64,000 nucleotides of DNA from Commensalibacter nepenthis (GTDB taxonomy: Bacteria; Pseudomonadota; Alphaproteobacteria; Acetobacterales; Acetobacteraceae). Within the stretch, counting starts at the first letter, position 1; each line of letters begins with the position of its first letter. The position numbers were made by a program, and so were the translations under genes. The stretch spans positions 2,163,001 through 2,227,000 of the forward strand of contig NZ_JASBAN010000001.1 in the NCBI RefSeq assembly GCF_029953305.1, given 5' to 3'. Below are positions 1 to 64,000 of the stretch, one piece after another. Under the pieces are notes generated by a model. That model searched no databases, was not told the origin of the DNA, and saw nothing but the letters and a program-made list of their open reading frames with translations.

Positions 1-1031
1 GTAGGAATATATAATACATTATTTTTAGATATAAATGGATGTGCAGGCCATTTCAATCTGGGGTCGGTGATTAATTTATTCAAAATACGACCGGTGGTAA
101 AACGATAGACACTGTTGGTTGCGATATCATCAATATATAAAGTGCCATCAGGTCCGCAAACGATACCACCTGATGAAGGGGTTTTAAACCAAATCATCAT
201 GGCTTCGTTTAATTCAGCAGGGGAGTAGGTCGCATCGTTGAGATACATGGTATCAATACGATATAAAGGACCACTGACGGCTTGGTAATATAAGCGTTTT
301 CCATCTGGAGAAATGGCCAATTGGTTCACATTGAAATGTGAGGATTGGTCAAGGTTTGGTTTAACGACTTGGTTATTCGCAACCACTGCAAGTCGAGAAT
401 AAAGGCTGGGAGAATTTTCCAACAAGCGTCTGGCTTGACCTGTCTTGGTATCAAACACGATGATGGCAGGTGCGCCTTCGTCTGCAATATAAATATGGTG
501 ATCGTAAACAGCAATTGCGTTCAAAGCGGTTTTTTCTTTGAATACAGAGTCAGGAATAGGATATGTTTGAAGAACTTGGTCTGTTTTTGTATCGATTGTT
601 ATAATTTTGGCAGCATTTTTAATCGGCGTAGCCCCAACTTTTGGAATACCACTATCTAAAACCCATAAAATTCCATCTGGCGTCAAAGTCATCCCTGTTA
701 ACCCAATGAAATGTTTACTTAAATTTTGTGTGTTGATGTTGTTCCATTCTTCGTTTGGGTATGGAGTTAAGGTGTTATCTGGCTTGACAATCGCAAGAGA
801 AAGTCCTTTATCATCAGTCAATCTTGGGAATTGAGCAATCATGCGTTCTTTATCATCAACCACGATATAGTCGGGTAAATATCCCTTAACAGAAGCGACT
901 TGCTTTAACGCATCTGATGATAAAAGTGCTGGTTGATCCAGCTTTTGTTTTGCATGTGCTAAAGAGGGAGCAATGAAGATCAGTGCCAAGGCAAAAGATA
1001 CAGAACGGGTAAAAGGTTTTAATAAAATCAT
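1..1031 (-). CDS. Yellow/major royal jelly protein family protein, exported, 3' end outside window
   Basis: The frame is open from the ATG at 1031 to the window edge, so about 343 codons are present and the C-terminus is missing. Residues 1-27 form a Sec signal peptide ending in AHA. The body carries the landmarks of the Yellow/MRJP propeller family (PF03022) in the usual order: PYPNEEWN at 90-97, ILWVLDSG at 121-128, YIADEG at 181-186 and LAISPDGKRLYYQ at 238-250. Insect members bind amines or act on dopachrome; the role of bacterial members is poorly known, so only the fold and a periplasmic or secreted location are claimed. An AGGA lies about 14 bases before the ATG, a poor spacing. The gene diverges from the TPR gene at 1236. 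Family call is firm; function is unknown. Confidence 0.85.
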   Translation of the reverse strand, partial: MILLKPFTRSVSFALALIFIAPSLAHAKQKLDQPALLSSDALKQVASVKGYLPDYIVVDDKERMIAQFPRLTDDKGLSLAIVKPDNTLTPYPNEEWNNINTQNLSKHFIGLTGMTLTPDGILWVLDSGIPKVGATPIKNAAKIITIDTKTDQVLQTYPIPDSVFKEKTALNAIAVYDHHIYIADEGAPAIIVFDTKTGQARRLLENSPSLYSRLAVVANNQVVKPNLDQSSHFNVNQLAISPDGKRLYYQAVSGPLYRIDTMYLNDATYSPAELNEAMMIWFKTPSSGGIVCGPDGTLYIDDIATNSVYRFTTGRILNKLITDPRLKWPAHPFISKNNVLYIP

Positions 1032-1235
1032 AACCGATATTCTATTCCTGATATAAAACATAGAGTTTATTTATAAGGCAATTTTTTAAAAGATGATAGG
1101 GAATATCTGAGATAAAAGCTGATATTTTAAACGAAGTCTATTTTTCAGAATTCAATATTTTGAGTTTATACAAAGCTTTTGTATAGTGTTTTCAATATTT
1201 CTAAGTAATTTAAAGATTGATTTAGGTTGTTTTGC

Positions 1236-3095
1236 ATGTTTTACGATCAAAAAATAAACCATGGATTATCGTTGCTATCCAAAGGACAACTCCAAGAAGC
1301 TGATAATATCTTTTGTGATGTATTAACAAAAGAACCTAATTTTTCTGAGGCATTTTATGGCAGAGCCTGCGTAGCGAGGGCAGCAGGAAATCATGCTTTG
1401 GCTATTGGTTTTGCAGGACAGGCAATCGAAATTAAACCACAATCTCATTATTATATTCCCTTGGGATTGTCATTGTATGAACAAGGACATAGCGCAGAAG
1501 GAGAGGCTGCTTTAAAAAGTTCACTCTTATTAAATCCTTATGATCCAAGGGCTTATCATGCATTGGCTTTGGTTTATGAGGCAATGGGAAATCAACAAGG
1601 GGCGGAACATGCGTTTCGAAAAGCAATAGAGTTACAACCTTCATCTTTGACCTATTGGAAAGAGCTGATTCGATTTTATTATCAAGCAGAAGCATTCGAG
1701 CAAGCTTTAAATATTGCCAAGGATGCAGTTAAAAATAATGTGGGTAAAATAGAGTTTATGCATGAGCTTGGCGTTCTTTTGTATAAGATGGGCATATTAG
1801 GCGAAGCAGAGCGTGTATTTCGTAAAATCATACGCTTAAATCTTAATATTATTTCTGCTTACGCAAATTTGGGCGCTATTTTATTTCAGCTTAATCGATT
1901 GCAAGAAGCCAAAAAGAATTTGGTGTTTGCCCTCGAACATGAGCCTGAAGTCATTGAAACACAGGTTAATTTGGGATTGGTACAAATGGGGCTGGGGGCT
2001 TTGTCAGAAGCCAAAGAGTTGCTACAATCCGCTTATCAAAAAGCACCTCTTGACGCGCGTATTGGTTTAAATCTTGGCACAATTCTTTTTGAATTAAGAA
2101 TGTTGGATGATGCCGAAACAATATATCGTCACTTATTGACTCCTTCAGAGTTTATTTCATTAACAGAACAAGAATATCATAAAATAGAATATAATTTATC
2201 AATGGTTTTATTGGCTAAAGGGAATGTGATTGAAGGGTATGAGCATATGGAAGCTCGCCATTCTTTATTAAATCATTTTGTGGATAGCGATCATATTCCA
2301 ATATGGGATGGTAAAGAACCCGCTGAAACACTATTGGTTCGTGCAGAACAAGGGCTAGGGGATACACTGCAATTTATTCGTTATTTACCAGCCCTTTTAC
2401 AACAATATTCTATTGTTATCGAAGTGCAAAAAGAATTGGTTCATTTATTAGAACTTATTGTAAGTTCTTGTCAATCGGATCATTCATGTGTTGTCGTTGA
2501 AAAAAACAGCGTCTTACCAGAGGGTATAACGCATCAAGTCATGCTAATGAGTTTACCTTACCTGCTGCAAGCACAAGAGATTCCTCAATATCAATTGCGT
2601 TTGGAAACGTGCCAGTCACAGCATATTTCTGATGGATTAAAAGTTGGACTTTGTTGGATGGGAAATCGTGATAATCATTTTGATTTATTGCGCTCAATCC
2701 CTTTATCTAATTTTAGCTCTTTACTTGATAGTCATAAGATAGCGTTCTATGCATTACAAATAGGGCTGAAAAAATCAGATATGCCGAAAGGATTTGTTGG
2801 TGCTTTACCTTGTGGGGATTTATTACGAACGGCTTTCTTTATTCAACAATTAGATTTGGTAATCACTGTTGATACAATGATTGCACATTTGGCTGGAATA
2901 TTGGGTAAGCCTGTATGGTTATTAAATCGCTATGGTGGGGATTGGCGTTGGTATCCAACTTATCAAAATGAAAATAATAATAGTTTGTGGTATCCAACAT
3001 TGCGTATTTTTCAACAAAAACAGCCATTACCTCCAGATCAAGCATGGAATAACTTGATGGAAGAGGTAAAGGCTGAGTTGGCTACAATATTATAA
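1236..3095 (+). CDS. TPR-repeat protein with C-terminal glycosyltransferase-like domain
   Basis: The first ~330 residues are tandem 34-residue tetratricopeptide repeats with the usual A/G/Y/P spacing (for example a repeat containing YAPA-like turns and LNPYDPRAYHALA). The last ~270 residues match the region that follows TPRs in many alphaproteobacterial proteins related to GT9/GT41 glycosyltransferases: EQGLGDTLQFIRYL, VGLCWMGN and VITVDTMIAHLAG. There is no signal peptide, so it should be cytoplasmic. I prefer the ATG at 1236 over an in-frame TTG at 1227. It could glycosylate a surface or motility protein, but no acceptor gene is adjacent. It stands alone, diverging from the Yellow-like gene and converging on glnD with a 13-base gap. 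Confidence 0.8.
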   Translation: MFYDQKINHGLSLLSKGQLQEADNIFCDVLTKEPNFSEAFYGRACVARAAGNHALAIGFAGQAIEIKPQSHYYIPLGLSLYEQGHSAEGEAALKSSLLLNPYDPRAYHALALVYEAMGNQQGAEHAFRKAIELQPSSLTYWKELIRFYYQAEAFEQALNIAKDAVKNNVGKIEFMHELGVLLYKMGILGEAERVFRKIIRLNLNIISAYANLGAILFQLNRLQEAKKNLVFALEHEPEVIETQVNLGLVQMGLGALSEAKELLQSAYQKAPLDARIGLNLGTILFELRMLDDAETIYRHLLTPSEFISLTEQEYHKIEYNLSMVLLAKGNVIEGYEHMEARHSLLNHFVDSDHIPIWDGKEPAETLLVRAEQGLGDTLQFIRYLPALLQQYSIVIEVQKELVHLLELIVSSCQSDHSCVVVEKNSVLPEGITHQVMLMSLPYLLQAQEIPQYQLRLETCQSQHISDGLKVGLCWMGNRDNHFDLLRSIPLSNFSSLLDSHKIAFYALQIGLKKSDMPKGFVGALPCGDLLRTAFFIQQLDLVITVDTMIAHLAGILGKPVWLLNRYGGDWRWYPTYQNENNNSLWYPTLRIFQQKQPLPPDQAWNNLMEEVKAELATIL

Positions 3096-3108
3096 AATCT
3101 TTACTGTT

Positions 3109-6036
3109 TTAAGGTTCTTCTTTTGGTGGTGTGATTTCCATTTGAATAATAGAAGCTGCACTATTGGGTTGAATGCCCGTAATATTTTCTTCTACTTCTT
3201 CAAGAACTTTTAAGATTGCTTCGCGAATAACAGATAAGCGTTTTTTATCTTGTACTTTTAAACCAAAAACATCTTTGATATAGAAAACATCCACCGCCCT
3301 GATACCATAGGTAGTAATATGTGCAGAGCTGATTTGTAGCTTTTGTTCTCTAATCGTTTTGGTGACATCATACAGTAACCCAATGCGGTCACGTCCGTTT
3401 ACTTCTATGACGGTAAATCCATTTGAGGCTTGATTATCAATGACAACCCTTGGGGGGACATGAATAGCCCGCATACGACGACCATATAACATATGACGAT
3501 TACAATCTTGCAGCCGTTGTTCAATATCAATGGTGCCAGCCAAAGCAGATGTAATTAAATCAACTGTTCGTTGCAAACGAAGTGGATCATCAAACACATC
3601 TTGTGCAGCATCTTGTATCCAAAATGTATCAAGCACCATACCATTGGTTAATGTATGAATACGTGCATCAACAATTGAAGCACCAGCCACAGCCAATGCA
3701 CCAGAGATTTTTGAAAATAAACCAGGATGATCAGGTGCGTAAACAGTAACTTCTGTAACACCGCGATCAGGCAAAGGATAGGTGCGTATGGTTAAAGGAG
3801 CTTGCTTTTGTTGTGCTTCTATAATCATATGCGCGTGGCGTATATGCGTATTTTCATCAAATGATAACCAATAGCTGGCATATCCTAAATTCATAAAAAA
3901 TTCGACATCAGCATTGGGAAGGTTGATAATTGAAAATTGTTTGGTCAGATTATTTTTTACACGATATACACGGGTATCGCGTTCTTGTGTAGCAAGACTA
4001 CCTTCTAAAACTTCTGCAACACGATTATAAAGCTCGGTCAATAACGTGGCTTTCCAAGCATTCCACACTTTTTTATTCACTGCACGCATGTCAGAAATGG
4101 TTAATAAGAAGAGTAGCCTTAATCGTTCAGGGGATTGAATGGTGTCAACCAAATCCAAAATTGTCTTTGGATCATCAATATCTCTTTGAAAGGCGGTATG
4201 GCTTAATAACAAATGATGCAAAATTAACCAAGAAACCGTATCGGTTTCCTCGGCTGACATATTAAGGCGGGAACAAATGGATAAAGCCATTTCAGAACCC
4301 ACTTCGGAATGATCCCCACCTCTGCCTTTGCCCATATCATGTAACAAAGTTGCCATATATAAGGCTCTTTTGGATTGAATACCTTGCAATAATTTATGGG
4401 CAAATTGCAAATCATCTTGATAATAACCTGCTTCGAGCATTGCCAGCAATTTAGCAGCTTCGATACTATGTTGATCAACGGTAAAGATATGATAGGTATC
4501 AAATTGCATTTGCCCTACCATACGTCGCCATTCTGGCATTAATTGTCCCAATATTCCTGTTTCATTCAGGATATGAAGCCAGTTTGCATTATATTGATCC
4601 TCGGGTGGAGGATAAATAATAGTGTTTTTTTCTTCTTCGTTGTTATTTTTTTGTAGTAATTTATAACGTGCCTTAGGGGATAAAAATGTTGGTGTATCAC
4701 ATAACAGGTCAAGAAAAATGGCGGATGCTTCAGCATTGCCACGTAATTGAGCGGCTTTGCGTTCCCATCGAATTAACTGATGAACCGCCAATGGATGTAT
4801 GGCGCGCTTTTGTGTTTGTGCTAGTTTCAACAGGCGCATCATTTCGATCGGATCTTTTTCAAAAGAAATATGCGCTGTTGGCAGGATTTTTCCTTCTAAT
4901 AAAGAGCATCCGGTGTGGGGGATATATTTTCCACTTTCAAATTTGTTTAATCTTGCCTTTTGAGTATAAAGCGTCAGCGCTGATTCAATCACATAGGTCA
5001 AACGCATGACTTCTCTGGCGGTAAGGAAGTAATGACGCATAAATCGTTCAACACCTACTTGCTGTCCATGTTTGGTGTATCCGATACGCCCACCAACAAC
5101 AGGCTGCATATCAAATGTTAAACGGTCCTCGGCTCTGCCTGAGATATAGTGCAGTTGAAATCTGACCGTCCACAGAAAATTATGAGCGCGTTGCAAGCGA
5201 TGAATTTCTTGTTCTGTTAACAAGCCAAGTTCGTTAATTTTGGGTGTTAAAAAGTCAGAAAATTGATCAAAACCCAACGTAAAACGATATTCCCAATAAA
5301 TGGTTTGCAGGTCTCGTAAACCCCCTTTGCCTTCTTTGATATTGGGTTCGACTAAATAAGGGGTTTCACCAAATTTTTTATGGCGATTTTCTCGCTCTTT
5401 ACTTTTTTCAAGGATATATCGTGTTGCACCGATTCCTTCGCATAAATTGACAAAGCTGGGTATAAATTCATCAAATAGTTTTTGATGCCCGCCTAACAAT
5501 CTGACATCAAGCAACGCCGTTAAAATAGTGATATCTTCTTTTGCTGCGGTCAAACACTCTGGAATTGAACGAATTGCATGACCGATTTTTATCCCTAAAT
5601 CCCATAGGAAATATAAATGTTGTTCTATGGTATCCAAAAGCTCTTTTGAAGGGTTTTCAGGGGTGATAAATAATAAATCGAGGTCACTGAAAGGGGCTAA
5701 GCATTTTCTGCCATAGCCACCTGTTGCTACGAATGCAATTTTATTTTTTTCATCATCAGAGCTTAATAATTGATGGTAAATCAGGTCAAATAAAACAACC
5801 ATTAATCCATCTGTAAATGCGGTCAATTGCTTGCTGGCCTGTAATCCTGACAATCTATTTTTTTCAAAATCAGTACGAACCTGTGTTTGAATACGACCCA
5901 AGTGACGACGAAAGATTTGTAATAATTCATCTCTTGACAAATTTGGATTATTACGAAATGCAACGCGAATCTTCTCTCGAAACATTTCAGTTGTTTGAGT
6001 AGGGTCAGATGATATATCAGTGACAGGGTGCTTCAA
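3109..6036 (-). CDS. glnD: Bifunctional [protein-PII] uridylyltransferase/UMP-removing enzyme
   Basis: GlnD senses glutamine and adds or removes UMP on PII proteins, setting nitrogen assimilation. The 975 residues hold every expected domain: nucleotidyltransferase motif GGYGR at 106-110 followed by SDLDLL at 117-122, an HD hydrolase motif HDMGKGRGGDHSE near residue 565, and two C-terminal ACT domains starting near 765 (PDHPGLFSKI) and 872 (GRDRIGLLYDV). Length fits the alphaproteobacterial family. It is the last gene of a minus-strand run after mutS and murJ, a common alphaproteobacterial neighbourhood. A 71-base gap separates it from mutS. No damage was seen. Confidence 0.97.
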   Translation of the reverse strand: MKHPVTDISSDPTQTTEMFREKIRVAFRNNPNLSRDELLQIFRRHLGRIQTQVRTDFEKNRLSGLQASKQLTAFTDGLMVVLFDLIYHQLLSSDDEKNKIAFVATGGYGRKCLAPFSDLDLLFITPENPSKELLDTIEQHLYFLWDLGIKIGHAIRSIPECLTAAKEDITILTALLDVRLLGGHQKLFDEFIPSFVNLCEGIGATRYILEKSKERENRHKKFGETPYLVEPNIKEGKGGLRDLQTIYWEYRFTLGFDQFSDFLTPKINELGLLTEQEIHRLQRAHNFLWTVRFQLHYISGRAEDRLTFDMQPVVGGRIGYTKHGQQVGVERFMRHYFLTAREVMRLTYVIESALTLYTQKARLNKFESGKYIPHTGCSLLEGKILPTAHISFEKDPIEMMRLLKLAQTQKRAIHPLAVHQLIRWERKAAQLRGNAEASAIFLDLLCDTPTFLSPKARYKLLQKNNNEEEKNTIIYPPPEDQYNANWLHILNETGILGQLMPEWRRMVGQMQFDTYHIFTVDQHSIEAAKLLAMLEAGYYQDDLQFAHKLLQGIQSKRALYMATLLHDMGKGRGGDHSEVGSEMALSICSRLNMSAEETDTVSWLILHHLLLSHTAFQRDIDDPKTILDLVDTIQSPERLRLLFLLTISDMRAVNKKVWNAWKATLLTELYNRVAEVLEGSLATQERDTRVYRVKNNLTKQFSIINLPNADVEFFMNLGYASYWLSFDENTHIRHAHMIIEAQQKQAPLTIRTYPLPDRGVTEVTVYAPDHPGLFSKISGALAVAGASIVDARIHTLTNGMVLDTFWIQDAAQDVFDDPLRLQRTVDLITSALAGTIDIEQRLQDCNRHMLYGRRMRAIHVPPRVVIDNQASNGFTVIEVNGRDRIGLLYDVTKTIREQKLQISSAHITTYGIRAVDVFYIKDVFGLKVQDKKRLSVIREAILKVLEEVEENITGIQPNSAASIIQMEITPPKEEP

Positions 6037-6107
6037 TTTTTTAAACCTGTTAGCAAAATTAATAAAATATTAATAAATAGACATAAATAATATTTAAGCA
6101 GATATAT

Positions 6108-8729
6108 TTATTTATCAATAAGCTTTTTCAGCTCATAGAGAATATTTAACGATTTTTTTGGTGTCAGTTCATCTGGATCGATTGTTTTTAGAAGTTTTTC
6201 GATTTCTTTATATTCTTTTGGCAATGAATTTACGTTTTTTTTCTCCTCTGTGGCTGGAGGAGGTAAGGGAAGTGTAATTTGAGGATTATGATATTGTTTT
6301 TCTAAATTTTCTAAAAGATATTGTGCACGTTGTAATGTTGGAAGGGGAACGCCTGCTAATTGTGCGACATGAATTCCCCAACTATGCTCTGCGGCACCAG
6401 GGATGACTTCATATTGAAAGATAATGCTGTTGTCCCATTCTTGTACTTTCATTGTAAAAGGTTTGCATGATTGAAGATGTCGAGTGGATTCTACCAACTC
6501 GTGAAAATGGGTTGCAAAGATAGTGCGGCACTGAATGGTATTATGTAATGTTTCCAACATTGCCCAGGCAATAGCCATTCCATCCAAGGTTGAGGTGCCG
6601 CGACCAATTTCATCAATGACAACCAAAGATTTGGGGCCTGCTTGGTTTAGAATAGAAGCCGCCTCGGTCATTTCAACCATAAATGTCGATCGACCATGCG
6701 CCAAATCATCAGATGCCCCAACACGTGAAAATAAATGATCGACAATACCAATTTTTGCTTCACTTGCCGCAACTGGCAACCCAGCCTGTGCAAGAATAAC
6801 GCTTAACGCCACTTGTCGCAAAAAGGTTGATTTGCCAGCCATATTTGGACCTGTTAACAGCATAATCTTTTTATTTTGTGATAAATCACAAGAATTGGGT
6901 GTAAAAGTTGCCTTATGTTGCATGGCAGCTTCTACAATAGGATGTCGACAATGGGTTAATTTAAAAGTTGTATCGTCACTGAGTGTAGGAATACACCAAT
7001 TATGTTTGGAATATAAAACTGCACAAGATTGTAAGACATCAATCATGGTAATCGATTTCGCCAATATAGGCAGTGTATTTTCTTGTAAAGCTTTATCAAT
7101 TAATTCACAAAAAAGCTGTTTTTCTTTTTCAGCCGCAAGAATATTGGCTTCTAAGATTTTTTCACTGAGTTCATTCAGTTCAATCGTAGTAAAACGTGAA
7201 AGATTTGCAGTTCCTTGGCGTAGAATAAGATCAGGGTAATCGCGAAGTTTGGTGCCAGATGTTGCGCTGACTTCAATAATATGACCTAGCTGTGTGTGAT
7301 GTTTGATCTTTAATGTGCTGATATTGAATTTACTTTTGTAATCTTCTTGCAAATTAACAATCACTTGGCGGCTATTATCTCTTAGGCGACGATAGGTATC
7401 TAGCTCGTCATTATATCCAGTTTTGATAATAAAGCCTTCTTCAAGTTTTAAAGGAGGATTTTCCTCTAAAGCCGCACGAAGGTCTTGTAACAACTCTTCG
7501 CCGTATAAAAAATACTCGGATATATTTTGAATAAGCGAACAAACACGCCCTGTCTCTTCTTTATAGGAATTTAGAATGCTGGCGATCTTACGTCCAATTT
7601 CTAATCCATTGCGAATAGAGGCTAAATCTCTGGGTTGACCTCTGCCTAATGATAATCGACTAAGCGCCCGCGCAATATCAGGCGCTCCTTTTAATATTTT
7701 ACGTAATTCAGCAAGTAGAGCAGCGTTTTGATGTAAATAAATCCATCCTTCTTGCCTTTTTTGAATAAGTTCGATCTGTGTCAAGGGAGCAGAAAGCCAG
7801 TTCGCCAACATGCGCGCGCCAGCAGCCGTTACCGTATGAGAAACGCTGGAAAATAACGTAAATTTCTGATTACCATTACTATTTTGTAAAATGTCCAAGC
7901 TGTTACGTGTTGCAGGGTCAATGGCTAAGATTGATTCATATCGTTGGGATTGAGGGCGTGCAAGTTGAGGAATTTTTCCTGCTTGGGTTTTTTGGATATA
8001 ATGTATCAGCTCATATCCTGCGATGATTTCTTCGTCATTAAAATGACCCAAAGCTTCAAAAGAATTCACATTAAAAAGTTCAGCAAGCTCTTTTGCTGCT
8101 GTATTTAATGTATGATGTTCACGAAGGACAGTGCGAAGCGTTTCATAGTCGTTTAATGGAATCTCTTTTGAACACAAGATTTCCGAAGGATTAATGCGCC
8201 CCAATAAATCATTTAATTTAGAGCCATCAACAAAACTTGTTTCAAAAACACCCGTTGAAATATCAATCCATGCTACGCCAAATTTTGGTGTCTTACTTTT
8301 TTGTTGAGGAATAATCGATGCAACGTAATTGGCTTGTTCAGCGTGTAGCAATTCATCTTCTGTCAAAGTTCCTGGTGTAATCAGACGAACAATAGCGCGA
8401 GATAATGGACCTTTTTGTCCTTTTGGTCGATCCGAAGGCGTTTCAGTTTGTTCTGCAATGGCAACTTTAAAGCCTTTTTTAATTAAACGGGATAAATAAT
8501 TGGATGCTGTTCCAATGGGAACGCCACACATGGGAATGGGGCTGCCCCCGTGATTTCCTCTTGCTGTCAAAGCGATATCTAATGCATAGGCAGCGACTTC
8601 GGCATCTTTAAAAAACAATTCGAAAAAATCACCCATGCGGAAAAATAATAACGCATCTGGGTATTGTTCTTTTAAAGAAAACCATTGTGCCATTACTGGG
8701 GTGGCACCTTCGGGTGATGGGATTGTCAT
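6108..8729 (-). CDS. mutS: DNA mismatch repair ATPase MutS
   Basis: MutS recognises mispairs and recruits MutL. The mismatch-binding F-x-E motif is present in the N-terminal GDFFEL (around residue 37). The Walker A GPNMAGKST is near residue 628, and the Walker B VVIDEIGRGTS near 705, followed by the FATHFHEL histidine switch region. About 873 residues is normal for MutS1. I chose the ATG at 8729, which has GAG a few bases upstream, over the GTG two codons earlier, which has no ribosome binding site. It lies between murJ (39-45 bases upstream) and glnD. The C-terminal linker is rich in Lys and Pro, as usual. Confidence 0.97.
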   Translation of the reverse strand: MTIPSPEGATPVMAQWFSLKEQYPDALLFFRMGDFFELFFKDAEVAAYALDIALTARGNHGGSPIPMCGVPIGTASNYLSRLIKKGFKVAIAEQTETPSDRPKGQKGPLSRAIVRLITPGTLTEDELLHAEQANYVASIIPQQKSKTPKFGVAWIDISTGVFETSFVDGSKLNDLLGRINPSEILCSKEIPLNDYETLRTVLREHHTLNTAAKELAELFNVNSFEALGHFNDEEIIAGYELIHYIQKTQAGKIPQLARPQSQRYESILAIDPATRNSLDILQNSNGNQKFTLFSSVSHTVTAAGARMLANWLSAPLTQIELIQKRQEGWIYLHQNAALLAELRKILKGAPDIARALSRLSLGRGQPRDLASIRNGLEIGRKIASILNSYKEETGRVCSLIQNISEYFLYGEELLQDLRAALEENPPLKLEEGFIIKTGYNDELDTYRRLRDNSRQVIVNLQEDYKSKFNISTLKIKHHTQLGHIIEVSATSGTKLRDYPDLILRQGTANLSRFTTIELNELSEKILEANILAAEKEKQLFCELIDKALQENTLPILAKSITMIDVLQSCAVLYSKHNWCIPTLSDDTTFKLTHCRHPIVEAAMQHKATFTPNSCDLSQNKKIMLLTGPNMAGKSTFLRQVALSVILAQAGLPVAASEAKIGIVDHLFSRVGASDDLAHGRSTFMVEMTEAASILNQAGPKSLVVIDEIGRGTSTLDGMAIAWAMLETLHNTIQCRTIFATHFHELVESTRHLQSCKPFTMKVQEWDNSIIFQYEVIPGAAEHSWGIHVAQLAGVPLPTLQRAQYLLENLEKQYHNPQITLPLPPPATEEKKNVNSLPKEYKEIEKLLKTIDPDELTPKKSLNILYELKKLIDK

Positions 8730-8774
8730 TCTCACTCGTTTAGTTTAGTCATAAATCATTAACATATTAAAATA

Positions 8775-10328
8775 TTATTTTCTTAATATTCTCTTTTTAA
8801 GCCTAGTTGAAAATTGCCGTAAGTCAATGATTTTGAGAAGATGTAAAGCAATACCGTAAAGTAATCCCCCTATAGAAATTAATAATATTATAGAAAATAG
8901 GCGATATATAATATTTTGTTGTGGAAGATTAGCAAAAAATAGATGTGTTATGCTTATCAAAACAAGGCACATCACCAAGGACGCTCCTGTCATTGCTACG
9001 ATTCGTTTTATTAAAGGAAGGGGTAAAGCTAATGCGTCTCTTTTATATAAGATCACAGCCAATATAATAACGTTGATTGTCGCAGCCAAGCTATTTGCAA
9101 GGGGTGGACCCATATAAGTAAGAGGCCTCATGAAAATCAGATTTAGAATAAGATTTAGAAAAATAGTGAATATACCGATTTTCACTGGGGTTGAGGTGTC
9201 GCCTCTGGCAAAAAAGCCTGGGGACAAGACTTTGATTAATACAAAGGCTGGCAATCCGAGCGTATACATCTGCAAAGCCAGAGCAGAAGCATACACATCT
9301 TTGACGGTAAAAGCACCATGACCAAATAAAGTCGAAATCACAGGAACAGCGATACTAAACAATCCAAACGCAGCAGGTAACGTTAATAGAAGGCTGTAAT
9401 CAATGGCTTTATTTTGTGCATCAAATGCTGCATTTGGCTCTTTGTTTTGTAGTGCTTTTGTTAAAATAGGTAATAATGTCGTTCCTGCTGCTGCACCCAG
9501 AACACCAAGAGGAAGTTGGTTGATACGATCTGCAAAATACATGACCGAAACGCTGCCTGTTGGTAATAAGGTCGCAATAATGGTGCTGATGGTTAAATTA
9601 ATTTGCGTAATACCGCTACCAACAATACCAGGAGCCATTTTCCTAAATAACAGCCGGATATCTTGGGTTAGCTTTGGAAAACATAATGTTATTCGCATTC
9701 CAGCTTTTCTGGCTGCAACCAGTAAAATACCCAGCTGCACAAAACCAGACAAGGTAACCCCCCACGCCGCAGCCCATGCTGCGTTTGGCATATAGGGGGT
9801 TAGCCATAATAAGGCAGCAATCCCAACAATGTTAAAGCTGACATAAGCTGCCGCAGCGATACCAAAATGGTGTAGGCTATTTAAAACTCCAGCTACTAAG
9901 GCTGCGGCGCAAATAAGGATCATATAGGGAAATGTAATACGGCTAAGCGCCACCGCTTCATCATAACGTACTTTATCAACGGTAAAGCCAGGGGCAATGA
10001 TCCTTACAATTTGTGGCATAAATATTTCTGCTAAAATTGTAATGATGAATAATATTGTGATTAAGACGCTAAAGGATTCATTAGCAAAACGCTGTGCTTC
10101 TTTTTGGTTTTTGTTGGTCAAAGTCATGGTGAATAAAGGCACAAATGCTGCGTTAAAAGCACCTTCACCAAAAAGATTGCGGAACATATTGGGCAGGCGA
10201 AAAGCAACTTGATATGCATCTTGCAGAGAACCAGCCCCTAAAAAAGCAGCAAGTAATTGGTCTCTGACCAAACCAAGTAGGCGACTTATCATTGTCCAAC
10301 TGCCTACGGTTAATATATTTTTTAACAT
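8775..10328 (-). CDS. murJ: Lipid II flippase MurJ
   Basis: This is a polytopic inner-membrane protein of the MOP superfamily with about 14 predicted membrane segments. It flips lipid II to the periplasm for peptidoglycan synthesis. The N-terminus MLKNILTVGSWTMISRLLGL and the following VRDQLLAAFLGAG and LPNMFRNLFGEGAFNAAF are hallmark MurJ sequences. The ATG at 10328 has AGGG about 6 bases upstream and gives the canonical start; an in-frame ATG at 10352 would add eight residues and has no ribosome binding site. It sits between gpx and mutS, which is a usual alphaproteobacterial arrangement for murJ and mutS. Confidence 0.96.
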   Translation of the reverse strand: MLKNILTVGSWTMISRLLGLVRDQLLAAFLGAGSLQDAYQVAFRLPNMFRNLFGEGAFNAAFVPLFTMTLTNKNQKEAQRFANESFSVLITILFIITILAEIFMPQIVRIIAPGFTVDKVRYDEAVALSRITFPYMILICAAALVAGVLNSLHHFGIAAAAYVSFNIVGIAALLWLTPYMPNAAWAAAWGVTLSGFVQLGILLVAARKAGMRITLCFPKLTQDIRLLFRKMAPGIVGSGITQINLTISTIIATLLPTGSVSVMYFADRINQLPLGVLGAAAGTTLLPILTKALQNKEPNAAFDAQNKAIDYSLLLTLPAAFGLFSIAVPVISTLFGHGAFTVKDVYASALALQMYTLGLPAFVLIKVLSPGFFARGDTSTPVKIGIFTIFLNLILNLIFMRPLTYMGPPLANSLAATINVIILAVILYKRDALALPLPLIKRIVAMTGASLVMCLVLISITHLFFANLPQQNIIYRLFSIILLISIGGLLYGIALHLLKIIDLRQFSTRLKKRILRK

Positions 10329-10390
10329 TGTTACCCTAAAAATAAGACGCATATAAGTTTTAGAGTGATTTTATTTCATATCACTCTATT

Positions 10391-10882
10391 TTAAAAATCA
10401 TAACAAGCTCTTTCCACAGCATTGATAAACCGTTTAGAAGAAGGGCTGGTTATACTGGAAAAGGATTTATATAATTTTCCTTGGCGATTTAAAATATATT
10501 TATAAAAATTCCATCTTGGGCGTCCTAAAAATCCGCCTTGTTTTGCTAGCCATTTAAATAAAGGGATGGCATTTTTTCCTTTTACATGGCTTTTTTCGGC
10601 CAAAAGAAAGCCAATATTGTAACGATTATTACAAAAATGCTGAATTTCTTCATTGCTATCAAACTCTTGTTTTCCAAAATCGGCTGAAGGAATACCAATG
10701 ATTGTTAGCCCCCATTGGCGATATAACATCCATAAATCTTGCAGGCTTTCATATTGTGGGGTGAATTTACAATGTGAGGCAGTATTGACGATTAACAAAG
10801 GTTTGCCTCGATAATCATTCAAATTAATCGTTTCTCCTGATTGTATTGGAAGGGTAAAGTCATAAACAGTTTGTTCAGTCAT
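10391..10882 (-). CDS. Glutathione peroxidase family (thiol peroxidase, Cys type)
   Basis: The protein belongs to the glutathione peroxidase family of cytoplasmic peroxide-reducing enzymes. The peroxidatic residue is Cys38 in NTASHCKFTPQY (a Sec is used in animal enzymes). The FGKQE glutamine motif and the WNF tryptophan motif are present. A second cysteine in IQHFCNNRYN could be the resolving one, which points to thioredoxin-dependent activity. The usual cysteine of the P-C-N-Q-F motif is replaced (PSADFGKQE). The ATG at 10882 is preceded by AAGGA at good spacing; an upstream in-frame start at 10903 is less likely. It lies 54 bases downstream of gpsA. Confidence 0.92.
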   Translation of the reverse strand: MTEQTVYDFTLPIQSGETINLNDYRGKPLLIVNTASHCKFTPQYESLQDLWMLYRQWGLTIIGIPSADFGKQEFDSNEEIQHFCNNRYNIGFLLAEKSHVKGKNAIPLFKWLAKQGGFLGRPRWNFYKYILNRQGKLYKSFSSITSPSSKRFINAVERACYDF

Positions 10883-10934
10883 TTTGATTCCTTGGTAAAT
10901 CAACGATATTGAATAAATTTAGTATAAATAGATT

Positions 10935-11894
10935 TTATTCATTGCCTAGAGGTCTAGACATTAAAATATTTTGTGCTGTTTGGATGGTCATATTTCCGTT
11001 TAAAATATGGGTGACGGCTTCGATAATAGGCGTATTGACATGATGTTGCTTGGCTCTTTGAAAAAGAGCGGGTGCTGTGGCAACTCCTTCTGTTACGGTT
11101 GTACGCTGTGCCAGAATATCTTGGAGTTTTTTTCCTTGCCCCAGTTCAAAACCCAAAGAGTAGTTTCTTGATCCTTGTCCAGTGCAGGTTAGGATCATAT
11201 CGCCCACGCCTGCCAGTCCTGACAGGGTCATAGGTTCTCCACCTAATCCTGTGCTGAGACGAGATAATTCGGCAATTCCACGGGTGATAATAGATGCTCT
11301 GGCATTTTCGCCAAGTCCTGCACCCATTGCCATTCCTGCTGCAATTGCAAAAACATTTTTAGCAGCACCACCAATTTCGACACCTATAGGATCTGTATTT
11401 GCATATAAACGAAAATTAGAGGTTGATAATTTATTTGCCAATTCTTGTGCGAGTTCGGCATTTTTTGAAGCAATGACACTGGCCGTAGGATAGCTTTTGG
11501 CGACTTCATGGGCAAAATTGGGACCTGATAAAGCTCCATGTTCTCGTTTGGGATAAATCTCTTCTAATATTTCAAGAGGGAATTTTAAGCTGGTTGTTTC
11601 CACACCTTTACAACATGCAATAAGAGGGGCTGTTGGTGGCACATAGGGCAAAATAGAACGCATATATTGTAACGGTACAGCCAAAAATATAATATCAGCT
11701 TGCGTGGGGAATTGATTGCTTACAGTAATGGTTTTAGGTATGGGAACACAGTCAAGGCGCGATAGGGTTTGGTTGGTTGGATTAGGTAATTCTTTGCGGC
11801 TCCATAAATAAACATTGGCTCCTGCTCTCGCTATTTGTAAGGAAAGTGCTATTCCCCAGGCGCCAGCACCAATTACAGCAATATTTATGGGCAT
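10935..11894 (-). CDS. gpsA: NAD(P)-dependent glycerol-3-phosphate dehydrogenase
   Basis: GpsA reduces dihydroxyacetone phosphate to sn-glycerol 3-phosphate for phospholipid synthesis. A Rossmann G-x-G-x-x-G is seen at residues 9-14 (IGAGAWG). The catalytic lysine is in GGAAKNVFAIAAG, followed by GLGENARASIITRG, which is diagnostic for this family. The length of 319 residues is typical. It is 10 bases downstream of tsaD, so the two are very likely cotranscribed; this pairing is common in alphaproteobacteria. Confidence 0.97.
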   Translation of the reverse strand: MPINIAVIGAGAWGIALSLQIARAGANVYLWSRKELPNPTNQTLSRLDCVPIPKTITVSNQFPTQADIIFLAVPLQYMRSILPYVPPTAPLIACCKGVETTSLKFPLEILEEIYPKREHGALSGPNFAHEVAKSYPTASVIASKNAELAQELANKLSTSNFRLYANTDPIGVEIGGAAKNVFAIAAGMAMGAGLGENARASIITRGIAELSRLSTGLGGEPMTLSGLAGVGDMILTCTGQGSRNYSLGFELGQGKKLQDILAQRTTVTEGVATAPALFQRAKQHHVNTPIIEAVTHILNGNMTIQTAQNILMSRPLGNE

Positions 11895-11904
11895 TATTTA
11901 TCCT

Positions 11905-13005
11905 TTAATTTTCAAACCGTTCAGACATTTCAGATAAAGGCCAACGTGGGCGCGGTAATAGTGAAATATCATCAATGATTTTATGGCTATTTGCTGCTTG
12001 ATGCAATATTTCTATGGCTGCCCAACCAATCATAACTGCGTTATCTGTACAATAATTCATGGGTGGGGCAATAAAAGGGAGATTATATTTCTCCGCTAAT
12101 GATAATAGATGTTTTCTAAGATATTGATTCGCAGCAACCCCACCAGCGGTGGCTAATAATGTGCTATCGGGAGCCATTTTGATCGCGTTTTCTAAACGAT
12201 TGATAATAGCGGTCGTGATGGCTTTTTGAAAGCTGGCGGCGATATCGGCAGCAAGTTGCCTTGGTAAAGTATCTGTATTTTCATAATCAGTCAGTAAATT
12301 AGCAACGGCTGTTTTTAATCCTGAGAATGACAAATCACATCCAGCTCTGCCATATAAAGGGCGTGGCAAGGTAAATGCATTTTCGTCACCTTCTTTTGCC
12401 AAAGCTTCCAACGCAGGCCCCCCAGGCCAAGAAAGCCCTAACATTTTAGCAACTTTATCAAAAGCCTCGCCCGCAGCATCGTCAATTGTTCCGCCAAGCC
12501 GATGATATTCTCCAACATTGGTGACATGAATACATTGGCAATGTCCACCAGAGGTAAGGAACAACAGATAAGGAAAATTAACTTGCAATGGGGAAATATT
12601 TGGGATGCGAACGGTCAACGCGTGCGCTTCGATATGATTTATACCGATAAATTTTTTATTTTGAGCCAAAGCCAATCCTTTGGCAAAGCTGCTGCCGACG
12701 ATGACTCCGCCAATCAGACCAGGGCCACAAGTTGCTGCGATGGCATCAATTTCCTCCCATTCTATTTGTGCTTGGGTCAGTGTCTTTTTAACCAATGTCG
12801 ATAAATGAGAAAGATGTGCTCTGGCTGCAATTTCTGGCACAACACCACCGAATTGAACATGTTCTTTTTGAGAGTAAATTTGCTCAGCCAGCACCGTGCC
12901 ATCAGACCGTACCACAGCACATGCCGTATCATCACATGATGATTCTATTGATAGAATTGTCAGGTTCTTATTTGTTTTTATCTTAGTTTGGTGTATGGAT
13001 GGCAT
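11905..13005 (-). CDS. tsaD: tRNA N6-adenosine threonylcarbamoyltransferase subunit TsaD
   Basis: TsaD, with TsaB and TsaE, transfers threonylcarbamoyl to A37 of ANN-decoding tRNAs. The N-terminal ASKHA motif IESSCDDTA is at 20-28, and the metal-binding histidines are in NHIEAHAL (His124 and His128). The later SGGH, DDAAGEAFDKVAK and GGVAANQYLR motifs are intact. The length of 366 residues is slightly long because of ~15 polar N-terminal residues. It diverges from hemC across a 58-base gap that must hold both promoters. tsaD next to hemC and gpsA is an alphaproteobacterial arrangement. Confidence 0.96.
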   Translation of the reverse strand: MPSIHQTKIKTNKNLTILSIESSCDDTACAVVRSDGTVLAEQIYSQKEHVQFGGVVPEIAARAHLSHLSTLVKKTLTQAQIEWEEIDAIAATCGPGLIGGVIVGSSFAKGLALAQNKKFIGINHIEAHALTVRIPNISPLQVNFPYLLFLTSGGHCQCIHVTNVGEYHRLGGTIDDAAGEAFDKVAKMLGLSWPGGPALEALAKEGDENAFTLPRPLYGRAGCDLSFSGLKTAVANLLTDYENTDTLPRQLAADIAASFQKAITTAIINRLENAIKMAPDSTLLATAGGVAANQYLRKHLLSLAEKYNLPFIAPPMNYCTDNAVMIGWAAIEILHQAANSHKIIDDISLLPRPRWPLSEMSERFEN

Positions 13006-13063
13006 AATAATGCATTTCTTTAGTTAATTACAGTCACGATCAAAGAATAAAGTTTATCTTACA

Positions 13064-14137
13064 ATGAGCACGGATACAGTATTACATATTTCTTCTAACT
13101 CTGCTTTGCAAGAAGTTGCAGCAAAAGCATCAAACAAAGGGTTGCAGGATCATCATGATGCTTATAAGAGAAGGGGACTGCCATTGAGAGTAGGCACAAG
13201 GGGATCTCCGCTCGCGCTCGTACAGACTCGTAATTTTCTGACTAGATTGACACAATTTTGTCCCTTATTACGTGAGTTGGGTGCTTTTCAAGAATTTCAA
13301 ATCAAGACGTCTGGCGATAAAATCCAAGATCGTCGTTTGGCAGAGATTGGTGGTAAAGGTCTATTTTCAAAAGAAATCCACGAGCAATTAAGTGCTGGTA
13401 ATATTGATTTTGCCGTTCATAGTTTAAAAGATTTAGAAACAACCTTGCCTGATGGATTGGTCTTGGCTTGCACATTAAAACGTCAAGATGCTCGGGATGC
13501 ATTGATTGTGAATGCAAAATATCGCCCTGTTGACCATGATTATCCTTTTGATTGTTTACCTCAAGGTGCAAAAATAGGAACTTCATCAGTACGTAGGCAA
13601 GCTCAATTATTACATATGCGTCCAGATTTGGAAATTGCATTACTACGTGGCAATGTGCAATCTCGTTTGGATCAAGTGACAGCTAATAAATATGATGCAA
13701 CCTTTTTAGCAGCAGCAGGATTACAACGGTTGGGCATGGAAGATCGTATTGATGTTATCCTTGATTCTTCTATCATGGTGCCAGCAGCTGGGCAAGGGAT
13801 TGTGGGTGTTACCGTCCGTGAGGCTGATGTGGAGCTTAGGGAAATGTTATCAGCGATCGAAGATAAAGAAGCAAAGGCAGTCTCAACCGCAGAACGGGCT
13901 TTATTGGCGGAGTTAGATGGTTCTTGTCGTACTCCGATTGGGGGATATGCTCAATTATTACCTGTTGTGGCAGGTGGAGATCCTGAATTACATTTAGTCG
14001 GTTTGGTTGCCAGTGAAGATGGTTCATTCTTATTGAAAAAAGAAATTAGTGGTTCCCCTGACGATGCAGAATTATTAGGGCGAGAGCTCGGAAAAGAACT
14101 ACGCAAAGATAGTCCAGCTGATATTTTTAATGAATAA
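13064..14137 (+). CDS. hemC: Porphobilinogen deaminase (hydroxymethylbilane synthase)
   Basis: HemC joins four porphobilinogens into hydroxymethylbilane in haem synthesis. The core starts at LRVGTRGSPLALVQ (about residue 41). It carries the RRQAQLL substrate-binding stretch and the dipyrromethane-cofactor cysteine Cys288 in DGSCRTPIGGYA. The 357-residue length is ~40 longer than usual because of a polar N-terminal extension. A TTG at 13141 could be an alternative start nearer the core. It overlaps hemD by 8 bases, so the two are translationally coupled. It diverges from tsaD. Confidence 0.96.
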   Translation: MSTDTVLHISSNSALQEVAAKASNKGLQDHHDAYKRRGLPLRVGTRGSPLALVQTRNFLTRLTQFCPLLRELGAFQEFQIKTSGDKIQDRRLAEIGGKGLFSKEIHEQLSAGNIDFAVHSLKDLETTLPDGLVLACTLKRQDARDALIVNAKYRPVDHDYPFDCLPQGAKIGTSSVRRQAQLLHMRPDLEIALLRGNVQSRLDQVTANKYDATFLAAAGLQRLGMEDRIDVILDSSIMVPAAGQGIVGVTVREADVELREMLSAIEDKEAKAVSTAERALLAELDGSCRTPIGGYAQLLPVVAGGDPELHLVGLVASEDGSFLLKKEISGSPDDAELLGRELGKELRKDSPADIFNE

Positions 14138-14879
14138 AAAGCACGTTTTTTCGAAGCCATACCTTGTCATCACAAGACCTGAACCAGGATTAAGTGAAAC
14201 AGCACAAAAAATCAGCCAATTGGGCTGGCATCCTTTGTTGATGCCTGTGATGAAAATACATACAGTGCCTTTTGAATGTCTTGATATGGACGATTTACAA
14301 GCGATTATTTTTACCAGCCGTCAAGCAATTATCCCGACTGTAGAACATTACATAAAACAGAATATCATTTATCAAAATATTCCAGTTTTTACAGTGGGGG
14401 ATATTACTGCACAGGATGCTAAACAGGCAGGTTTTGTTCATGTTATCAGTGCAGGGAAAGATGCGGTTGCTTTGGCTGATTTAATTAAACAGCACTTATC
14501 TCCCGATAAAGGGAAATTATTTTTTCCTTCTGCTTTGGGACAAGGGCAAGTATTATTTGGGTTATTGCAAAAATCAGGGTTTGAGGTTGTTCAGCATGCT
14601 GTTTATAGAACCGAACCTATTCAACAATTATCAGAAGAATTCACGCAGCAATTAAAATTACAGACAATAAATAGTGTTTTATTTTTTTCGTCTGAAACAG
14701 CACGTTTTTTTATAGAATTGATTCCAACAGCGTTGCATTGTTATTTTAAGTCAATTCAAGCGATAGGGATTAGTGCTAAGACAAGAAAATATTTGGAACA
14801 AATATCTTGGCGCTCTATTGAAATTGCTGCCAATCCAAATACAGAAGAAATGCTCTGTTTGTTAAAAGAGCATTCCTAG
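14130..14879 (+). CDS. hemD: Uroporphyrinogen-III synthase
   Basis: HemD cyclises hydroxymethylbilane to uroporphyrinogen III with inversion of ring D. HemD sequences are poorly conserved; the call rests on the N-terminal VITRPEPGLSETAQ, the FTSRQAI stretch, FTVGDITAQDAKQAGF, the later AVYRTEP and FFSSETARFF, the 249-residue length and the position overlapping hemC by 8 bases. It ends ten bases before the convergent secB gene. Confidence 0.93.
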   Translation: MNKKHVFSKPYLVITRPEPGLSETAQKISQLGWHPLLMPVMKIHTVPFECLDMDDLQAIIFTSRQAIIPTVEHYIKQNIIYQNIPVFTVGDITAQDAKQAGFVHVISAGKDAVALADLIKQHLSPDKGKLFFPSALGQGQVLFGLLQKSGFEVVQHAVYRTEPIQQLSEEFTQQLKLQTINSVLFFSSETARFFIELIPTALHCYFKSIQAIGISAKTRKYLEQISWRSIEIAANPNTEEMLCLLKEHS

Positions 14880-14888
14880 TTTCATGAA

Positions 14889-15419
14889 TTAAGCGTGACC
14901 AGCTTCGGTTTGTGTTTGTGCAGCTTGTTGCGCTTGTTTATTTTGCCATAAAGAAACAAAATCAATTGGCTGTAAAATAACTGGTGGGAAGCCACCGTCT
15001 CTTGTGACATCGCCAATAATGTTACGTGCATAAGGGAAAATAAGGCGAGGAACTTCTACTAATAAAATAGGCTCGATTAATTCTTCTGGAGGGTTGTTTA
15101 AAGAAACAACTGCACAATAGACCAGTTCAGTAACGAATACGGTACGTGGCTGTGCTTTATCTTCTCTTTCAGATTCTGTTGCTTCAACTTTTAATGTTAA
15201 GCTGACTTCATAAACATTTTCTTCGCTAAGGCGATTTGCATTGGCATCAATTGCAACAGAAATTTGAGGCGTGTCTTCTAATGTTGCAAAAATAGATGCC
15301 CCATGTGGCACTTCAAAAGATAAATCTTTTGTAAATTGTATATTTAGTGTTAATGGGAGAGGGGGTGGAGCTTCTTCTAAATGAGAATCAGAGAGATTAT
15401 TCATTGTATCAGACATCAT
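14889..15419 (-). CDS. secB: Protein-export chaperone SecB
   Basis: SecB keeps precursor proteins unfolded and delivers them to SecA. The sequence shows the SecB core: YVKDLSFE-like start (FTKDLSFEVPHGASIF), YEVSLTLKVEATE, and the C-terminal half with LLVEVPRLIFPYARNII and DGGFPPVILQPIDF, which is the strongest SecB signature. The 176-residue length is normal. The N-terminus is acidic and proline-rich. Two adjacent ATGs (15419 and 15416) follow an AAAGG ribosome binding site. It diverges from timA across ~190 A+T-rich bases. Confidence 0.96.
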   Translation of the reverse strand: MMSDTMNNLSDSHLEEAPPPLPLTLNIQFTKDLSFEVPHGASIFATLEDTPQISVAIDANANRLSEENVYEVSLTLKVEATESEREDKAQPRTVFVTELVYCAVVSLNNPPEELIEPILLVEVPRLIFPYARNIIGDVTRDGGFPPVILQPIDFVSLWQNKQAQQAAQTQTEAGHA

Positions 15420-15609
15420 GAGCCTTTAAATTAAATATTTGTTTGTTTAAAAATAGTTTATTTTAGGTAATTATACCATGAATTTTTGAAATGATAAAAT
15501 TAAAGTAAATATTTTTTGTAATGTGACAAAAGATAAATATATTGTTAGTATGGGTTACGGATTAACATTTCTTTTTTAAGAAAAATTTTATTAGGTTAAC
15601 AGGTATAAA

Positions 15610-16308
15610 ATGGGTTTTTCGATGGCTAATTTTCCAATAGATATCGTAATTTTTGCTTTGCTGGCAGGGTTTTTGATTCTGCGATTGCGTAGTGTCTTGG
15701 GGAAAAAGACAGGTTTGAACAAAGAAGATCGGGTTGTGCCACTTTCGAATGATGCTGTTAACCGGTCACAGATTATTAATAACAATCAAGATAAACCTGT
15801 GGAACCCAAGGTGGAGATTAATATTCCCGCCTCTGACACAGAAGCTGGGCAATTATTAAATAGAATATCACAATTGGATTCTACTTTCGTCACGCAAAAA
15901 TTTATTGAAGGTTCTGAAGTTGTTTTTCGTAAAGTATTAACAGCTTTTGCCAATGAAGATTTAACTGTATTAAAATCTATGTTAGTACCCGATGCTTATA
16001 ACGCATTTGAATCGGCTATCATTGCACGAAAAAATTTACAAGAAAAATTAACTATTGAGATTAGATCTATTCATTCTATTACAATCACAAAAGTGCAGTT
16101 GATTGAAGATCAATCCATTAATCGTGCGATGATAGAAGTGCAGTTTATTTCTAATCAAATTAACTGTACCTTTGATAAAGAAAATAATCCTGTTATAGGA
16201 ACAGAATCAGTAACTGAATTTATTGATTATTGGACGTTCGAACGTTTATTAGGAACGGGTAACCAAGGAATTTCTTGGCGTTTAAAATCTGCACGCAGTG
16301 GCAAATAA
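15610..16308 (+). CDS. timA: Tim44-like protein (TimA family)
   Basis: A single N-terminal membrane segment (about residues 7-24) is followed by a polar linker and a Tim44-like domain (about 75-230). The domain includes GSEVVFRKVLTAFANEDL and the terminal YWTFERLL...ISWRLKSA pattern typical of bacterial Tim44 homologues. Alphaproteobacterial relatives are inner-membrane proteins of unsettled function, thought to relate to the mitochondrial import motor. The ATG at 15610 follows an AGGT. Placement between secB and mltA is conserved in the class and supports the call. Confidence 0.88.
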   Translation: MGFSMANFPIDIVIFALLAGFLILRLRSVLGKKTGLNKEDRVVPLSNDAVNRSQIINNNQDKPVEPKVEINIPASDTEAGQLLNRISQLDSTFVTQKFIEGSEVVFRKVLTAFANEDLTVLKSMLVPDAYNAFESAIIARKNLQEKLTIEIRSIHSITITKVQLIEDQSINRAMIEVQFISNQINCTFDKENNPVIGTESVTEFIDYWTFERLLGTGNQGISWRLKSARSGK

Positions 16309-16344
16309 TCATTACATCATTATACAAATGTTGATAGGGATATT

Positions 16345-17538
16345 ATGAAGTCTGTTCTTCGTTTTTGTACTATTTTATTGGCAGGTGGTCTTGCGGCTTG
16401 TGTTCAAACACAAGAAAACCTTTCTGATTTTTATCCTGTTTCTTATCAGAATTTATCGGGTTGGGATAAAGAGGATTATGGTCAATTATTAACGTTATTT
16501 CGCCAGAATTGTCAATATTTGGAAAAATTGCCTTCAAACAGACATTTAGGCGGTGTTCACGGATTATTCGGTGGTCAAGCACAAGACTGGTTGCAATCTT
16601 GTAATGCTGCCAATGCCGTAAATGTTGCTGATCCCGTTCAAGCCAAACAGTTCTTTGAAACATGGTTACAGCCCTATCAATATACGATGAATGGCACAAC
16701 AGGCAAAGTGACGGGATATTATGAGCCTGATGTTGAAGGGTCAGCCGTGCGTACTGATGTCTATCAAGTGCCTGTTTATGGAAAGCCAAGTGATCTGATT
16801 GCCAGAAAAAAAACAGACGGACAGGTTGAATATGGCTTTATACAAAACGGTTTATTCGTTCCATATTATACCCGTGCACAAATTGACCAAGGTGCTTTAA
16901 GTGGTAAAGGATTGGAAATTGCTTGGGTAAAAGATCCTGTTGATTTATTTTTCATGCAAATTCAAGGGTCTGGGAGGATTTTATTACCTGACGGTCAAAT
17001 TTTGCGTTTAGGCTATGCGGGTAAAAATGGTCAACCTTATACAGCTTTAGGTCGATTAATGATTGACCAAGGATTAATGGATGCTCAATTGATTAATATG
17101 CATTCTGTAAGGGCATGGTTGCATAGTCATCCTGAACAAGCTGTATCTTTGATGGAACAAAATAAAAATTATGTTTTCTTTCGTCGTTTAACTGACCAAA
17201 ACCAAGATACAGGACCTATTGGGACATTGGGTGCGCCACTAACGGCGGGTCGGTCTGTTGCTGTAGATAAGCAATGGATCCCACTTGGAGTGCCTTTATG
17301 GTTGGAAACAACAATGCCAAGTCCTGCTAAGAATCAAAAAGATAGTTTGGTTAGATATCCTTGGAAGCATATGGTCTTTGCACAAGATGTTGGTGGGGGC
17401 ATCACGGGAATGAATCGTGTTGATTTATTTACGGGTTGGGGTGCTCAAGCAGGGTGGTATGCAGGATTGATGAATGAACGTGGAAAAGTTTTTGTATTGC
17501 TACCGCGTCGTTTAGAACAACAATCTTCTGCCCAATGA
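16345..17538 (+). CDS. mltA: Membrane-bound lytic murein transglycosylase A
   Basis: MltA cleaves peptidoglycan glycan strands to 1,6-anhydro products at the outer membrane. A lipoprotein signal with LAAC (Cys19) is seen. The 3D/MltA region includes GKVTGYYEPDVEGS, IQGSGRILLPDG (FMQIQGSG), YAGKNGQPYTALGR, and the catalytic-Asp segment FAQDVGGGITGMNRVDLF near the C-terminus. The 397-residue length fits. It follows timA after 36 bases, and the methyltransferase gene starts 12 bases downstream, so it may be cotranscribed with both. Confidence 0.95.
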   Translation: MKSVLRFCTILLAGGLAACVQTQENLSDFYPVSYQNLSGWDKEDYGQLLTLFRQNCQYLEKLPSNRHLGGVHGLFGGQAQDWLQSCNAANAVNVADPVQAKQFFETWLQPYQYTMNGTTGKVTGYYEPDVEGSAVRTDVYQVPVYGKPSDLIARKKTDGQVEYGFIQNGLFVPYYTRAQIDQGALSGKGLEIAWVKDPVDLFFMQIQGSGRILLPDGQILRLGYAGKNGQPYTALGRLMIDQGLMDAQLINMHSVRAWLHSHPEQAVSLMEQNKNYVFFRRLTDQNQDTGPIGTLGAPLTAGRSVAVDKQWIPLGVPLWLETTMPSPAKNQKDSLVRYPWKHMVFAQDVGGGITGMNRVDLFTGWGAQAGWYAGLMNERGKVFVLLPRRLEQQSSAQ

Positions 17539-17550
17539 TAAGGATCTAGG

Positions 17551-18423
17551 GTGTCTTCTAAAAAAAGAAAAAAAATTGATATAATGGTCGAGGAGGAAAC
17601 TTCTCGACCTTATAGTTTCAAGGTCGGCAGACATACATTAGTGCGTGGCGATTGTTTATCTGTTTTGCAAAAAATGGATGATGCGTCCGTTGATGTATTT
17701 ATTACGTCACCCCCTTATAATCTGGGAATTGCCTATAGTGCTTATAAAGATCAAAAAGAAGAAATAGAGTATCTGGACTGGCTTGAAACAATATGTATTG
17801 AAATTAAAAGGATCATGAAAAAAGAGGGGTCATTTTTCTTAAATATTGCAGGATCATCTTCTTATCCTTGGTTGCCCTTTGAATTAATGACCCGATTAAG
17901 ACAGCATTTCTTTTTACAAAATCATATTGAATGGATTAAATCAATTTCGATTGGCAATGATAGTCACGGGCATTTCAAACCAGTTGTCAGCAATCGTTTT
18001 CTTCATCGTAATCATGAATATTTGTTTCATTTAACCAAAACAGGCAAAGTTGCTTTGCAACGTTTAAATGTTGGGGTTCCTTATAAAGACAAGACAAATA
18101 TTAAACGTAGAGCACATTCTCATGATCTGCGTTGCCGAGGTGATGTCTGGTTTATACCTTATAATACGGTAAGAAAGAAATCAGAAAAATTCAATCATCC
18201 TGGTACTTTTCCAGAGGCATTGCCTGAAATGTGCTTAAAATTGCACGGTGTCTCTGAACCTGTGGTTGTTGATCCTTTTATGGGAACGGGAACGACATTG
18301 TTGGCAGCCCATAAAGTCGGAGGACGAGGGATCGGAATTGATATTGATAAAAATTATGTCAAAATTGCCAAAGAAAGAGTAAAAATGTTACACTCAAAAG
18401 GTGAACAAGGTTCAAAAATATAA
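17551..18423 (+). CDS. Orphan site-specific DNA methyltransferase, beta class (N4-C or N6-A)
   Basis: The catalytic motif IV SPPY is at residues 53-56, and the AdoMet-binding motif I DPFMGTGTTLLAA is near residue 241. The order IV then I marks the beta class (PF01555). SPPY is commoner in N4-cytosine enzymes, but some N6-adenine enzymes have it, so the base is uncertain. The HPGTFPEALPEMCLKLHG stretch is typical. I chose the GTG at 17551, preceded by AGGATCTAGG; an ATG at 17584 is an alternative. No restriction gene is adjacent, so it looks solitary. It starts 12 bases after mltA. Confidence 0.9.
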   Translation: MSSKKRKKIDIMVEEETSRPYSFKVGRHTLVRGDCLSVLQKMDDASVDVFITSPPYNLGIAYSAYKDQKEEIEYLDWLETICIEIKRIMKKEGSFFLNIAGSSSYPWLPFELMTRLRQHFFLQNHIEWIKSISIGNDSHGHFKPVVSNRFLHRNHEYLFHLTKTGKVALQRLNVGVPYKDKTNIKRRAHSHDLRCRGDVWFIPYNTVRKKSEKFNHPGTFPEALPEMCLKLHGVSEPVVVDPFMGTGTTLLAAHKVGGRGIGIDIDKNYVKIAKERVKMLHSKGEQGSKI

Positions 18424-18472
18424 AATAATAGGCTTTTATCCTTACTTTTGATAATATCTGCACCAATTAAAT

Positions 18473-18488
18473 AACTTATAAATAAGTT
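18473..18488. promoter_or_regulatory. Perfect inverted repeat upstream of tri-haem peroxidase gene
   Basis: AACTTAT and ATAAGTT face each other across a two-base spacer, ending 25 bases before the ATG at 18514. The size and place suit an operator, but no regulator family is recognised and A+T-rich DNA can produce such repeats by chance. Confidence 0.3.
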
Positions 18489-18513
18489 TTAGATATTAGT
18501 TAGAAAGCTGATT

Positions 18514-19929
18514 ATGAAAAAACTGATCTTAGCCATTATTGTTCTTGGGGCAGTGGTGTATGGTGGAACCGTTTGGTATTTAAATGGGTTCGATCATAAA
18601 ACCGCCCCTGTATTGGCAGAAAACTCGCCTTCACGTAAAGATGCTTTGGCAATGGTTGCTTTTGATGTTTTGAAAGAAGCACGTTGCGATTATTGTCACT
18701 CTGAAAAAGTAGATTTGCCATTTTATTTTAAACTGCCAATTGCAAGCAGTTTAATGGAAAAAGATCGTCTTAAAGGTCTTAAAAATTTCCGTATGGAACC
18801 TGTGATTGCAGCGATGGATGAGGGTAAACCCGTTGGTTTGGTTGCGTTATCTCGTATAGAATTTGTGATGCAACGTAATTTGATGCCTCCTTCATTGTAT
18901 TTGTTAATGCATTGGCATTCTCGTCTTTCAGAACAACAACGTGATGATGTTGTTAAATGGGTTCAACAAGAACGTAAAAAATATTATGCCACTCAAGGTG
19001 TCGCAGAGCGTTTTGCTGGTGAGCCTGTACAACCTGTTCCAGAATCTTTGCCTGTTGATCCTAAAGTTGTTGCTTTGGGTAAAAAATTATTTTTTGAAAA
19101 AAGATTGTCTGGTGATAACACATTAAGTTGTGCCTCTTGCCATGACCTCCAAAAAGGTGGTGTAGACGGGTTGGTTACGGCTACGGGTATTTATGGGCAA
19201 AAAGGTCCGATTAACGTGCCAACAGTTTACAATGCTGTTTTTAACCATAGTCAGTTTTGGGATGGTCGTGCTGTTGATCTAGAAGATCAAGCCGGAGGTC
19301 CTGTGATGAATCCATTGGAAATGGGTTCTAAAACTTGGGAAGATGTCGTGACAAAATTACGCCAAGAACCTTCTTATGAAAAAGATTTCTCCGAAGCGTT
19401 TGGCAGCCCAACAATTGATAAAAAAACTATTACTGATGCCATTGGTGCTTATGAAAAAACATTAATTACGCCTGACAGTCCTTTTGATATGTATTTAAAA
19501 GGCGTAGACGGTGCGATTAATGCACAGGAAAAGCGTGGGTATCAATTGTTTAAAGAAAATGGTTGTGCAAGTTGTCATAATGGTGTTGCGCTTGGTGGTG
19601 CAGCTTATGAGGAACTTGGGTTGCAAGAGGACTATTTTACAGACCGTGGTGATAAATTAACGGATGCTGATATGGGGCGTTTTAATGTGACCCATCAAGA
19701 GTCAGATAAACATAGATTCAAAGTGCCTTTACTGCGCAATATTGCGTTGACAGGTCCTTATTTCCATGATGGCAGTGTCAAGACGCTTAAAGAAGCGGTT
19801 GAAAAAATGTTGAAATATCAAACACCTTATCATAAATTATCAGATCAAGAGGTTAATGATATTGTTGCTTTCTTAAAAACATTGACTGGAAAATATCAAG
19901 GTCAATCTATTGATAAGCTAGCACCGTAA
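18514..19929 (+). CDS. Tri-haem cytochrome c peroxidase, YhjA-like, membrane-anchored
   Basis: The protein has three c-type haem sites: CDYCH at 58-62, CASCH at 206-210 and CASCH at 351-355. Ordinary bacterial cytochrome c peroxidases have only the last two. The extra N-terminal haem domain, the uncleaved membrane segment at about 4-22 and the ~470-residue length match Escherichia coli YhjA (Ccp), which takes electrons from quinol to reduce periplasmic peroxide. The peroxidase core has QFWDGRA, GGPVMNPLEMG and the LRNIALTGPYFHDG segment. It lies between the methyltransferase and smr, with its own upstream gap and a strong terminator downstream, so it is probably monocistronic. Confidence 0.93.
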   Translation: MKKLILAIIVLGAVVYGGTVWYLNGFDHKTAPVLAENSPSRKDALAMVAFDVLKEARCDYCHSEKVDLPFYFKLPIASSLMEKDRLKGLKNFRMEPVIAAMDEGKPVGLVALSRIEFVMQRNLMPPSLYLLMHWHSRLSEQQRDDVVKWVQQERKKYYATQGVAERFAGEPVQPVPESLPVDPKVVALGKKLFFEKRLSGDNTLSCASCHDLQKGGVDGLVTATGIYGQKGPINVPTVYNAVFNHSQFWDGRAVDLEDQAGGPVMNPLEMGSKTWEDVVTKLRQEPSYEKDFSEAFGSPTIDKKTITDAIGAYEKTLITPDSPFDMYLKGVDGAINAQEKRGYQLFKENGCASCHNGVALGGAAYEELGLQEDYFTDRGDKLTDADMGRFNVTHQESDKHRFKVPLLRNIALTGPYFHDGSVKTLKEAVEKMLKYQTPYHKLSDQEVNDIVAFLKTLTGKYQGQSIDKLAP

Positions 19930-19955
19930 TATATAAAGATTATTGAGAATCTTTT

Positions 19956-19990
19956 AACCTTTCACTGGTTTTCTGGTGAAAGGTTTTTTA
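19956..19990 (+). terminator. Rho-independent terminator after the tri-haem peroxidase gene
   Basis: AACCTTTCAC (19956-19965) pairs perfectly with GTGAAAGGTT (19976-19985) across a 10-base loop and is followed by TTTTT. It starts 27 bases after the peroxidase stop codon. Confidence 0.9.
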
Positions 19991-20027
19991 TTGTATAAGT
20001 TCAGTTTGATAGTTAAGGGTAAAAAAA

Positions 20028-20627
20028 TTGGCAAGAGGACGACAATTAAATAAAGAAGAGCAATCTTTATGGGATCAGTTTGCCAATCAGATCAAGGGAA
20101 TTCATCAAAATAAGCCACGCGAGTTACCGATGGTTAAAATTGCTTTTGATGAACGACCTGATAATCATAAGAAGCTCTTAGGAAATATAACAAGATCACA
20201 AAGATTGGTGCAAACCGAAAATTTTATCCAATATTATAAGCTCTTTAAGAAAAAACAGGAACAACCACTTGAGCAGAAACCTTTTATAAAGATCGGGGAA
20301 AAGCAAGCTGGTTTAGATACAAATACATGGAAAAAACTGCATAAAGGACACATGCAGCCCGAAAAAATTCTCGATTTACATGGATATACCGCGCAGCGTG
20401 CTTTTTTTGTTTTAGAAGAGTTTCTAATTCGATCACAACGAAATAACATTCGTTGTGTAGAAATTATTACAGGCATTGGCACTGGATATAAAGAAGGCGG
20501 GATTTTAAAAAGAGAACTTCCTTATTGGTTAAACCGTCCCGCCATCCAAGCTCTGATTTTAGGAACGACTTATCCAGCTCAATGGAATGGGGGTGCCGTT
20601 AGAGTATTGTTAAGACGTAATCGTTAA
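20028..20627 (+). CDS. Smr/MutS2-type domain protein
   Basis: The C-terminal half is an Smr domain: LDLHG at 115-119 and TGIGTG at 148-153, followed by GGILKRELPYWL and the final GGAVRVLLRR. Small Smr proteins are nucleic-acid binding or nicking enzymes; the exact role is unsettled. The start appears to be TTG at 20028, with AAGGGT upstream; the next in-frame methionine is residue 35, which would leave out a conserved-looking N-terminus. It is a common downstream neighbour of mltA in alphaproteobacteria, but here two genes lie between. Confidence 0.88.
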   Translation: MARGRQLNKEEQSLWDQFANQIKGIHQNKPRELPMVKIAFDERPDNHKKLLGNITRSQRLVQTENFIQYYKLFKKKQEQPLEQKPFIKIGEKQAGLDTNTWKKLHKGHMQPEKILDLHGYTAQRAFFVLEEFLIRSQRNNIRCVEIITGIGTGYKEGGILKRELPYWLNRPAIQALILGTTYPAQWNGGAVRVLLRRNR

Positions 20628-20632
20628 TTCCC

Positions 20633-21706
20633 TTAATTATGTGACCATTTTATACTTTTCGCATTAAGCCATCGTTGCAAGGCCATTGTTGTAATAATGG
20701 GTGGACACATTTTGCTGATTGTATCAATACAAACAGAGTTATCTTGTAACGTAACATTATTATTTTTGGCGAAAGTAATAATTTGCTCATCTTTTAAAAT
20801 TTTACTGGTATTTAAACGCCATTTTGCCACGAGTGCAGAAGAGGTCAGCATAGGTAACATAATAGAGACGTTCATTCTTGAAGCGAGTGCCAGTGCGTTC
20901 CATGCATCGAATAATGTATTGTCTGTTTTATAATGGGGTAATTGATGATATAAATCGCTAAAACGAGGACCGTAAGTTGTCGTTTCATCAAGTGAGAAAA
21001 ATGTATGTAACCCCTGTTTGAGCAAGCTGGGCAAGGCGGCGAATGCTTCTGGGGTGCTGAGCTGTAAAACATCAATATCCCCCTTTTTTAATGCTTGAAT
21101 AGCAGTTTGGAAATCAGTTAACCCTTCAACTGGGATTGTATTGATCTTCAGAAGTTCAATACCAAGCAATGTTGGAAGTTCCTTGCCAATAATAGAGGAT
21201 ACAGCAACTTTCATAGATCTGTTTTTAAGAAGATCAGGAATAGAATTATGAAACGGTTGACGTGCAATTGTAATAGATGGGGATAGGCTGCTTAATATCG
21301 GAATCCATCTTTCGAAATCATAATGAACACGTTTATCCCCTGACATAGAAGCAATAAACGGATTTCCAGAGGTTAAAAATGCTGTATGACCGTCTGGCAC
21401 TATTCGTGAGTCAAACAGATTTGCCCCAGTAATTCCATCATGTCCTGTTGTATATCGTATAGGTACAGGAACATCGTCTTGCAGGCTTGACGTAAATGCC
21501 GATGAAAGGTGTGATGCCCATTCTCCAATATTACTTGTCTCCGATCCTCCGACGATAAAAGAAAAATTGTTATTTCCTTTAGGGGTTTGTATGGGTGCCA
21601 TGGGCATGACTTCATCTGCATTTACGGTTAATGCAGATACAGTTAAACTTGCTCCAGCGAGGGAGAGGATACGAAAAAATTGGCGTTTTGTTACCGGTAA
21701 AGGCAT
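20633..21706 (-). CDS. TctC/Bug-like solute-binding protein
   Basis: A ~30-residue export signal begins with a basic KRQFFR stretch, close to a twin-arginine motif but with Lys-Arg, and ends near VNADE. The mature part resembles tripartite tricarboxylate transporter binding proteins (TctC/Bug family): a GHDGITGANLF stretch where the family has a GAGG-type loop, VPDGHTAFLTSGNP, and VHYDFERWIPI where the family has YDP-x-KDF-x-P. No tctA or tctB membrane gene is adjacent, so the ligand and partner are unknown. It converges on smr with five bases between. Similarity is moderate, so the family is probable rather than certain. Confidence 0.6.
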   Translation of the reverse strand: MPLPVTKRQFFRILSLAGASLTVSALTVNADEVMPMAPIQTPKGNNNFSFIVGGSETSNIGEWASHLSSAFTSSLQDDVPVPIRYTTGHDGITGANLFDSRIVPDGHTAFLTSGNPFIASMSGDKRVHYDFERWIPILSSLSPSITIARQPFHNSIPDLLKNRSMKVAVSSIIGKELPTLLGIELLKINTIPVEGLTDFQTAIQALKKGDIDVLQLSTPEAFAALPSLLKQGLHTFFSLDETTTYGPRFSDLYHQLPHYKTDNTLFDAWNALALASRMNVSIMLPMLTSSALVAKWRLNTSKILKDEQIITFAKNNNVTLQDNSVCIDTISKMCPPIITTMALQRWLNAKSIKWSHN

Positions 21707-21914
21707 TTCGTTTATTGTTTCTTGTTTTATAAAAATGGAAAAAGAGAAAGAAGCTTATTATTATGAAAGATTTTAACTCACGTTTAAAGTTTTTTTTCAA
21801 TTGATTTAATTTTTCATATAAATATAGCAATTTAAAGGCAAAACTATTTTAAAATTATGGTTTTATGAATAGAATGAGTCCTATGTAATCTATCTTTGAT
21901 ATAAAGCGGTTGTA

Positions 21915-23153
21915 ATGACACAAGCCCCCAAACTTCATCCAGATCAAGTTTCTTCTAAGAAACAAACAATTTCTGAATGGATTGAGAAAAGATTTCCTAT
22001 ATTTTCAACATTTCAACGTGAATATACTCAGTTTCCCATGCCTTGCAATTTAAATATTTGGTGGGCATTTGGTGCGGTTTTATGTGTTGTTTTACTATTG
22101 ATGTTGGCAACAGGCATATTTTTGGCACTATCTTATACACCCTCTGCCGATGGAGCATTTGCTTCGATTGAAATGATTGAAAGGCGCGTAGCAAGTGGGT
22201 GGTTATTACGATCGTTGCATATGGCAGGGTCGAATTTGTTCCTTGCATTTTTATATTTACATATTTTCAGAGGGCTTTATTACGGCTCCTATAAAAGTCC
22301 CAGAGAGCTTGTATGGTTGTCTGGCTTGGTTTTAATGTTAATGGTGATGATGACAGCATTTGCAGGATATATCTTGCCTTGGGGGCAGATGTCTTATTGG
22401 GCTGCAAATGTTGTTATCCAAGCGATTTCCTCTATACCTTTAATCGGTGAGGGGTTGGCTCATTGGTTAATGGGTGGCAGTTCTCCGAACGACTTAACGC
22501 TACATCGATATTTTGTATTACATTTTGCAATGGCCTTTTTGATTATTGGTGTCGTATTGATTCATGTCATTTGTTTGCATGTTGTGAAGTCTAATAATCC
22601 CAAAGGAATAGAACCTAAAACAAAAGAAGAAACGTTATCTTTTTTTCCTTACTATGTGGCAAAGGATGGTGTGGTGATTGTTGGTGCAATCATATTACTT
22701 GTGTTATTGGCTTTCTTTTTTCCTGATTTATTAACGAATAACGAAAATTATACGCCTGCCAATCCTTTGGAAACACCAGCAAGTATCGCACCTGAGTGGT
22801 ATTTCTTGCCGTTTTATGGGATTTTACAGATTATTCCGTTTAAATTTCTTGGGTTGTTATTGTCAGTAGGTTCATTGCTCATTTTGTTTGTTGTGCCTTG
22901 GTTGGATAGATCCCCTATTAAATCGGCTAATTACCGTCCTTTATATCGAATAGCATTATTGGTTTTATTCATTGTATTCGTGATATTAGGGATTGTTGGA
23001 AAATATCATACACATACGGGATTAATATGGTTGGGGAGATTGGCATTATTATATTATTATGCTCATTTTTTAGTTATTTTACCTTTGTCAGCACGGTTTG
23101 AACTTAAAAGAATGCTTCCTACTTCTTTGTTGGAAGAGAAGGGGCATCAATAA
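21915..23153 (+). CDS. petB: Cytochrome b subunit of ubiquinol-cytochrome c reductase
   Basis: This inner-membrane subunit of the bc1 complex holds both b haems and the quinol sites. Haem ligand pairs are spaced as expected: His102 and His116, His203 and His217. The PEWY motif is near residue 292 in ASIAPEWYFLPFY. The 412-residue length and about eight membrane segments are normal. The stop codon shares one base with the petC start, so the genes are coupled. The Rieske gene that normally precedes petB is absent; only ~200 bases separate petB from the divergent TctC-like gene. Confidence 0.96.
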   Translation: MTQAPKLHPDQVSSKKQTISEWIEKRFPIFSTFQREYTQFPMPCNLNIWWAFGAVLCVVLLLMLATGIFLALSYTPSADGAFASIEMIERRVASGWLLRSLHMAGSNLFLAFLYLHIFRGLYYGSYKSPRELVWLSGLVLMLMVMMTAFAGYILPWGQMSYWAANVVIQAISSIPLIGEGLAHWLMGGSSPNDLTLHRYFVLHFAMAFLIIGVVLIHVICLHVVKSNNPKGIEPKTKEETLSFFPYYVAKDGVVIVGAIILLVLLAFFFPDLLTNNENYTPANPLETPASIAPEWYFLPFYGILQIIPFKFLGLLLSVGSLLILFVVPWLDRSPIKSANYRPLYRIALLVLFIVFVILGIVGKYHTHTGLIWLGRLALLYYYAHFLVILPLSARFELKRMLPTSLLEEKGHQ

Positions 23154-23929
23154 TGATGAAAATTGTAAAGAATATATGGTTGTTAGTTTGTATGATGCTG
23201 ATGTTGTCATCGGTTTCTATGGCTTGTTATGCAAAAGACAAGCCTGCATATAAACAATATCCATGGAGCTTTACAGGATTATTTGGTACGTATGATTTAC
23301 CCAGCGTGCAAAGAGGATATTTGGTATATCGTAAGGCTTGTGCGTCCTGTCACTCTGTGCAATATATGCGTTATGCTGATTTACAACAAATGGGGTTAAC
23401 GCTCGATCAAATTGATAAAATTGCAAAAACAGATCAGGTATTGGACGGTAAAGACGCATCTGGTAAGGATCGATATCGTCCAGCCACAGTGGTAGATTAT
23501 TTGCCTGCACCTTATTCAAACCAATTAATGGCTAAATCAGTGAATGCAGGGAAAGTACCTTTGGATTTTTCTCGCTATGGTCAGGGACTGAGGAAACAGG
23601 CTGATTATATTATGGCGATTTTAATGGGATATCAAAATCCTCCAGCTGGTTTTAAACCAGATCAAGAAGGGATGGTTTATAATCGATATTTCCCTAATCA
23701 TCAAATCGCAATGCGTTCGCCATTAATCAAGGATGGTGTAAAATATCCTGGTGGCACACCCGCAACCATAGAGCAACAAGCCAAAGATGTAACAACATTT
23801 TTAAGTTGGACAGCCCATCCACATCTGATAGAACGTCATCGTATCGGCATCATGGTAATGATTTATCTTGCCTTTATTGCTATTTTAACACTGCTTGTGA
23901 AAAGAAAAGTTTGGTCAAATGTCAAATAA
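23153..23929 (+). CDS. petC: Cytochrome c1 subunit of ubiquinol-cytochrome c reductase
   Basis: The protein has a signal peptide, the single haem c site CASCH at 63-67, a candidate axial methionine in HQIAMRSPL, the GTPATIEQQAKDVTTFLSW stretch diagnostic of cytochrome c1, and one C-terminal membrane anchor (about residues 232-250). It passes electrons from the Rieske centre to cytochrome c. Two adjacent ATGs (23153, 23156) overlap or touch the petB stop. The 3' end overlaps mtnP by 11 bases. Confidence 0.96.
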   Translation: MMKIVKNIWLLVCMMLMLSSVSMACYAKDKPAYKQYPWSFTGLFGTYDLPSVQRGYLVYRKACASCHSVQYMRYADLQQMGLTLDQIDKIAKTDQVLDGKDASGKDRYRPATVVDYLPAPYSNQLMAKSVNAGKVPLDFSRYGQGLRKQADYIMAILMGYQNPPAGFKPDQEGMVYNRYFPNHQIAMRSPLIKDGVKYPGGTPATIEQQAKDVTTFLSWTAHPHLIERHRIGIMVMIYLAFIAILTLLVKRKVWSNVK

Positions 23930-24815
23930 ACATACATCTTCTACCCATGCGTATCCAGTTATTGGGATTATTGGGGGTTCTGGTCTTTATGATATCTCTG
24001 GATTAACCGATCAAAAATGGGTCAAAGTCGAAACCCCTTGGGGCGATCCATCAGATGAATTATTGACGGGGAATCTTGAAGGTGTTTCTTGTGTCTTTTT
24101 ACCTCGTCATGGTCGTGGGCATGTGATTTCTCCAACCGAGGTAAATTATAAAGCAAATATTGCCGCAATGAAGACATTAGGTGTCACGGATATTATTTCT
24201 GTGTCTGCGGTGGGTTCGTTAAAAGAAGAATTGCCTCCTGGAACATTTGTGGTTGTGGATCAAGTTATTGATCGCACACGGTTAAGAGATAAAAGTTTTT
24301 TTGGCACAGGATGTGTTGCCCATGTGTCTTTGGCTGATCCTTTTTGTAATAGAATTGGGCAAATTTTATATGATAATGCCAAAGAGTTAGGGTTATCTGT
24401 TGTTAAAGGTGGCACTTATCTTGTGATGGAAGGTCCTCAATTCTCTACTCGTGCAGAAAGTAATCTTTATCGTTCATGGGGAGCTTCTGTTATTGGAATG
24501 ACCAATATGCCAGAAGCTGCCTTAGCTCGTGAAGCTGAAATTTGTTATGCAACTGTAGCAATGGTGACAGATTATGATTGTTGGCACGAAGATCACGATG
24601 CCGTCAGTGTAGAGGCTGTAATTAAAACTTTAACTGCGAATGCCAGCAATGCCCGTGCTTTGGTGGAAAAAATTATTCCTAATTTGGGAAAGCAAAGACC
24701 AAGTTGTGCAGCTGGCTGTGACCATGCTTTGGAACATGCGTTAATTACCGCTCCTCAGAAGCGTGATCCTAAAATGATTGAAAAATTAAAATTGATTGCT
24801 GGGCGCGTTTTATAG
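23919..24815 (+). CDS. mtnP: S-methyl-5'-thioadenosine phosphorylase
   Basis: MtnP splits methylthioadenosine into adenine and methylthioribose-1-phosphate for methionine salvage. The phosphate-binding GIIGGSGLYD is at the N-terminus. FLPRHGRGH, YLVMEGPQFSTRAES and IGMTNMPEAALAREAE are family signatures. The 298-residue length is typical of the bacterial/eukaryal MTAP type. Its start lies inside the end of petC (11-base overlap), so it is probably translated from the pet transcript. The adjacency of mtnP to pet genes has been seen in acetic acid bacteria as far as I recall; that is not verified here. Confidence 0.95.
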   Translation: MSNKHTSSTHAYPVIGIIGGSGLYDISGLTDQKWVKVETPWGDPSDELLTGNLEGVSCVFLPRHGRGHVISPTEVNYKANIAAMKTLGVTDIISVSAVGSLKEELPPGTFVVVDQVIDRTRLRDKSFFGTGCVAHVSLADPFCNRIGQILYDNAKELGLSVVKGGTYLVMEGPQFSTRAESNLYRSWGASVIGMTNMPEAALAREAEICYATVAMVTDYDCWHEDHDAVSVEAVIKTLTANASNARALVEKIIPNLGKQRPSCAAGCDHALEHALITAPQKRDPKMIEKLKLIAGRVL

Positions 24816-24817
24816 TT

Positions 24818-24886
24818 TGTAGGAATTAATCGCGTTGTTTACAGTAATATTCCATACCACTGTAAACAACGCGATCAATTCGTACA
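24818..24886. repeat. Two insertion-sequence ends joined head to head (69-bp inverted repeat)
   Basis: A 27-base arm starting TGTAGGAATT (24818-24844) faces a 27-base arm ending AATTCGTACA (24860-24886), with a 15-base spacer; 25 of 27 positions pair. The same sequence recurs at 29103-29127 and 29197-29223, the latter directly after a transposase stop codon. I therefore read these arms as terminal inverted repeats of one IS element type with TGT...ACA ends, as in the IS481/IS3 groups. No target-site duplication was seen. It begins two bases after mtnP and could also act as an mRNA 3' hairpin. Confidence 0.75.
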
Positions 24887-24892
24887 CCTAAA

Positions 24893-25198
24893 GATTATTT
24901 TTATCGAGATGACCCTCTGATAACAAGTCATTGTGTTAATTGTGAATTAGATGTTGATTTGCCAGAGGATAGTCAATGGCAAGTCAAAGATATGCTTTAC
25001 ATAATAGGTTTTATGTCTTGGAATGAAACCTCTTTTACGATACTGGCAGGGCGCAGGCACGATTCTATTTATCCGCAGGCTCCAAAGATGGTAAAAGTTG
25101 CAACAGATCAATTTGAATTTATCAAAGGCCACGAATATAGACGTATGACAGTCAGAGAATGTGCCAAAGTTCAAACTTTTTCAGATGATTTTATTTTT
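24893..25198 (+). pseudogene. 3' remnant of a cytosine-C5 DNA methyltransferase gene
   Basis: The frame reads through a C-terminal C5-methylase region: WNETSFTILAGRR, PQAPKMVKV and RRMTVRECAKVQTFSDDFIF, which match the target-recognition end and motif IX/X region of Dcm-type enzymes. The catalytic PC and AdoMet-binding motifs are absent. Upstream it stops at the IS ends at 24818-24886. Downstream the frame runs on into the antisense of the EVE gene until 25258, where the sequence is no longer methylase-like. It is a dead stub, presumably truncated by IS activity or deletion. Confidence 0.75.
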
Positions 25199-25619
25199 CT
25201 ATGTCATGACTTGAAACCTGCCCCAATTGACAGAGTAATTGCCAATGCTCGGCTGTAATGGGCATGACGGATAGGCGAGATTGTTTAATAAGGCTGATTT
25301 CTTGTAGTTCGGGAATTGTTTTGATTTGTTTTAATGTGATCGGAACAGGAACCGAACATACCGTTTGTACATCAACGCAAGACCATTTGTGATCTGGATC
25401 GGTAGGGTCTGGATAATATTCTTTGACGATGCGGACAATACCTACAATTTCTTTACCCACATTAGAATGATAAAAGAAGGCTAAATCGCCAATTTTCATG
25501 GATTGTAAGTTCTTCTTAGCTTGATGATTACGTATGCCTGTCCACGGTTCGATATTATTCTTTAACTGTTCTTGCCAAGAATATGCATCAGGTTCTGATT
25601 TGATCAACCAATAATTCAT
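25191..25619 (-). CDS. EVE domain-containing protein
   Basis: The 142 residues are a single EVE domain: start MNYWLIKSEPDAYSW, then WTGIRNHQAKKNL, MKIGDLAFFYHSN, and IVGIVRIVKEYYPDP. EVE domains have a PUA-like fold and bind modified bases in DNA or RNA; many are standalone housekeeping proteins, some belong to restriction systems. AAGGACA lies just upstream of the ATG. Here its 3' end abuts the cytosine methylase stub, a suggestive neighbour but not proof of a shared role. Confidence 0.92.
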   Translation of the reverse strand: MNYWLIKSEPDAYSWQEQLKNNIEPWTGIRNHQAKKNLQSMKIGDLAFFYHSNVGKEIVGIVRIVKEYYPDPTDPDHKWSCVDVQTVCSVPVPITLKQIKTIPELQEISLIKQSRLSVMPITAEHWQLLCQLGQVSSHDIEK

Positions 25620-25711
25620 TATTTTGTCCTTAATTCTTTAATGTATATGTGACGTCATTTGAATATATAACTTTATAGAAAAAAATAAGGAAAAAATAAG
25701 GTGATTGATAT

Positions 25712-25729
25712 TGTGATAAAATAATCACA
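25712..25729. promoter_or_regulatory. 18-bp palindrome in the TonB receptor promoter region
   Basis: TGTGAT and ATCACA are separated by six bases. It resembles a CRP/FNR-type dyad, but the TGTGA-TCACA spacing is eight rather than the usual six. It lies ~110 bases before the receptor start. A regulator cannot be named from this. Confidence 0.3.
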
Positions 25730-25799
25730 CTCTGCATATTATACATTCAAGATGGTTGTGTTTTAAGAATGTTGTTGATAATAGTTCTTAATAACTTTT

Positions 25800-25818
25800 G
25801 GTAGTAATAATCATTCTT
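25800..25818 (+). promoter_or_regulatory. Candidate Fur box
   Basis: The 19-base stretch GGTAGTAATAATCATTCTT matches the classical Fur consensus at 14 of 19 positions, including an unbroken ATAATCATT. It ends 23 bases before the TonB receptor ATG, a position fitting iron repression of the receptor and PiuC-type genes. A+T-rich DNA raises the chance of a false match. Confidence 0.5.
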
Positions 25819-25841
25819 AATATTGTAAAGAGTAGCAACGT

Positions 25842-28133
25842 ATGGAAAAAGCCTGTATAAAAAGGATAGTTCAGCCCATTTCATTGGCAACTGTGATGGT
25901 TGGTTTAATGAATGGTCCTGCAATGGCTCAGGAAACAGACATTAACCTCAAAGAGGGTAAAGAGGTTGAGCAAAAAGATAGTATTGCAGAAAAATCGGAT
26001 AAATCTACAACACATGAACATATTCTTGTCCGTGGGAAAAAAACATCAAATATTCTAACACATGAAACAGGGGTGGATTTAATGCCTCAAGATGTTATGC
26101 ATACCCCACAAAATATCAACGTTGTGCCTCAAAAGATTTTAGAAGAACAAAATGTTAAATCCTTAGAAGAAGCTCTTAAAAATGTGCCAGGTGTTACGTC
26201 ATCCGTTGGTGAAGGCCGCGGAGGGATGTCAGGCAATCAGTTTTTAATCAGAGGGTTCCCCGCTCAGAATGATATTTACGAAGATGGATTGAGGGATTTT
26301 GGCGTTTATACGCGTGATAGCTTTAATTATGACAGTGTTGTTGTTATCAAGGGACCTTCATCCTCTGTTTTTGGAAATGGTACTACGGGTGGGGCGATTA
26401 ACGTTGTTACCAAAAAGCCAATTTTAAAAGATCGATATGATGTTAATTTCACCGGCGGTAATGGCGATTATTATCGTGGCACAGTCGATATTAACAAAAA
26501 GATTACAGATTCCATTGCCGCACGGATCGTTGGGGTTGGAAACAGTAATAATGTAGTTGGAAGGGATTATATTTATTCCCACCACTGGGGATTAGCACCC
26601 TCGATTGCTTTTGGGCTGGGGGAAAAAGCAAGCTATACGATTCAATATGTGTATCAACAAGATGATCGTATTCCTGATTACGGAGTTCCTGTTGTCACTA
26701 AACCAGGCACAAAGATTGCCAGACCTATTACGGAATACGGGATCAGACGTGGCAATTGGTACGGTAATGCGATGGATAGTGATAAGACGCAAGATCATCA
26801 ATTGACGGGTCGTTTTAAGTATGATATCACCCCTGACATTGTGATTCATAATGACACACGTTATGGCAATTACCGTCGTGAGTTTTCTGTCACACGCCCC
26901 CAATGTCAGGCAGCAAACTGTGTGAATCCATACTTCTCTGGTCGTCCTCAAGACGCAATTATTGGCACTGCGGGACCTTCACCATATCGTCAAAGAACAT
27001 GGTCTTTCCAGAATGTTCTATCCACCATTGCAAACTTCCATACATGGGGTATCAAGCACCAATTGACGGGTGGGGTTGATTTTTCTTATGCCAGTGAAAA
27101 TAGATTTTATGGTCAATATTCCTCTGCGTTGCCAACAAATAGTTTGGTTAATCCATCCCCAGTCATTAATTATCCGATTACAATCTTACCTGGTAATCCC
27201 AACGCCAAATCCGGAGATCCCGCCCTTCGAAAAGGACATACACGCGATGTGGGTGTGTTTTTATATGATCAATTTTGGATGACAGAACAATGGTCTATCA
27301 AAGGGGGTGTGCGTTATGATAATTGGAACGCAAAATACGGAACCGAGGGCGGTGCTGGTATGTGGGGTGCGAACAAGATGAGTACAACCAATAATATTGT
27401 GAACCCTACCGTCAGTTTGATGTTCAATCCAAATCAAAATCAGATGTATTATTTTACATGGGCGATGTCCACGACACCTTTAGGGATGTATCTGACGAAT
27501 TCATATGCACCGATGCGTGATAATCAAGGAGGCATGAAACCAGAACGCAGCCGTTTGTATGAACTAGGCGGAAAATGGAGTTTATTAGACCAACGTGTTG
27601 GAATTACAGCAGCATTATTTAGGCTTGATAAAAGCAATCAGATTGTCAGTGATCCAATTTCTGGCGATGTGACCAGTTCAGGCGATACGGTTCGAAACGA
27701 AGGGATTGAGTTGGGTATTTCTGGGAACGTGATGAAAAACTGGGATGTTTATGGTGGATTTGCTGCCTATCATAGCGATGTAAAATCTTCACAGACCTCA
27801 GGTGCCAAAGGTAATCGTGTTCAATATGTTCCAACACAACAAGGAAATCTATGGACAACTTATACAATAATGCCAGAGACACCATATAATTTGACTGTTG
27901 GCGGTGGGGTAACTTGGAGGGGGAATGTATGGTTGAATAACACCAATACAGCAAAAGCCCCTGCGAATGTCAGTATTGATATGATGTTATCTCATAAATT
28001 TGACGAACATTGGAGAGTTGCGTTTAATATTTACAATATTACCAACCGTTTAAATTATGATTCCTTATTTGGTAATCGCGTTACGCCTTCAAGTGGACGT
28101 GCATTCTTATTTAGTTTGAATATGCTACAATAA
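25842..28133 (+). CDS. TonB-dependent siderophore receptor (Fiu/FhuE-like)
   Basis: An outer-membrane receptor that imports ferric siderophore using TonB energy. A signal peptide ends near AMAQ (residue ~30). The plug follows from about residue 65, with LEEALKNVPGV, FLIRGFPAQNDIYEDGLRD and VVVIKGPSSSVFGNGTTGGAINVVTKKP-type sequence (KGPSS..., GGAINVV). The rest is a 22-strand barrel rich in aromatic residues. The 763-residue length fits. The next gene encodes a PiuC/YbiX-type hydroxylase, the pairing seen for catecholate receptors such as Fiu, so a catecholate siderophore is plausible. A candidate Fur box lies upstream. Confidence 0.92.
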   Translation: MEKACIKRIVQPISLATVMVGLMNGPAMAQETDINLKEGKEVEQKDSIAEKSDKSTTHEHILVRGKKTSNILTHETGVDLMPQDVMHTPQNINVVPQKILEEQNVKSLEEALKNVPGVTSSVGEGRGGMSGNQFLIRGFPAQNDIYEDGLRDFGVYTRDSFNYDSVVVIKGPSSSVFGNGTTGGAINVVTKKPILKDRYDVNFTGGNGDYYRGTVDINKKITDSIAARIVGVGNSNNVVGRDYIYSHHWGLAPSIAFGLGEKASYTIQYVYQQDDRIPDYGVPVVTKPGTKIARPITEYGIRRGNWYGNAMDSDKTQDHQLTGRFKYDITPDIVIHNDTRYGNYRREFSVTRPQCQAANCVNPYFSGRPQDAIIGTAGPSPYRQRTWSFQNVLSTIANFHTWGIKHQLTGGVDFSYASENRFYGQYSSALPTNSLVNPSPVINYPITILPGNPNAKSGDPALRKGHTRDVGVFLYDQFWMTEQWSIKGGVRYDNWNAKYGTEGGAGMWGANKMSTTNNIVNPTVSLMFNPNQNQMYYFTWAMSTTPLGMYLTNSYAPMRDNQGGMKPERSRLYELGGKWSLLDQRVGITAALFRLDKSNQIVSDPISGDVTSSGDTVRNEGIELGISGNVMKNWDVYGGFAAYHSDVKSSQTSGAKGNRVQYVPTQQGNLWTTYTIMPETPYNLTVGGGVTWRGNVWLNNTNTAKAPANVSIDMMLSHKFDEHWRVAFNIYNITNRLNYDSLFGNRVTPSSGRAFLFSLNMLQ

Positions 28134-28169
28134 TTAAATAATTTTTAGTTAGGGGGTAAGGATTAAATT

Positions 28170-28853
28170 ATGATTATTCATATTCCAGAGGTTTTGAACT
28201 CAGAAGAATTATCTTATGTGCGTTCTGTATTTGCCAAAGCGACGTTCGTTGATGGAAAAGTCACTGCGGGCGAGCAATCTATGCAGGTCAAGAAAAACGT
28301 GCAAATTGATCAATCCGCCCCTGAAAGCAAAGAATTAGGAGAAATCGTTTTAAAGGCATTGGGGCGCAATCCGATTTTTAATTCAGCGGTGATGCCGTAT
28401 CGTGTGGTGCCTCCTTTGTTTAATCGATATGATACGGGGATGGAGTTCCCCGACCATGTGGATAATGCGTTGCGTCCTATTCTTGGAACGAATATGCGTA
28501 TTCGCACAGATGTTTCATCAACGTTATTTTTAAATGACCCCACAGAATATGAAGGTGGAGAGTTGATTATTCACGATCACAGCGGGTCTCAGGCTATTAA
28601 ACTTCCCGCAGGAGATATGATCGTCTATCCGACCTATAATCTTCACTCTGTTAGTAAGATTACCAAAGGCAGTCGTTGGGCATCCTTTTTTTGGACGCAA
28701 TCGATGATTAAAGAGGCAGATAAGAGGAAGGTTCTATTTGATCTAGATATGACGATTATTAAGCTCCGCACTAGAATGAATGATAATGACCCACAAATAT
28801 TAGAATTGACGAATGTGTATCATAACCTTATGCGTTTATGGTGTGACCTTTGA
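28170..28853 (+). CDS. PKHD-type Fe(II)/2-oxoglutarate-dependent hydroxylase (PiuC/YbiX family)
   Basis: The 227-residue protein shows the dioxygenase facial triad: His96 and Asp98 in FPDHVDNA and His159 in YNLHSVSKITKG, with Arg169 for 2-oxoglutarate. Family length is ~226. These cytoplasmic enzymes are encoded next to TonB siderophore receptors and respond to iron starvation; their natural substrate is unsettled. It begins 36 bases after the receptor stop, preceded by AGGGGGTAAGG, a strong ribosome binding site, so the two form an operon. Confidence 0.94.
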   Translation: MIIHIPEVLNSEELSYVRSVFAKATFVDGKVTAGEQSMQVKKNVQIDQSAPESKELGEIVLKALGRNPIFNSAVMPYRVVPPLFNRYDTGMEFPDHVDNALRPILGTNMRIRTDVSSTLFLNDPTEYEGGELIIHDHSGSQAIKLPAGDMIVYPTYNLHSVSKITKGSRWASFFWTQSMIKEADKRKVLFDLDMTIIKLRTRMNDNDPQILELTNVYHNLMRLWCDL

Positions 28854-28912
28854 TTAAATCTAATCTCACAAGATATTGGTGGGATTAATGGTGAATATTG
28901 AAGATTAAATTC

Positions 28913-29127
28913 TTAGTTTTCAACTTTTTTGATAATCTGATCCACATCTTTAATGTTTAAGTCATGTTTTAAATAGGTTTCTTTATCAGAAAGCTCAATA
29001 TTAACAGAATGCTTGACCTCATAAGATAAACTTCCCTTAAAGATTGGAAAACCCACCATATGACTTCCCAAAGTTTTTTTCTGTATCAATAATATCGCCA
29101 GTACAAATAACGCGACCAATTCCTACA
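28913..29127 (-). pseudogene. Remnant of an unidentified gene, frameshifted and joined to an IS end
   Basis: Reading minus-strand, the 3' part (to the stop at 28913) gives GFPIFKGSLSYEVKHSVNI and further polar residues to VDQIIKKVEN. The only start for it is a TTG at 29119 inside the IS end. A second frame upstream reads GLTVGIGRVICTGDIIDT before losing register near a run of A's around 29080. The two together look like one broken coding region. I do not recognise the protein. Confidence 0.4.
29103..29127. repeat. IS terminal repeat copy (diverged)
   Basis: This 25-base stretch ending CCAATTCCTACA matches the right arm of the IS ends at 24860-24886 and the copy at 29197-29223; 21 of 25 positions agree with the consensus. 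It lies directly before the transposase tail in the same orientation as the copy 96 bases downstream. Confidence 0.65.
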
Positions 29128-29202
29128 GTTAAACCCCATAAAGGCATTCAAGGAAAAACACCCTATGAGGTCTTAGATGGTTATTTTAAACAAAATCTGT
29201 AA
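29128..29202 (+). pseudogene. C-terminal tail of an IS3/IS481-group transposase
   Basis: The frame ends VKPHKGIQGKTPYEVLDGYF followed by KQNL and a stop at 29200-29202. A PHKGxxGKTPYE ending is characteristic of the DDE integrase C-terminus in the IS3/IS481 groups. Only ~24 codons remain; the catalytic DDE core is missing. The stop codon lies within the IS terminal repeat at 29197-29223, as in intact elements of this kind. Confidence 0.7.
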
Positions 29203-29223
29203 ACAACACGATCAATTCCTACA
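29197..29223. repeat. IS terminal repeat copy adjoining transposase stop
   Basis: The 27 bases begin CTGTAAACAA and end AATTCCTACA. They match the arms at 24818-24886 with one or two differences. The position directly at the end of the transposase tail identifies the repeat as the element's right end. Confidence 0.75.
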
Positions 29224-29386
29224 TAACATGGCTTTATATTAATCCCAATAAAAAAGAGAATAAACATATCAAGTTCTTAAGGGAATTTGGTTTTAGAATA
29301 TTGAGCAACAAACGCAGAAGGGAAACTCAATTGTTTGTTAGAGAGAAAGTGATATGTATTGACAGTTTATCCAGTTTTAAAAAGAG

Positions 29387-29415
29387 AAACGACCTTTTTT
29401 ATAGGTCGTTTTTTT
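29387..29415. terminator. Hairpin terminator near the end of the DUF4175 gene
   Basis: AAACGACC (29387-29394) pairs with GGTCGTTT (29404-29411), followed by more T's on the plus strand and a CTCTTTTT run on the minus strand. It lies ~35 bases past the DUF4175 stop and may work in both directions. The stretch 29224-29386 shows no gene. Confidence 0.75.
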
Positions 29416-29448
29416 ATTCTTTATTATCAGCATCAGAGTTTAGATAGT

Positions 29449-32022
29449 TTAAAACATATTCAATAATCGATAAATATAATCGAGATCTTTTTCTGAACGA
29501 TTAGGATCATCGGCTCTTTTTCTTAGCTCATCTTCGATTTTTCTGGCACTCGATGTGTTTCCTGATAAATCAATCGGGTTATTATTTGGATCATTTGATC
29601 TGCCCAAAGGATCGTTTTTTTTATCACGGGATGCTTTATTAGCAGAAGAGGGGTCTTCTTGAGGAGTATTCGCCGTGAATACAGGGAAGAAATTAGAGAA
29701 TTTTTGAGCTTGTTGTTGCATATTTTCCTTGGCTGATTGTTTGCCTTTTTGTAAATCGACGAGAGCTTTTTGTTGTGCTTCAGCAGCTTTTTGATCATTT
29801 TTATCTTGTAAAAATTGATGTGCTTCATCCATATCCTGTTGAGCCTCATCAAGGTTTTGAATAGGTTGCTTGGTAATTGCTTGTATTTGCTCTTGTATTT
29901 TCTTTAGTTCTTCCTTCAAAGTTTGCTGTGCTTGTGCTGTTTGCTCTGCAGAAGGCAAAGGTTGCTCATGTTTTTCAGCTGGTTTTTGAGGTGTGATTTG
30001 TTTCAATAATTCAGGAGTAGAAAGCTGATTTAAATCTTGATTAGGACGTAACAGAATAGGCACGGATTGATTAAGTCTGGCATAGCTTTGATTTAATAAA
30101 TCTTGTTGTTTTTTGGTAAGAGCTTCTAAATCTTTCGTCAGCTTTTCCATTTCTTTTTGAGATTTAACATGGTCTTCCAGCTTTTTTAAGTCTTCGGCTG
30201 TTGCATTGCGCATTGTGCTTAAAACTTGATTGGTATATTCTAATTGCTGCATAGCTTTGTCCATGTCACCATTTTCCATAGTTTTGGACATTTCTTTGAA
30301 CATATCTTGAAAAGAGCGTGTGCTGGTAAATTGGACTTCTTTCCCATCAGAATCTTGGGGATGATCTTTGGCATTTTGCCTTGCCATCGCGATCATTTTT
30401 TGTGCAACGGCATTTTGTAATCGTTCCAATCTTCTGTTTAGTTCTTGTCGATCTTGATTGGTTATATTTTCTTTGCCAAGCTTTTGCATTTTATCAAGCT
30501 GTTCTTGCACATTTGCTTGTGCCGCGCGGATTTCTATATTTGCTTTGGCAATTTCGGAATTACTGTTTTTTCTTTCCTCTGTATCAATCGTTAATTCCCA
30601 TAGACGAGACAAGGCTTCGGTTTTTACTTGTGATGTATTGTTACGTGCATTTTCAAGGTAATAAATAATGCCTATATAGTTCAAAAACAGATCATAATCA
30701 TTAAAAGTGTCTGGAATATTTTGTAATTGGATTAACGCATTGATGGTGTCTGTTCTGGACAGTTGATCTGTTCCATAAGATTGTCGAATTTGATCGAGTT
30801 TTTGAGCAATAGGAGAGGAAAAAACGCGTTTCGGCAATGTAAAATCAACTATTTCGCTTTTTGATATTTGCCCAGTGACATCTGTTGCGCTTAACATTGC
30901 TTGGGCATGACTGCCAGCCCAAATGCTATTTGATAAATCTTTATATATTGTTTGTGTGATGTTTTTAGGGTGATCGCCTAAAGGTAAAGTATAAGAAAGT
31001 ATATTTTCTTTTGGATGCTTGCTGTCTTTGGGTAATGTAACGGTCAATGTTAAAGATTGAATACCATAATGTTGCGTTGCTTTGAACGGAAATGCCGTTT
31101 TCCAATCATACTGGCTCTTTTGAATTGGGGCAGTCCATGTAATCTGAGCAGGGAGGTTTTTGGGAAGGTTAAAAGTCCAAGTGGCTATAATACGCCCTCT
31201 GCTTTTAATCTCTAATTTGCCTGAGTTTTGAATGGTTCCTTCAACCTGCCATTGGTTATTTTCAAGTTGTTGAGTGGAAATATAATCCAGAACAATGTTT
31301 TTTTCTGGATTGATTAGATCAGGTGCTTGCTTAAGGTCAGATAAAGCGATATGCAAGCGCGCTTTGGGATCGGTCGCAATGGTTTCTGTTATCGATTTAA
31401 TATAAATGGGCGCAGTTCCACTATAAGCAGGTGGAATAATCCATGCTTGGATTTTGGGCAAAGGCATTGTGATGTCATCATATCCTGGACGCATTGCAGA
31501 CAGTAAACGTGAAGAGGAACTATGATGATGTGAGACAAAAATTGCTGTAAAAATACATAAGGTAACGATAGCTATACGATTTAAAAGTAGATATCTTTTA
31601 AATATTCTGGGAAAATTGACTTTTAATTTTGGAAAGTTTTTGTAAATTCTTTTTAAATGATGATTCCAAACCTCTTGGCTATTTTCTTGAACAGGCGTGT
31701 CATATAAGGTTTGTAAAGGTTGATGAGACAGTTTATTAATCTGTTCTAATCTTTGTAATCTTTCTTTGAAAGAAGGCAAAGGAATATGTTTGATTTGATA
31801 GATAATCATCCCAAGACTGCTGATACTTAATATTAAAAGTATCAATGCACGCAAAATATCAGGCAGACATTGAGGAATCCCCAGCAACCCAAAACAAAGA
31901 TATATCCCCCATAAAGAGAGAAAAGATAAAAAAATTGGCCAATATTTTTCAATAACTGTATTAATTTTGGTTAAGAAAATGGCTTTTTTAATCTGTGCTT
32001 TATGGTCTGGGGATATATTCAT
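29449..32022 (-). CDS. DUF4175 / TIGR02302 family membrane protein
   Basis: The protein has two membrane segments near the N-terminus (about 28-50 and 58-76), another near 150-165, a long periplasmic middle and a very Gln/Lys/Glu-rich coiled-coil C-terminal third. This fits the DUF4175 (TIGR02302) family found in alphaproteobacteria, whose function is unknown. The end SEKDLDYIYRLLNMF is a family-typical terminus. It is 17 bases downstream of lysA, the conserved arrangement, and should be cotranscribed with it. Confidence 0.88.
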   Translation of the reverse strand: MNISPDHKAQIKKAIFLTKINTVIEKYWPIFLSFLSLWGIYLCFGLLGIPQCLPDILRALILLILSISSLGMIIYQIKHIPLPSFKERLQRLEQINKLSHQPLQTLYDTPVQENSQEVWNHHLKRIYKNFPKLKVNFPRIFKRYLLLNRIAIVTLCIFTAIFVSHHHSSSSRLLSAMRPGYDDITMPLPKIQAWIIPPAYSGTAPIYIKSITETIATDPKARLHIALSDLKQAPDLINPEKNIVLDYISTQQLENNQWQVEGTIQNSGKLEIKSRGRIIATWTFNLPKNLPAQITWTAPIQKSQYDWKTAFPFKATQHYGIQSLTLTVTLPKDSKHPKENILSYTLPLGDHPKNITQTIYKDLSNSIWAGSHAQAMLSATDVTGQISKSEIVDFTLPKRVFSSPIAQKLDQIRQSYGTDQLSRTDTINALIQLQNIPDTFNDYDLFLNYIGIIYYLENARNNTSQVKTEALSRLWELTIDTEERKNSNSEIAKANIEIRAAQANVQEQLDKMQKLGKENITNQDRQELNRRLERLQNAVAQKMIAMARQNAKDHPQDSDGKEVQFTSTRSFQDMFKEMSKTMENGDMDKAMQQLEYTNQVLSTMRNATAEDLKKLEDHVKSQKEMEKLTKDLEALTKKQQDLLNQSYARLNQSVPILLRPNQDLNQLSTPELLKQITPQKPAEKHEQPLPSAEQTAQAQQTLKEELKKIQEQIQAITKQPIQNLDEAQQDMDEAHQFLQDKNDQKAAEAQQKALVDLQKGKQSAKENMQQQAQKFSNFFPVFTANTPQEDPSSANKASRDKKNDPLGRSNDPNNNPIDLSGNTSSARKIEDELRKRADDPNRSEKDLDYIYRLLNMF

Positions 32023-32038
32023 TAATTTACAAAATATG

Positions 32039-33400
32039 TTAAGAGTTTTTAGGATACCAAGAAGGAATCAATTCATCCTTCCATAAATCTTCGATCGTTT
32101 GGCGTGGTTGAATAATGGCTGATTGATTGCCAGACACCATAATTTGTGCCGCCATAGGACGCGCATTATAAGTGGAGCTCATCACACTGCCATACGCACC
32201 AGCGTCCAAAATAGCAACAAAATCTCCTGGTTGCAAATTTGGTAATAAGCGATCCCTTGCAAAAATATCGCTGGATTCACAAACAGGACCATCAATGTTC
32301 AAAGTACGATAGGGACGTTGATATATTTCTGGATTGATTGGCAAAATTCCATGCCATGAATCATACATTGCGGGGCGTACCAAATCATTCATTGCAGCAT
32401 CAATGATAATGAAAGGTGCTGCATCCGAACCGTTGCTTTTATGCATGACAACTTTGCCGATCAGAACCCCAGATGGACCAACAAGCCAACGACCTGGTTC
32501 TATGCCAAGTTTTAGGTTCAAAGGTGCCAGAACTTCTTTCATTAATCCAGCAATTGCATCAGGGCTGGCTTCTTGTTCATCATGATAAGAAATGCCAAAC
32601 CCACCACCACAATCTAACGTAGAGACCTTTAGTCCTTGGCTGCGTGCTTCTTTAATCAGGTCAACCATTTTGACAAAGGCTTGACGGTAAGGGGCGGTTG
32701 AAGAAATCTGACTGCCGATATGGACATCAAACCCGAGTGGAGTGATATTTGGCAATTCATAGGCTTCTTTATAAACCTCAATCGCTTGTTTATAAGCAAT
32801 GCCGAATTTATTTTCAGCCAGTCCTGTGGTGATTTTATGATGAGTTTTTGCGTCTACATCAGGGTTAATTCGCAAACAAATCGCTGCATTTTTCCCGATG
32901 GATACAGCGATTTTTGAGAGTAAATGTAATTCTTCGCGGCTTTCTACATTAATTTGTGCAATTTCTGTTTCAATGGCGAGGCGTAATTCATCTTCTGTTT
33001 TACCAACACCAGAAAAGCATATTTTTGATGGCGAAATACCAGCCTTTAAAGCACGTTGTAATTCTCCACCACTGACAATATCAGCCCCAGCACCTTCTTT
33101 AGCTAATAAATCCAATATGGCTAAATGACCGTTTGCTTTCATTGCATAATGAATAGAAACATCTAGTTGTTCATCTTTGAAAGCTTGGTCTAATTTTAGA
33201 TATCTTGATTTCAAGATATCTGCATTGATAACCCATGTGGGGCTGCCATATTCAGTTGCAATCGCCTTTAAAGAAGTTTGTCCGAAATATAAACCTTCTT
33301 TTGCATCAATTGTAAAATCTGGATGATTTTGCAATAACATCTGTAGGTTAGGGGAAAGCGATTGAATGGGCGAATTCATGGAAGTAAAAAGCCTTTGCAT
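32039..33400 (-). CDS. lysA: Diaminopimelate decarboxylase
   Basis: LysA decarboxylates meso-diaminopimelate to lysine. The PLP lysine is Lys88 in HYAMKANGH. GAGADIVSGGEL, HIGSQI, DCGGGFGISY and GPVCESSDIFARD are all family signatures. Two starts are possible: ATG 33400 or ATG 33379 (MNSPIQSL); neither has a good ribosome binding site, and family alignment begins after both. In alphaproteobacteria argH, a small LptM-type lipoprotein gene and lysA usually follow each other; here the protease gene at 33632-34411 on the opposite strand separates lptM from lysA. Confidence 0.96.
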   Translation of the reverse strand: MQRLFTSMNSPIQSLSPNLQMLLQNHPDFTIDAKEGLYFGQTSLKAIATEYGSPTWVINADILKSRYLKLDQAFKDEQLDVSIHYAMKANGHLAILDLLAKEGAGADIVSGGELQRALKAGISPSKICFSGVGKTEDELRLAIETEIAQINVESREELHLLSKIAVSIGKNAAICLRINPDVDAKTHHKITTGLAENKFGIAYKQAIEVYKEAYELPNITPLGFDVHIGSQISSTAPYRQAFVKMVDLIKEARSQGLKVSTLDCGGGFGISYHDEQEASPDAIAGLMKEVLAPLNLKLGIEPGRWLVGPSGVLIGKVVMHKSNGSDAAPFIIIDAAMNDLVRPAMYDSWHGILPINPEIYQRPYRTLNIDGPVCESSDIFARDRLLPNLQPGDFVAILDAGAYGSVMSSTYNARPMAAQIMVSGNQSAIIQPRQTIEDLWKDELIPSWYPKNS

Positions 33401-33631
33401 TAAATATGATAATTTTAAAAATGTTACGCTGTTAGAGTAAGAGAAACGATAAATTTACTTTATCTATTCTTGCTAAAACGTGCAAATAAGAATCAACTAA
33501 ATTATCAAGAAAGTATACTTGTAAATCCCTTGAAGAAAAGATGATCTTGTCATGATAGCAAGAAACAGAGAATAGAAATAAAATAATATACTCGTTATCA
33601 TCTCCATTTAAAATTATATTTAGATATTAAA

Positions 33632-34411
33632 GTGAAATTATCGATGTTCTTATTCAGAGTATTTTTATTGATTAACATTACGATCGGAACGGTTGTTTTA
33701 AATAATATATGTGTCATGGCACAAACGATCCAAACGCCTCAACTGCCAGGGCTAAATGAGGATAACGAACATCGACAAATCGTCAATAATTCAGAAAACC
33801 CGTGGCAAGTGATTGGTAGAGTACAAACCAATGCAGGTCAAAAATGCACGGGATTTTTAATAGCACCTCGAATTGTTGTGACGGCTGCACATTGTTTGTG
33901 GATTCCAAAAACACAACATTTTTTTGCGCCTCAATCGATTTATTTTTTGCTGGGATATCAGCGACAAAAATATAAAATTGCCTCACGAGTACAGCGTATC
34001 CTTTCAACCCAGCAATATCGTCAATTGATGTTAGATAAAACCCCAAATGATGTAATTTCAGATCGTGTCTATTTATTATTACCAAAAGATATTATATCAC
34101 CAACAAAATTGATACCTCTTGCCAAAGAATTGCCAAAAGCGAATACGCCCATTTGGTTAGGAGGATATGAACAAGATCGTATAGAAGTTTTATATGCAGA
34201 TAAAAATTGCTTTGTTCAACGCATTATTCAAATTCCTAATGCACTTTCTAAATTATTCCACACTTGCCAAGCAACATATGGCAGTAGTGGGGCACCTCTA
34301 TTTGCCAAAAATTCCGAAGGGAAATGGACAATCATCGGCATACAAATTGCTGCATATGAAAAAAAAGCAGGGGGTATCGCTGGTTCTTTAACAGAAAGCA
34401 GTCATGAATAA
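33632..34411 (+). CDS. Trypsin-like serine protease, exported
   Basis: A signal peptide ends near VMAQ (residue 31). The chymotrypsin-fold triad can be placed: His87 in VVTAAHC, Asp144 in SDRVYLLL (tentative), Ser219 in GSSGAPLF, where the usual GDSGGP has become GSSGAP. Cys72-Cys88 and Cys193-Cys212 could form the conserved disulphides, implying a periplasmic or secreted enzyme. The start is either GTG 33632 or ATG 33644; both give a usable signal. It sits on the opposite strand inside the argH-lptM-lysA cluster. Substrate unknown. Confidence 0.85.
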   Translation: MKLSMFLFRVFLLINITIGTVVLNNICVMAQTIQTPQLPGLNEDNEHRQIVNNSENPWQVIGRVQTNAGQKCTGFLIAPRIVVTAAHCLWIPKTQHFFAPQSIYFLLGYQRQKYKIASRVQRILSTQQYRQLMLDKTPNDVISDRVYLLLPKDIISPTKLIPLAKELPKANTPIWLGGYEQDRIEVLYADKNCFVQRIIQIPNALSKLFHTCQATYGSSGAPLFAKNSEGKWTIIGIQIAAYEKKAGGIAGSLTESSHE

Positions 34412-34450
34412 ATGTACTTGATAGTACATACTATCAAGCACCAGACAATA

Positions 34451-34600
34451 TCAATCTATAGGTGGATAACTACGAGGATAAGTGACTTTATCCGCAGGCC
34501 CTGGTGGTTTTGGTGACCCTTTGCGCCCACAACCAGAAAGCTGTATGGTTACAACTGTTAAGCAGCTGAGCACTAAGCATAAAGAAATATATCTTTTCAT
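34451..34600 (-). CDS. lptM: LptM-like small lipoprotein (49 aa)
   Basis: This short gene has a lipoprotein signal with LSGC (Cys24) followed by GRKGSPKPPGPAD. The C-G-R-K-G-x-P motif right after the lipidated cysteine is the mark of LptM (formerly YifL), which in E. coli helps mature the LptD-LptE lipopolysaccharide translocon. The ATG at 34600 lies two bases beyond the argH stop, with CAGGA upstream. argH-lptM-lysA order is widespread in proteobacteria and supports the call. Confidence 0.85.
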   Translation of the reverse strand: MKRYISLCLVLSCLTVVTIQLSGCGRKGSPKPPGPADKVTYPRSYPPID

Positions 34601-34602
34601 GA

Positions 34603-36009
34603 TTAATCCTGTAATAATTGAATCCATTTTTGAGCCTGCGCGCTTACATTACTGGGAGCGGTGCCACCTTCGCTGGTGCGTGATGCTAACGACGATTCAA
34701 CACTTAGCACTGAAAAAATATCTTGAGTAATGTTAGGCTCAATTTTTTGCATGTCTGCCAAAGGAACTTGATCCAAAGTCAGATTTTTTTGTTCCGCAAG
34801 ACTTACAATTTGACCTGTTACATGATGTGCAGTACGGAAAGGCATTTGTAGTTTTTGGACTAACCAATCTGCCAAATCAGTTGCAGTTGAAAATCCAGAT
34901 CCAGCCCAACGGCGCATATTTTCTTTGTTGGCTTTTAAATCGCCAATCATGCCAGAGCAAGCCGCTAAACAAAGCATCATGGTGTCTGTGGCTGCAAAAA
35001 CCTGTTCTTTGTCCTCTTGCATATCTTTGGCATAAGCCAAAGGCAATCCTTTCATGACGGTAAGCAATCCAATCAAAGCCCCAGAAACACGACCAATTTT
35101 TGCACGAACTAGTTCCGCTGCATCAGGATTACGCTTTTGTGGCATAATAGATGAGCCAGTTGTATAAGCATCTGATAATTTAATGAATGAAAATGGAGAG
35201 GAACACCAAATAACAATTTCTTCTGCTATTCTGGACAAATGCATTGCCATAATCGAAAGAGCTGATAAATATTCCAAAGCAAAATCACGATCTGATACAG
35301 CATCCAAAGAATTTGCCATTGGACGATCAAAGTCTAATAATTTAGCCGTCATTTGTCGATCAATTGGGAAAGATGTGCCTGCTAATGCCGCAGCGCCCAA
35401 AGGGCTTTCATTCAATCGTTGACGTGCGTCGATTAAACGTCCCGTATCACGAGATAACATTTCAACATAAGCAAGTAAGTGATGACCAAAAGTGACAGGC
35501 TGTGCAGATTGTAAATGCGTAAAGCCAGGCATTGGGGTGTCTGCATATTCTTGTGCTCGAGTTGCTAAGGTAAGCATCAAGTGTTTTGCAGAAATAATCA
35601 TTTCATCAATATTATCACGAACCCATAGGCGAAAATCGGTTGCCACTTGGTCATTTCTTGAACGTCCAGTATGTAATCTTTTACCAGCTTCACCGATATT
35701 ATTCGCTAGGCGTGCCTCGATATTCATATGGATATCTTCAAGAGCGCGACTAAACTCAAATTGATTATCTTCAATTTCGTTTTTGATTTGCTGTAATCCG
35801 TTGTGAATCGATTGTTTATCTTGTTCAGAGATAATACCAACCTTAGCCAACATTTCTGAATGTGCTAATGATCCTTTGATATCTTGCTGCCATAACCTTT
35901 TATCAAAATCAATAGATGCATTAATTTGCTCCATAATTGCCGAAGGACCTTCGGCAAAACGTCCGCCCCATTGTTGATTGGCTAGTTTTTTGTTGTTATC
36001 TTGTGTCAA
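34603..36009 (-). CDS. argH: Argininosuccinate lyase
   Basis: ArgH cleaves argininosuccinate to arginine and fumarate. The signature [20 protein letters not shown] is intact, as are [14 protein letters not shown] at the N-terminus, [17 protein letters not shown] and [20 protein letters not shown]. The 468-residue length is typical. It is the first gene of the argH-lptM pair, with only two bases between them. Confidence 0.97.
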
Positions 36010-36102
36010 AAAAATAGTGCTCCTAGAATATTGATGTATATTGTAATGAGTTTTGATATATTTATAATAGCAAATTGTTCAAAAGTCATTTGGATATAAC
36101 GT

Positions 36103-36804
36103 GTGACCAATAATAAAACTTCATTCTATATCAAAAGTGAGCATAGAATAAAATTAAAAGATAAACATGTTCTCTCTGACAAAAAAATGTTGGAAGATAT
36201 GTCAAGATGGATCAATCTGAATAAAAATATACCTGAGTGGCAAAAAACTATTTTATCTCGTTTTGGGTCTTTGCCTGCGATGTTGTTGGCAAGCAAAGAT
36301 GAGCTGCAAAACGGTTTAGATTTACCAGAAAAAGAATCTGCAAATATTAAATTGTTCCACGAGGTTTCTTTACGTTTGTTAAAAGAAAAGATTTATCACT
36401 GTAATATTTTACGTCACAAAAAGAAGTTAATAAATTACCTAATTGCCTCTCTTGCGCGCAAGCAAACAGAATATTTTTTAATTTATTTTTTAAGTGAAGA
36501 CGGAACTGTTCTCCAAGAAAGTTTGCAAGGGAATGGAACCGTTAATACAACATTTTTATATATAAGAGAAGTTACAAAAAGTGCCATTCAGTGCAATGCA
36601 TCACAGTTAATCATGGTGCATAATCATCCCACTGGTGTTGCAGAGCCATCGGATTCTGATAAAAAATTAACAGAGATGGTTGTGCATGCCTTGAAAGTCG
36701 TTAATATTCAAGTGGTCGATCATCTAATTATTGGAAATGGTTGTTATTTTTCTTTTGAAGAAAATAATTTAATTACTCCTTCGAATATAAATCTTGTAAC
36801 ATAG
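36103..36804 (+). CDS. radC: RadC-family JAB/MPN domain protein
   Basis: The metalloprotease-like JAMM motif is complete: His173, His175, Ser183 and Asp186 in VHNHPTGVAEPSDSD. An N-terminal helix-hairpin-helix-like region (FGSLPAMLLASKDELQNGL) precedes it, as in full-length RadC. The biochemical role is unclear; an early link to repair in E. coli was withdrawn. The start is assigned to GTG 36103, without a clear ribosome binding site, so it is uncertain; ATG 36186 is an alternative. Its last 32 bases overlap the 3' end of the convergent purK. Confidence 0.92.
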   Translation: MTNNKTSFYIKSEHRIKLKDKHVLSDKKMLEDMSRWINLNKNIPEWQKTILSRFGSLPAMLLASKDELQNGLDLPEKESANIKLFHEVSLRLLKEKIYHCNILRHKKKLINYLIASLARKQTEYFLIYFLSEDGTVLQESLQGNGTVNTTFLYIREVTKSAIQCNASQLIMVHNHPTGVAEPSDSDKKLTEMVVHALKVVNIQVVDHLIIGNGCYFSFEENNLITPSNINLVT

Positions 36805-37900
36805 CTTGTATCCCAAATTCGCCAGGCAAGCTGTTATATGGGAAAAGAATATTAACATGTCCCATCTTACGTCCAGGTTTGGCGATTTCTTTGCCATATA
36901 AATGACCAATCAGCCCTGGGGTCGCCATAATCTTTGACCAGAGTGCCATATCTTCTGGACCTATAAGATTTTTCATTACTGCATCAGAGTGTCTGATTGC
37001 TGGAGGTAAAGGAAGTCCCGCCACGGCACGAATATGCATTTCAAATTGATCGATAGGACAGGCATTCATTGTCCAATGACCAGAATTATGCGGTCTGGGA
37101 GCGATTTCATTAACCAGAATTTTTCCATTACAATCTATAAATAATTCAACCCCAAGAATACCAACCAAATCTAATGAACTGGCAAGGTGAACCGCCAGCT
37201 CTTGCACTTGTTGTCTGACTTCTAGTTGAATGCGTGCAGGGACGAGGGTTAAATCCAAAATACTATTTTTATGCTGATTTTCAGCAACATCAAACGTTTG
37301 TATATTACCATCAATATTACGCACAACCATGACGCTGACTTCACAAGCAAAATCAACCTTTTTTTCAGCAATCAAGGGATGGGGCTTTAACGTATTGAAC
37401 GCGGTTTCAAATTCTTCTTGATTATGTATAATTGCTTGACCTTTGCCATCATATCCAAGCCGTGTTGTTTTTAATATAAAAGGATAGCCAAGGTCTGACC
37501 CTGCTTTTGTCCCATCATTTACATGGTCAATTTGTAACCATTGCGTTGTTGGGATATCATGATTATTAAGAAAAGATTTTTCCAAAATACGATCTTGGCT
37601 GATTCGCAAAATATGTCCAGAAGGATGAACAGGGCGTATGGACGATAAAAGATCAATACCTTTTGCATCTATATTTTCAAATTCAAATGTAATGACGTCG
37701 ACATTTTTGGCAAAAGATTCCAATATTTGTGGATCATCATAAGCACCAATTGTGGTATGAGAAGCTACTTGCCCTGCTGGAGGATTGGAAATGTCAGATA
37801 AAATATGGGTTTTAAATCCAAGTCGAGACGCAGCAACAGCTGACATACGTCCCAGCTGCCCTCCGCCAACTATACCAATGGTAGAATTAGGAGAAAGCAT
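36773..37900 (-). CDS. purK: N5-carboxyaminoimidazole ribonucleotide synthase
   Basis: PurK carboxylates aminoimidazole ribonucleotide using ATP and bicarbonate in purine synthesis. GIVGGGQLGRM at the N-terminus, FEFENID, KTTRLGYDGKGQ and EIAPRPHNSGHWT, an ATP-grasp signature, are all present. The 375-residue length is normal. It follows purE after ~30 bases. Its 3' end overlaps radC by 32 bases on the opposite strand. Confidence 0.97.
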   Translation of the reverse strand: MLSPNSTIGIVGGGQLGRMSAVAASRLGFKTHILSDISNPPAGQVASHTTIGAYDDPQILESFAKNVDVITFEFENIDAKGIDLLSSIRPVHPSGHILRISQDRILEKSFLNNHDIPTTQWLQIDHVNDGTKAGSDLGYPFILKTTRLGYDGKGQAIIHNQEEFETAFNTLKPHPLIAEKKVDFACEVSVMVVRNIDGNIQTFDVAENQHKNSILDLTLVPARIQLEVRQQVQELAVHLASSLDLVGILGVELFIDCNGKILVNEIAPRPHNSGHWTMNACPIDQFEMHIRAVAGLPLPPAIRHSDAVMKNLIGPEDMALWSKIMATPGLIGHLYGKEIAKPGRKMGHVNILFPYNSLPGEFGIQAMLQDLYSKE

Positions 37901-37930
37901 TGAAAACCTCTTTGTAAATAAAATTTATGA

Positions 37931-38428
37931 TTATACAGGTGTTAACGCAACAGATTCTGTTTGTTGAGTGCGCCATTCAATTAAGCGTTTCTCAATTTGT
38001 GGATCAGACAAAGCAAGAATGGATGTCGCCATAATAGCCGCATTAATAGCCCCAGCTTTACCAATGGCCAATGTTCCAACAGGAATACCAGCAGGCATTT
38101 GTACAATGGAAAGCAAGCTATCTTGACCACTCAAAGTATGGGTCTGCATAGGAACCCCAAGTACGGGGAGATGTGTCCAAGCAGCGGTCATCCCTGGTAA
38201 ATGCGCAGCCCCACCAGCACCCGCAATAATCACTTTAATCCCTTGTGATGCAGCACTGGTTGAATAGTCTCTTAGACGATCAGGTGTACGATGTGCTGAA
38301 ACAATTTTGACTTCATGAGGAATTTTAAGCTCTTGAAGGAGCGTCACAGCATTGCTCATGATCTCCCAATCAGATTGGCTGCCCATAATAATGCCAACAA
38401 GAGGTATATTGTGTTCAGATATAGACAT
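37931..38428 (-). CDS. purE: N5-carboxyaminoimidazole ribonucleotide mutase
   Basis: PurE converts N5-CAIR to CAIR, the step after Pur[38 protein letters not shown] and [20 protein letters not shown] are its signatures. I place the start at ATG 38428 (MSISEHN), four bases after the trcR stop and behind AAGAG; the upstream in-frame ATG at 38476 would overlap trcR and add an unconserved leader. Forms an operon trcR-purE-purK. Confidence 0.97.
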
Positions 38429-38432
38429 AATT

Positions 38433-39110
38433 TTACTCTTGGTCTGAAGATTCAGTTTTGTCTGAATATCCAGCAAATATCTGATTTACATCATATTCTG
38501 GTTCTTGTTTGCTAGAAGGCGTTGGTGAAGCAAATGCATCCTCTAAAGATTCAGTTGTTGGAACCACTGGGGTTTCAATCCCTTCCTTGGCAAACCGTTC
38601 ATTACCTTCGGCAATAGCAGCATTTAAATCCATTTGACTGCATAACCCTAGGATAACAGGATCACGGGGTTTAATATTAGGAGAATTCCAGTGTTGTTTG
38701 TCTCTAACTTTAGCGATTGTATCTTTGGTTGTACCTAATAATTTTGCAATTTGTTGATCAAGTAATTGAGGGTAATTACGAAGCAAGAAAGCAATCGCAT
38801 CAGGGCGATCATTTCTTTTGGAAATAGGGGTGTATCTGGCTCCTTTAGAGCGTCTAACAATTTGCATTCTTGAAGAAGATAAACGCAATTTGCGAGACGA
38901 ATCTGCTTCGCAGCGTGAGATTTCTTCTTGGGTTAATTGTCCATTTGACACAGGGTCATAGCCAATTATGCTTTGTGCAACTTCACCATCAGCAATTGCT
39001 TGTACTTCCAAAGGGTGCATACCGCAAAAATCTGCAATTTGAGTAAAGGTTAATGCAGTTTTTTCAATTAACCATACTGCAGTTGCTTTTGGCATAAGAG
39101 GTAAAGTCAT
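38433..39110 (-). CDS. trcR: Cell-cycle transcriptional regulator TrcR (DUF1013)
   Basis: The protein matches the alphaproteobacterial DUF1013 family: [50 protein letters not shown] and [18 protein letters not shown] with [19 protein letters not shown]. Two helix-turn-helix-like regions are apparent, and a polar acidic tail follows. In Caulobacter TrcR is linked to cell-cycle gene expression. The ATG at 39110 is behind AGGACG. It leads a probable trcR-purE-purK operon. Confidence 0.9.
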
Positions 39111-39218
39111 AATCGTCCTATGAAATAATATAGAGTCAGAACTAGATAATAATTATTATATAAAACAAGATACATACCCTAGCTTATATAATAATTATCA
39201 TGGTAAAAGCAAATAAAT

Positions 39219-39255
39219 TTAGAGTTAAGAAAAGATGGTCTCTTCTTAACTCTAA
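39219..39255. terminator. Stem-loop downstream of rpmE
   Basis: TTAGAGTTAAGAA (39219-39231) is matched perfectly by TTCTTAACTCTAA (39243-39255) across 11 bases. It lies ~35 bases beyond the rpmE stop. The T-run is weak, so termination is likely but not certain. Confidence 0.6.
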
Positions 39256-39289
39256 TAAACATTTTGTTAGCGATCATCAAAAGAACCAA

Positions 39290-39517
39290 TTAGCTCTTTT
39301 TTTGACCAATACCAGCAAAACGTTTGTTAAATTTAGCAACTTGACCACGAGAATCATTGATACGTTGCACACCAGTCCAGGCTGGATGAGACTTTGGATC
39401 AATATCAAGACGTAAGGTATCTCCACTTTTACCATAGCAAGAGCGGGTTTTGAATTCAGTACCATCTGTCATGACAACAGTAATTTCGTGATACTCTGGG
39501 TGAATATCGGCTTTCAT
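39290..39517 (-). CDS. rpmE: 50S ribosomal protein bL31
   Basis: The 75 residues read as bL31: [20 protein letters not shown], then [20 protein letters not shown] and FNKRF. It has a single cysteine, so this is the zinc-free (C-minus) form with no CxxC ribbon, which is usual in alphaproteobacteria. It is alone between the terminator-like stem-loop and a divergent mscL. Confidence 0.97.
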
Positions 39518-39543
39518 GATTTTCTCTTAAACAGACTATAAAA

Positions 39544-39561
39544 CTCCGCTCACTGACGGAG
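39544..39561 (-). promoter_or_regulatory. Small hairpin in the rpmE 5' leader
   Basis: CTCCG and CGGAG pair across eight bases, 27 bases upstream of the rpmE ATG. It is the most G+C-rich patch in this gap. L31 leaders can be autoregulated in some bacteria; a role here is a guess. Confidence 0.3.
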
Positions 39562-39658
39562 AAACAGGTTACCTTATAAACTTTTTATAAATTGAAATCA
39601 ATCCATTCTCTATAATCTTTTTTAATTTTTACTTTTTTTTTCGTATTGGCAATACATA

Positions 39659-39696
39659 TATATAAGAATATTGTTTGTATATAAGAATATTGTTTG
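39659..39696. repeat. Perfect tandem duplication of a 19-bp unit before mscL
   Basis: TATATAAGAATATTGTTTG occurs twice back to back with no difference (39659-39677 and 39678-39696). It ends 39 bases before the mscL ATG, where a promoter is expected, so it may duplicate part of one. Confidence 0.85.
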
Positions 39697-39735
39697 AATA
39701 ATATGGCTTTCATATAGAAATAAAGGAACAAAAAA

Positions 39736-40212
39736 ATGAGTGACGATCAAATATCGATTAAATCCAAAACCCCCAAGTGGCTGTTGGATTTCCAAGCATT
39801 TATTATGCGTGGAAATGTGATTGATTTGGCTGTAGGTATCATTGTTGGTGCTGCTTTTACCGGCATAGTAAATAGTTTAGTCAAAGATATTTTAAATCCC
39901 GTTATTGGTTTAATTGTTGGGGGCATAGATTTCAGCAATATTTTCATAACATTAAAAGGACAGCATGTTCAAACTCTGGCAGAAGCACAAAAGATTGGTG
40001 CTGTGACATTAAATGTTGGTGTTTTTTTAAATGCTGTTATTCAATTTGTTATTGTTGGTTTTGCAGTCTTTTGGTTCGTTAGAATTTTGAATAAATTTTA
40101 TATAAGCACCAAGAAAAAAGAAGCCGAAGCACCCAAAAAACCATCAAATGAAGAAGTTTTATTGGGTGAAATCAGAGATGCTTTGGTTGCACAAAGTAAA
40201 AATAATAGTTAA
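39736..40212 (+). CDS. mscL: Large-conductance mechanosensitive channel
   Basis: MscL opens under membrane tension to release solutes on osmotic downshock. The N-terminal FIMRGNVIDLAVGIIVGAAF is the pore-lining TM1, the second segment is around 95-115, and the C-terminal helix ends EEVLLGEIRDALVAQ. The 158-residue length is within range. AAGGAAC lies before the ATG. Confidence 0.97.
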   Translation: MSDDQISIKSKTPKWLLDFQAFIMRGNVIDLAVGIIVGAAFTGIVNSLVKDILNPVIGLIVGGIDFSNIFITLKGQHVQTLAEAQKIGAVTLNVGVFLNAVIQFVIVGFAVFWFVRILNKFYISTKKKEAEAPKKPSNEEVLLGEIRDALVAQSKNNS

Positions 40213-40250
40213 ATAAAGCGATGTATTACCGATATGCAAAGTTTTGATGA

Positions 40251-40574
40251 ATGAAAAGAACAAAGTGTTTGTTGATTGTTGCTCTTTTGTTATCCCCATT
40301 AGGGGGATGTCAAATGGATGGAGCAAACAACTCTTTGGACGTGCCAACACCGCGTTCTGTTGCAAAAAATTATTTATTCGTTCATGGGATGTGTATGGGA
40401 TATCTACAAAGCCCGTTAGTGACCAAGGATCAATTTAATGTTTTGTTTCAATTGGATCAACAGGCGAAACTATCTATAATCAGAGCGCTTGATAATCCAA
40501 GTCAAGCGCATTTAGAGCAAGCTGAATATTTAATGAAACAAATTATTACTTTTCTTACAGTCAGCAAGACATAG
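40251..40574 (+). CDS. Small lipoprotein of unknown function
   Basis: A lipoprotein signal ends at LGGC (Cys20). The 87 residues after it contain no recognised motif but have the feel of a helical protein; two further cysteines or Met-rich segment (GMCMGYL) lie near residue 47. It starts 38 bases after mscL and is closed by a terminator, so it may be cotranscribed with mscL. It may be specific to acetic acid bacteria; I cannot confirm that. Confidence 0.75.
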   Translation: MKRTKCLLIVALLLSPLGGCQMDGANNSLDVPTPRSVAKNYLFVHGMCMGYLQSPLVTKDQFNVLFQLDQQAKLSIIRALDNPSQAHLEQAEYLMKQIITFLTVSKT

Positions 40575-40584
40575 CGTTATTAAT

Positions 40585-40618
40585 AAAAAAGGTAGCTCAT
40601 GATAAACTACCTTTTTTT
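40585..40618. terminator. Bidirectional rho-independent terminator between lipoprotein gene and secF
   Basis: AAAAAAGGTAG (40585-40595) pairs with CTACCTTTTTT (40608-40618) across twelve bases, with T's on both strands. It separates the two convergent genes. Confidence 0.9.
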
Positions 40619-40639
40619 GTGTATAATGATATCAGTCTA

Positions 40640-41578
40640 CTACGAAATTTTCTTAGCGCGTCTTCTTAAGCTTCCTTCTTCCATAAATAGAAGTAATGGT
40701 GCAGCAATGAATATCGAAGAGGATGTTCCCACAACAATACCAAATAACATGACCCAAGCAAAACCAGATAACGATGCTCCACCAAAAAGAGCAAGGGGTA
40801 AGGCGGCTAAAAATACGGTTAAAGAAGTTGCAAGGGTTCGACTTAGCGTTTCATTGATGGACATATCGATTAACTCACGAATTGGCATCGAATGATATTT
40901 ACGTAAATTTTCTCTGACACGATCATAGACAACCACTTTATCGTTGGTGGAGTATCCTAAGATCGTTAAAAGAGCAGCAACCATCACCAAGTCAAATTCA
41001 AAATGCGTGATGACTAAGAAACCAATGGCTTTGGTAAGATCTAAAATAAGGGTAATAATGGCACTGATCGCGAATTCCCATTCGAATCTGAACCAAATAT
41101 ACAGCATAATCATCAGCAAACTGAACCCTAAAGCCAGTAAACCATGTCGAAATAGTTCAGATGAAACAGAGGCTCCAACCGCATCAGCACGGACAATTTT
41201 TGTGCCATCTTGTGCAGAAGTTACTGCTTGTTTTACTTGGTTAATTAAGGTTTGTGTTGCTTCGGCATTATTTTCTTTGGGCGCATCCAAACGGATTAAA
41301 ACACTGTTTTTAGCCCCGAATTGCTGCAAGCCAGCTGCAGAAATATGCGCCTGATTTAATTCCATCCGGATTTTTGCAAAATCAGCAGGACCTTGAGTTT
41401 GTGCTTCAACAACGATACCGCCACGAAAATCAAGCCCAAGGGTTAAACCTGGGTGAAAAAAGAGGATCAAAGACGCAATAGAGAGAACCGCAGAAGTAAT
41501 TAACCCAATAAAGCGCCCACGCATAAAGTTAATTTTAGTGCCATGGGGGACTAAATGTAATAAAGGACGTCCTAGCAT
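40640..41578 (-). CDS. secF: Protein translocase subunit SecF
   Basis: SecF, with SecD, uses the proton gradient to pull proteins across the membrane after SecYEG. Six membrane segments and the motifs GLDFRGGIVVE, TILGYSTNDKVVVYDRVREN and ETLSRTLATSLTVFLAAL are typical. I chose the ATG at 41578, behind GAAAGAAAG and ten bases after the secD stop; the longer in-frame ORF to 41623 would overlap secD. Confidence 0.97.
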   Translation of the reverse strand: MLGRPLLHLVPHGTKINFMRGRFIGLITSAVLSIASLILFFHPGLTLGLDFRGGIVVEAQTQGPADFAKIRMELNQAHISAAGLQQFGAKNSVLIRLDAPKENNAEATQTLINQVKQAVTSAQDGTKIVRADAVGASVSSELFRHGLLALGFSLLMIMLYIWFRFEWEFAISAIITLILDLTKAIGFLVITHFEFDLVMVAALLTILGYSTNDKVVVYDRVRENLRKYHSMPIRELIDMSINETLSRTLATSLTVFLAALPLALFGGASLSGFAWVMLFGIVVGTSSSIFIAAPLLLFMEEGSLRRRAKKIS

Positions 41579-41588
41579 GTTCTTTCTT

Positions 41589-43148
41589 TCAAACTGGTAA
41601 TTCTTTGGGACGAGTAACCGCATACCAGCGGATAATCAACATCCAAGACAAGCATAAAGTCGTAAAGATTGTGGTCACAATACCAATGGTAATGGTTAAC
41701 GCAAATCCACGAACTGGTCCTGTGCCAAAAATAAAGAGCATTACGTGAGATAAAAATGCGGTTACATTACTATCAATAATGGTGCTTAACGCTCTGTCAA
41801 ATCCTGCTTGTAAAGCATTCAAGGGGGTTCTTCCGTTACGAACTTCCTCTCTGATACGTTCATTAATTAAGATGTTCGCATCAACAGCCATACCAAGGGT
41901 CAATAACATCCCTGCCATACCTGGCAAGGTTAATGTTGCTTCGAACAATGATAAAATAGCGGTCATTAAAATAAGGTTAGCAAATAACGCAATATCTGCA
42001 TAAAATCCAAAATGACCGTAGAAAACAAGCATAAAAACGATAACCAAAGCAAAACCAACAGCAAGGCTAATCGCGCCAGCACGGATTGCATCCTCACCCA
42101 AAGAAGCCCCGATTGTACGTTCTTCGATGATTTTTAATGGTGCTGGCAAAGCCCCAGAACGTAACATTAATGCAAGGTCAGTGGCTTTTTGTACTGTAAA
42201 CCCACCGGTGATTTGACCACTGCCACCAGGAATAACACCTTTGATTACGGGGGCTGTAATGACTTGATTATCCAACACAATCGCAAAAGGTTTGCCAATA
42301 TTAGCTCTGGTTACGTTGGCAAAAGCTTGGGCACCAGCTGTATCAAATTGAAAGTTAACCGCATATTCGCCATTTTGTTGATCCATCCCCGCACTGGCGT
42401 TGGTAAGCTCTGAGCCATCAACTTCAATATGGTCACGAATAGGCAATTTTTTGGATGGGTCTTCCATCATTGGCATAAAGGTTACACCAGGTGGAGGGAA
42501 GTCAGGGTTAGTTGCATTTTCATCCAACAGATGAAATGTCATTTTTGCTGTTGTACCCAATAATTTCTTAATGCGCTCAGGATCATCAACACCAGGAAGC
42601 TGAACAATAATGCGATCTTCGCCTTGACGCGTAATCGAAGGATCAACAGCTCCTGTTGCATCAATACGTTTTCTGACAATCTCAATCGATTGTGCAATGG
42701 CATCGCTGCCACGTTGTTTCATCGCATCTTCGGAAAGAGTCAGCGTAATTTGATCGTTTGGAGCATCGCTGATGCTAAACTCATTAATAACAGCTTTTGG
42801 CATTCCTTTGAGCGCTTTTAACACAGCATCTTTTTCAGAGGGGCTGCGTAAAGTAAAGCTGATCGTGTGATCTTTGTCAGAGCTATGAATATCTTTATAG
42901 CCTAAATCTTTGGAGATTAAGGTTTGACGGATGTTATCGCTAAGGGTTTGTAGTCGATTTTTAGTAAGTACATTCAAATCAATTTGCATTAATAAATAAG
43001 AGCCACCCCGTAAATCCAACCCTAAATGGATTTGACGCCATGGAATTTTTGGCGAGGGAGCAGACATAAAATTCGGTAAACATAATAATAGCCCAATAAA
43101 ACAGGTAAGAATAACCAGGGCTAGCTTCTTGCGGCTGTAATACATCAT
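41589..43148 (-). CDS. secD: Protein translocase subunit SecD
   Basis: The 519-residue protein has LGLDLRGGSYLLMQID near the N-terminus, a periplasmic domain with GVDDPERIKKLLGTTAKM, and a six-helix region with LTLGMAVDANILINERIREE and ALSTIIDSNVTAFL. These are SecD signatures. It is directly upstream of secF. The yajC gene that often precedes secD is not here; the 5' side is a ~500-base gap. Confidence 0.97.
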   Translation of the reverse strand: MMYYSRKKLALVILTCFIGLLLCLPNFMSAPSPKIPWRQIHLGLDLRGGSYLLMQIDLNVLTKNRLQTLSDNIRQTLISKDLGYKDIHSSDKDHTISFTLRSPSEKDAVLKALKGMPKAVINEFSISDAPNDQITLTLSEDAMKQRGSDAIAQSIEIVRKRIDATGAVDPSITRQGEDRIIVQLPGVDDPERIKKLLGTTAKMTFHLLDENATNPDFPPPGVTFMPMMEDPSKKLPIRDHIEVDGSELTNASAGMDQQNGEYAVNFQFDTAGAQAFANVTRANIGKPFAIVLDNQVITAPVIKGVIPGGSGQITGGFTVQKATDLALMLRSGALPAPLKIIEERTIGASLGEDAIRAGAISLAVGFALVIVFMLVFYGHFGFYADIALFANLILMTAILSLFEATLTLPGMAGMLLTLGMAVDANILINERIREEVRNGRTPLNALQAGFDRALSTIIDSNVTAFLSHVMLFIFGTGPVRGFALTITIGIVTTIFTTLCLSWMLIIRWYAVTRPKELPV

Positions 43149-43597
43149 CGCAGTAACGACTAAATCCTTATTTATAGACCATAATGGACTAAAAATGGTT
43201 GATGAAAACGCTTAACGACGATGTCGTTATGACGTATGGAGTGAAATATCTTCTTTTGGCTATAAAGCTAAAATTTGTTCAAGTTTAAAGTTATATAAAA
43301 CAAAATCGCGCACGATAAAATAGCATAATATAAAATCGTTGCTTATTTTACACTGTTATAGGCAAAAAAACCATAAGGAAAGAATATATTTTAATTATAA
43401 TTTTTTAGGCAAGATATTTTTATTGTTTGTTAATAAAAGGGTTCAATTGTAAATTATTAATAAAATATTCATTTTAATAATGATATGGATGAGACCATCA
43501 AAAAATATTTTTGTTATAAAAAATTTGAAATATAGTTTTCTTTCGTTATGGCATCGTAAAAACAAGTACACGTAACTAAAAATAAGAGGACATTTTT
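43149..43597. other. A+T-rich intergenic region between secD and the oxidoreductase gene
   Basis: No credible coding frame, RNA gene or terminator is seen. It must hold the divergent promoters for secDF and the oxidoreductase gene. Long A/T runs give many weak promoter-like matches that cannot be ranked by eye. Confidence 0.6.
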
Positions 43598-43654
43598 ATG
43601 GTAAAGAAAAATATTTTTATTCTGCTTATGGTGTGTCATCATGATTTTAAATAG
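43598..43654 (+). CDS. Candidate 18-codon leader ORF
   Basis: ATG at 43598 is preceded by AAGAGGA at good spacing, a stronger site than that of the following gene. It encodes 18 residues, MVKKNIFILLMVCHHDFK, and stops 22 bases before the oxidoreductase start at 43677. It could be a leader peptide or a chance ORF; no attenuator-type hairpin was recognised. Confidence 0.35.
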   Translation: MVKKNIFILLMVCHHDFK

Positions 43655-43676
43655 TTTTAAATTAAAAGAGTTCAGC

Positions 43677-44675
43677 ATGAAAGAAAAAATATTATTAAAA
43701 GTAGGGATCGCAGGAGCAGGGTATTTTGGACGATTTCATGCGTTAAAAGCTGCAGCATCTTTGCGTGAGGAACTAATTGGGATTTATGACCCTGTCATAG
43801 AAAATGCTGAGCGTGTTGGGAAAGAGGCTGGCAAAGTTCCTTATATGCCGTTGGATCAGTTATTGGATCAATGTGATGCGTTGATTATTGCTGCCCCAGC
43901 CGAGGAACATTATAAGCTGGCGGTTCAAGCTATTCAAGCTGGCAAGCATGTTCTCATTGAAAAACCAATTGCTTCGACATTAGAGCAAGCAGATCATTTG
44001 ATCGAGCTTTCCAAGGAAAAAAATGTCGTTTTGCAAGTTGGACATTTATTACGTTATTCTGCTGAACAAAAAGCCATTAGCGAACGTATTCAGCGTCCTC
44101 TTTATATTGAAACCACGCGTATAGCGCCTTTTAAACCTCGTGGGGTTGATGTGTCTGTTGTTTTGGATTTAATGATCCATGACTTAGATTTAGTAATGAC
44201 CATTGTAAATTCTCCGATTGATAAAGTCGATGCATTGGGGGCAGCAGTGACTTCTGAATTCGAAGATATCGCCAATGCACGGGTGACGTTTCAAAATGGT
44301 TGTGTTGCAACGATCGCTGCCAGTCGGATTTCTTTAAAAACAGAACGTAAGATGAGGATTTTCTCTGAAGAAGGGTATTTATCCGCAGATTTTATGGAAA
44401 AACAATTGGTGATGATTGGTCGAGAAAAAGGCTTGCCTTTGCCTGGCACGAATGGGTTCAGACGTGAAGCTGTTAAATGGAAAGATCATGATAATTTAGA
44501 GCAAGAACATGCAGCCTTTGCAGCTTCTTGCCTTGATGGCGCGCCTGTGATTGTCGATGCTGTGGCAGGACGGAATGCGCTGGAAGCTGCTTTGGCGGTG
44601 ATTAATAGTGTGAAAGAGTCAAGAGAACGGATGCAAGCATCTGGGTTGTTAAGTCCAAAGAGGATGAGTTTTTAG
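43677..44675 (+). CDS. Gfo/Idh/MocA family NAD(P)-dependent oxidoreductase
   Basis: The Rossmann start KVGIAGAGYFGRFHA is followed by the family's catalytic EKP (residues 95-97 in LIEKPIAST) and the LMIHDLDLVM histidine/aspartate motif. The IHDLDLV form and overall look recall UDP-GlcNAc 3-dehydrogenase GnnA used for lipid A diaminosugar, but the expected partner GnnB is not adjacent, so the substrate is open. I prefer the ATG at 43677 (AAGAG upstream) to the in-frame ATG at 43641, which overlaps the short leader ORF. Confidence 0.85.
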   Translation: MKEKILLKVGIAGAGYFGRFHALKAAASLREELIGIYDPVIENAERVGKEAGKVPYMPLDQLLDQCDALIIAAPAEEHYKLAVQAIQAGKHVLIEKPIASTLEQADHLIELSKEKNVVLQVGHLLRYSAEQKAISERIQRPLYIETTRIAPFKPRGVDVSVVLDLMIHDLDLVMTIVNSPIDKVDALGAAVTSEFEDIANARVTFQNGCVATIAASRISLKTERKMRIFSEEGYLSADFMEKQLVMIGREKGLPLPGTNGFRREAVKWKDHDNLEQEHAAFAASCLDGAPVIVDAVAGRNALEAALAVINSVKESRERMQASGLLSPKRMSF

Positions 44676-44715
44676 AGTTATTGCAAGCTATAATAATGAT
44701 CGTAGGAGTATTGTT

Positions 44716-45747
44716 ATGAATGATGATAAAAGCCTAATTAATGTTGATTTAGGAATTTCCATAGAAATAAAGGCAGATTTAGCTCCTATTATCAAAGCTA
44801 CTCCTAAAGGATTTAAATATTTATCATTGTTACTTTTTGGAAAACGAGAAGTAAAAAATGAGAGGTATATAAGATTATTAAAAGCACAGACGGATGTTGA
44901 TGAAAAAGAGATTTTAGAAGGAAAACTACTTTTTAATCCTAAAGAAAATACATTACTTGCCACATCTCAAAATTTTAAACAACAACTCGTTGGGGCAATA
45001 CAAGATGAAGAAATACAAAATTTAATCGCTTGTAGTATCAAGACTGCCGAAAATGTCGGAGAAGGTGAAACAGAGAAAGAACCGTCCCAAGACTTTATTA
45101 ATCGTTGGCGCAATGATGCGAAACAAATCCATAGTGAAGAATTACAAAATATATGGGGGCGATTAATGGCAGAGGAAATTAATAATCCCGATAGTATTAG
45201 TTTAAGGACGCTTGATGTAGTTAAGAATATTTCAAGAAGTGAAGCCGAACTTTTCGTTCAATATTTAAAATACATATGTAATTGGAGATGTTTGATTGCA
45301 TATAAAGCGAATGAAAATGATCCTATTCATGAGGGGTATAGAGTATTTGTGCAACCAAAGCCTATAATTAATCGAAATGAATTGGTGACATTGCGAGATG
45401 CAGGGATAATTTTGGACGTTGATACAGTATCGGGCAATTGGTTGCCTTTAGTAAAAGATAATAAAAATATTTATTATAGTTTTACGATGAATTATTGTTT
45501 TTATGTTTTTGCTGATGAAGTAAAAATGACACCTAGGGTTCATTTTCTTGAGCTTACTAAAGCTGCACAAGATGTTTTCCTGATATTATGTCAAGATAAA
45601 GATATTAGGCAATGTAATAGACAAGATGCAATTGATTTTATTGAGGTAATAAGGCAAGATTTGCTAGATTGTGGAGCAAATCATATTTATTTTGGTTATA
45701 TAGAAAACGATGGTCAAGTTGCTGAATATGAAAAATATTTTTTCTAA
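44716..45747 (+). CDS. DUF2806 domain-containing protein
   Basis: The middle holds the DUF2806 pattern: DFINRWRNDAKQI, SEELQNIWGRLMAEEI and SLRTLDVVKNIS. The protein has no membrane segment or signal, is acidic and Lys-rich, and its function is unknown. Family members are scattered and often on accessory islands. It is downstream of the oxidoreductase by 40 bases, on the same strand, and converges with the small membrane protein gene. Base use seems even more A+T-rich than its neighbours, which hints at acquisition. Confidence 0.75.
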   Translation: MNDDKSLINVDLGISIEIKADLAPIIKATPKGFKYLSLLLFGKREVKNERYIRLLKAQTDVDEKEILEGKLLFNPKENTLLATSQNFKQQLVGAIQDEEIQNLIACSIKTAENVGEGETEKEPSQDFINRWRNDAKQIHSEELQNIWGRLMAEEINNPDSISLRTLDVVKNISRSEAELFVQYLKYICNWRCLIAYKANENDPIHEGYRVFVQPKPIINRNELVTLRDAGIILDVDTVSGNWLPLVKDNKNIYYSFTMNYCFYVFADEVKMTPRVHFLELTKAAQDVFLILCQDKDIRQCNRQDAIDFIEVIRQDLLDCGANHIYFGYIENDGQVAEYEKYFF

Positions 45748-45773
45748 AATATTACAAAAAATATCGGAATAAT

Positions 45774-46235
45774 TTATTCTTCAATAACCGTTTGAATATT
45801 GTTTTTTTGTTTTTGAATATAGTCAAATATTTCTTTTACGTCACTTTCTCTTAACATCCACCCCAATGTAATTTTAGATTTTGGCTTATTGTATGGGGTA
45901 TATATAATTCCAATAACTCTTGTGAATTTAAGTGATACCGCAAAAGCGGCTAGCCCTTTTTTCTCAACGAGTTGAAAATCACCACTGTTGAAAAGATAGT
46001 TATATTTTTTAAAATTTTGTTTAAAATACACTCTATCGGGATAAAGATAAATCTGAGGAAATAGGATGAAATATAAAGGGATACTTCCACCAACCATGGC
46101 CATAAAATAATTGTGCTTTAGATGGAAAAGAATATAAATTGCAGTGGTTACGATAAAAGCAAAGCAATAATAACCCATCATAAATAGGAATTTAACAGCA
46201 TTATCTGTTTTGTAAGTTTTAAAGTTTTCAGGCAT
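45774..46235 (-). CDS. Small membrane protein of unknown function
   Basis: Two membrane segments are seen at about residues 18-38 and 45-64, followed by a soluble C-terminal domain of ~80 residues with alternating hydrophobics (FAVSLKFTRVIGIIYT) that could be a PH-like fold. I do not recognise a family. The ATG at 46235 is preferred over an in-frame TTG at 46241. It lies between the DUF2806 gene and the ABC-F gene. Confidence 0.65.
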   Translation of the reverse strand: MPENFKTYKTDNAVKFLFMMGYYCFAFIVTTAIYILFHLKHNYFMAMVGGSIPLYFILFPQIYLYPDRVYFKQNFKKYNYLFNSGDFQLVEKKGLAAFAVSLKFTRVIGIIYTPYNKPKSKITLGWMLRESDVKEIFDYIQKQKNNIQTVIEE

Positions 46236-46281
46236 ATACAACTCTGTGATAATATTTCAAATAATACTGTTTTTGTAAGAA

Positions 46282-48087
46282 TTAATTTTGCTTTAACTCT
46301 TCCTGCAACATCTCTAACTCTAACCAGCGTTCTTCCATCTGATGATGTTCTTGATGCGCTTTGGTCAGTTGTTCTGTGAATTTATGGAAAGATTTTGGAT
46401 CTTTTTCATAAAGAACAGGATCGGCGAGCTTCTCATTTAGTAACGCAATTTGAGCATCTAGTTTTTCTATTTTCTCAGGTAAGTTATCCAACTCATATTG
46501 ATCTTTATAAGACAGTTTTTGCGTCTTGCTTTTAGCAGGTTTAGCAGAGGTATCACTTTTAGAAGCCGCTTTTTTAATAATTTCAGCATCTTTTTGGCTT
46601 TGTTTGCGTAGTGCTATCATATCTGAATAGCCACCAGCATATTCAAGCCATTCTCCGTTGCCATTAGCAATCAGCGTAGAAGTTGCCACACGATCCAAGA
46701 AATCACGATCATGGCTGACGACTAAGACCGTGCCAGGATAAGAGGCGAGGAGTTCTTGTAATAAATCTAATGTTTCCAAATCTAAATCATTGGTCGGTTC
46801 ATCAAGGATTAATACATTAGAAGGTCTCGCTAGCGCACAGGCTAACAATAACCGAGCTTTCTCTCCACCAGATAAGGCATGAACAGGGGTTTTGGCCTGC
46901 TCTGGATTGAACATGAATTCTTTCATATAGCCAACAACATGGCGTTTTTCATCGCCAATTTGCACATAATCGCCACTACCATCTGTCATGGTATCTGCCA
47001 GTGTTTTATTTGGGTCTAATAATTTACGTTGTTGATCTAATGTATTGACTTCTAAATTAGCTCCAATTTTAATTTCACCATTATCAGGCGTTTCTAATCC
47101 CGTTAAAAGACGTAAAAGGGTTGTTTTACCTGCGCCATTAGGCCCAACAATGCCTAAACGATCTCCACGTAAAACGCGTAGATCAAGATTCTTAACAATA
47201 ACTTGATCGCCATAAGATTTGTTGATTTGCTCTGCGACAACGACTAATTTTCCAGAAATATCCGCTTGGCTGGCTTGTAATGAGGTCATGGATGGGTTTT
47301 TAATAATGTCTTGGCGTTTTTTGCGTAAATCAGCCAATTCAGCCATACGGCGTACATTGCGTTTCCGTCGTGCGGTTACTCCATAACGAACCCAATGCTC
47401 TTCTCTGACGATTTGGCGATTTAACTTATGTTGTTCAAGGGCTTCTTGTTCAAAAAACTCTTCTTTCCATTGTTCAAATTGAGAGAATTTTTGTTCTAAT
47501 TGACGTGTTTGTCCACGATCCAACCAAATAATTCCATTCGCCATATTTTCTAAAAAACGACGATCATGGCTAATGATAATCATCGCAGAAGAAAGCGATT
47601 TTAATTCTGCTTCTAACCATTCAATCGCGGGGAGGTCTAAATGGTTTGTTGGTTCATCTAATAATAACAGATCAGGTTTTGGCGCCAATGCTTTTGCCAA
47701 AGCACAACGGCGTGCTTCACCGCCTGATAGATGTTTAGGGTCTTCAGTGCCATCTAATCCAAGTGCGTCTAGTAAAATCCGTGCACGATAATGATCTTCA
47801 TGGTCAGGCAAAACAGAGCAAACATAATCTAATGTATTGGCATATCCAGAGAGGTCAGGTTCTTGCGATAAATATTGCACGGAGGTTCCTGGTTGTAAAA
47901 AGATACTGCCTGAATCTGCGTGCTGTTGTCCCGTGGTGATTTTTAATAAAGTTGATTTCCCAGATCCATTACGTCCAACCAAACAGACTCTTTCCCCAGC
48001 ACTAAGGCTGAATGTTGCATTATCTATAAGGGGCTTGCCTCCGAGAGTAAAAGAGACATCTTGTAGCAATAAAATAGGTGTGGACAT
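46282..48087 (-). CDS. ABC-F family ATPase (Uup-like)
   Basis: Two ABC modules lie on one chain without membrane segments: Walker A GRNGSGKST at 38-46 and GPNGAGKTT near 318, each with an LSGGE signature (HLSGGEARR, ALSGGEKAR) and LDEPTN. A charged linker joins them, and a C-terminal coiled coil rich in Glu/Lys (about 540-601) follows, as in Uup. ABC-F proteins act on ribosomes or, for Uup, on branched DNA or stalled translation. The 601-residue length fits. Confidence 0.9.
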   Translation of the reverse strand: MSTPILLLQDVSFTLGGKPLIDNATFSLSAGERVCLVGRNGSGKSTLLKITTGQQHADSGSIFLQPGTSVQYLSQEPDLSGYANTLDYVCSVLPDHEDHYRARILLDALGLDGTEDPKHLSGGEARRCALAKALAPKPDLLLLDEPTNHLDLPAIEWLEAELKSLSSAMIIISHDRRFLENMANGIIWLDRGQTRQLEQKFSQFEQWKEEFFEQEALEQHKLNRQIVREEHWVRYGVTARRKRNVRRMAELADLRKKRQDIIKNPSMTSLQASQADISGKLVVVAEQINKSYGDQVIVKNLDLRVLRGDRLGIVGPNGAGKTTLLRLLTGLETPDNGEIKIGANLEVNTLDQQRKLLDPNKTLADTMTDGSGDYVQIGDEKRHVVGYMKEFMFNPEQAKTPVHALSGGEKARLLLACALARPSNVLILDEPTNDLDLETLDLLQELLASYPGTVLVVSHDRDFLDRVATSTLIANGNGEWLEYAGGYSDMIALRKQSQKDAEIIKKAASKSDTSAKPAKSKTQKLSYKDQYELDNLPEKIEKLDAQIALLNEKLADPVLYEKDPKSFHKFTEQLTKAHQEHHQMEERWLELEMLQEELKQN

Positions 48088-48149
48088 AATGAATAAAACC
48101 TAAGGTGTGATATTATCCTTTATATAGAAAGAGTTTTATATTTAAACAA

Positions 48150-48442
48150 TTAATTTTTAGATTCATGGCTTGATAATATTTTGAGAGAAAATTTTTGTGA
48201 GAGGTTAATAGTTGGGCGTTCTATGGTTTCGTAACTAAAAATACTGATAAAAATAGTTAATATGACTTCGATAATAGAATGGAAAATAAGCAGTATTTGT
48301 TGATAGTAAGTTTGATGTTGATAAAAATACTTATCCATGCCATCAAAAAATAGAGCGTTTCATCATCTTCACCTTTAGAACTGATTAATAAAGCAGCAAT
48401 GCCTCGGAGTGCTTGTATAGTATTAAAGGTTTGTTTTTTCAT
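48150..48442 (-). pseudogene. Internally deleted acyltransferase-3 (OafA/YrhL) gene
   Basis: The first frame begins KKQTFNTIQALRGIAALLI, the classic N-terminus of membrane acyltransferase 3 proteins. A second frame ends with IIEVILTIFISIFSYETIERP, the classic last membrane segment. Nearly all of the ~300 residues between are gone and the frames do not match. The remains cover ~290 bases. It follows the glycan cluster on the same strand and was probably its last gene, acetylating a surface sugar. Confidence 0.75.
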
Positions 48443-48482
48443 TGAATTGAGTTTTTCAATAACAATATCTATATTAAAAAAG

Positions 48483-49766
48483 TTAAGTGCCAGTCTGATG
48501 ATGAACGGGTAGTTTTATAAACCATCCTTTGGGCCATATCTCAAGATTCATATTGGGATTGTGTTTCCATATCTTGATTTGCTCTCGCCAAGGGATAACT
48601 CCGTAAGAATGAGAGACAAGATGATAGAAGTTATGACAATTAACAATTAACAACAAAATGCTTAATAAAATGCATATATACTGACCTTTTTTTGGTAAGG
48701 CATACATAAAATATCCTAATAAGATACACATCAATGATTGATTGATAAAGGCATATCGTTGATTGAAATAAGGTTCAAAAAACCAAGCGGTTGGACCAAT
48801 TGCACCAAAGGTGGCTAGAGCTAAATTCAATAAATTGTAACCTAGTAAATAACTTGCTTGTCTAGTTTTTGGATATTTATAAAAACAATAAATAATGATT
48901 AACAATACAGCAATACTTATGCAGCATGCAAAGATAGGAATTTGTTGTGTTGTAATGAGTGATTTTAAATAAAGTAAATAAGGGTTAGATAAAGAATTGT
49001 TTCCTAAAAAGGGAATATATAAGTTTTTTACAAAAAAAATACTCAGAAAATCAGTGACAGAAAAATGATACTGGCGATCGTGAAAAGATTGATAAAAAAA
49101 AACAAATTGGATTATATTTCCAATCAATAATATAGTAAATTGTTCGAACCTCAACGGATCTTTATCGACTAAGCAACGTAATAAATATAGTGGAACAAGA
49201 AATATACTCATGACTCCAGAAAGCGTTGTTAAAAGTAAAATGCTTATTCTAAAATATCGTTGATTTCCTGAACTCGTATCTAATAGTAAAATAATAGCCG
49301 CAGCCAAAGTCAGATGAAATTGAATATGAAGACTTTGTAAAGAAATTTCCAAAGATTCAGGCACAAAAAGCAATAACAAAGCAAGGAATAAACGGATTTT
49401 AAAAGATGAAAGCCATTTATCTTTCGCTGTCAGGAGGAGGTAAGTTGGTAAAAGTTGAAATAATAACCCAATACACATTGTAACGTAAGGGGCATAAATT
49501 AAAGGTACACACCATCGTGCTATTAATGTGGCGGCGTTAACAGGAAGGTTTAAATATCCACCATAGGAAAAAAATAATGCTTTTAACGGATTCATTATCC
49601 AAGCATTTTCAAAAAAGACTCTTTCTTCAGCCCAAAAACGGCTATCTATCAATATTTCTGGAGAGCGAGTCAAATGGATGATCGCTACGAATAATAATAA
49701 GGCAATTGTTTGCGTATTTCTGTGGTTTATATATTGTTTTATTCTTGTCATTATTAAACTATGCAT
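48483..49766 (-). CDS. Polytopic membrane protein, GT-C-like, paralogue of the upstream gene
   Basis: There are 10 or so membrane segments and a first extracytoplasmic loop with RFWAEE (residues 43-48), placed where GT-C glycosyltransferases have their acidic catalytic motif. It shares this motif, SLQSLHIQFHLTLA, and a PYFNQRYAFINQSL-like stretch with the 521-residue gene just upstream. Its start shares one base with that gene's stop (TAATG), so the two are coupled. A later ATG at 49751 is possible. It could transfer a polyprenyl-linked sugar, but that is inference. Confidence 0.7.
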   Translation of the reverse strand: MHSLIMTRIKQYINHRNTQTIALLLFVAIIHLTRSPEILIDSRFWAEERVFFENAWIMNPLKALFFSYGGYLNLPVNAATLIARWCVPLIYAPYVTMCIGLLFQLLPTYLLLTAKDKWLSSFKIRLFLALLLLFVPESLEISLQSLHIQFHLTLAAAIILLLDTSSGNQRYFRISILLLTTLSGVMSIFLVPLYLLRCLVDKDPLRFEQFTILLIGNIIQFVFFYQSFHDRQYHFSVTDFLSIFFVKNLYIPFLGNNSLSNPYLLYLKSLITTQQIPIFACCISIAVLLIIIYCFYKYPKTRQASYLLGYNLLNLALATFGAIGPTAWFFEPYFNQRYAFINQSLMCILLGYFMYALPKKGQYICILLSILLLIVNCHNFYHLVSHSYGVIPWREQIKIWKHNPNMNLEIWPKGWFIKLPVHHQTGT

Positions 49767-51331
49767 TATTGTTCAGTAGAATGTATCGAGCTAGAAAATT
49801 GTTGTGGAACAATAATAAACCAACCACTACTCCAAATTTTGGGATGGTAATTGGGGTTTTGTTGCCATTTTTGTAGTTCTTGCTTCCACACATGTCCACC
49901 ACCATCTTTCGCTTCTGGTAATAATTGAAAGAAATTAACGCTTCCCACAATAAGTAACCAGAAAATAACAATATTTGTAATAATTTTTCCTGTTTTTGGT
50001 AAGGTAACGGAAAAATAAAGTGCCATGATTGCAAATAATGCTTGGCTTAAAAATGTATATCTTTCTGTGAAATATGGATTAACAAGCTGAATAGTCCCCC
50101 CAATAACGCCATAAACAGCCAAAGATAAAGTAAGCAAAGCGGTAAGAAAGAGAATAAAAGATTTACGTGTTAATGGATATAAAATGAAAATACTTGCAAT
50201 AAAAATCACGAATAGGCTGGCGATAACGCAGGCCTTGATTGGAATTTGTTTAAGTTCTAGATGATGAAAAATGTCAGCCATAATAATCATCGATGTTTCA
50301 AAGCTATTCAGGTAATATGGTTTAACAAAGAGAATAGTTTCACCTATTACACCATAAACGATTATGAAAACTATAAAGAATGTCGTTATAGATATAATGA
50401 ATAATTTGCGTAATTTGGAATATTTAATCACACAAACCAAGGCAATAATTATAAATAAGCCAAAGAGAATAAATGCAGGGATAAAGAGATGATGTGCTTG
50501 TAATTCATAATAAGTTTTTGCAATAAATTTAATAATAACATCGTATCTGTGCCCCAAGAATGGAAAAACTAAATCTCTGACATAAATAGTACTACATAAA
50601 TCAGTCAGTGAAAAATGCCCTTGGCGTGCAATGGTTGTGCTATTCAAATCAATATTATATTTTGCATTATAGAGATAAAAAGAAATTTGGATAAGACTAC
50701 CTAATAATAGCGCAAGGAACTGTTCAAATCGTTGTTGATTTTTCTCATTGACAAATTGAATTAAATAAATCGGCAGTAAAATAATCGGCAGTAGACCACA
50801 TAAAGGCGCAAAAAAAAGTAGTGTTAATTTAAACCAACGTTGTGATCGAGTGTCCGTTTTTAAAAAAGCAATAAATGCACATGCGAGTGTAAGATGAAAC
50901 TGGATATGTAAACTTTGTAGCGAAATTTCAGAAGATTCAGGCACGAATAAGAGTAATGACGTTGCTATTAATCGAACATGAAAGGGGGCTAACCAGTTAT
51001 CTTTTGCCGTTAATAACAGGTAAATGGGTAATATTTGAAAGAAAAACCCAATAAAAGTTGTTACATAAGGTGCATATTCAAGGGGAATATGTAAAAATCG
51101 TGTAATTAACGTTGCACCACTGGCACCAAGATTAATATACCCTCCATAGACAACAAAAAAAGCATGTAAAGGGTGCATATTATATGCGTTGGTATAAAAT
51201 ATATTTCCTTCTTCTGCCCAAAAGCGACCTTGGATTAAAATATCGGGGGCACGTAGAAATAAAAAAAGAACATATAAAAACAGCAATAAAAAAGTTTGAT
51301 TGCTACGTTGTTTGAATATGTTTGTTGACAA
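49766..51331 (-). CDS. Polytopic membrane protein, GT-C-like, with internal duplication
   Basis: This 521-residue protein has about 12 membrane segments and RFWAEE at 36-41. Residues ~277-357 and ~358-438 are an in-line duplication with an 81-residue period; VYGVIG occurs at 325 and 406, followed by KPYY and NPYF. The paralogue downstream lacks one copy, and this explains most of the length difference. No named family is recognised beyond a GT-C-like pattern. It follows the VTT gene by 37 bases. Confidence 0.7.
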   Translation of the reverse strand: MSTNIFKQRSNQTFLLLFLYVLFLFLRAPDILIQGRFWAEEGNIFYTNAYNMHPLHAFFVVYGGYINLGASGATLITRFLHIPLEYAPYVTTFIGFFFQILPIYLLLTAKDNWLAPFHVRLIATSLLLFVPESSEISLQSLHIQFHLTLACAFIAFLKTDTRSQRWFKLTLLFFAPLCGLLPIILLPIYLIQFVNEKNQQRFEQFLALLLGSLIQISFYLYNAKYNIDLNSTTIARQGHFSLTDLCSTIYVRDLVFPFLGHRYDVIIKFIAKTYYELQAHHLFIPAFILFGLFIIIALVCVIKYSKLRKLFIISITTFFIVFIIVYGVIGETILFVKPYYLNSFETSMIIMADIFHHLELKQIPIKACVIASLFVIFIASIFILYPLTRKSFILFLTALLTLSLAVYGVIGGTIQLVNPYFTERYTFLSQALFAIMALYFSVTLPKTGKIITNIVIFWLLIVGSVNFFQLLPEAKDGGGHVWKQELQKWQQNPNYHPKIWSSGWFIIVPQQFSSSIHSTEQ

Positions 51332-51368
51332 AATAGTGAGCTTTCACTGTTTATAAAAGAGTAAGCAT

Positions 51369-52100
51369 TTAATGTTGTTTTTGTTGAGGAGGAGTGGGAA
51401 GTTTTATAACTTTAGTCATGATTTTTCCTAGATACCAGACCAGTATTCCTGTGCCAATAAACGCAACTGCAAATAAAAGATGTTTAATAGAGGCAATATG
51501 CTGCGTTTGTAAAGCGTTGACTTCTGTGTTGGCAATATGACCCATTACCACATACCCCAGTAAGGCTGGGAGGGATGCTAGCGTGCCGATTAAATAAGAA
51601 CGTACTGAAATTGAAGTTAATCCTAAAGCATAACTTGTTAATGCAAAAGGCATAATTGGTGAAATGCGTAATAAACAGATCAGCTTCCATCCATCTAAAT
51701 ACAATAAATGATCTAGTTTTTGCATTCTAGAAGATTTTTTTAGGATTTTTTCGATATGAGACCTAAAGATAGAACGACTAAGGTAAAAAGAGATTAAAGC
51801 ACCGATTAAAGTTGCAATGGCTGATAAAAAAAATCCTTTCCAAATTCCATATATCAACCCCGAAACAAAAGCAGCACTGGATGCAGGTAACACACCACAA
51901 AGTGCAATAATAATTTGAATGATTTCACTGAGGATGAGACTTTTTATCGAAGATGTTTGTTGGGTATTTTGATAAAATATTGTTAAATGATTCAACATGT
52001 TGGTGTAATGGTTTAATAATATTCCCCCTCCAATTATCAAAATAATAATTAAGAAGAAGATGAACAGACCAAATGTTTTTATTGAACTATTTTTAGGCAT
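51369..52100 (-). CDS. TVP38/TMEM64 (VTT domain) membrane protein
   Basis: The core has the VTT pattern: GVLPASSAAFVSGLIYGIWKG, ATLIGALISFYLSRS, then LRISPIMPFALTSYALGLTSI and later LASLPALLGYVVMG. About six membrane segments; 243 residues is normal. VTT and DedA proteins are membrane transporters or lipid scramblases, and some DedA members recycle undecaprenyl phosphate. It lies between GT2 and the GT-C-like pair (7 and 37 bases), so a role in moving a lipid-linked sugar is plausible. Confidence 0.88.
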   Translation of the reverse strand: MPKNSSIKTFGLFIFFLIIILIIGGGILLNHYTNMLNHLTIFYQNTQQTSSIKSLILSEIIQIIIALCGVLPASSAAFVSGLIYGIWKGFFLSAIATLIGALISFYLSRSIFRSHIEKILKKSSRMQKLDHLLYLDGWKLICLLRISPIMPFALTSYALGLTSISVRSYLIGTLASLPALLGYVVMGHIANTEVNALQTQHIASIKHLLFAVAFIGTGILVWYLGKIMTKVIKLPTPPQQKQH

Positions 52101-52106
52101 GAACGT

Positions 52107-52847
52107 TTATTTTTTATATCGTTTATTGGACATGGATATTAATTTATTTAAACGGTATTCAACAGAGGTTTTTAATACACCTAAACCATAAATGATGCTA
52201 CGTTTTAGATTAATAGAAGAGGCTTCTTTGAAATATTTAGTAGGGCAAGAAATTTCGCCGATACGAAAATTATGATAGATTGCTTGTGCCATCATTTGGT
52301 TATCAAAGATAAAATCATTAGAATAGGTTTCAAATGGCAGGGATTGTAATAGCTCTTTTGTCCATCCTCTGTACCCTGTATGATATTCTGACAATTTATA
52401 ATTAAGTAGAATATTTTGAATAAAGGTTAATCCTCTGTTAGCAATATATTTATAAAGAGGCATACCCCCTGCCAAAGCACCTTTTCCTAAAATACGAGAG
52501 GCAATCACCCCGTCATAATGACCAGAAATTAACATACAGACCATAGCACTTAATAGTTTGGGGCTATATTGATAGTCAGGGTGTAACATGATGACAATAT
52601 CAGCACCTCTGTCCAAAGCAGCTTTATAACAAGTCTTTTGATTGGCACCATATCCTTTGTTGCTCTGGTGGATAATGGTGTGGATATTTAACTTATGGGC
52701 TATTTCGACCGTTTTGTCTTTACTGGCATCATCGGTTAAAATAATATCATCGACAATATCATGAGGAATTTCATTAAAAGTTTTTTGTAATGTAAGTGCA
52801 GCATTATACGCAGGTAATATAACAGCAATTTTTTTATTATTAATCAT
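52107..52847 (-). CDS. Family 2 glycosyltransferase (dolichol-phosphate-sugar-synthase-like)
   Basis: GT-A fold: AVILPAYNAALTL at the N-terminus, DDASKDKT, HQSNKGYGANQKT, then HPDYQYSP as the metal-binding motif and the YHTGYRGW stretch typical of polyprenyl-phosphate-sugar synthases. There are no clear membrane segments in its 246 residues. It begins the GT2-VTT-GT-C-like cluster and could load a sugar onto undecaprenyl phosphate. It diverges from cydD. Confidence 0.88.
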   Translation of the reverse strand: MINNKKIAVILPAYNAALTLQKTFNEIPHDIVDDIILTDDASKDKTVEIAHKLNIHTIIHQSNKGYGANQKTCYKAALDRGADIVIMLHPDYQYSPKLLSAMVCMLISGHYDGVIASRILGKGALAGGMPLYKYIANRGLTFIQNILLNYKLSEYHTGYRGWTKELLQSLPFETYSNDFIFDNQMMAQAIYHNFRIGEISCPTKYFKEASSINLKRSIIYGLGVLKTSVEYRLNKLISMSNKRYKK

Positions 52848-53056
52848 GATACATCATTCTCATTTATGATCTGTGTTTTATCGTTTAACATAAGAACGTT
52901 ATCGTTTAAAAGAACTTAAAATTAAGATTAAATAGAGTTGTTATATTTGAGTAACAGGTAAAAATAAATTTTACATATGATGTTATTAGATTATAGATAA
53001 ATAAGTATTTCTAATAATGAATATTTGATCTTCTTGATTGGACAAAGCGAATCTCG

Positions 53057-54757
53057 ATGCAAAAAAATAAAGCACAAATTAAAATCTGGACAAAACAACA
53101 AACAAAAGTTGGAAAAAGGGCTGTTTTTCCGATGGTTACGTTGGGGATCCTTTCTAGCTTTGTTGCGGTGGGATTGGCATGTTGTATTGCACAAATTTTG
53201 GGAATGTTATTGGTTCCTTCATTATCTCAATCGATTGGGTTCAGTCCATCAATGCTATTGATAAGCTTTGTTATTTTATTTCTTTTAAAAGGAATTATTA
53301 TTTATAGCGAAGATTTGATTGCAACTAAAATAGGATTACAAGCTCGACATCGATTACGTTCAGAGTTTATTCAACATATTATGCAGATTGGACCTTCTAT
53401 TTTATATCGTCAATCAGGTGGAGGATTGGCAAGTTTAGTGGTCGACCAAGTTGAATCATTAGATGGCTATTTTTCGCGTTGGTTGCCAGCATCCATTTTA
53501 TGGTTTGTTTCTCCTTGTATAATTTTAATTTGTATTTTCTTTGTGCAACCTTGGGCAGCCTTAGTGATCGGTGTTTGTGGGTTAATGGTACCGATTGCTC
53601 AAGCAATTTTTGGGATCGGGGCTGCGGTTGCTGCAAGACAACAATTCCTTGCAATGACCCGTTTGCAGGCACGGTTTTTAGATCGTATCCAAGGAATTGC
53701 CACGATTGTGCTCGCAGGTAGGGCAGAGGATGAGGCAAAAAAGATTTCTGAATCAGCCAATGAATTACGATTAAGAACGATGAAAGTGCTTCGTGTAGCA
53801 TTTCTATCTTCAGCCTCCATTGATTGTGCGATGATTATTGCAATTTTGTTGGTTGCGTTGATGGATGTGCAGCATTTTATATCCCCTATAGCTGAGCATA
53901 CTATTCCAGTTATACATGCTTTATTTGCTTTGTTAATTATTCCAGATTTTTTTGCGCCGTTACGTAGCCTTGCATTGGCTTATCAAGACAGAGCAAAATT
54001 AGCAGGTGCAGCAGCCTCTGTGGTTGAGTTGCCAGATGTTTCAAAGGAAACTGATTCGAGCAATATTTTAAATAAAAATGAGCCTGTTCATATCGTTTTT
54101 GATCATGTTTCCTATATTTGGGATGGAAAAAGAGGAAATGCTGTCGATCAGATTAGTTTTGAAGTGGTTCCAAATAGCACAACTTTGCTGATTGGGGCTT
54201 CAGGAGCTGGAAAATCAACCATTATCAGCATGTTGCTTGGGTTTATTAAACCGACTTCGGGTCAGATTTTGTTTAATGGTCTTGATATTACAACAATTAA
54301 ACGTGAATCCTTGTCTGCTTTAACAGCGTGGATTGGACAAAAACCAGTTATTTTCTCTGGAACGATCAGAGAAAATATTTTATTTGCAAAACCAAACGCG
54401 ACAGAAGACGAACTTCAAAAAGCGGTGCAAGCTGCTGCAGTAGATCAATATCTATCTGCTTTACCCAATGGTTTGGATACGACGATTGGTGAGGGAGGAT
54501 ATGGTCTTTCAGGCGGGCAAGCACAAAGAGTAGCAATTGCCAGAGCCTATTTAAAAGATGCGCCATTGTTATTCCTTGATGAACCAACCGCACATTTAGA
54601 TCCTGTTACTGAACAAGATATATTTACAAGTTTGATCCAACTTGCACAAAATAGAACTGTAATTCTTGCGACTCATTCTGCTTTGGGTCAGCGACTACAA
54701 GGAAAACATATTCAGCTCGATCATGGATGTATTATTGTTGAAACAGAGGTGATGTAA
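53057..54757 (+). CDS. cydD: Thiol reductant ABC exporter subunit CydD
   Basis: A fused exporter half: six membrane helices in the first ~300 residues, then an ATPase with GASGAGKST, LSGGQAQR and LFLDEPTAHLD. CydDC exports glutathione/cysteine or affects haem loading and is needed for bd-type oxidase assembly. Cyd identity rests on pairing with cydC and on the FAPLRSLALAYQDRAK-type region. It ends one base before cydC. No cydAB oxidase genes are adjacent. Confidence 0.92.
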   Translation: MQKNKAQIKIWTKQQTKVGKRAVFPMVTLGILSSFVAVGLACCIAQILGMLLVPSLSQSIGFSPSMLLISFVILFLLKGIIIYSEDLIATKIGLQARHRLRSEFIQHIMQIGPSILYRQSGGGLASLVVDQVESLDGYFSRWLPASILWFVSPCIILICIFFVQPWAALVIGVCGLMVPIAQAIFGIGAAVAARQQFLAMTRLQARFLDRIQGIATIVLAGRAEDEAKKISESANELRLRTMKVLRVAFLSSASIDCAMIIAILLVALMDVQHFISPIAEHTIPVIHALFALLIIPDFFAPLRSLALAYQDRAKLAGAAASVVELPDVSKETDSSNILNKNEPVHIVFDHVSYIWDGKRGNAVDQISFEVVPNSTTLLIGASGAGKSTIISMLLGFIKPTSGQILFNGLDITTIKRESLSALTAWIGQKPVIFSGTIRENILFAKPNATEDELQKAVQAAAVDQYLSALPNGLDTTIGEGGYGLSGGQAQRVAIARAYLKDAPLLFLDEPTAHLDPVTEQDIFTSLIQLAQNRTVILATHSALGQRLQGKHIQLDHGCIIVETEVM

Positions 54758-54758
54758 G

Positions 54759-56441
54759 ATGTCAGATATTCAAGATACTTTGATACAAAAAGAAGCTCCA
54801 AAGGCTGCATTTCAACAAATCTTTACGGTATGGAAACCTCATCTTATTTCCTTAGTCATCGGAATTATTTTCTCTTTGATTGCACTGGCTTTAGGATTGA
54901 CGTTAATGAGTTCCGCGGGTGGGAAGATAGCTTTTGCTGCGATGGGAATGCTGGTCATTAGTTCAGTATTTTTAAAGTTTCTAGGTGGTGGTCGTCTTTT
55001 AATGCGGTACGTTGAGCGCTTATATACACATAATGTAATGTTCAAAGCCATTGCAGATCTGAGAGTATGGTTTTTTGCAAGATTATCAAAAGGTGCAGCA
55101 GCAGGGTTAGGGTTTCGTCATAGCGGGGATGTTTTATCTCGTCTTGTTTCTGATATTGAAACATTGGACGGATTATATTTACGATTAATGCTGCCTTTTG
55201 CAAGTTCTGTATTAACATTTCTGGTGCTTATCGTTGTTATTGGTTCTGTTCATTTACCTTTGGCGATTTGTATTGCATTTTTATATATTTTAGCTGGGTT
55301 TATATGTCCTCTTGTGACAGCATCGATGACTAAGAAGCATGGGCAAACACTCTTAAATTCTGTTTCTCAGCTCAGAATTGGAGTTTTGGATTTTATTCAT
55401 GGATTAAGAGAGATTCGCGCGTTCGGTGCTGAAAATCGTATGGCTGCTTTGCTTGATAAGCGTGAAAAAAAACTATTTGAGAAGCAATATCATCAAGCAA
55501 AAATAGTTGCTTTAATGAGTTTTTTGTCATTCATATCCAGCCAAATTGCGATATTACTTATTTTAGCAGCGGCGTTGAATATAGGGTTTCATGGAATAGG
55601 AGCTGCTCATATAGTCGTATGTTTGTTTTTAACGATTACAGCTTTTGAGGTGGTAGTTCCTTTGACCAAAGCGGGTGGATTGGCTGGTCAAATTATTAAT
55701 GCAGCAACGCGTGTTGTTGGAGTGAATAAAGGGCATGGCTATGATGTTCCAACAGGTAGTGAAGATGCACCAGATCAAACAGATATTCAGTTAAATGATC
55801 TGGGGTTTCAATGGAGTGCAGAACGTCCTTTCGTGTATCGTCATCTAAATCTAAAGATTGCTCAGGGAGAAAGAGTTGCAATCATTGGTCCATCAGGTGC
55901 TGGAAAATCAACATTAGCAGCCTTGTTATTAAAAGTGATTGCTCCACAAGAAGGTACTATCACTTTGGGTGGGAAAGATATTGCTCTCTTGACCGAAGAT
56001 TCTGTTCGTAAAAAGATTGCTTGGTTATCTCAAAATACCCATTTATTTGATGATACGATTCGAAATAATTTATTACTAAGCTATCCTCAAGCAACAGATA
56101 CAGAATTGTGGCAAGCCTTATCGGAAGCTGCTGTGGCAGATGTTGTCAAAGCAATGCCAGATGGATTGGATACTTGGCTAGGTGAAGGAGGGATCAAGGT
56201 TTCTGGTGGGCAAGGTCGTCGTATTGCGTTAGCAAGGACTTTGTTATCTAAAGCACCGATTCTATTGTTGGATGAACCAACGACGGGATTGGATGCTGAT
56301 ACTGAAATGGAATTTTTTAAAATATTAAATCAAATTTCGTCTGATCGTACGATTATTTTAATTGCACATCGTCTGACAGGCACAGAAAAGCTAGATAAAG
56401 TATGGCGTTTATCTGACAGTTGTTTGATTTCTGAAAATTAA
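54759..56441 (+). CDS. cydC: Thiol reductant ABC exporter subunit CydC
   Basis: The partner half-transporter: membrane domain with RLLMRYVERLYTHNVMFK and LSRLVSDIETLDGLYLR, an ATPase with GPSGAGKST, VSGGQGRR and LLLDEPTTGLD. The DxxTLDGLYLR-like segment and the RYxERLxTH stretch are CydC traits. Its start is one base after the cydD stop, so the two are coupled. The next gene begins ~85 bases downstream. Confidence 0.93.
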   Translation: MSDIQDTLIQKEAPKAAFQQIFTVWKPHLISLVIGIIFSLIALALGLTLMSSAGGKIAFAAMGMLVISSVFLKFLGGGRLLMRYVERLYTHNVMFKAIADLRVWFFARLSKGAAAGLGFRHSGDVLSRLVSDIETLDGLYLRLMLPFASSVLTFLVLIVVIGSVHLPLAICIAFLYILAGFICPLVTASMTKKHGQTLLNSVSQLRIGVLDFIHGLREIRAFGAENRMAALLDKREKKLFEKQYHQAKIVALMSFLSFISSQIAILLILAAALNIGFHGIGAAHIVVCLFLTITAFEVVVPLTKAGGLAGQIINAATRVVGVNKGHGYDVPTGSEDAPDQTDIQLNDLGFQWSAERPFVYRHLNLKIAQGERVAIIGPSGAGKSTLAALLLKVIAPQEGTITLGGKDIALLTEDSVRKKIAWLSQNTHLFDDTIRNNLLLSYPQATDTELWQALSEAAVADVVKAMPDGLDTWLGEGGIKVSGGQGRRIALARTLLSKAPILLLDEPTTGLDADTEMEFFKILNQISSDRTIILIAHRLTGTEKLDKVWRLSDSCLISEN

Positions 56442-56527
56442 AAATATTTTTATATTTTTTATGTTAAAATATGAGTATGTTACAAACTAAGTTTTTAATA
56501 TTGTGCTTTGAAGTTAAGGAAAATTCA

Positions 56528-56917
56528 ATGCGTCGTTTTTTACCAATTGTATTTGGCTCTTTGATGTTAGCGGCTTGTTCACAAACAACAAATTTAACGC
56601 CGAATAATGACAGAACTTATGTTGTTTTCTTTCCCTTTGCATCCAGCGAATTGGATGATGCAGCTTTGACAACCATCGATCAAGCGGTCAGATATGCAAA
56701 AAACTTCCCAGAAAAACAAGTTTATGTCGAAGGATATGCAGCGGTTTATGGCGATTTGTCTTTGGATGAGATGATGGCAGCTCAACGTACGCAAGTGGTT
56801 GCACAAGAAATGATTACAGAGGGTGTGGATAAATCTCGTGTGCATGATGCCCCACAGCAACCTGAAAATAGACGTAGCCAAGTTGCAGCACGTCGCGTCG
56901 AAATCGAAGTTAAATAA
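56528..56917 (+). CDS. OmpA-like peptidoglycan-associated lipoprotein, small
   Basis: A lipoprotein signal ends at LAAC (Cys17), followed by an OmpA-like domain: YVVFFPFASSELDDAALTTI, VYVEGYAAVYGDLSLDE and the final RRSQVAARRVEIEV. The family's usual NxxLSxxRA becomes DEMMAAQRT, so peptidoglycan binding may be altered. I chose the ATG at 56528, behind AAGGA; the upstream in-frame start at 56471 is unlikely. It lies between cydC and recQ. Confidence 0.85.
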   Translation: MRRFLPIVFGSLMLAACSQTTNLTPNNDRTYVVFFPFASSELDDAALTTIDQAVRYAKNFPEKQVYVEGYAAVYGDLSLDEMMAAQRTQVVAQEMITEGVDKSRVHDAPQQPENRRSQVAARRVEIEVK

Positions 56918-56929
56918 TAGTTCTGATTA

Positions 56930-58762
56930 ATGAAATATCCATCTTTATTGACTGATTCGAATCAAACAAAGATGGATATGACTCCAAAAACAATATTACA
57001 ACATGTTTTTGGATATGATGATTTTCGTGGGCTTCAGCAACAAGCCATTGACTGTGTGATGCAAGGTCAAGACGTATTGCTGTTAATGCCTACAGGTGGC
57101 GGCAAGAGCATTTGCTATCAAATTCCGTCTCTCTGCCGATCTGGTATGGGATTGGTAATTTCCCCTTTGATCGCTTTGATGGACGATCAAGTTGCTGCTT
57201 TAAGACAGCTAGGAATTAATGCCGGCGCACTCCATTCAGAGTTAGAGCCTCAAGAATCTGCGTCTATTCGTCAAGATATGCTCAGTGGATCGCTCGATTT
57301 ATTATATATTTCACCAGAGAGATTACTTTCTGATGAAATGCTACGATTTTTAAATAAAATTCCATTATCATTAATTGCTATTGATGAAGCCCATTGCGTA
57401 TCGGTTTGGGGACATGAGTTTCGTCCAGAATATCGATTAATGACCAATTTATCCTCTATGTTTCCAAGAGTTCCAAGGATTGCATTAACGGCGACCGCTG
57501 ATCCTACGACAAAAGAAGATATTATTGTGTCTTTGGGTATGCCCAAAGCGACCATTTTACAAGCCAGCTTTCATAGAACCAATTTATTTATCAGAGCTGT
57601 TCCAAAAGACGGCGAAACCAAACAGCTTTTGGTATTTTTGCAAAAGCATAAAGATGCAGCCTGTATTATTTATTGTGGCAGTCGTAATAAAGCAGAGCGT
57701 GTGGCTGCGATGTTAACAGATCGTGGTTTAACAGCTTTAGCCTATCATGCTGGATTATCAGCAATTGAAAAAAGAGCTGTCTTATTGCGTTTTCGTTCTG
57801 GTGAACCTTTGATAATTGTGGCAACAATTGCGTTTGGCATGGGTATTGATCGACCAGATGTAAGGTTGGTGGTGCATTTAGATATGCCAAAAGGGCCAGA
57901 GCATTATTACCAACAGATTGGTCGCGCAGGTAGAGATGGTGATCCTGCCGAGACTGTGTTGTTGTATGGTGGTGAAGATATTGTCAAAGCACGATATTGG
58001 TTGGAACAATCCAATAGTGATGAAGCACAAAAGAAAATAGCCCGATCTCGATTAAATACCATGATTGCCTTTGCTGAAACCGCAGATTGCCGAACACAAA
58101 TCTTGTTGCGTTGTTTTGGAGAGGAGTTAAATGAGCCTTGTGGGCATTGTGATAATTGTAAACACCCTGTTTCATTAATGAATGGAACGGTGGCTGCTCA
58201 AAAAGTATTATCAGCGGTTTACAGAACGGGTCAACGGTTTGGGGCAATACATATTATAAATGTCTTAAGAGGTCGGAAAAGCGATAATATAGAGAATTAC
58301 CAACATGACCGGTTACCTTTATTTGGAATAGGTAAAGACAAGCCCAATCAATTTTGGCGGGCGGTTATTCGACAATTAATGGCAAAAGATGTGTTGAGGC
58401 AAGGAGCTGAGCATTCAAATTTATTCTTAAACCAAGATAAAGCACTTCCTTTGTTAAAAGGAAAAGAAGAGCTTTATTTGCGAGAAGATATTGTTCAATC
58501 TAGAATAGAAAAATCATCTTCTTATTCACAACAGATTGCGTTTTCAGAATCACAACAAAAGATTTTTGATAACCTTAAAATTTGGCGTTTATCCGAAGCA
58601 AGGGAACAAGAAGTACCACCATATATTATTTTTCATGATGCGGTTTTGCGTGAAATTGCGATTACTTGTCCCAAAACTTTAGAAGAGCTGAAGCGTATCA
58701 AAGGAATTGGGGACAGTAAAATTGAACGTTATGGTCAGACCCTATTAGAATATACTGTTTAA
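56930..58762 (+). CDS. recQ: ATP-dependent DNA helicase RecQ
   Basis: RecQ unwinds DNA 3' to 5' in recombination and fork repair. Walker A MPTGGGKS has Lys59; IDEAHCVSVWGHEFRPEY is the DEAH box; GRAGRDG is motif VI; four cysteines around CRTQILLRCFGEE and PCGHCDNC form the zinc site. A winged helix and an HRDC domain (about 525-610) follow. The true start could be ATG at residue 15 or 17. It starts 12 bases after the lipoprotein gene. Confidence 0.97.
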   Translation: MKYPSLLTDSNQTKMDMTPKTILQHVFGYDDFRGLQQQAIDCVMQGQDVLLLMPTGGGKSICYQIPSLCRSGMGLVISPLIALMDDQVAALRQLGINAGALHSELEPQESASIRQDMLSGSLDLLYISPERLLSDEMLRFLNKIPLSLIAIDEAHCVSVWGHEFRPEYRLMTNLSSMFPRVPRIALTATADPTTKEDIIVSLGMPKATILQASFHRTNLFIRAVPKDGETKQLLVFLQKHKDAACIIYCGSRNKAERVAAMLTDRGLTALAYHAGLSAIEKRAVLLRFRSGEPLIIVATIAFGMGIDRPDVRLVVHLDMPKGPEHYYQQIGRAGRDGDPAETVLLYGGEDIVKARYWLEQSNSDEAQKKIARSRLNTMIAFAETADCRTQILLRCFGEELNEPCGHCDNCKHPVSLMNGTVAAQKVLSAVYRTGQRFGAIHIINVLRGRKSDNIENYQHDRLPLFGIGKDKPNQFWRAVIRQLMAKDVLRQGAEHSNLFLNQDKALPLLKGKEELYLREDIVQSRIEKSSSYSQQIAFSESQQKIFDNLKIWRLSEAREQEVPPYIIFHDAVLREIAITCPKTLEELKRIKGIGDSKIERYGQTLLEYTV

Positions 58763-58818
58763 GAGTAGAATTGTTATTCTTAGTTAGGAATATAATATTA
58801 AAACTAATTATAAATTTA

Positions 58819-58865
58819 AAATAACCTCTAACATTTTTGCTATTAATGTTTATGAGGTTATTTTT
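58819..58865. terminator. Bidirectional terminator between recQ and lpd
   Basis: AAATAACCTC (58819-58828) pairs with GAGGTTATTT (58854-58863); the inner part also pairs (AACATT with AATGTT). T's follow on the plus strand and TTTAAATTT on the other. It lies between the convergent genes. Confidence 0.85.
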
Positions 58866-58895
58866 AACGGTTGACTATTTTAATGTAGCAGAACT

Positions 58896-60296
58896 TTAGA
58901 TATGGATCGCTCTTTGCATGGCTGATAAAATAGCTTCATGCATGCTCTCGGATAATGTTGGATGCGGGAAAATGACTTCAGCCAAACTTTCATCGGTTGC
59001 TTCGAGTGTTTTGGCAATAGAAAAACCTTGAATAAGTTCAGTGACTTCATGTCCAACCATATGCACCCCTAAAATTTCACCTGTATCTTGATGAATAATC
59101 GTTTTAACAAAACCGACAGGATTATTCATGGCGAGTGCTTTGCCACTGGCTTGAAAAGGGAAGTTGCCTATACGTATAGGATATCCTTTATCCATGGCTT
59201 GTTGTTGGGTTAATCCAATGCTGGCAACTTGAGGATTGGTAAAGATACATCCAGGAATACGCGTGCGATCCAAAGGATGTACCCCGTGCACTCCAGCAAT
59301 TTTTTCTACACATAAGATCGCCTCATGGCTGGCTTTATGCGCCAAACAAGGTCCTCCGGCAACATCCCCAATGGCGTAAACACCAACAACGTTTGTTTTA
59401 CACCAAAGATCAGTTTTGATAAATTTTTTATTGAATTCAATTCCTAATGCTTCTAATCCCAGCCCATTGGAATTTGGTGTTACCCCAATGGCAGAAAGAA
59501 CATGATCGACTATGATTGTCTGCATTCCTTGTGGTGTATAGATTTCACATTGAACTTTACCATCAACAATAGAAGTTTTTTGTAGTGCTGATTGTGTTAA
59601 AACGGTGATGCTTTTTTGTTCGAATTGTTTTTGAACATACTCAGCAATCTCATGATCTTCGGTGGGCATAATTTGTGGGGCAATATCGATCAATGTGACT
59701 TGCGATCCTAAATCATGATAAAGACTTGCAAATTCACTACCAATGGCACCTGAGCCAACCACAAGTAAAGATTTTGGTAAATGCTCGGGAATTAATGCCT
59801 CTTTATAACTCCAAATATAGTGTCCATCGATAGGAAGTTGAGGTAGAGTCGTCGCCTTTGCTCCAGTAGCTACGATAATATGAGGTGCGGAAAGAATTTG
59901 TGTTGTTTCATTTTTATCTGTCACTTCTAATTTTTCTTTGGCAAGAAATTTGGCTGTTCCTTTAAAAAGAGTAACCTTATTTTTTTGTAATAAATGTCCA
60001 ATGCCAGCGACCAGTTGTTTAGAGACATTACGACTATGTTGAACTAATTTTTGAATATCAAATTGCACATTTTCTATTTCAAAACCAAGTGTAGATGCAT
60101 GTTGGATTTTTTGTGCGAACTCTGCGCCACTTATTAAGGCTTTGGTTGGGATACATCCCCAATTTAAACAAATCCCACCCAAATCCTTTGCTTCGATAAT
60201 TGCTGTTTTTAACCCCAATTGAGCTGCACGAATGGCTCCAACATATCCTCCAGGACCAGCACCAATGACAATCAGATCAAATCGTGTTTCTTGCAT
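58896..60296 (-). CDS. lpd: Dihydrolipoyl dehydrogenase (E3)
   Basis: E3 reoxidises dihydrolipoyl groups of the 2-oxo-acid or acetoin complex. FAD-binding GAGPGGYVGAIRAAQLG, the redox pair Cys43 and Cys48 in GGICLNWGCIPTKAL, AIGDVAGG, and the active-site HPTLSE are present. The 466-residue length has no extra lipoyl domain. It is the last gene of the operon, 10 bases after the E2 gene; the analogous gene in acetoin operons is called acoL. Confidence 0.96.
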   Translation of the reverse strand: MQETRFDLIVIGAGPGGYVGAIRAAQLGLKTAIIEAKDLGGICLNWGCIPTKALISGAEFAQKIQHASTLGFEIENVQFDIQKLVQHSRNVSKQLVAGIGHLLQKNKVTLFKGTAKFLAKEKLEVTDKNETTQILSAPHIIVATGAKATTLPQLPIDGHYIWSYKEALIPEHLPKSLLVVGSGAIGSEFASLYHDLGSQVTLIDIAPQIMPTEDHEIAEYVQKQFEQKSITVLTQSALQKTSIVDGKVQCEIYTPQGMQTIIVDHVLSAIGVTPNSNGLGLEALGIEFNKKFIKTDLWCKTNVVGVYAIGDVAGGPCLAHKASHEAILCVEKIAGVHGVHPLDRTRIPGCIFTNPQVASIGLTQQQAMDKGYPIRIGNFPFQASGKALAMNNPVGFVKTIIHQDTGEILGVHMVGHEVTELIQGFSIAKTLEATDESLAEVIFPHPTLSESMHEAILSAMQRAIHI

Positions 60297-60305
60297 GTTT
60301 TACTC

Positions 60306-61868
60306 CTATGCTAAGAAAGCCATGGGATTTTCAACAAATTCTTTTAAACTAGCCAAGAATTTTGCACCTGTTGCCCCATCAATAACCCGATGATCGCAAG
60401 ACATACTTAGTGTTACCATAGGGCGAATTGTAATGGCGTCATCCTTGACAATAGCTCGTTTTTCTACAGCTCCTAAGGCCAATATTGCTCCTTGAAGGGG
60501 GTTAATAATGGCTTCAAATTGCTTAATACCAAACATTCCTAAGTTGGAAATGCAAAAACTGCCTCCTTGGAATTCATCAGGGGATAATTTGCCAGTTTTA
60601 GCACGCGTTGCCAAATCACGCATGGTGGTTGAAATGTCAGATAATGCTCTTTTATTAGCAGCCTTAATAATAGGAGTAATAAGCCCATTAGGAATGGCAA
60701 CAGCGACAGAAATATCAGCTTGATCGAACTGTAATATTTGTTGATTTTCAACATCATATTGTACATTAACCTCGGGTACCGCAATTAATGCACTGGCAAT
60801 TGCTTTTAAAAACATGTCGTTTATCGAAATCTTGACACTGGGCAGCTTACTATTAATCTCTGCACGTAATTCTTGTAATGTGCTGACATCAACTTCTATG
60901 GTTAAATAGAAATGTGGAATTTCCGACTTTGCAGCTTGTAAACGTTCTGCAATTGTTTTACGCATTCCATCCATTGGAATAGGGGTAAAATGAACAGGTG
61001 TGCTTTCGGATTGAGCATGCGTTGTTGTTGAAGGTGTGGAAGATGAAGTAGAAGCTGTTTGGCTGCGATAATAAACAGTCTCAACATCCTCTTTACAAAC
61101 GCGCCCTCGGCTGCCTGATGCGCGACAATCATGAAGATTAATACCCCATTCTGTTGCCATACGTCTTGCTAAAGGTGTTGCTGGTATATGGCTATCATCA
61201 GCAGTTGACTTGACAGGTGTGTTTGAGGATTGGTTTTTAACATCTGGCCATTGTCCGCCTGCGTCAATGACTGCTTTTTGAATATCGCTTATGCTAATTC
61301 GTTGTTGTGGTCCTGATCCAGTAATTTTATCAAGATTAACATTATGCTGTTGCGCCATATTAATGGCATGTGGCGTTGCAAAAATATCTTTGGTTTCTTG
61401 ATATCCTTGCAAGGCAGAAGGGATCGAAAAATTATTGTTTGTAATTGTTTTCGATGGTGTTGATGTGGCAAGCTTTGATGGTGTTACTGTTGATGAAGAA
61501 GGTGCAGCTGCAGCTGTTTGTTTATTTTCGGTTGTTTTCGGTTCAACTTTGGGCTTTTCAGCTTTGGTTTCTTTTTCTGAAGGCAAAGATTGAATATATT
61601 GTTCAATTTCCTGATCTGATACTGTCTTGTCAGCACAGACGCCAATAATTCCACCGACCTCTAAAGTTGTTCCATTTTTTGCTATAATTCGTCTTAACGT
61701 ACCGTCAAAAGGAGCTTCTAAAGAATTTGCAATTTTTGTCGTTTCGATAATGCAAATTTCTTGCCCTTTTTTGAAGAAATCTCCCTCTTTAATCGTCCAT
61801 TGGGTAATTTTACCTTCTTGCATCGATAGACCCCATTTGGGGACCTCTAAGGTTTGAATATCACTCAT
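60306..61868 (-). CDS. acoC: Dihydrolipoamide acetyltransferase (E2) with two PSBD domains
   Basis: One lipoyl domain (residues 1-80, Lys45 in ETTKIANS) is followed by a Ser/Thr/Pro/Ala linker, two peripheral-subunit-binding domains (about 163-200, ATPHAINMAQQHNVNL...; and 228-265, ATPLARRMATEWGINL...), a second linker and the catalytic domain with CDHRVIDG (His ~493). Most E2s have one PSBD. The start at ATG 61868 has GGAGG just upstream and is one base past the E1beta stop. Gene symbol follows the acetoin operon; a pyruvate complex is the alternative. Confidence 0.88.
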   Translation of the reverse strand: MSDIQTLEVPKWGLSMQEGKITQWTIKEGDFFKKGQEICIIETTKIANSLEAPFDGTLRRIIAKNGTTLEVGGIIGVCADKTVSDQEIEQYIQSLPSEKETKAEKPKVEPKTTENKQTAAAAPSSSTVTPSKLATSTPSKTITNNNFSIPSALQGYQETKDIFATPHAINMAQQHNVNLDKITGSGPQQRISISDIQKAVIDAGGQWPDVKNQSSNTPVKSTADDSHIPATPLARRMATEWGINLHDCRASGSRGRVCKEDVETVYYRSQTASTSSSTPSTTTHAQSESTPVHFTPIPMDGMRKTIAERLQAAKSEIPHFYLTIEVDVSTLQELRAEINSKLPSVKISINDMFLKAIASALIAVPEVNVQYDVENQQILQFDQADISVAVAIPNGLITPIIKAANKRALSDISTTMRDLATRAKTGKLSPDEFQGGSFCISNLGMFGIKQFEAIINPLQGAILALGAVEKRAIVKDDAITIRPMVTLSMSCDHRVIDGATGAKFLASLKEFVENPMAFLA

Positions 61869-61869
61869 G

Positions 61870-62889
61870 TTAAACCTCCAAAACTTTGCGAACTGCAATT
61901 TCTATACGTTCAGCGCTGGGCAACCAAGCTTGTTCTAAAACGTTAGAAAAAGGAACTGGGGTATGAGGTGGCGTTACTAATTCGATAGGTGCTTTGAGCG
62001 CATAAAACCCTTTTTGTGCAATTAAAGCCGCCACATCATGTGCAAATCCACAGCGTGCTGCGGATTCATCAACGATAACAACTCGCCCTGTTGAAGCAAC
62101 AGATTCCAAGATTCCTTCTTCGTCGAGTGGAGAAATTGTACGTGGATCCACAACTTCGACAGAAATTCCCTCAGTCGCAAGTTTATCAGCCACTTCATTT
62201 GCACGGTGAACCATCAGGCTGAGGGCAATAATCGTTACATCTGTACCTTGACGCGTATAATTGGCAACACCAAAAGGAATGGTATAATCCTCATCAGGGA
62301 CTTCACCAGTAATATCATAGAGTAATTTATGTTCACAAAATACAACAGGATCATCATCTCTGATTGATTGGGTCAGTAATCCTTTGGCATCATAAGGGCT
62401 GGATGGAACAACAACTTTTAATCCGGGGGTAGAAGTAAAAATATGATAAGGAGATTGAGAATGTTGAGCTGCTGCGGAAAATCCTGCACCAATCATACCT
62501 CGAACAACCATGGGTGCCTTGGCTTTTCCACCAAACATATATCGGAATTTTGCGGCTTGGTTATATAACATATCATAACAAACCCCAAAAAAGTCCATAA
62601 ACATTAAATCAGCAATAGGACGTAATCCTGTAGCTGCTGCGCCAGCAGTCATACCGATAATAGCGGATTCAGTAATAGGAGTATCAATAACCCGTTCAGA
62701 GCCAAATTCTGTCCATAATCCTTTTGTAACGCCTAATACTCCGCCAAAACCTTCAAGTTTATTTTCTTCGGTATTTTTAGCACCATGTCCGCCACGAACA
62801 TCTTCACCAATAACAACAACAGTTGGATCACGACGCATTTCAAATTCAATGGCTTCTTTAATCGCATTTCTATAGCTTTTTTTTGACAT
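61870..62889 (-). CDS. acoB: Acetoin/pyruvate dehydrogenase E1 component, beta subunit
   Basis: The 339 residues show E1beta: GEDVRGGHGA, RVIDTPITESAIIGMTAGAA, FMDFFGVCYDMLYNQ AAK region and HSQSPYHIFTSTPGLKV with PSSPYDAKGLL. Acetoin E1beta proteins have this exact layout and FGSERVIDTPI-type start. AAGGAG precedes the ATG. It ends one base before acoC and begins 12 bases after acoA. Confidence 0.9.
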   Translation of the reverse strand: MSKKSYRNAIKEAIEFEMRRDPTVVVIGEDVRGGHGAKNTEENKLEGFGGVLGVTKGLWTEFGSERVIDTPITESAIIGMTAGAAATGLRPIADLMFMDFFGVCYDMLYNQAAKFRYMFGGKAKAPMVVRGMIGAGFSAAAQHSQSPYHIFTSTPGLKVVVPSSPYDAKGLLTQSIRDDDPVVFCEHKLLYDITGEVPDEDYTIPFGVANYTRQGTDVTIIALSLMVHRANEVADKLATEGISVEVVDPRTISPLDEEGILESVASTGRVVIVDESAARCGFAHDVAALIAQKGFYALKAPIELVTPPHTPVPFSNVLEQAWLPSAERIEIAVRKVLEV

Positions 62890-62901
62890 AACGTCTTCTC
62901 C

Positions 62902-63864
62902 TTAGTAAGAAACATAAACATCAGTATATAATTGAGAAACTTCTGGGTTCTTTGCTGCCCGTGCTTTTTTCACAGCATCATCGATCAAAGATTGTGATTC
63001 TTTATCAATTTGATCTAGTTTTTCCTCACTGACTTGCCCTTTAACTTTTTGGCGAAAAATTTTTAAAGGGTCTTTATGTTCTCTAATATATTCAATTTCT
63101 TCTTTGGATCTGACTAGTCCTGGGTCTCCTTCAAAATGACTGTAAAAACGATTGGTAATAGCCTCTATAACGCTGGGACCTTTTCCTTCACGTGCACGTT
63201 CGATGGCTTTTTTTGCAGCTTCGTAAACAGCGAAAAAGTCTGTACCATCAACTTTTTCTGCGGGCATTCCAAATCCAGCAGCACGCCCAGCAATATCTTT
63301 GCTGCCAACGGCATAATCACATCCCGTTCCTTCGCCAAAGCCATTATTTTCAAAGATAAATACGACGGGTAGTTGTAAGACAACAGCCATATTCATAGCT
63401 TCAAAAGTAAGACCATGGTTTGATCCGCCATCTCCTGTGAATGATAACCCTATGCCCCCTGTTTTTAATGTTTTGGCAGTCAGCGCAGCACCAATGGCGA
63501 GGGGGGGGCCACCACCAACAATTCCATTAGCACCTAACATACCTTTGTTTAAATCAGCAATATGCATCGATCCACCTTTGCCACGACACAGACCTTCGTC
63601 TTTGCCAAAGATCTCCGCCATCATGGCATGTATATCGCAGCCTTTAGCAATACAATGACCGTGACCACGATGCGTAGAGGTAATATAATCTTTGTTGGTT
63701 AAATTTTCACACACGCCAACTGCAACAGCTTCTTCACCACTATATAAATGAATAAAGCCAGAAATATCACCCGTCGTGTTTTCAACATGCAGGCGCTCTT
63801 CAAATTCACGAATATCACGCATATGTTTATAAGCATCAAGCAATTGATTTTCTGTTAATTTCAT
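62902..63864 (-). CDS. acoA: Acetoin/pyruvate dehydrogenase E1 component, alpha subunit
   Basis: E1alpha binds thiamine diphosphate: GDGGSNHGLTFEAMNMA with ENNGFGEGT is the TPP motif. GFIHLYSGEEAVAVGVC, STHRGHGHCIAKGCD, LCRGKGGSMHIAD and HFEGDPGLVR match acetoin-type E1alpha more closely than pyruvate E1alpha. The 320-residue length fits. AGGTAAC lies before the ATG. The 136 bases upstream to the window edge show no sigma-54 promoter or regulator, so control is unknown. Confidence 0.9.
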   Translation of the reverse strand: MKLTENQLLDAYKHMRDIREFEERLHVENTTGDISGFIHLYSGEEAVAVGVCENLTNKDYITSTHRGHGHCIAKGCDIHAMMAEIFGKDEGLCRGKGGSMHIADLNKGMLGANGIVGGGPPLAIGAALTAKTLKTGGIGLSFTGDGGSNHGLTFEAMNMAVVLQLPVVFIFENNGFGEGTGCDYAVGSKDIAGRAAGFGMPAEKVDGTDFFAVYEAAKKAIERAREGKGPSVIEAITNRFYSHFEGDPGLVRSKEEIEYIREHKDPLKIFRQKVKGQVSEEKLDQIDKESQSLIDDAVKKARAAKNPEVSQLYTDVYVSY

Positions 63865-64000
63865 GATGTTACCTTTCTGATATATTACCGATAATTTAAT
63901 AATACATAATTATTTTTTTCCTTTTAGAACATTAAATTCAATTTATCGTTATGCTATCAGGTGTAGGTAATGATTTAGGTTGTTTTTAAAAAATAAGATA

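Follow-up and report, generated by a model that had tools for sequence, protein, structure and literature searches.

A Yellow/major royal jelly protein (MRJP) gene that stands beside the threonine synthase gene (thrC) in Commensalibacter nepenthis and in many other acetic acid bacteria appears, from the aligned residues, to have lost the aspartates that several other bacterial Yellow clades keep at the mouth of the propeller pore. This apparent loss is the new point of our analysis; bacterial Yellows themselves, and a proposed bacterial origin of the insect Yellows, were already known, as set out in the accessible text of PMC6678240. A literature search that covered few subscription journals turned up no account of a thrC-linked Yellow or of a ring at the pore. 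From the computed family, predicted fold, synteny, single thrC-linked clade, aspartate loss and low dN/dS we infer a protein that is probably exported, is probably co-transcribed with thrC, may lack catalysis and may serve the cell envelope.

A Yellow/MRJP propeller encoded at the edge of the window

In the window, by which we mean the whole stretch of 64,000 nucleotides that was analysed, a minus-strand frame of C. nepenthis opens at an ATG at position 1061 and is still open at base 1, where the window begins. The genome sequence supplies the 3′ end, with 106 further bases to the stop codon; the complete gene has 388 codons (genome locus L002:1309-2475), of which the window holds the first 353, and the gene is hence incomplete there. 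A second in-frame ATG at 1031 (residue 11) is aligned in all nine genus orthologues and is the likelier start. The features at this end of the window are as follows.

1..1061, minus strand: Yellow/MRJP (PF03022) gene, first 353 of 388 codons (frame, profile match and orthologues)
951..1031, minus strand: probable Sec signal peptide, residues 11-37, with an A-H-A site (by eye from the sequence)
1227..3095, plus strand: tetratricopeptide-repeat protein, a divergently transcribed neighbour separate from the Yellow gene (frame)

The first-pass annotation had proposed a Yellow/MRJP homologue with a signal peptide and four propeller landmarks, in a gut-type acetic acid bacterium; our results bear out the family, the landmarks and the type of organism, and make export probable. 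A profile search with the full-length gene matched the protein to PF03022 (MRJP/Yellow) at 83.8 bits against a cut-off of 19.8 (E = 1.8e-23). Read by eye, the N-terminus resembles a Sec signal peptide in its basic stretch, hydrophobic core and A-H-A site. All four landmarks were present in order: PYPNEEWN at residues 100-107, ILWVLDSG at 131-138, YIADEG at 191-196 and LAISPDGKRLYYQ at 248-260. The organism is indeed a Commensalibacter, and in a scan of named genomes the closest matches to the Yellow gene all belonged to that genus, with identities of 87% in C. communis, 86% in C. intestini, 77% in C. papalotli, 57% in C. melissae and 55% and 48% in two uncultured members; matches from other genera were 33% identical or less. 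Four family proteins were also searched against NCBIfam, and none had a model above its cut-off.

Because the window's own copy is cut by the window edge, the fold model was built from the C. communis orthologue (mean pLDDT 87.9, 37 sequences). Foldseek ranked 2qe8, 9w1k, MRJP1 and LJM11 at the top for this model. VIA-align gave Z scores of 38.1 for 2qe8, 37.0 and 36.7 for MRJP1, 36.5 for the Aedes dopachrome conversion enzyme and 32.7 for LJM11, followed by a hetero-Diels-Alderase and an SMP-30-type protein at 26.7, the other propellers listed scoring 26.7 or less. The predicted structure is thus a six-bladed propeller nearest to the solved Yellow/MRJP members (Z 32.7-38.1 versus at most 26.7). 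By sequence, the solved relatives were 2qe8 (2.1e-16, the best), MRJP1 (5.6e-7) and the Aedes enzyme (0.06). The protein in 2QE8 (Ava_4197 of Anabaena variabilis, a putative hydrolase), best by both measures and 26% identical, shares with the window protein the Asn at blade 4 and the Trp at blade 6, but retains Asn-Asp at blade 3, Asp at blade 5 and W-x-D at blade 6. MRJP1 and the Aedes enzyme are alike in family and fold (Z 37.0 and 36.5) but are 16-19% identical over the structural alignment and carry other residues at blades 2 and 4. SMP-30/gluconolactonase propellers also have six blades (2p4o, Z 26.7), but PF08450 (gluconolactonase) was absent from the seven families listed for the Yellow protein at E values up to 1, and a gluconolactonase/SGL identity was rejected on this ground and on that of the fold, which is nearer to Yellow/MRJP. 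A separate PF08450 member was found elsewhere in the same genome by profile search (7.8e-66).

Conserved position upstream of thrC

We examined 27 neighbourhoods, seven from Commensalibacter and 20 around the top-scoring matches of six other genera, and in every one of them the Yellow gene was followed by thrC on the same strand. The gap between the two genes measured 24-161 bases in 26 neighbourhoods (32 in the window's genome) and 1,154 in one. At this last locus (L156) about 1.1 kb lies between Yellow (5920-7113) and thrC (8268-9665), possibly an insertion or a partial thrC copy. In the window's genome Yellow is followed by thrC, an M16 peptidase, a PmbA/TldD protein and a Tim44-like protein (L003:4742-9862), and the downstream frame clusters recur, with the M16 peptidase and PmbA/TldD in 26 of the 27 neighbourhoods and the Tim44-like protein in 25. 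Members of three of these four families act elsewhere in the processing or import of proteins, which might or might not bear on the Yellow protein.

Among loci retrieved with small flanks, thrC adjoined Yellow in 30/30 of the best matches and in 3/20 of the weaker ones. To avoid selection by match score, we also approached the locus from thrC, in 30 Acetobacteraceae genomes (27 genera) that had given no strong match of the window's type. In 18 of these genomes (two of them, G021 and G142, already among the small-flank loci) the 1.5 kb upstream of thrC contained a Yellow frame on the same strand, and in the other 12 it did not; at two thrC loci without Yellow (L189 and L205) the contig ends downstream of thrC, the upstream side being present. 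The 12 thrC regions without Yellow indicate that the gene is dispensable in Acetobacteraceae. Altogether, a thrC-linked Yellow was present in 22 of the 34 genera looked at, genomes and genera having been chosen non-randomly. A scan over 1.6 kb returned six promoter-like sites versus 5.9 in shuffles, one of the six being a weak site (9 of 12) that ends at the thrC start, and three terminator-like sites versus 0.9 in shuffles, none of them in the 32-base gap between Yellow and thrC. Yellow is probably the first gene of a unit, yellow-thrC-M16 peptidase-PmbA/TldD, whose members would be transcribed together.

A single thrC-linked clade

The main tree started from 192 family domains, 166 of them distinct, which were thinned to 73 below approximately 72% identity; with four solved chains included and two short rows (L177 and L129) excluded it had 75 rows. 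The window gene was placed inside a 16-row Acetobacteraceae clade with support of 100/99, and the three insect chains, which are partial and sit on long branches, formed a separate long branch. A further tree of 84 rows was computed by a quick method, with the insect rows and L177, L129, L119, L130, L132, L123 and L134 omitted to avoid long branches. It contained 33 thrC-linked rows, of which 16 were already a clade in the 75-row tree and 17 were added by position, one of these (L194, g71) being long and unsure in its placement. Gene position played no part in building the tree, and all 33 thrC-linked rows were found on one side of a branch (SH-aLRT 98); the linkage label changed once on the tree, versus a mean of 26 changes in 500 shuffles. 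One arrival beside thrC, followed by inheritance, is the simplest account. Since the position is common to many acetic acid bacteria and the copies form one clade, descent explains the presence in the window of this gene, which is the thrC-linked Yellow of acetic acid bacteria.

Aspartates at the pore mouth

For each of the six blades we followed the entry position of its innermost strand, and at blades 3 and 6 the neighbouring positions too. These positions lie at or beside strand starts in the C. communis model (numbering shifted by 10) and should face the pore, as judged from propeller topology rather than from coordinates. In the window they are the following.

870..872, minus strand: blade 1 entry, Asp-64; Thr, Asn or Ser in other clades (alignment)
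696..698, minus strand: blade 2 entry, Thr-122; LJM11 has Tyr-90 here, and most of the other bacterial clades have Gln or Asn
516..521, minus strand: blade 3 entry, Asn-181 and Ala-182; Asn-Asp or Asp-Asp in other bacterial clades
324..326, minus strand: blade 4 entry, Asn-246, with Asn in 2qe8 as well; LJM11 has Phe-223 here, and most of the other bacterial clades have Asp
168..170, minus strand: blade 5 entry, Gly-298; Asp or Gly in other bacterial clades
42..50, minus strand: blade 6 entry, Trp-338, Pro-339 and Ala-340; Phe-325 and Thr-327 in LJM11 (alignment)

Read from blade 1 to blade 6, the window protein has D, T, N-A, N, G and W..A. A 15-row bacterial clade (nine alphaproteobacterial rows, five from other Pseudomonadota and one verrucomicrobial) has T, Q, N-D, D, D and W..D in 15/15 rows, and the same pattern was observed in 5/5 rows of a smaller clade with an Acetobacteraceae member. 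The entry of blade 6 reads W-P-D or W-x-D in most other bacterial clades. The clade of the second Yellow paralogue of C. nepenthis has S, H (6/8 rows), N-D, D, D and D. Two Acetobacteraceae-rich clades of nine rows each have N, N, D-D, D, G and W..D, the first in all nine rows save for one Asn at blade 3 and the second in 8/9 rows at most positions. Asn at blade 4, as in the window, was found in 4/5 rows of an Anabaena-like clade and in the two Methylobacterium second copies that were checked, which have Gly at blade 5. The three insect chains, the Aedes dopachrome conversion enzyme among them, are also without the Asp ring. Not every clade outside the thrC-linked one therefore carries the ring.

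The difference was examined at three positions, b3D, b4 and b6, of blades 3, 4 and 6. Asp occupied them in 0/14 rows of the main thrC-linked clade versus 15/15, 9/9, 8/9 and 8/8 rows of four other clades. Their variability in the 14 rows corresponded to percentiles 0.42-0.53, about that of the median column, while they were invariant in three of the other clades and 8/9 in the fourth. Two early rows of the 16-row clade (g56 and g86) keep Asp at all three. Among 61 non-redundant thrC-linked sequences, the most divergent of which align poorly and uncertainly, 58, the window's included, were without Asp at at least one of the three positions; the three sequences with Asp at all of them are all g56 or g86, and g9 keeps Asp at b3D alone. 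An acidic ring kept at the pore mouth by several other bacterial clades thus seems to have been lost in the thrC-linked slot, and with it the reaction or ligand of the ring is probably served no longer.

The gene itself is under purifying selection and shows no decay. Compared with five genus relatives, dN/dS was 0.073, 0.084, 0.090, 0.135 and 0.160 for Yellow and, in the four of five pairs that could be computed, 0.031, 0.033, 0.052 and 0.074 for thrC, all of these figures being rough because dS was near or above 1.

Proposed function of the thrC-linked Yellow

The gene encodes a predicted six-bladed Yellow/MRJP propeller, probably exported, which selection has retained most likely as a non-catalytic binder or scaffold of the periplasm or envelope. 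That the propeller has given up its ancestral pocket chemistry and is kept for non-catalytic binding or a role in the envelope we regard as an even chance. A fuller version, to which we give slightly less than even weight, is that the thrC-linked Yellows are a pseudoenzyme lineage. In this version one copy settled ahead of thrC in an ancestor, the ring was lost once the lineages g56 and g86 had branched off, and the propeller was retained for non-catalytic use in the envelope, also where the genome measures no more than 1.9-2.2 Mb. The sole experimental hint of an envelope role comes by analogy from Deinococcus radiodurans, where, according to the accessible text of PMC4507557, deletion of dr1790 makes membranes leaky (20% of mutant cells take up propidium iodide versus 1%) and DR1790 is located at the membrane; DR1790 is a bacterial Yellow with a knockout study and is likened to the window protein by family name, not by sequence. 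The main rival is an active enzyme with a changed pocket, whose chemistry would have been exchanged for that of, for example, another lactone, a quinone or an aminochrome. Within the 16-row clade the blade 5 Gly (16/16), the blade 6 Trp (15/16) and Gln-356 (15/16) are fixed, so that the pore retains some constraint, as that of a changed enzyme would; the low dN/dS agrees with this too, and the insect dopachrome conversion enzyme has no Asp ring at blades 3 and 4 either. The other former Asp columns, however, vary like the median column, although the residues of a newly formed active site should be fixed, and we consider a changed enzyme rather unlikely.

The first-pass annotation had further raised amine binding, dopachrome chemistry and ancient transfer involving an insect host. 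A biogenic-amine binder or dopachrome converter of the insect kind, with the host or melanin formation as its field of action, has in its favour the fold, which matches both LJM11 (3Q6K, a sand-fly salivary amine binder; Z 32.7) and the Aedes enzyme. The serotonin contacts of LJM11 were taken from the accessible text of PMC5094789 and PMC6678240, and the residues of the LJM11 chain match the published numbering. Four contacts fall on the columns that we followed, one each at blades 2 and 4 (Tyr-90 and Phe-223) and two at blade 6 (Phe-325 and Thr-327), and in this order the window protein has Thr, Asn, Trp and Ala there. The Trp preserves an aromatic residue at Phe-325, and Phe-357 would stand at Phe-344 by gap-free extrapolation; Gln-91, Phe-178 and Asp-328 are replaced by Gly, Glu and His, so that most of the contacts described in these sources are absent. 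Moreover, thrC-linked copies occur in 22/34 genera, many with genomes of 3-5 Mb. Judged by its residues, amine or dopachrome chemistry is therefore unlikely; the replacement of Tyr-90, Phe-223 and Thr-327 by Thr, Asn and Ala weakens the original suggestion, and we hold this alternative to be improbable. A melanin route via tyrosinase was considered as well; no tyrosinase match was found in the genome, weak evidence since the search controls also matched nowhere. Our literature search found no catalytic residues for the dopachrome conversion enzyme. In Gluconacetobacter brunescens an L-dopachrome tautomerase-related protein appears in an in silico pigment pathway, the authors favouring pyomelanin in the accessible text (PMC12654741). 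Exchange of the gene between Commensalibacter and an insect host is far less probable still. On the proposed tree of bacterial and insect members the insects did stand apart from the window's clade (100/99), but a joint clade was not rejected by AU tests, either for the window's clade with the insects (p = 0.083) or for Commensalibacter with the insects (p = 0.089, log-likelihood 19.7 lower). Against an exchange stand this separation, the thrC-adjacent position common to 21 other genera and a best solved relative that is cyanobacterial (2.1e-16 versus 5.6e-7 for MRJP1). The transfer reading thus found no support, the thrC-linked position and the single clade of acetic acid bacteria fitting inheritance. 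For the family, transfer from bacteria to insects was proposed by Ferguson et al. (cited in PMC6678240), and the accessible text of PMC6678240 notes that earlier trees failed to find a clear bacterial-insect link. An old bacterial thrC-linked gene whose pocket lacks acidic residues present in several groups of related bacterial proteins makes a special link to an insect host unlikely.

The analysis parts an attractive story of host interaction from an old bacterial gene. The T-Q-ND-D-D-D ring, without exception in the 15 rows of one clade, is a candidate active site of bacterial Yellows and shares columns with the serotonin contacts of LJM11; the ring-less lineage of acetic acid bacteria offers a natural negative control. 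If the pseudoenzyme reading is true, bacteria would provide a series from four Asp through three to none, and the ancestral Yellow reaction could be found by comparison.

Second copies and distribution of the family

The window's genome (2.52 Mb, 22 contigs) contains two PF03022 genes, which are 22% identical to each other. The window's type was found in 9/9 genomes of the genus and the second type additionally in 4/9. The second gene of C. nepenthis (L004:8694-9902, plus strand) retains the Asp ring; transposase-like partial frames, recognized by eye, lie upstream of it and an aldehyde dehydrogenase downstream. PF03022 was detected in 117/397 Acetobacteraceae genomes and 36/102 genera, with one to five matches each, and in 21/398 genomes of a phylum-wide draw, four of them Acetobacteraceae. 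On this distribution the family is no marker of insect hosts; the first-pass annotation had considered the case that the organism lives in bees or flies. In Methylobacterium, two Yellow genes from different clades lie close by on one strand at L081 (5899-7179 and 8253-9443), L078, L084, L088, L089, L092 and L094, and also at L096, L099, L101, L104, L106, L111 and L112.
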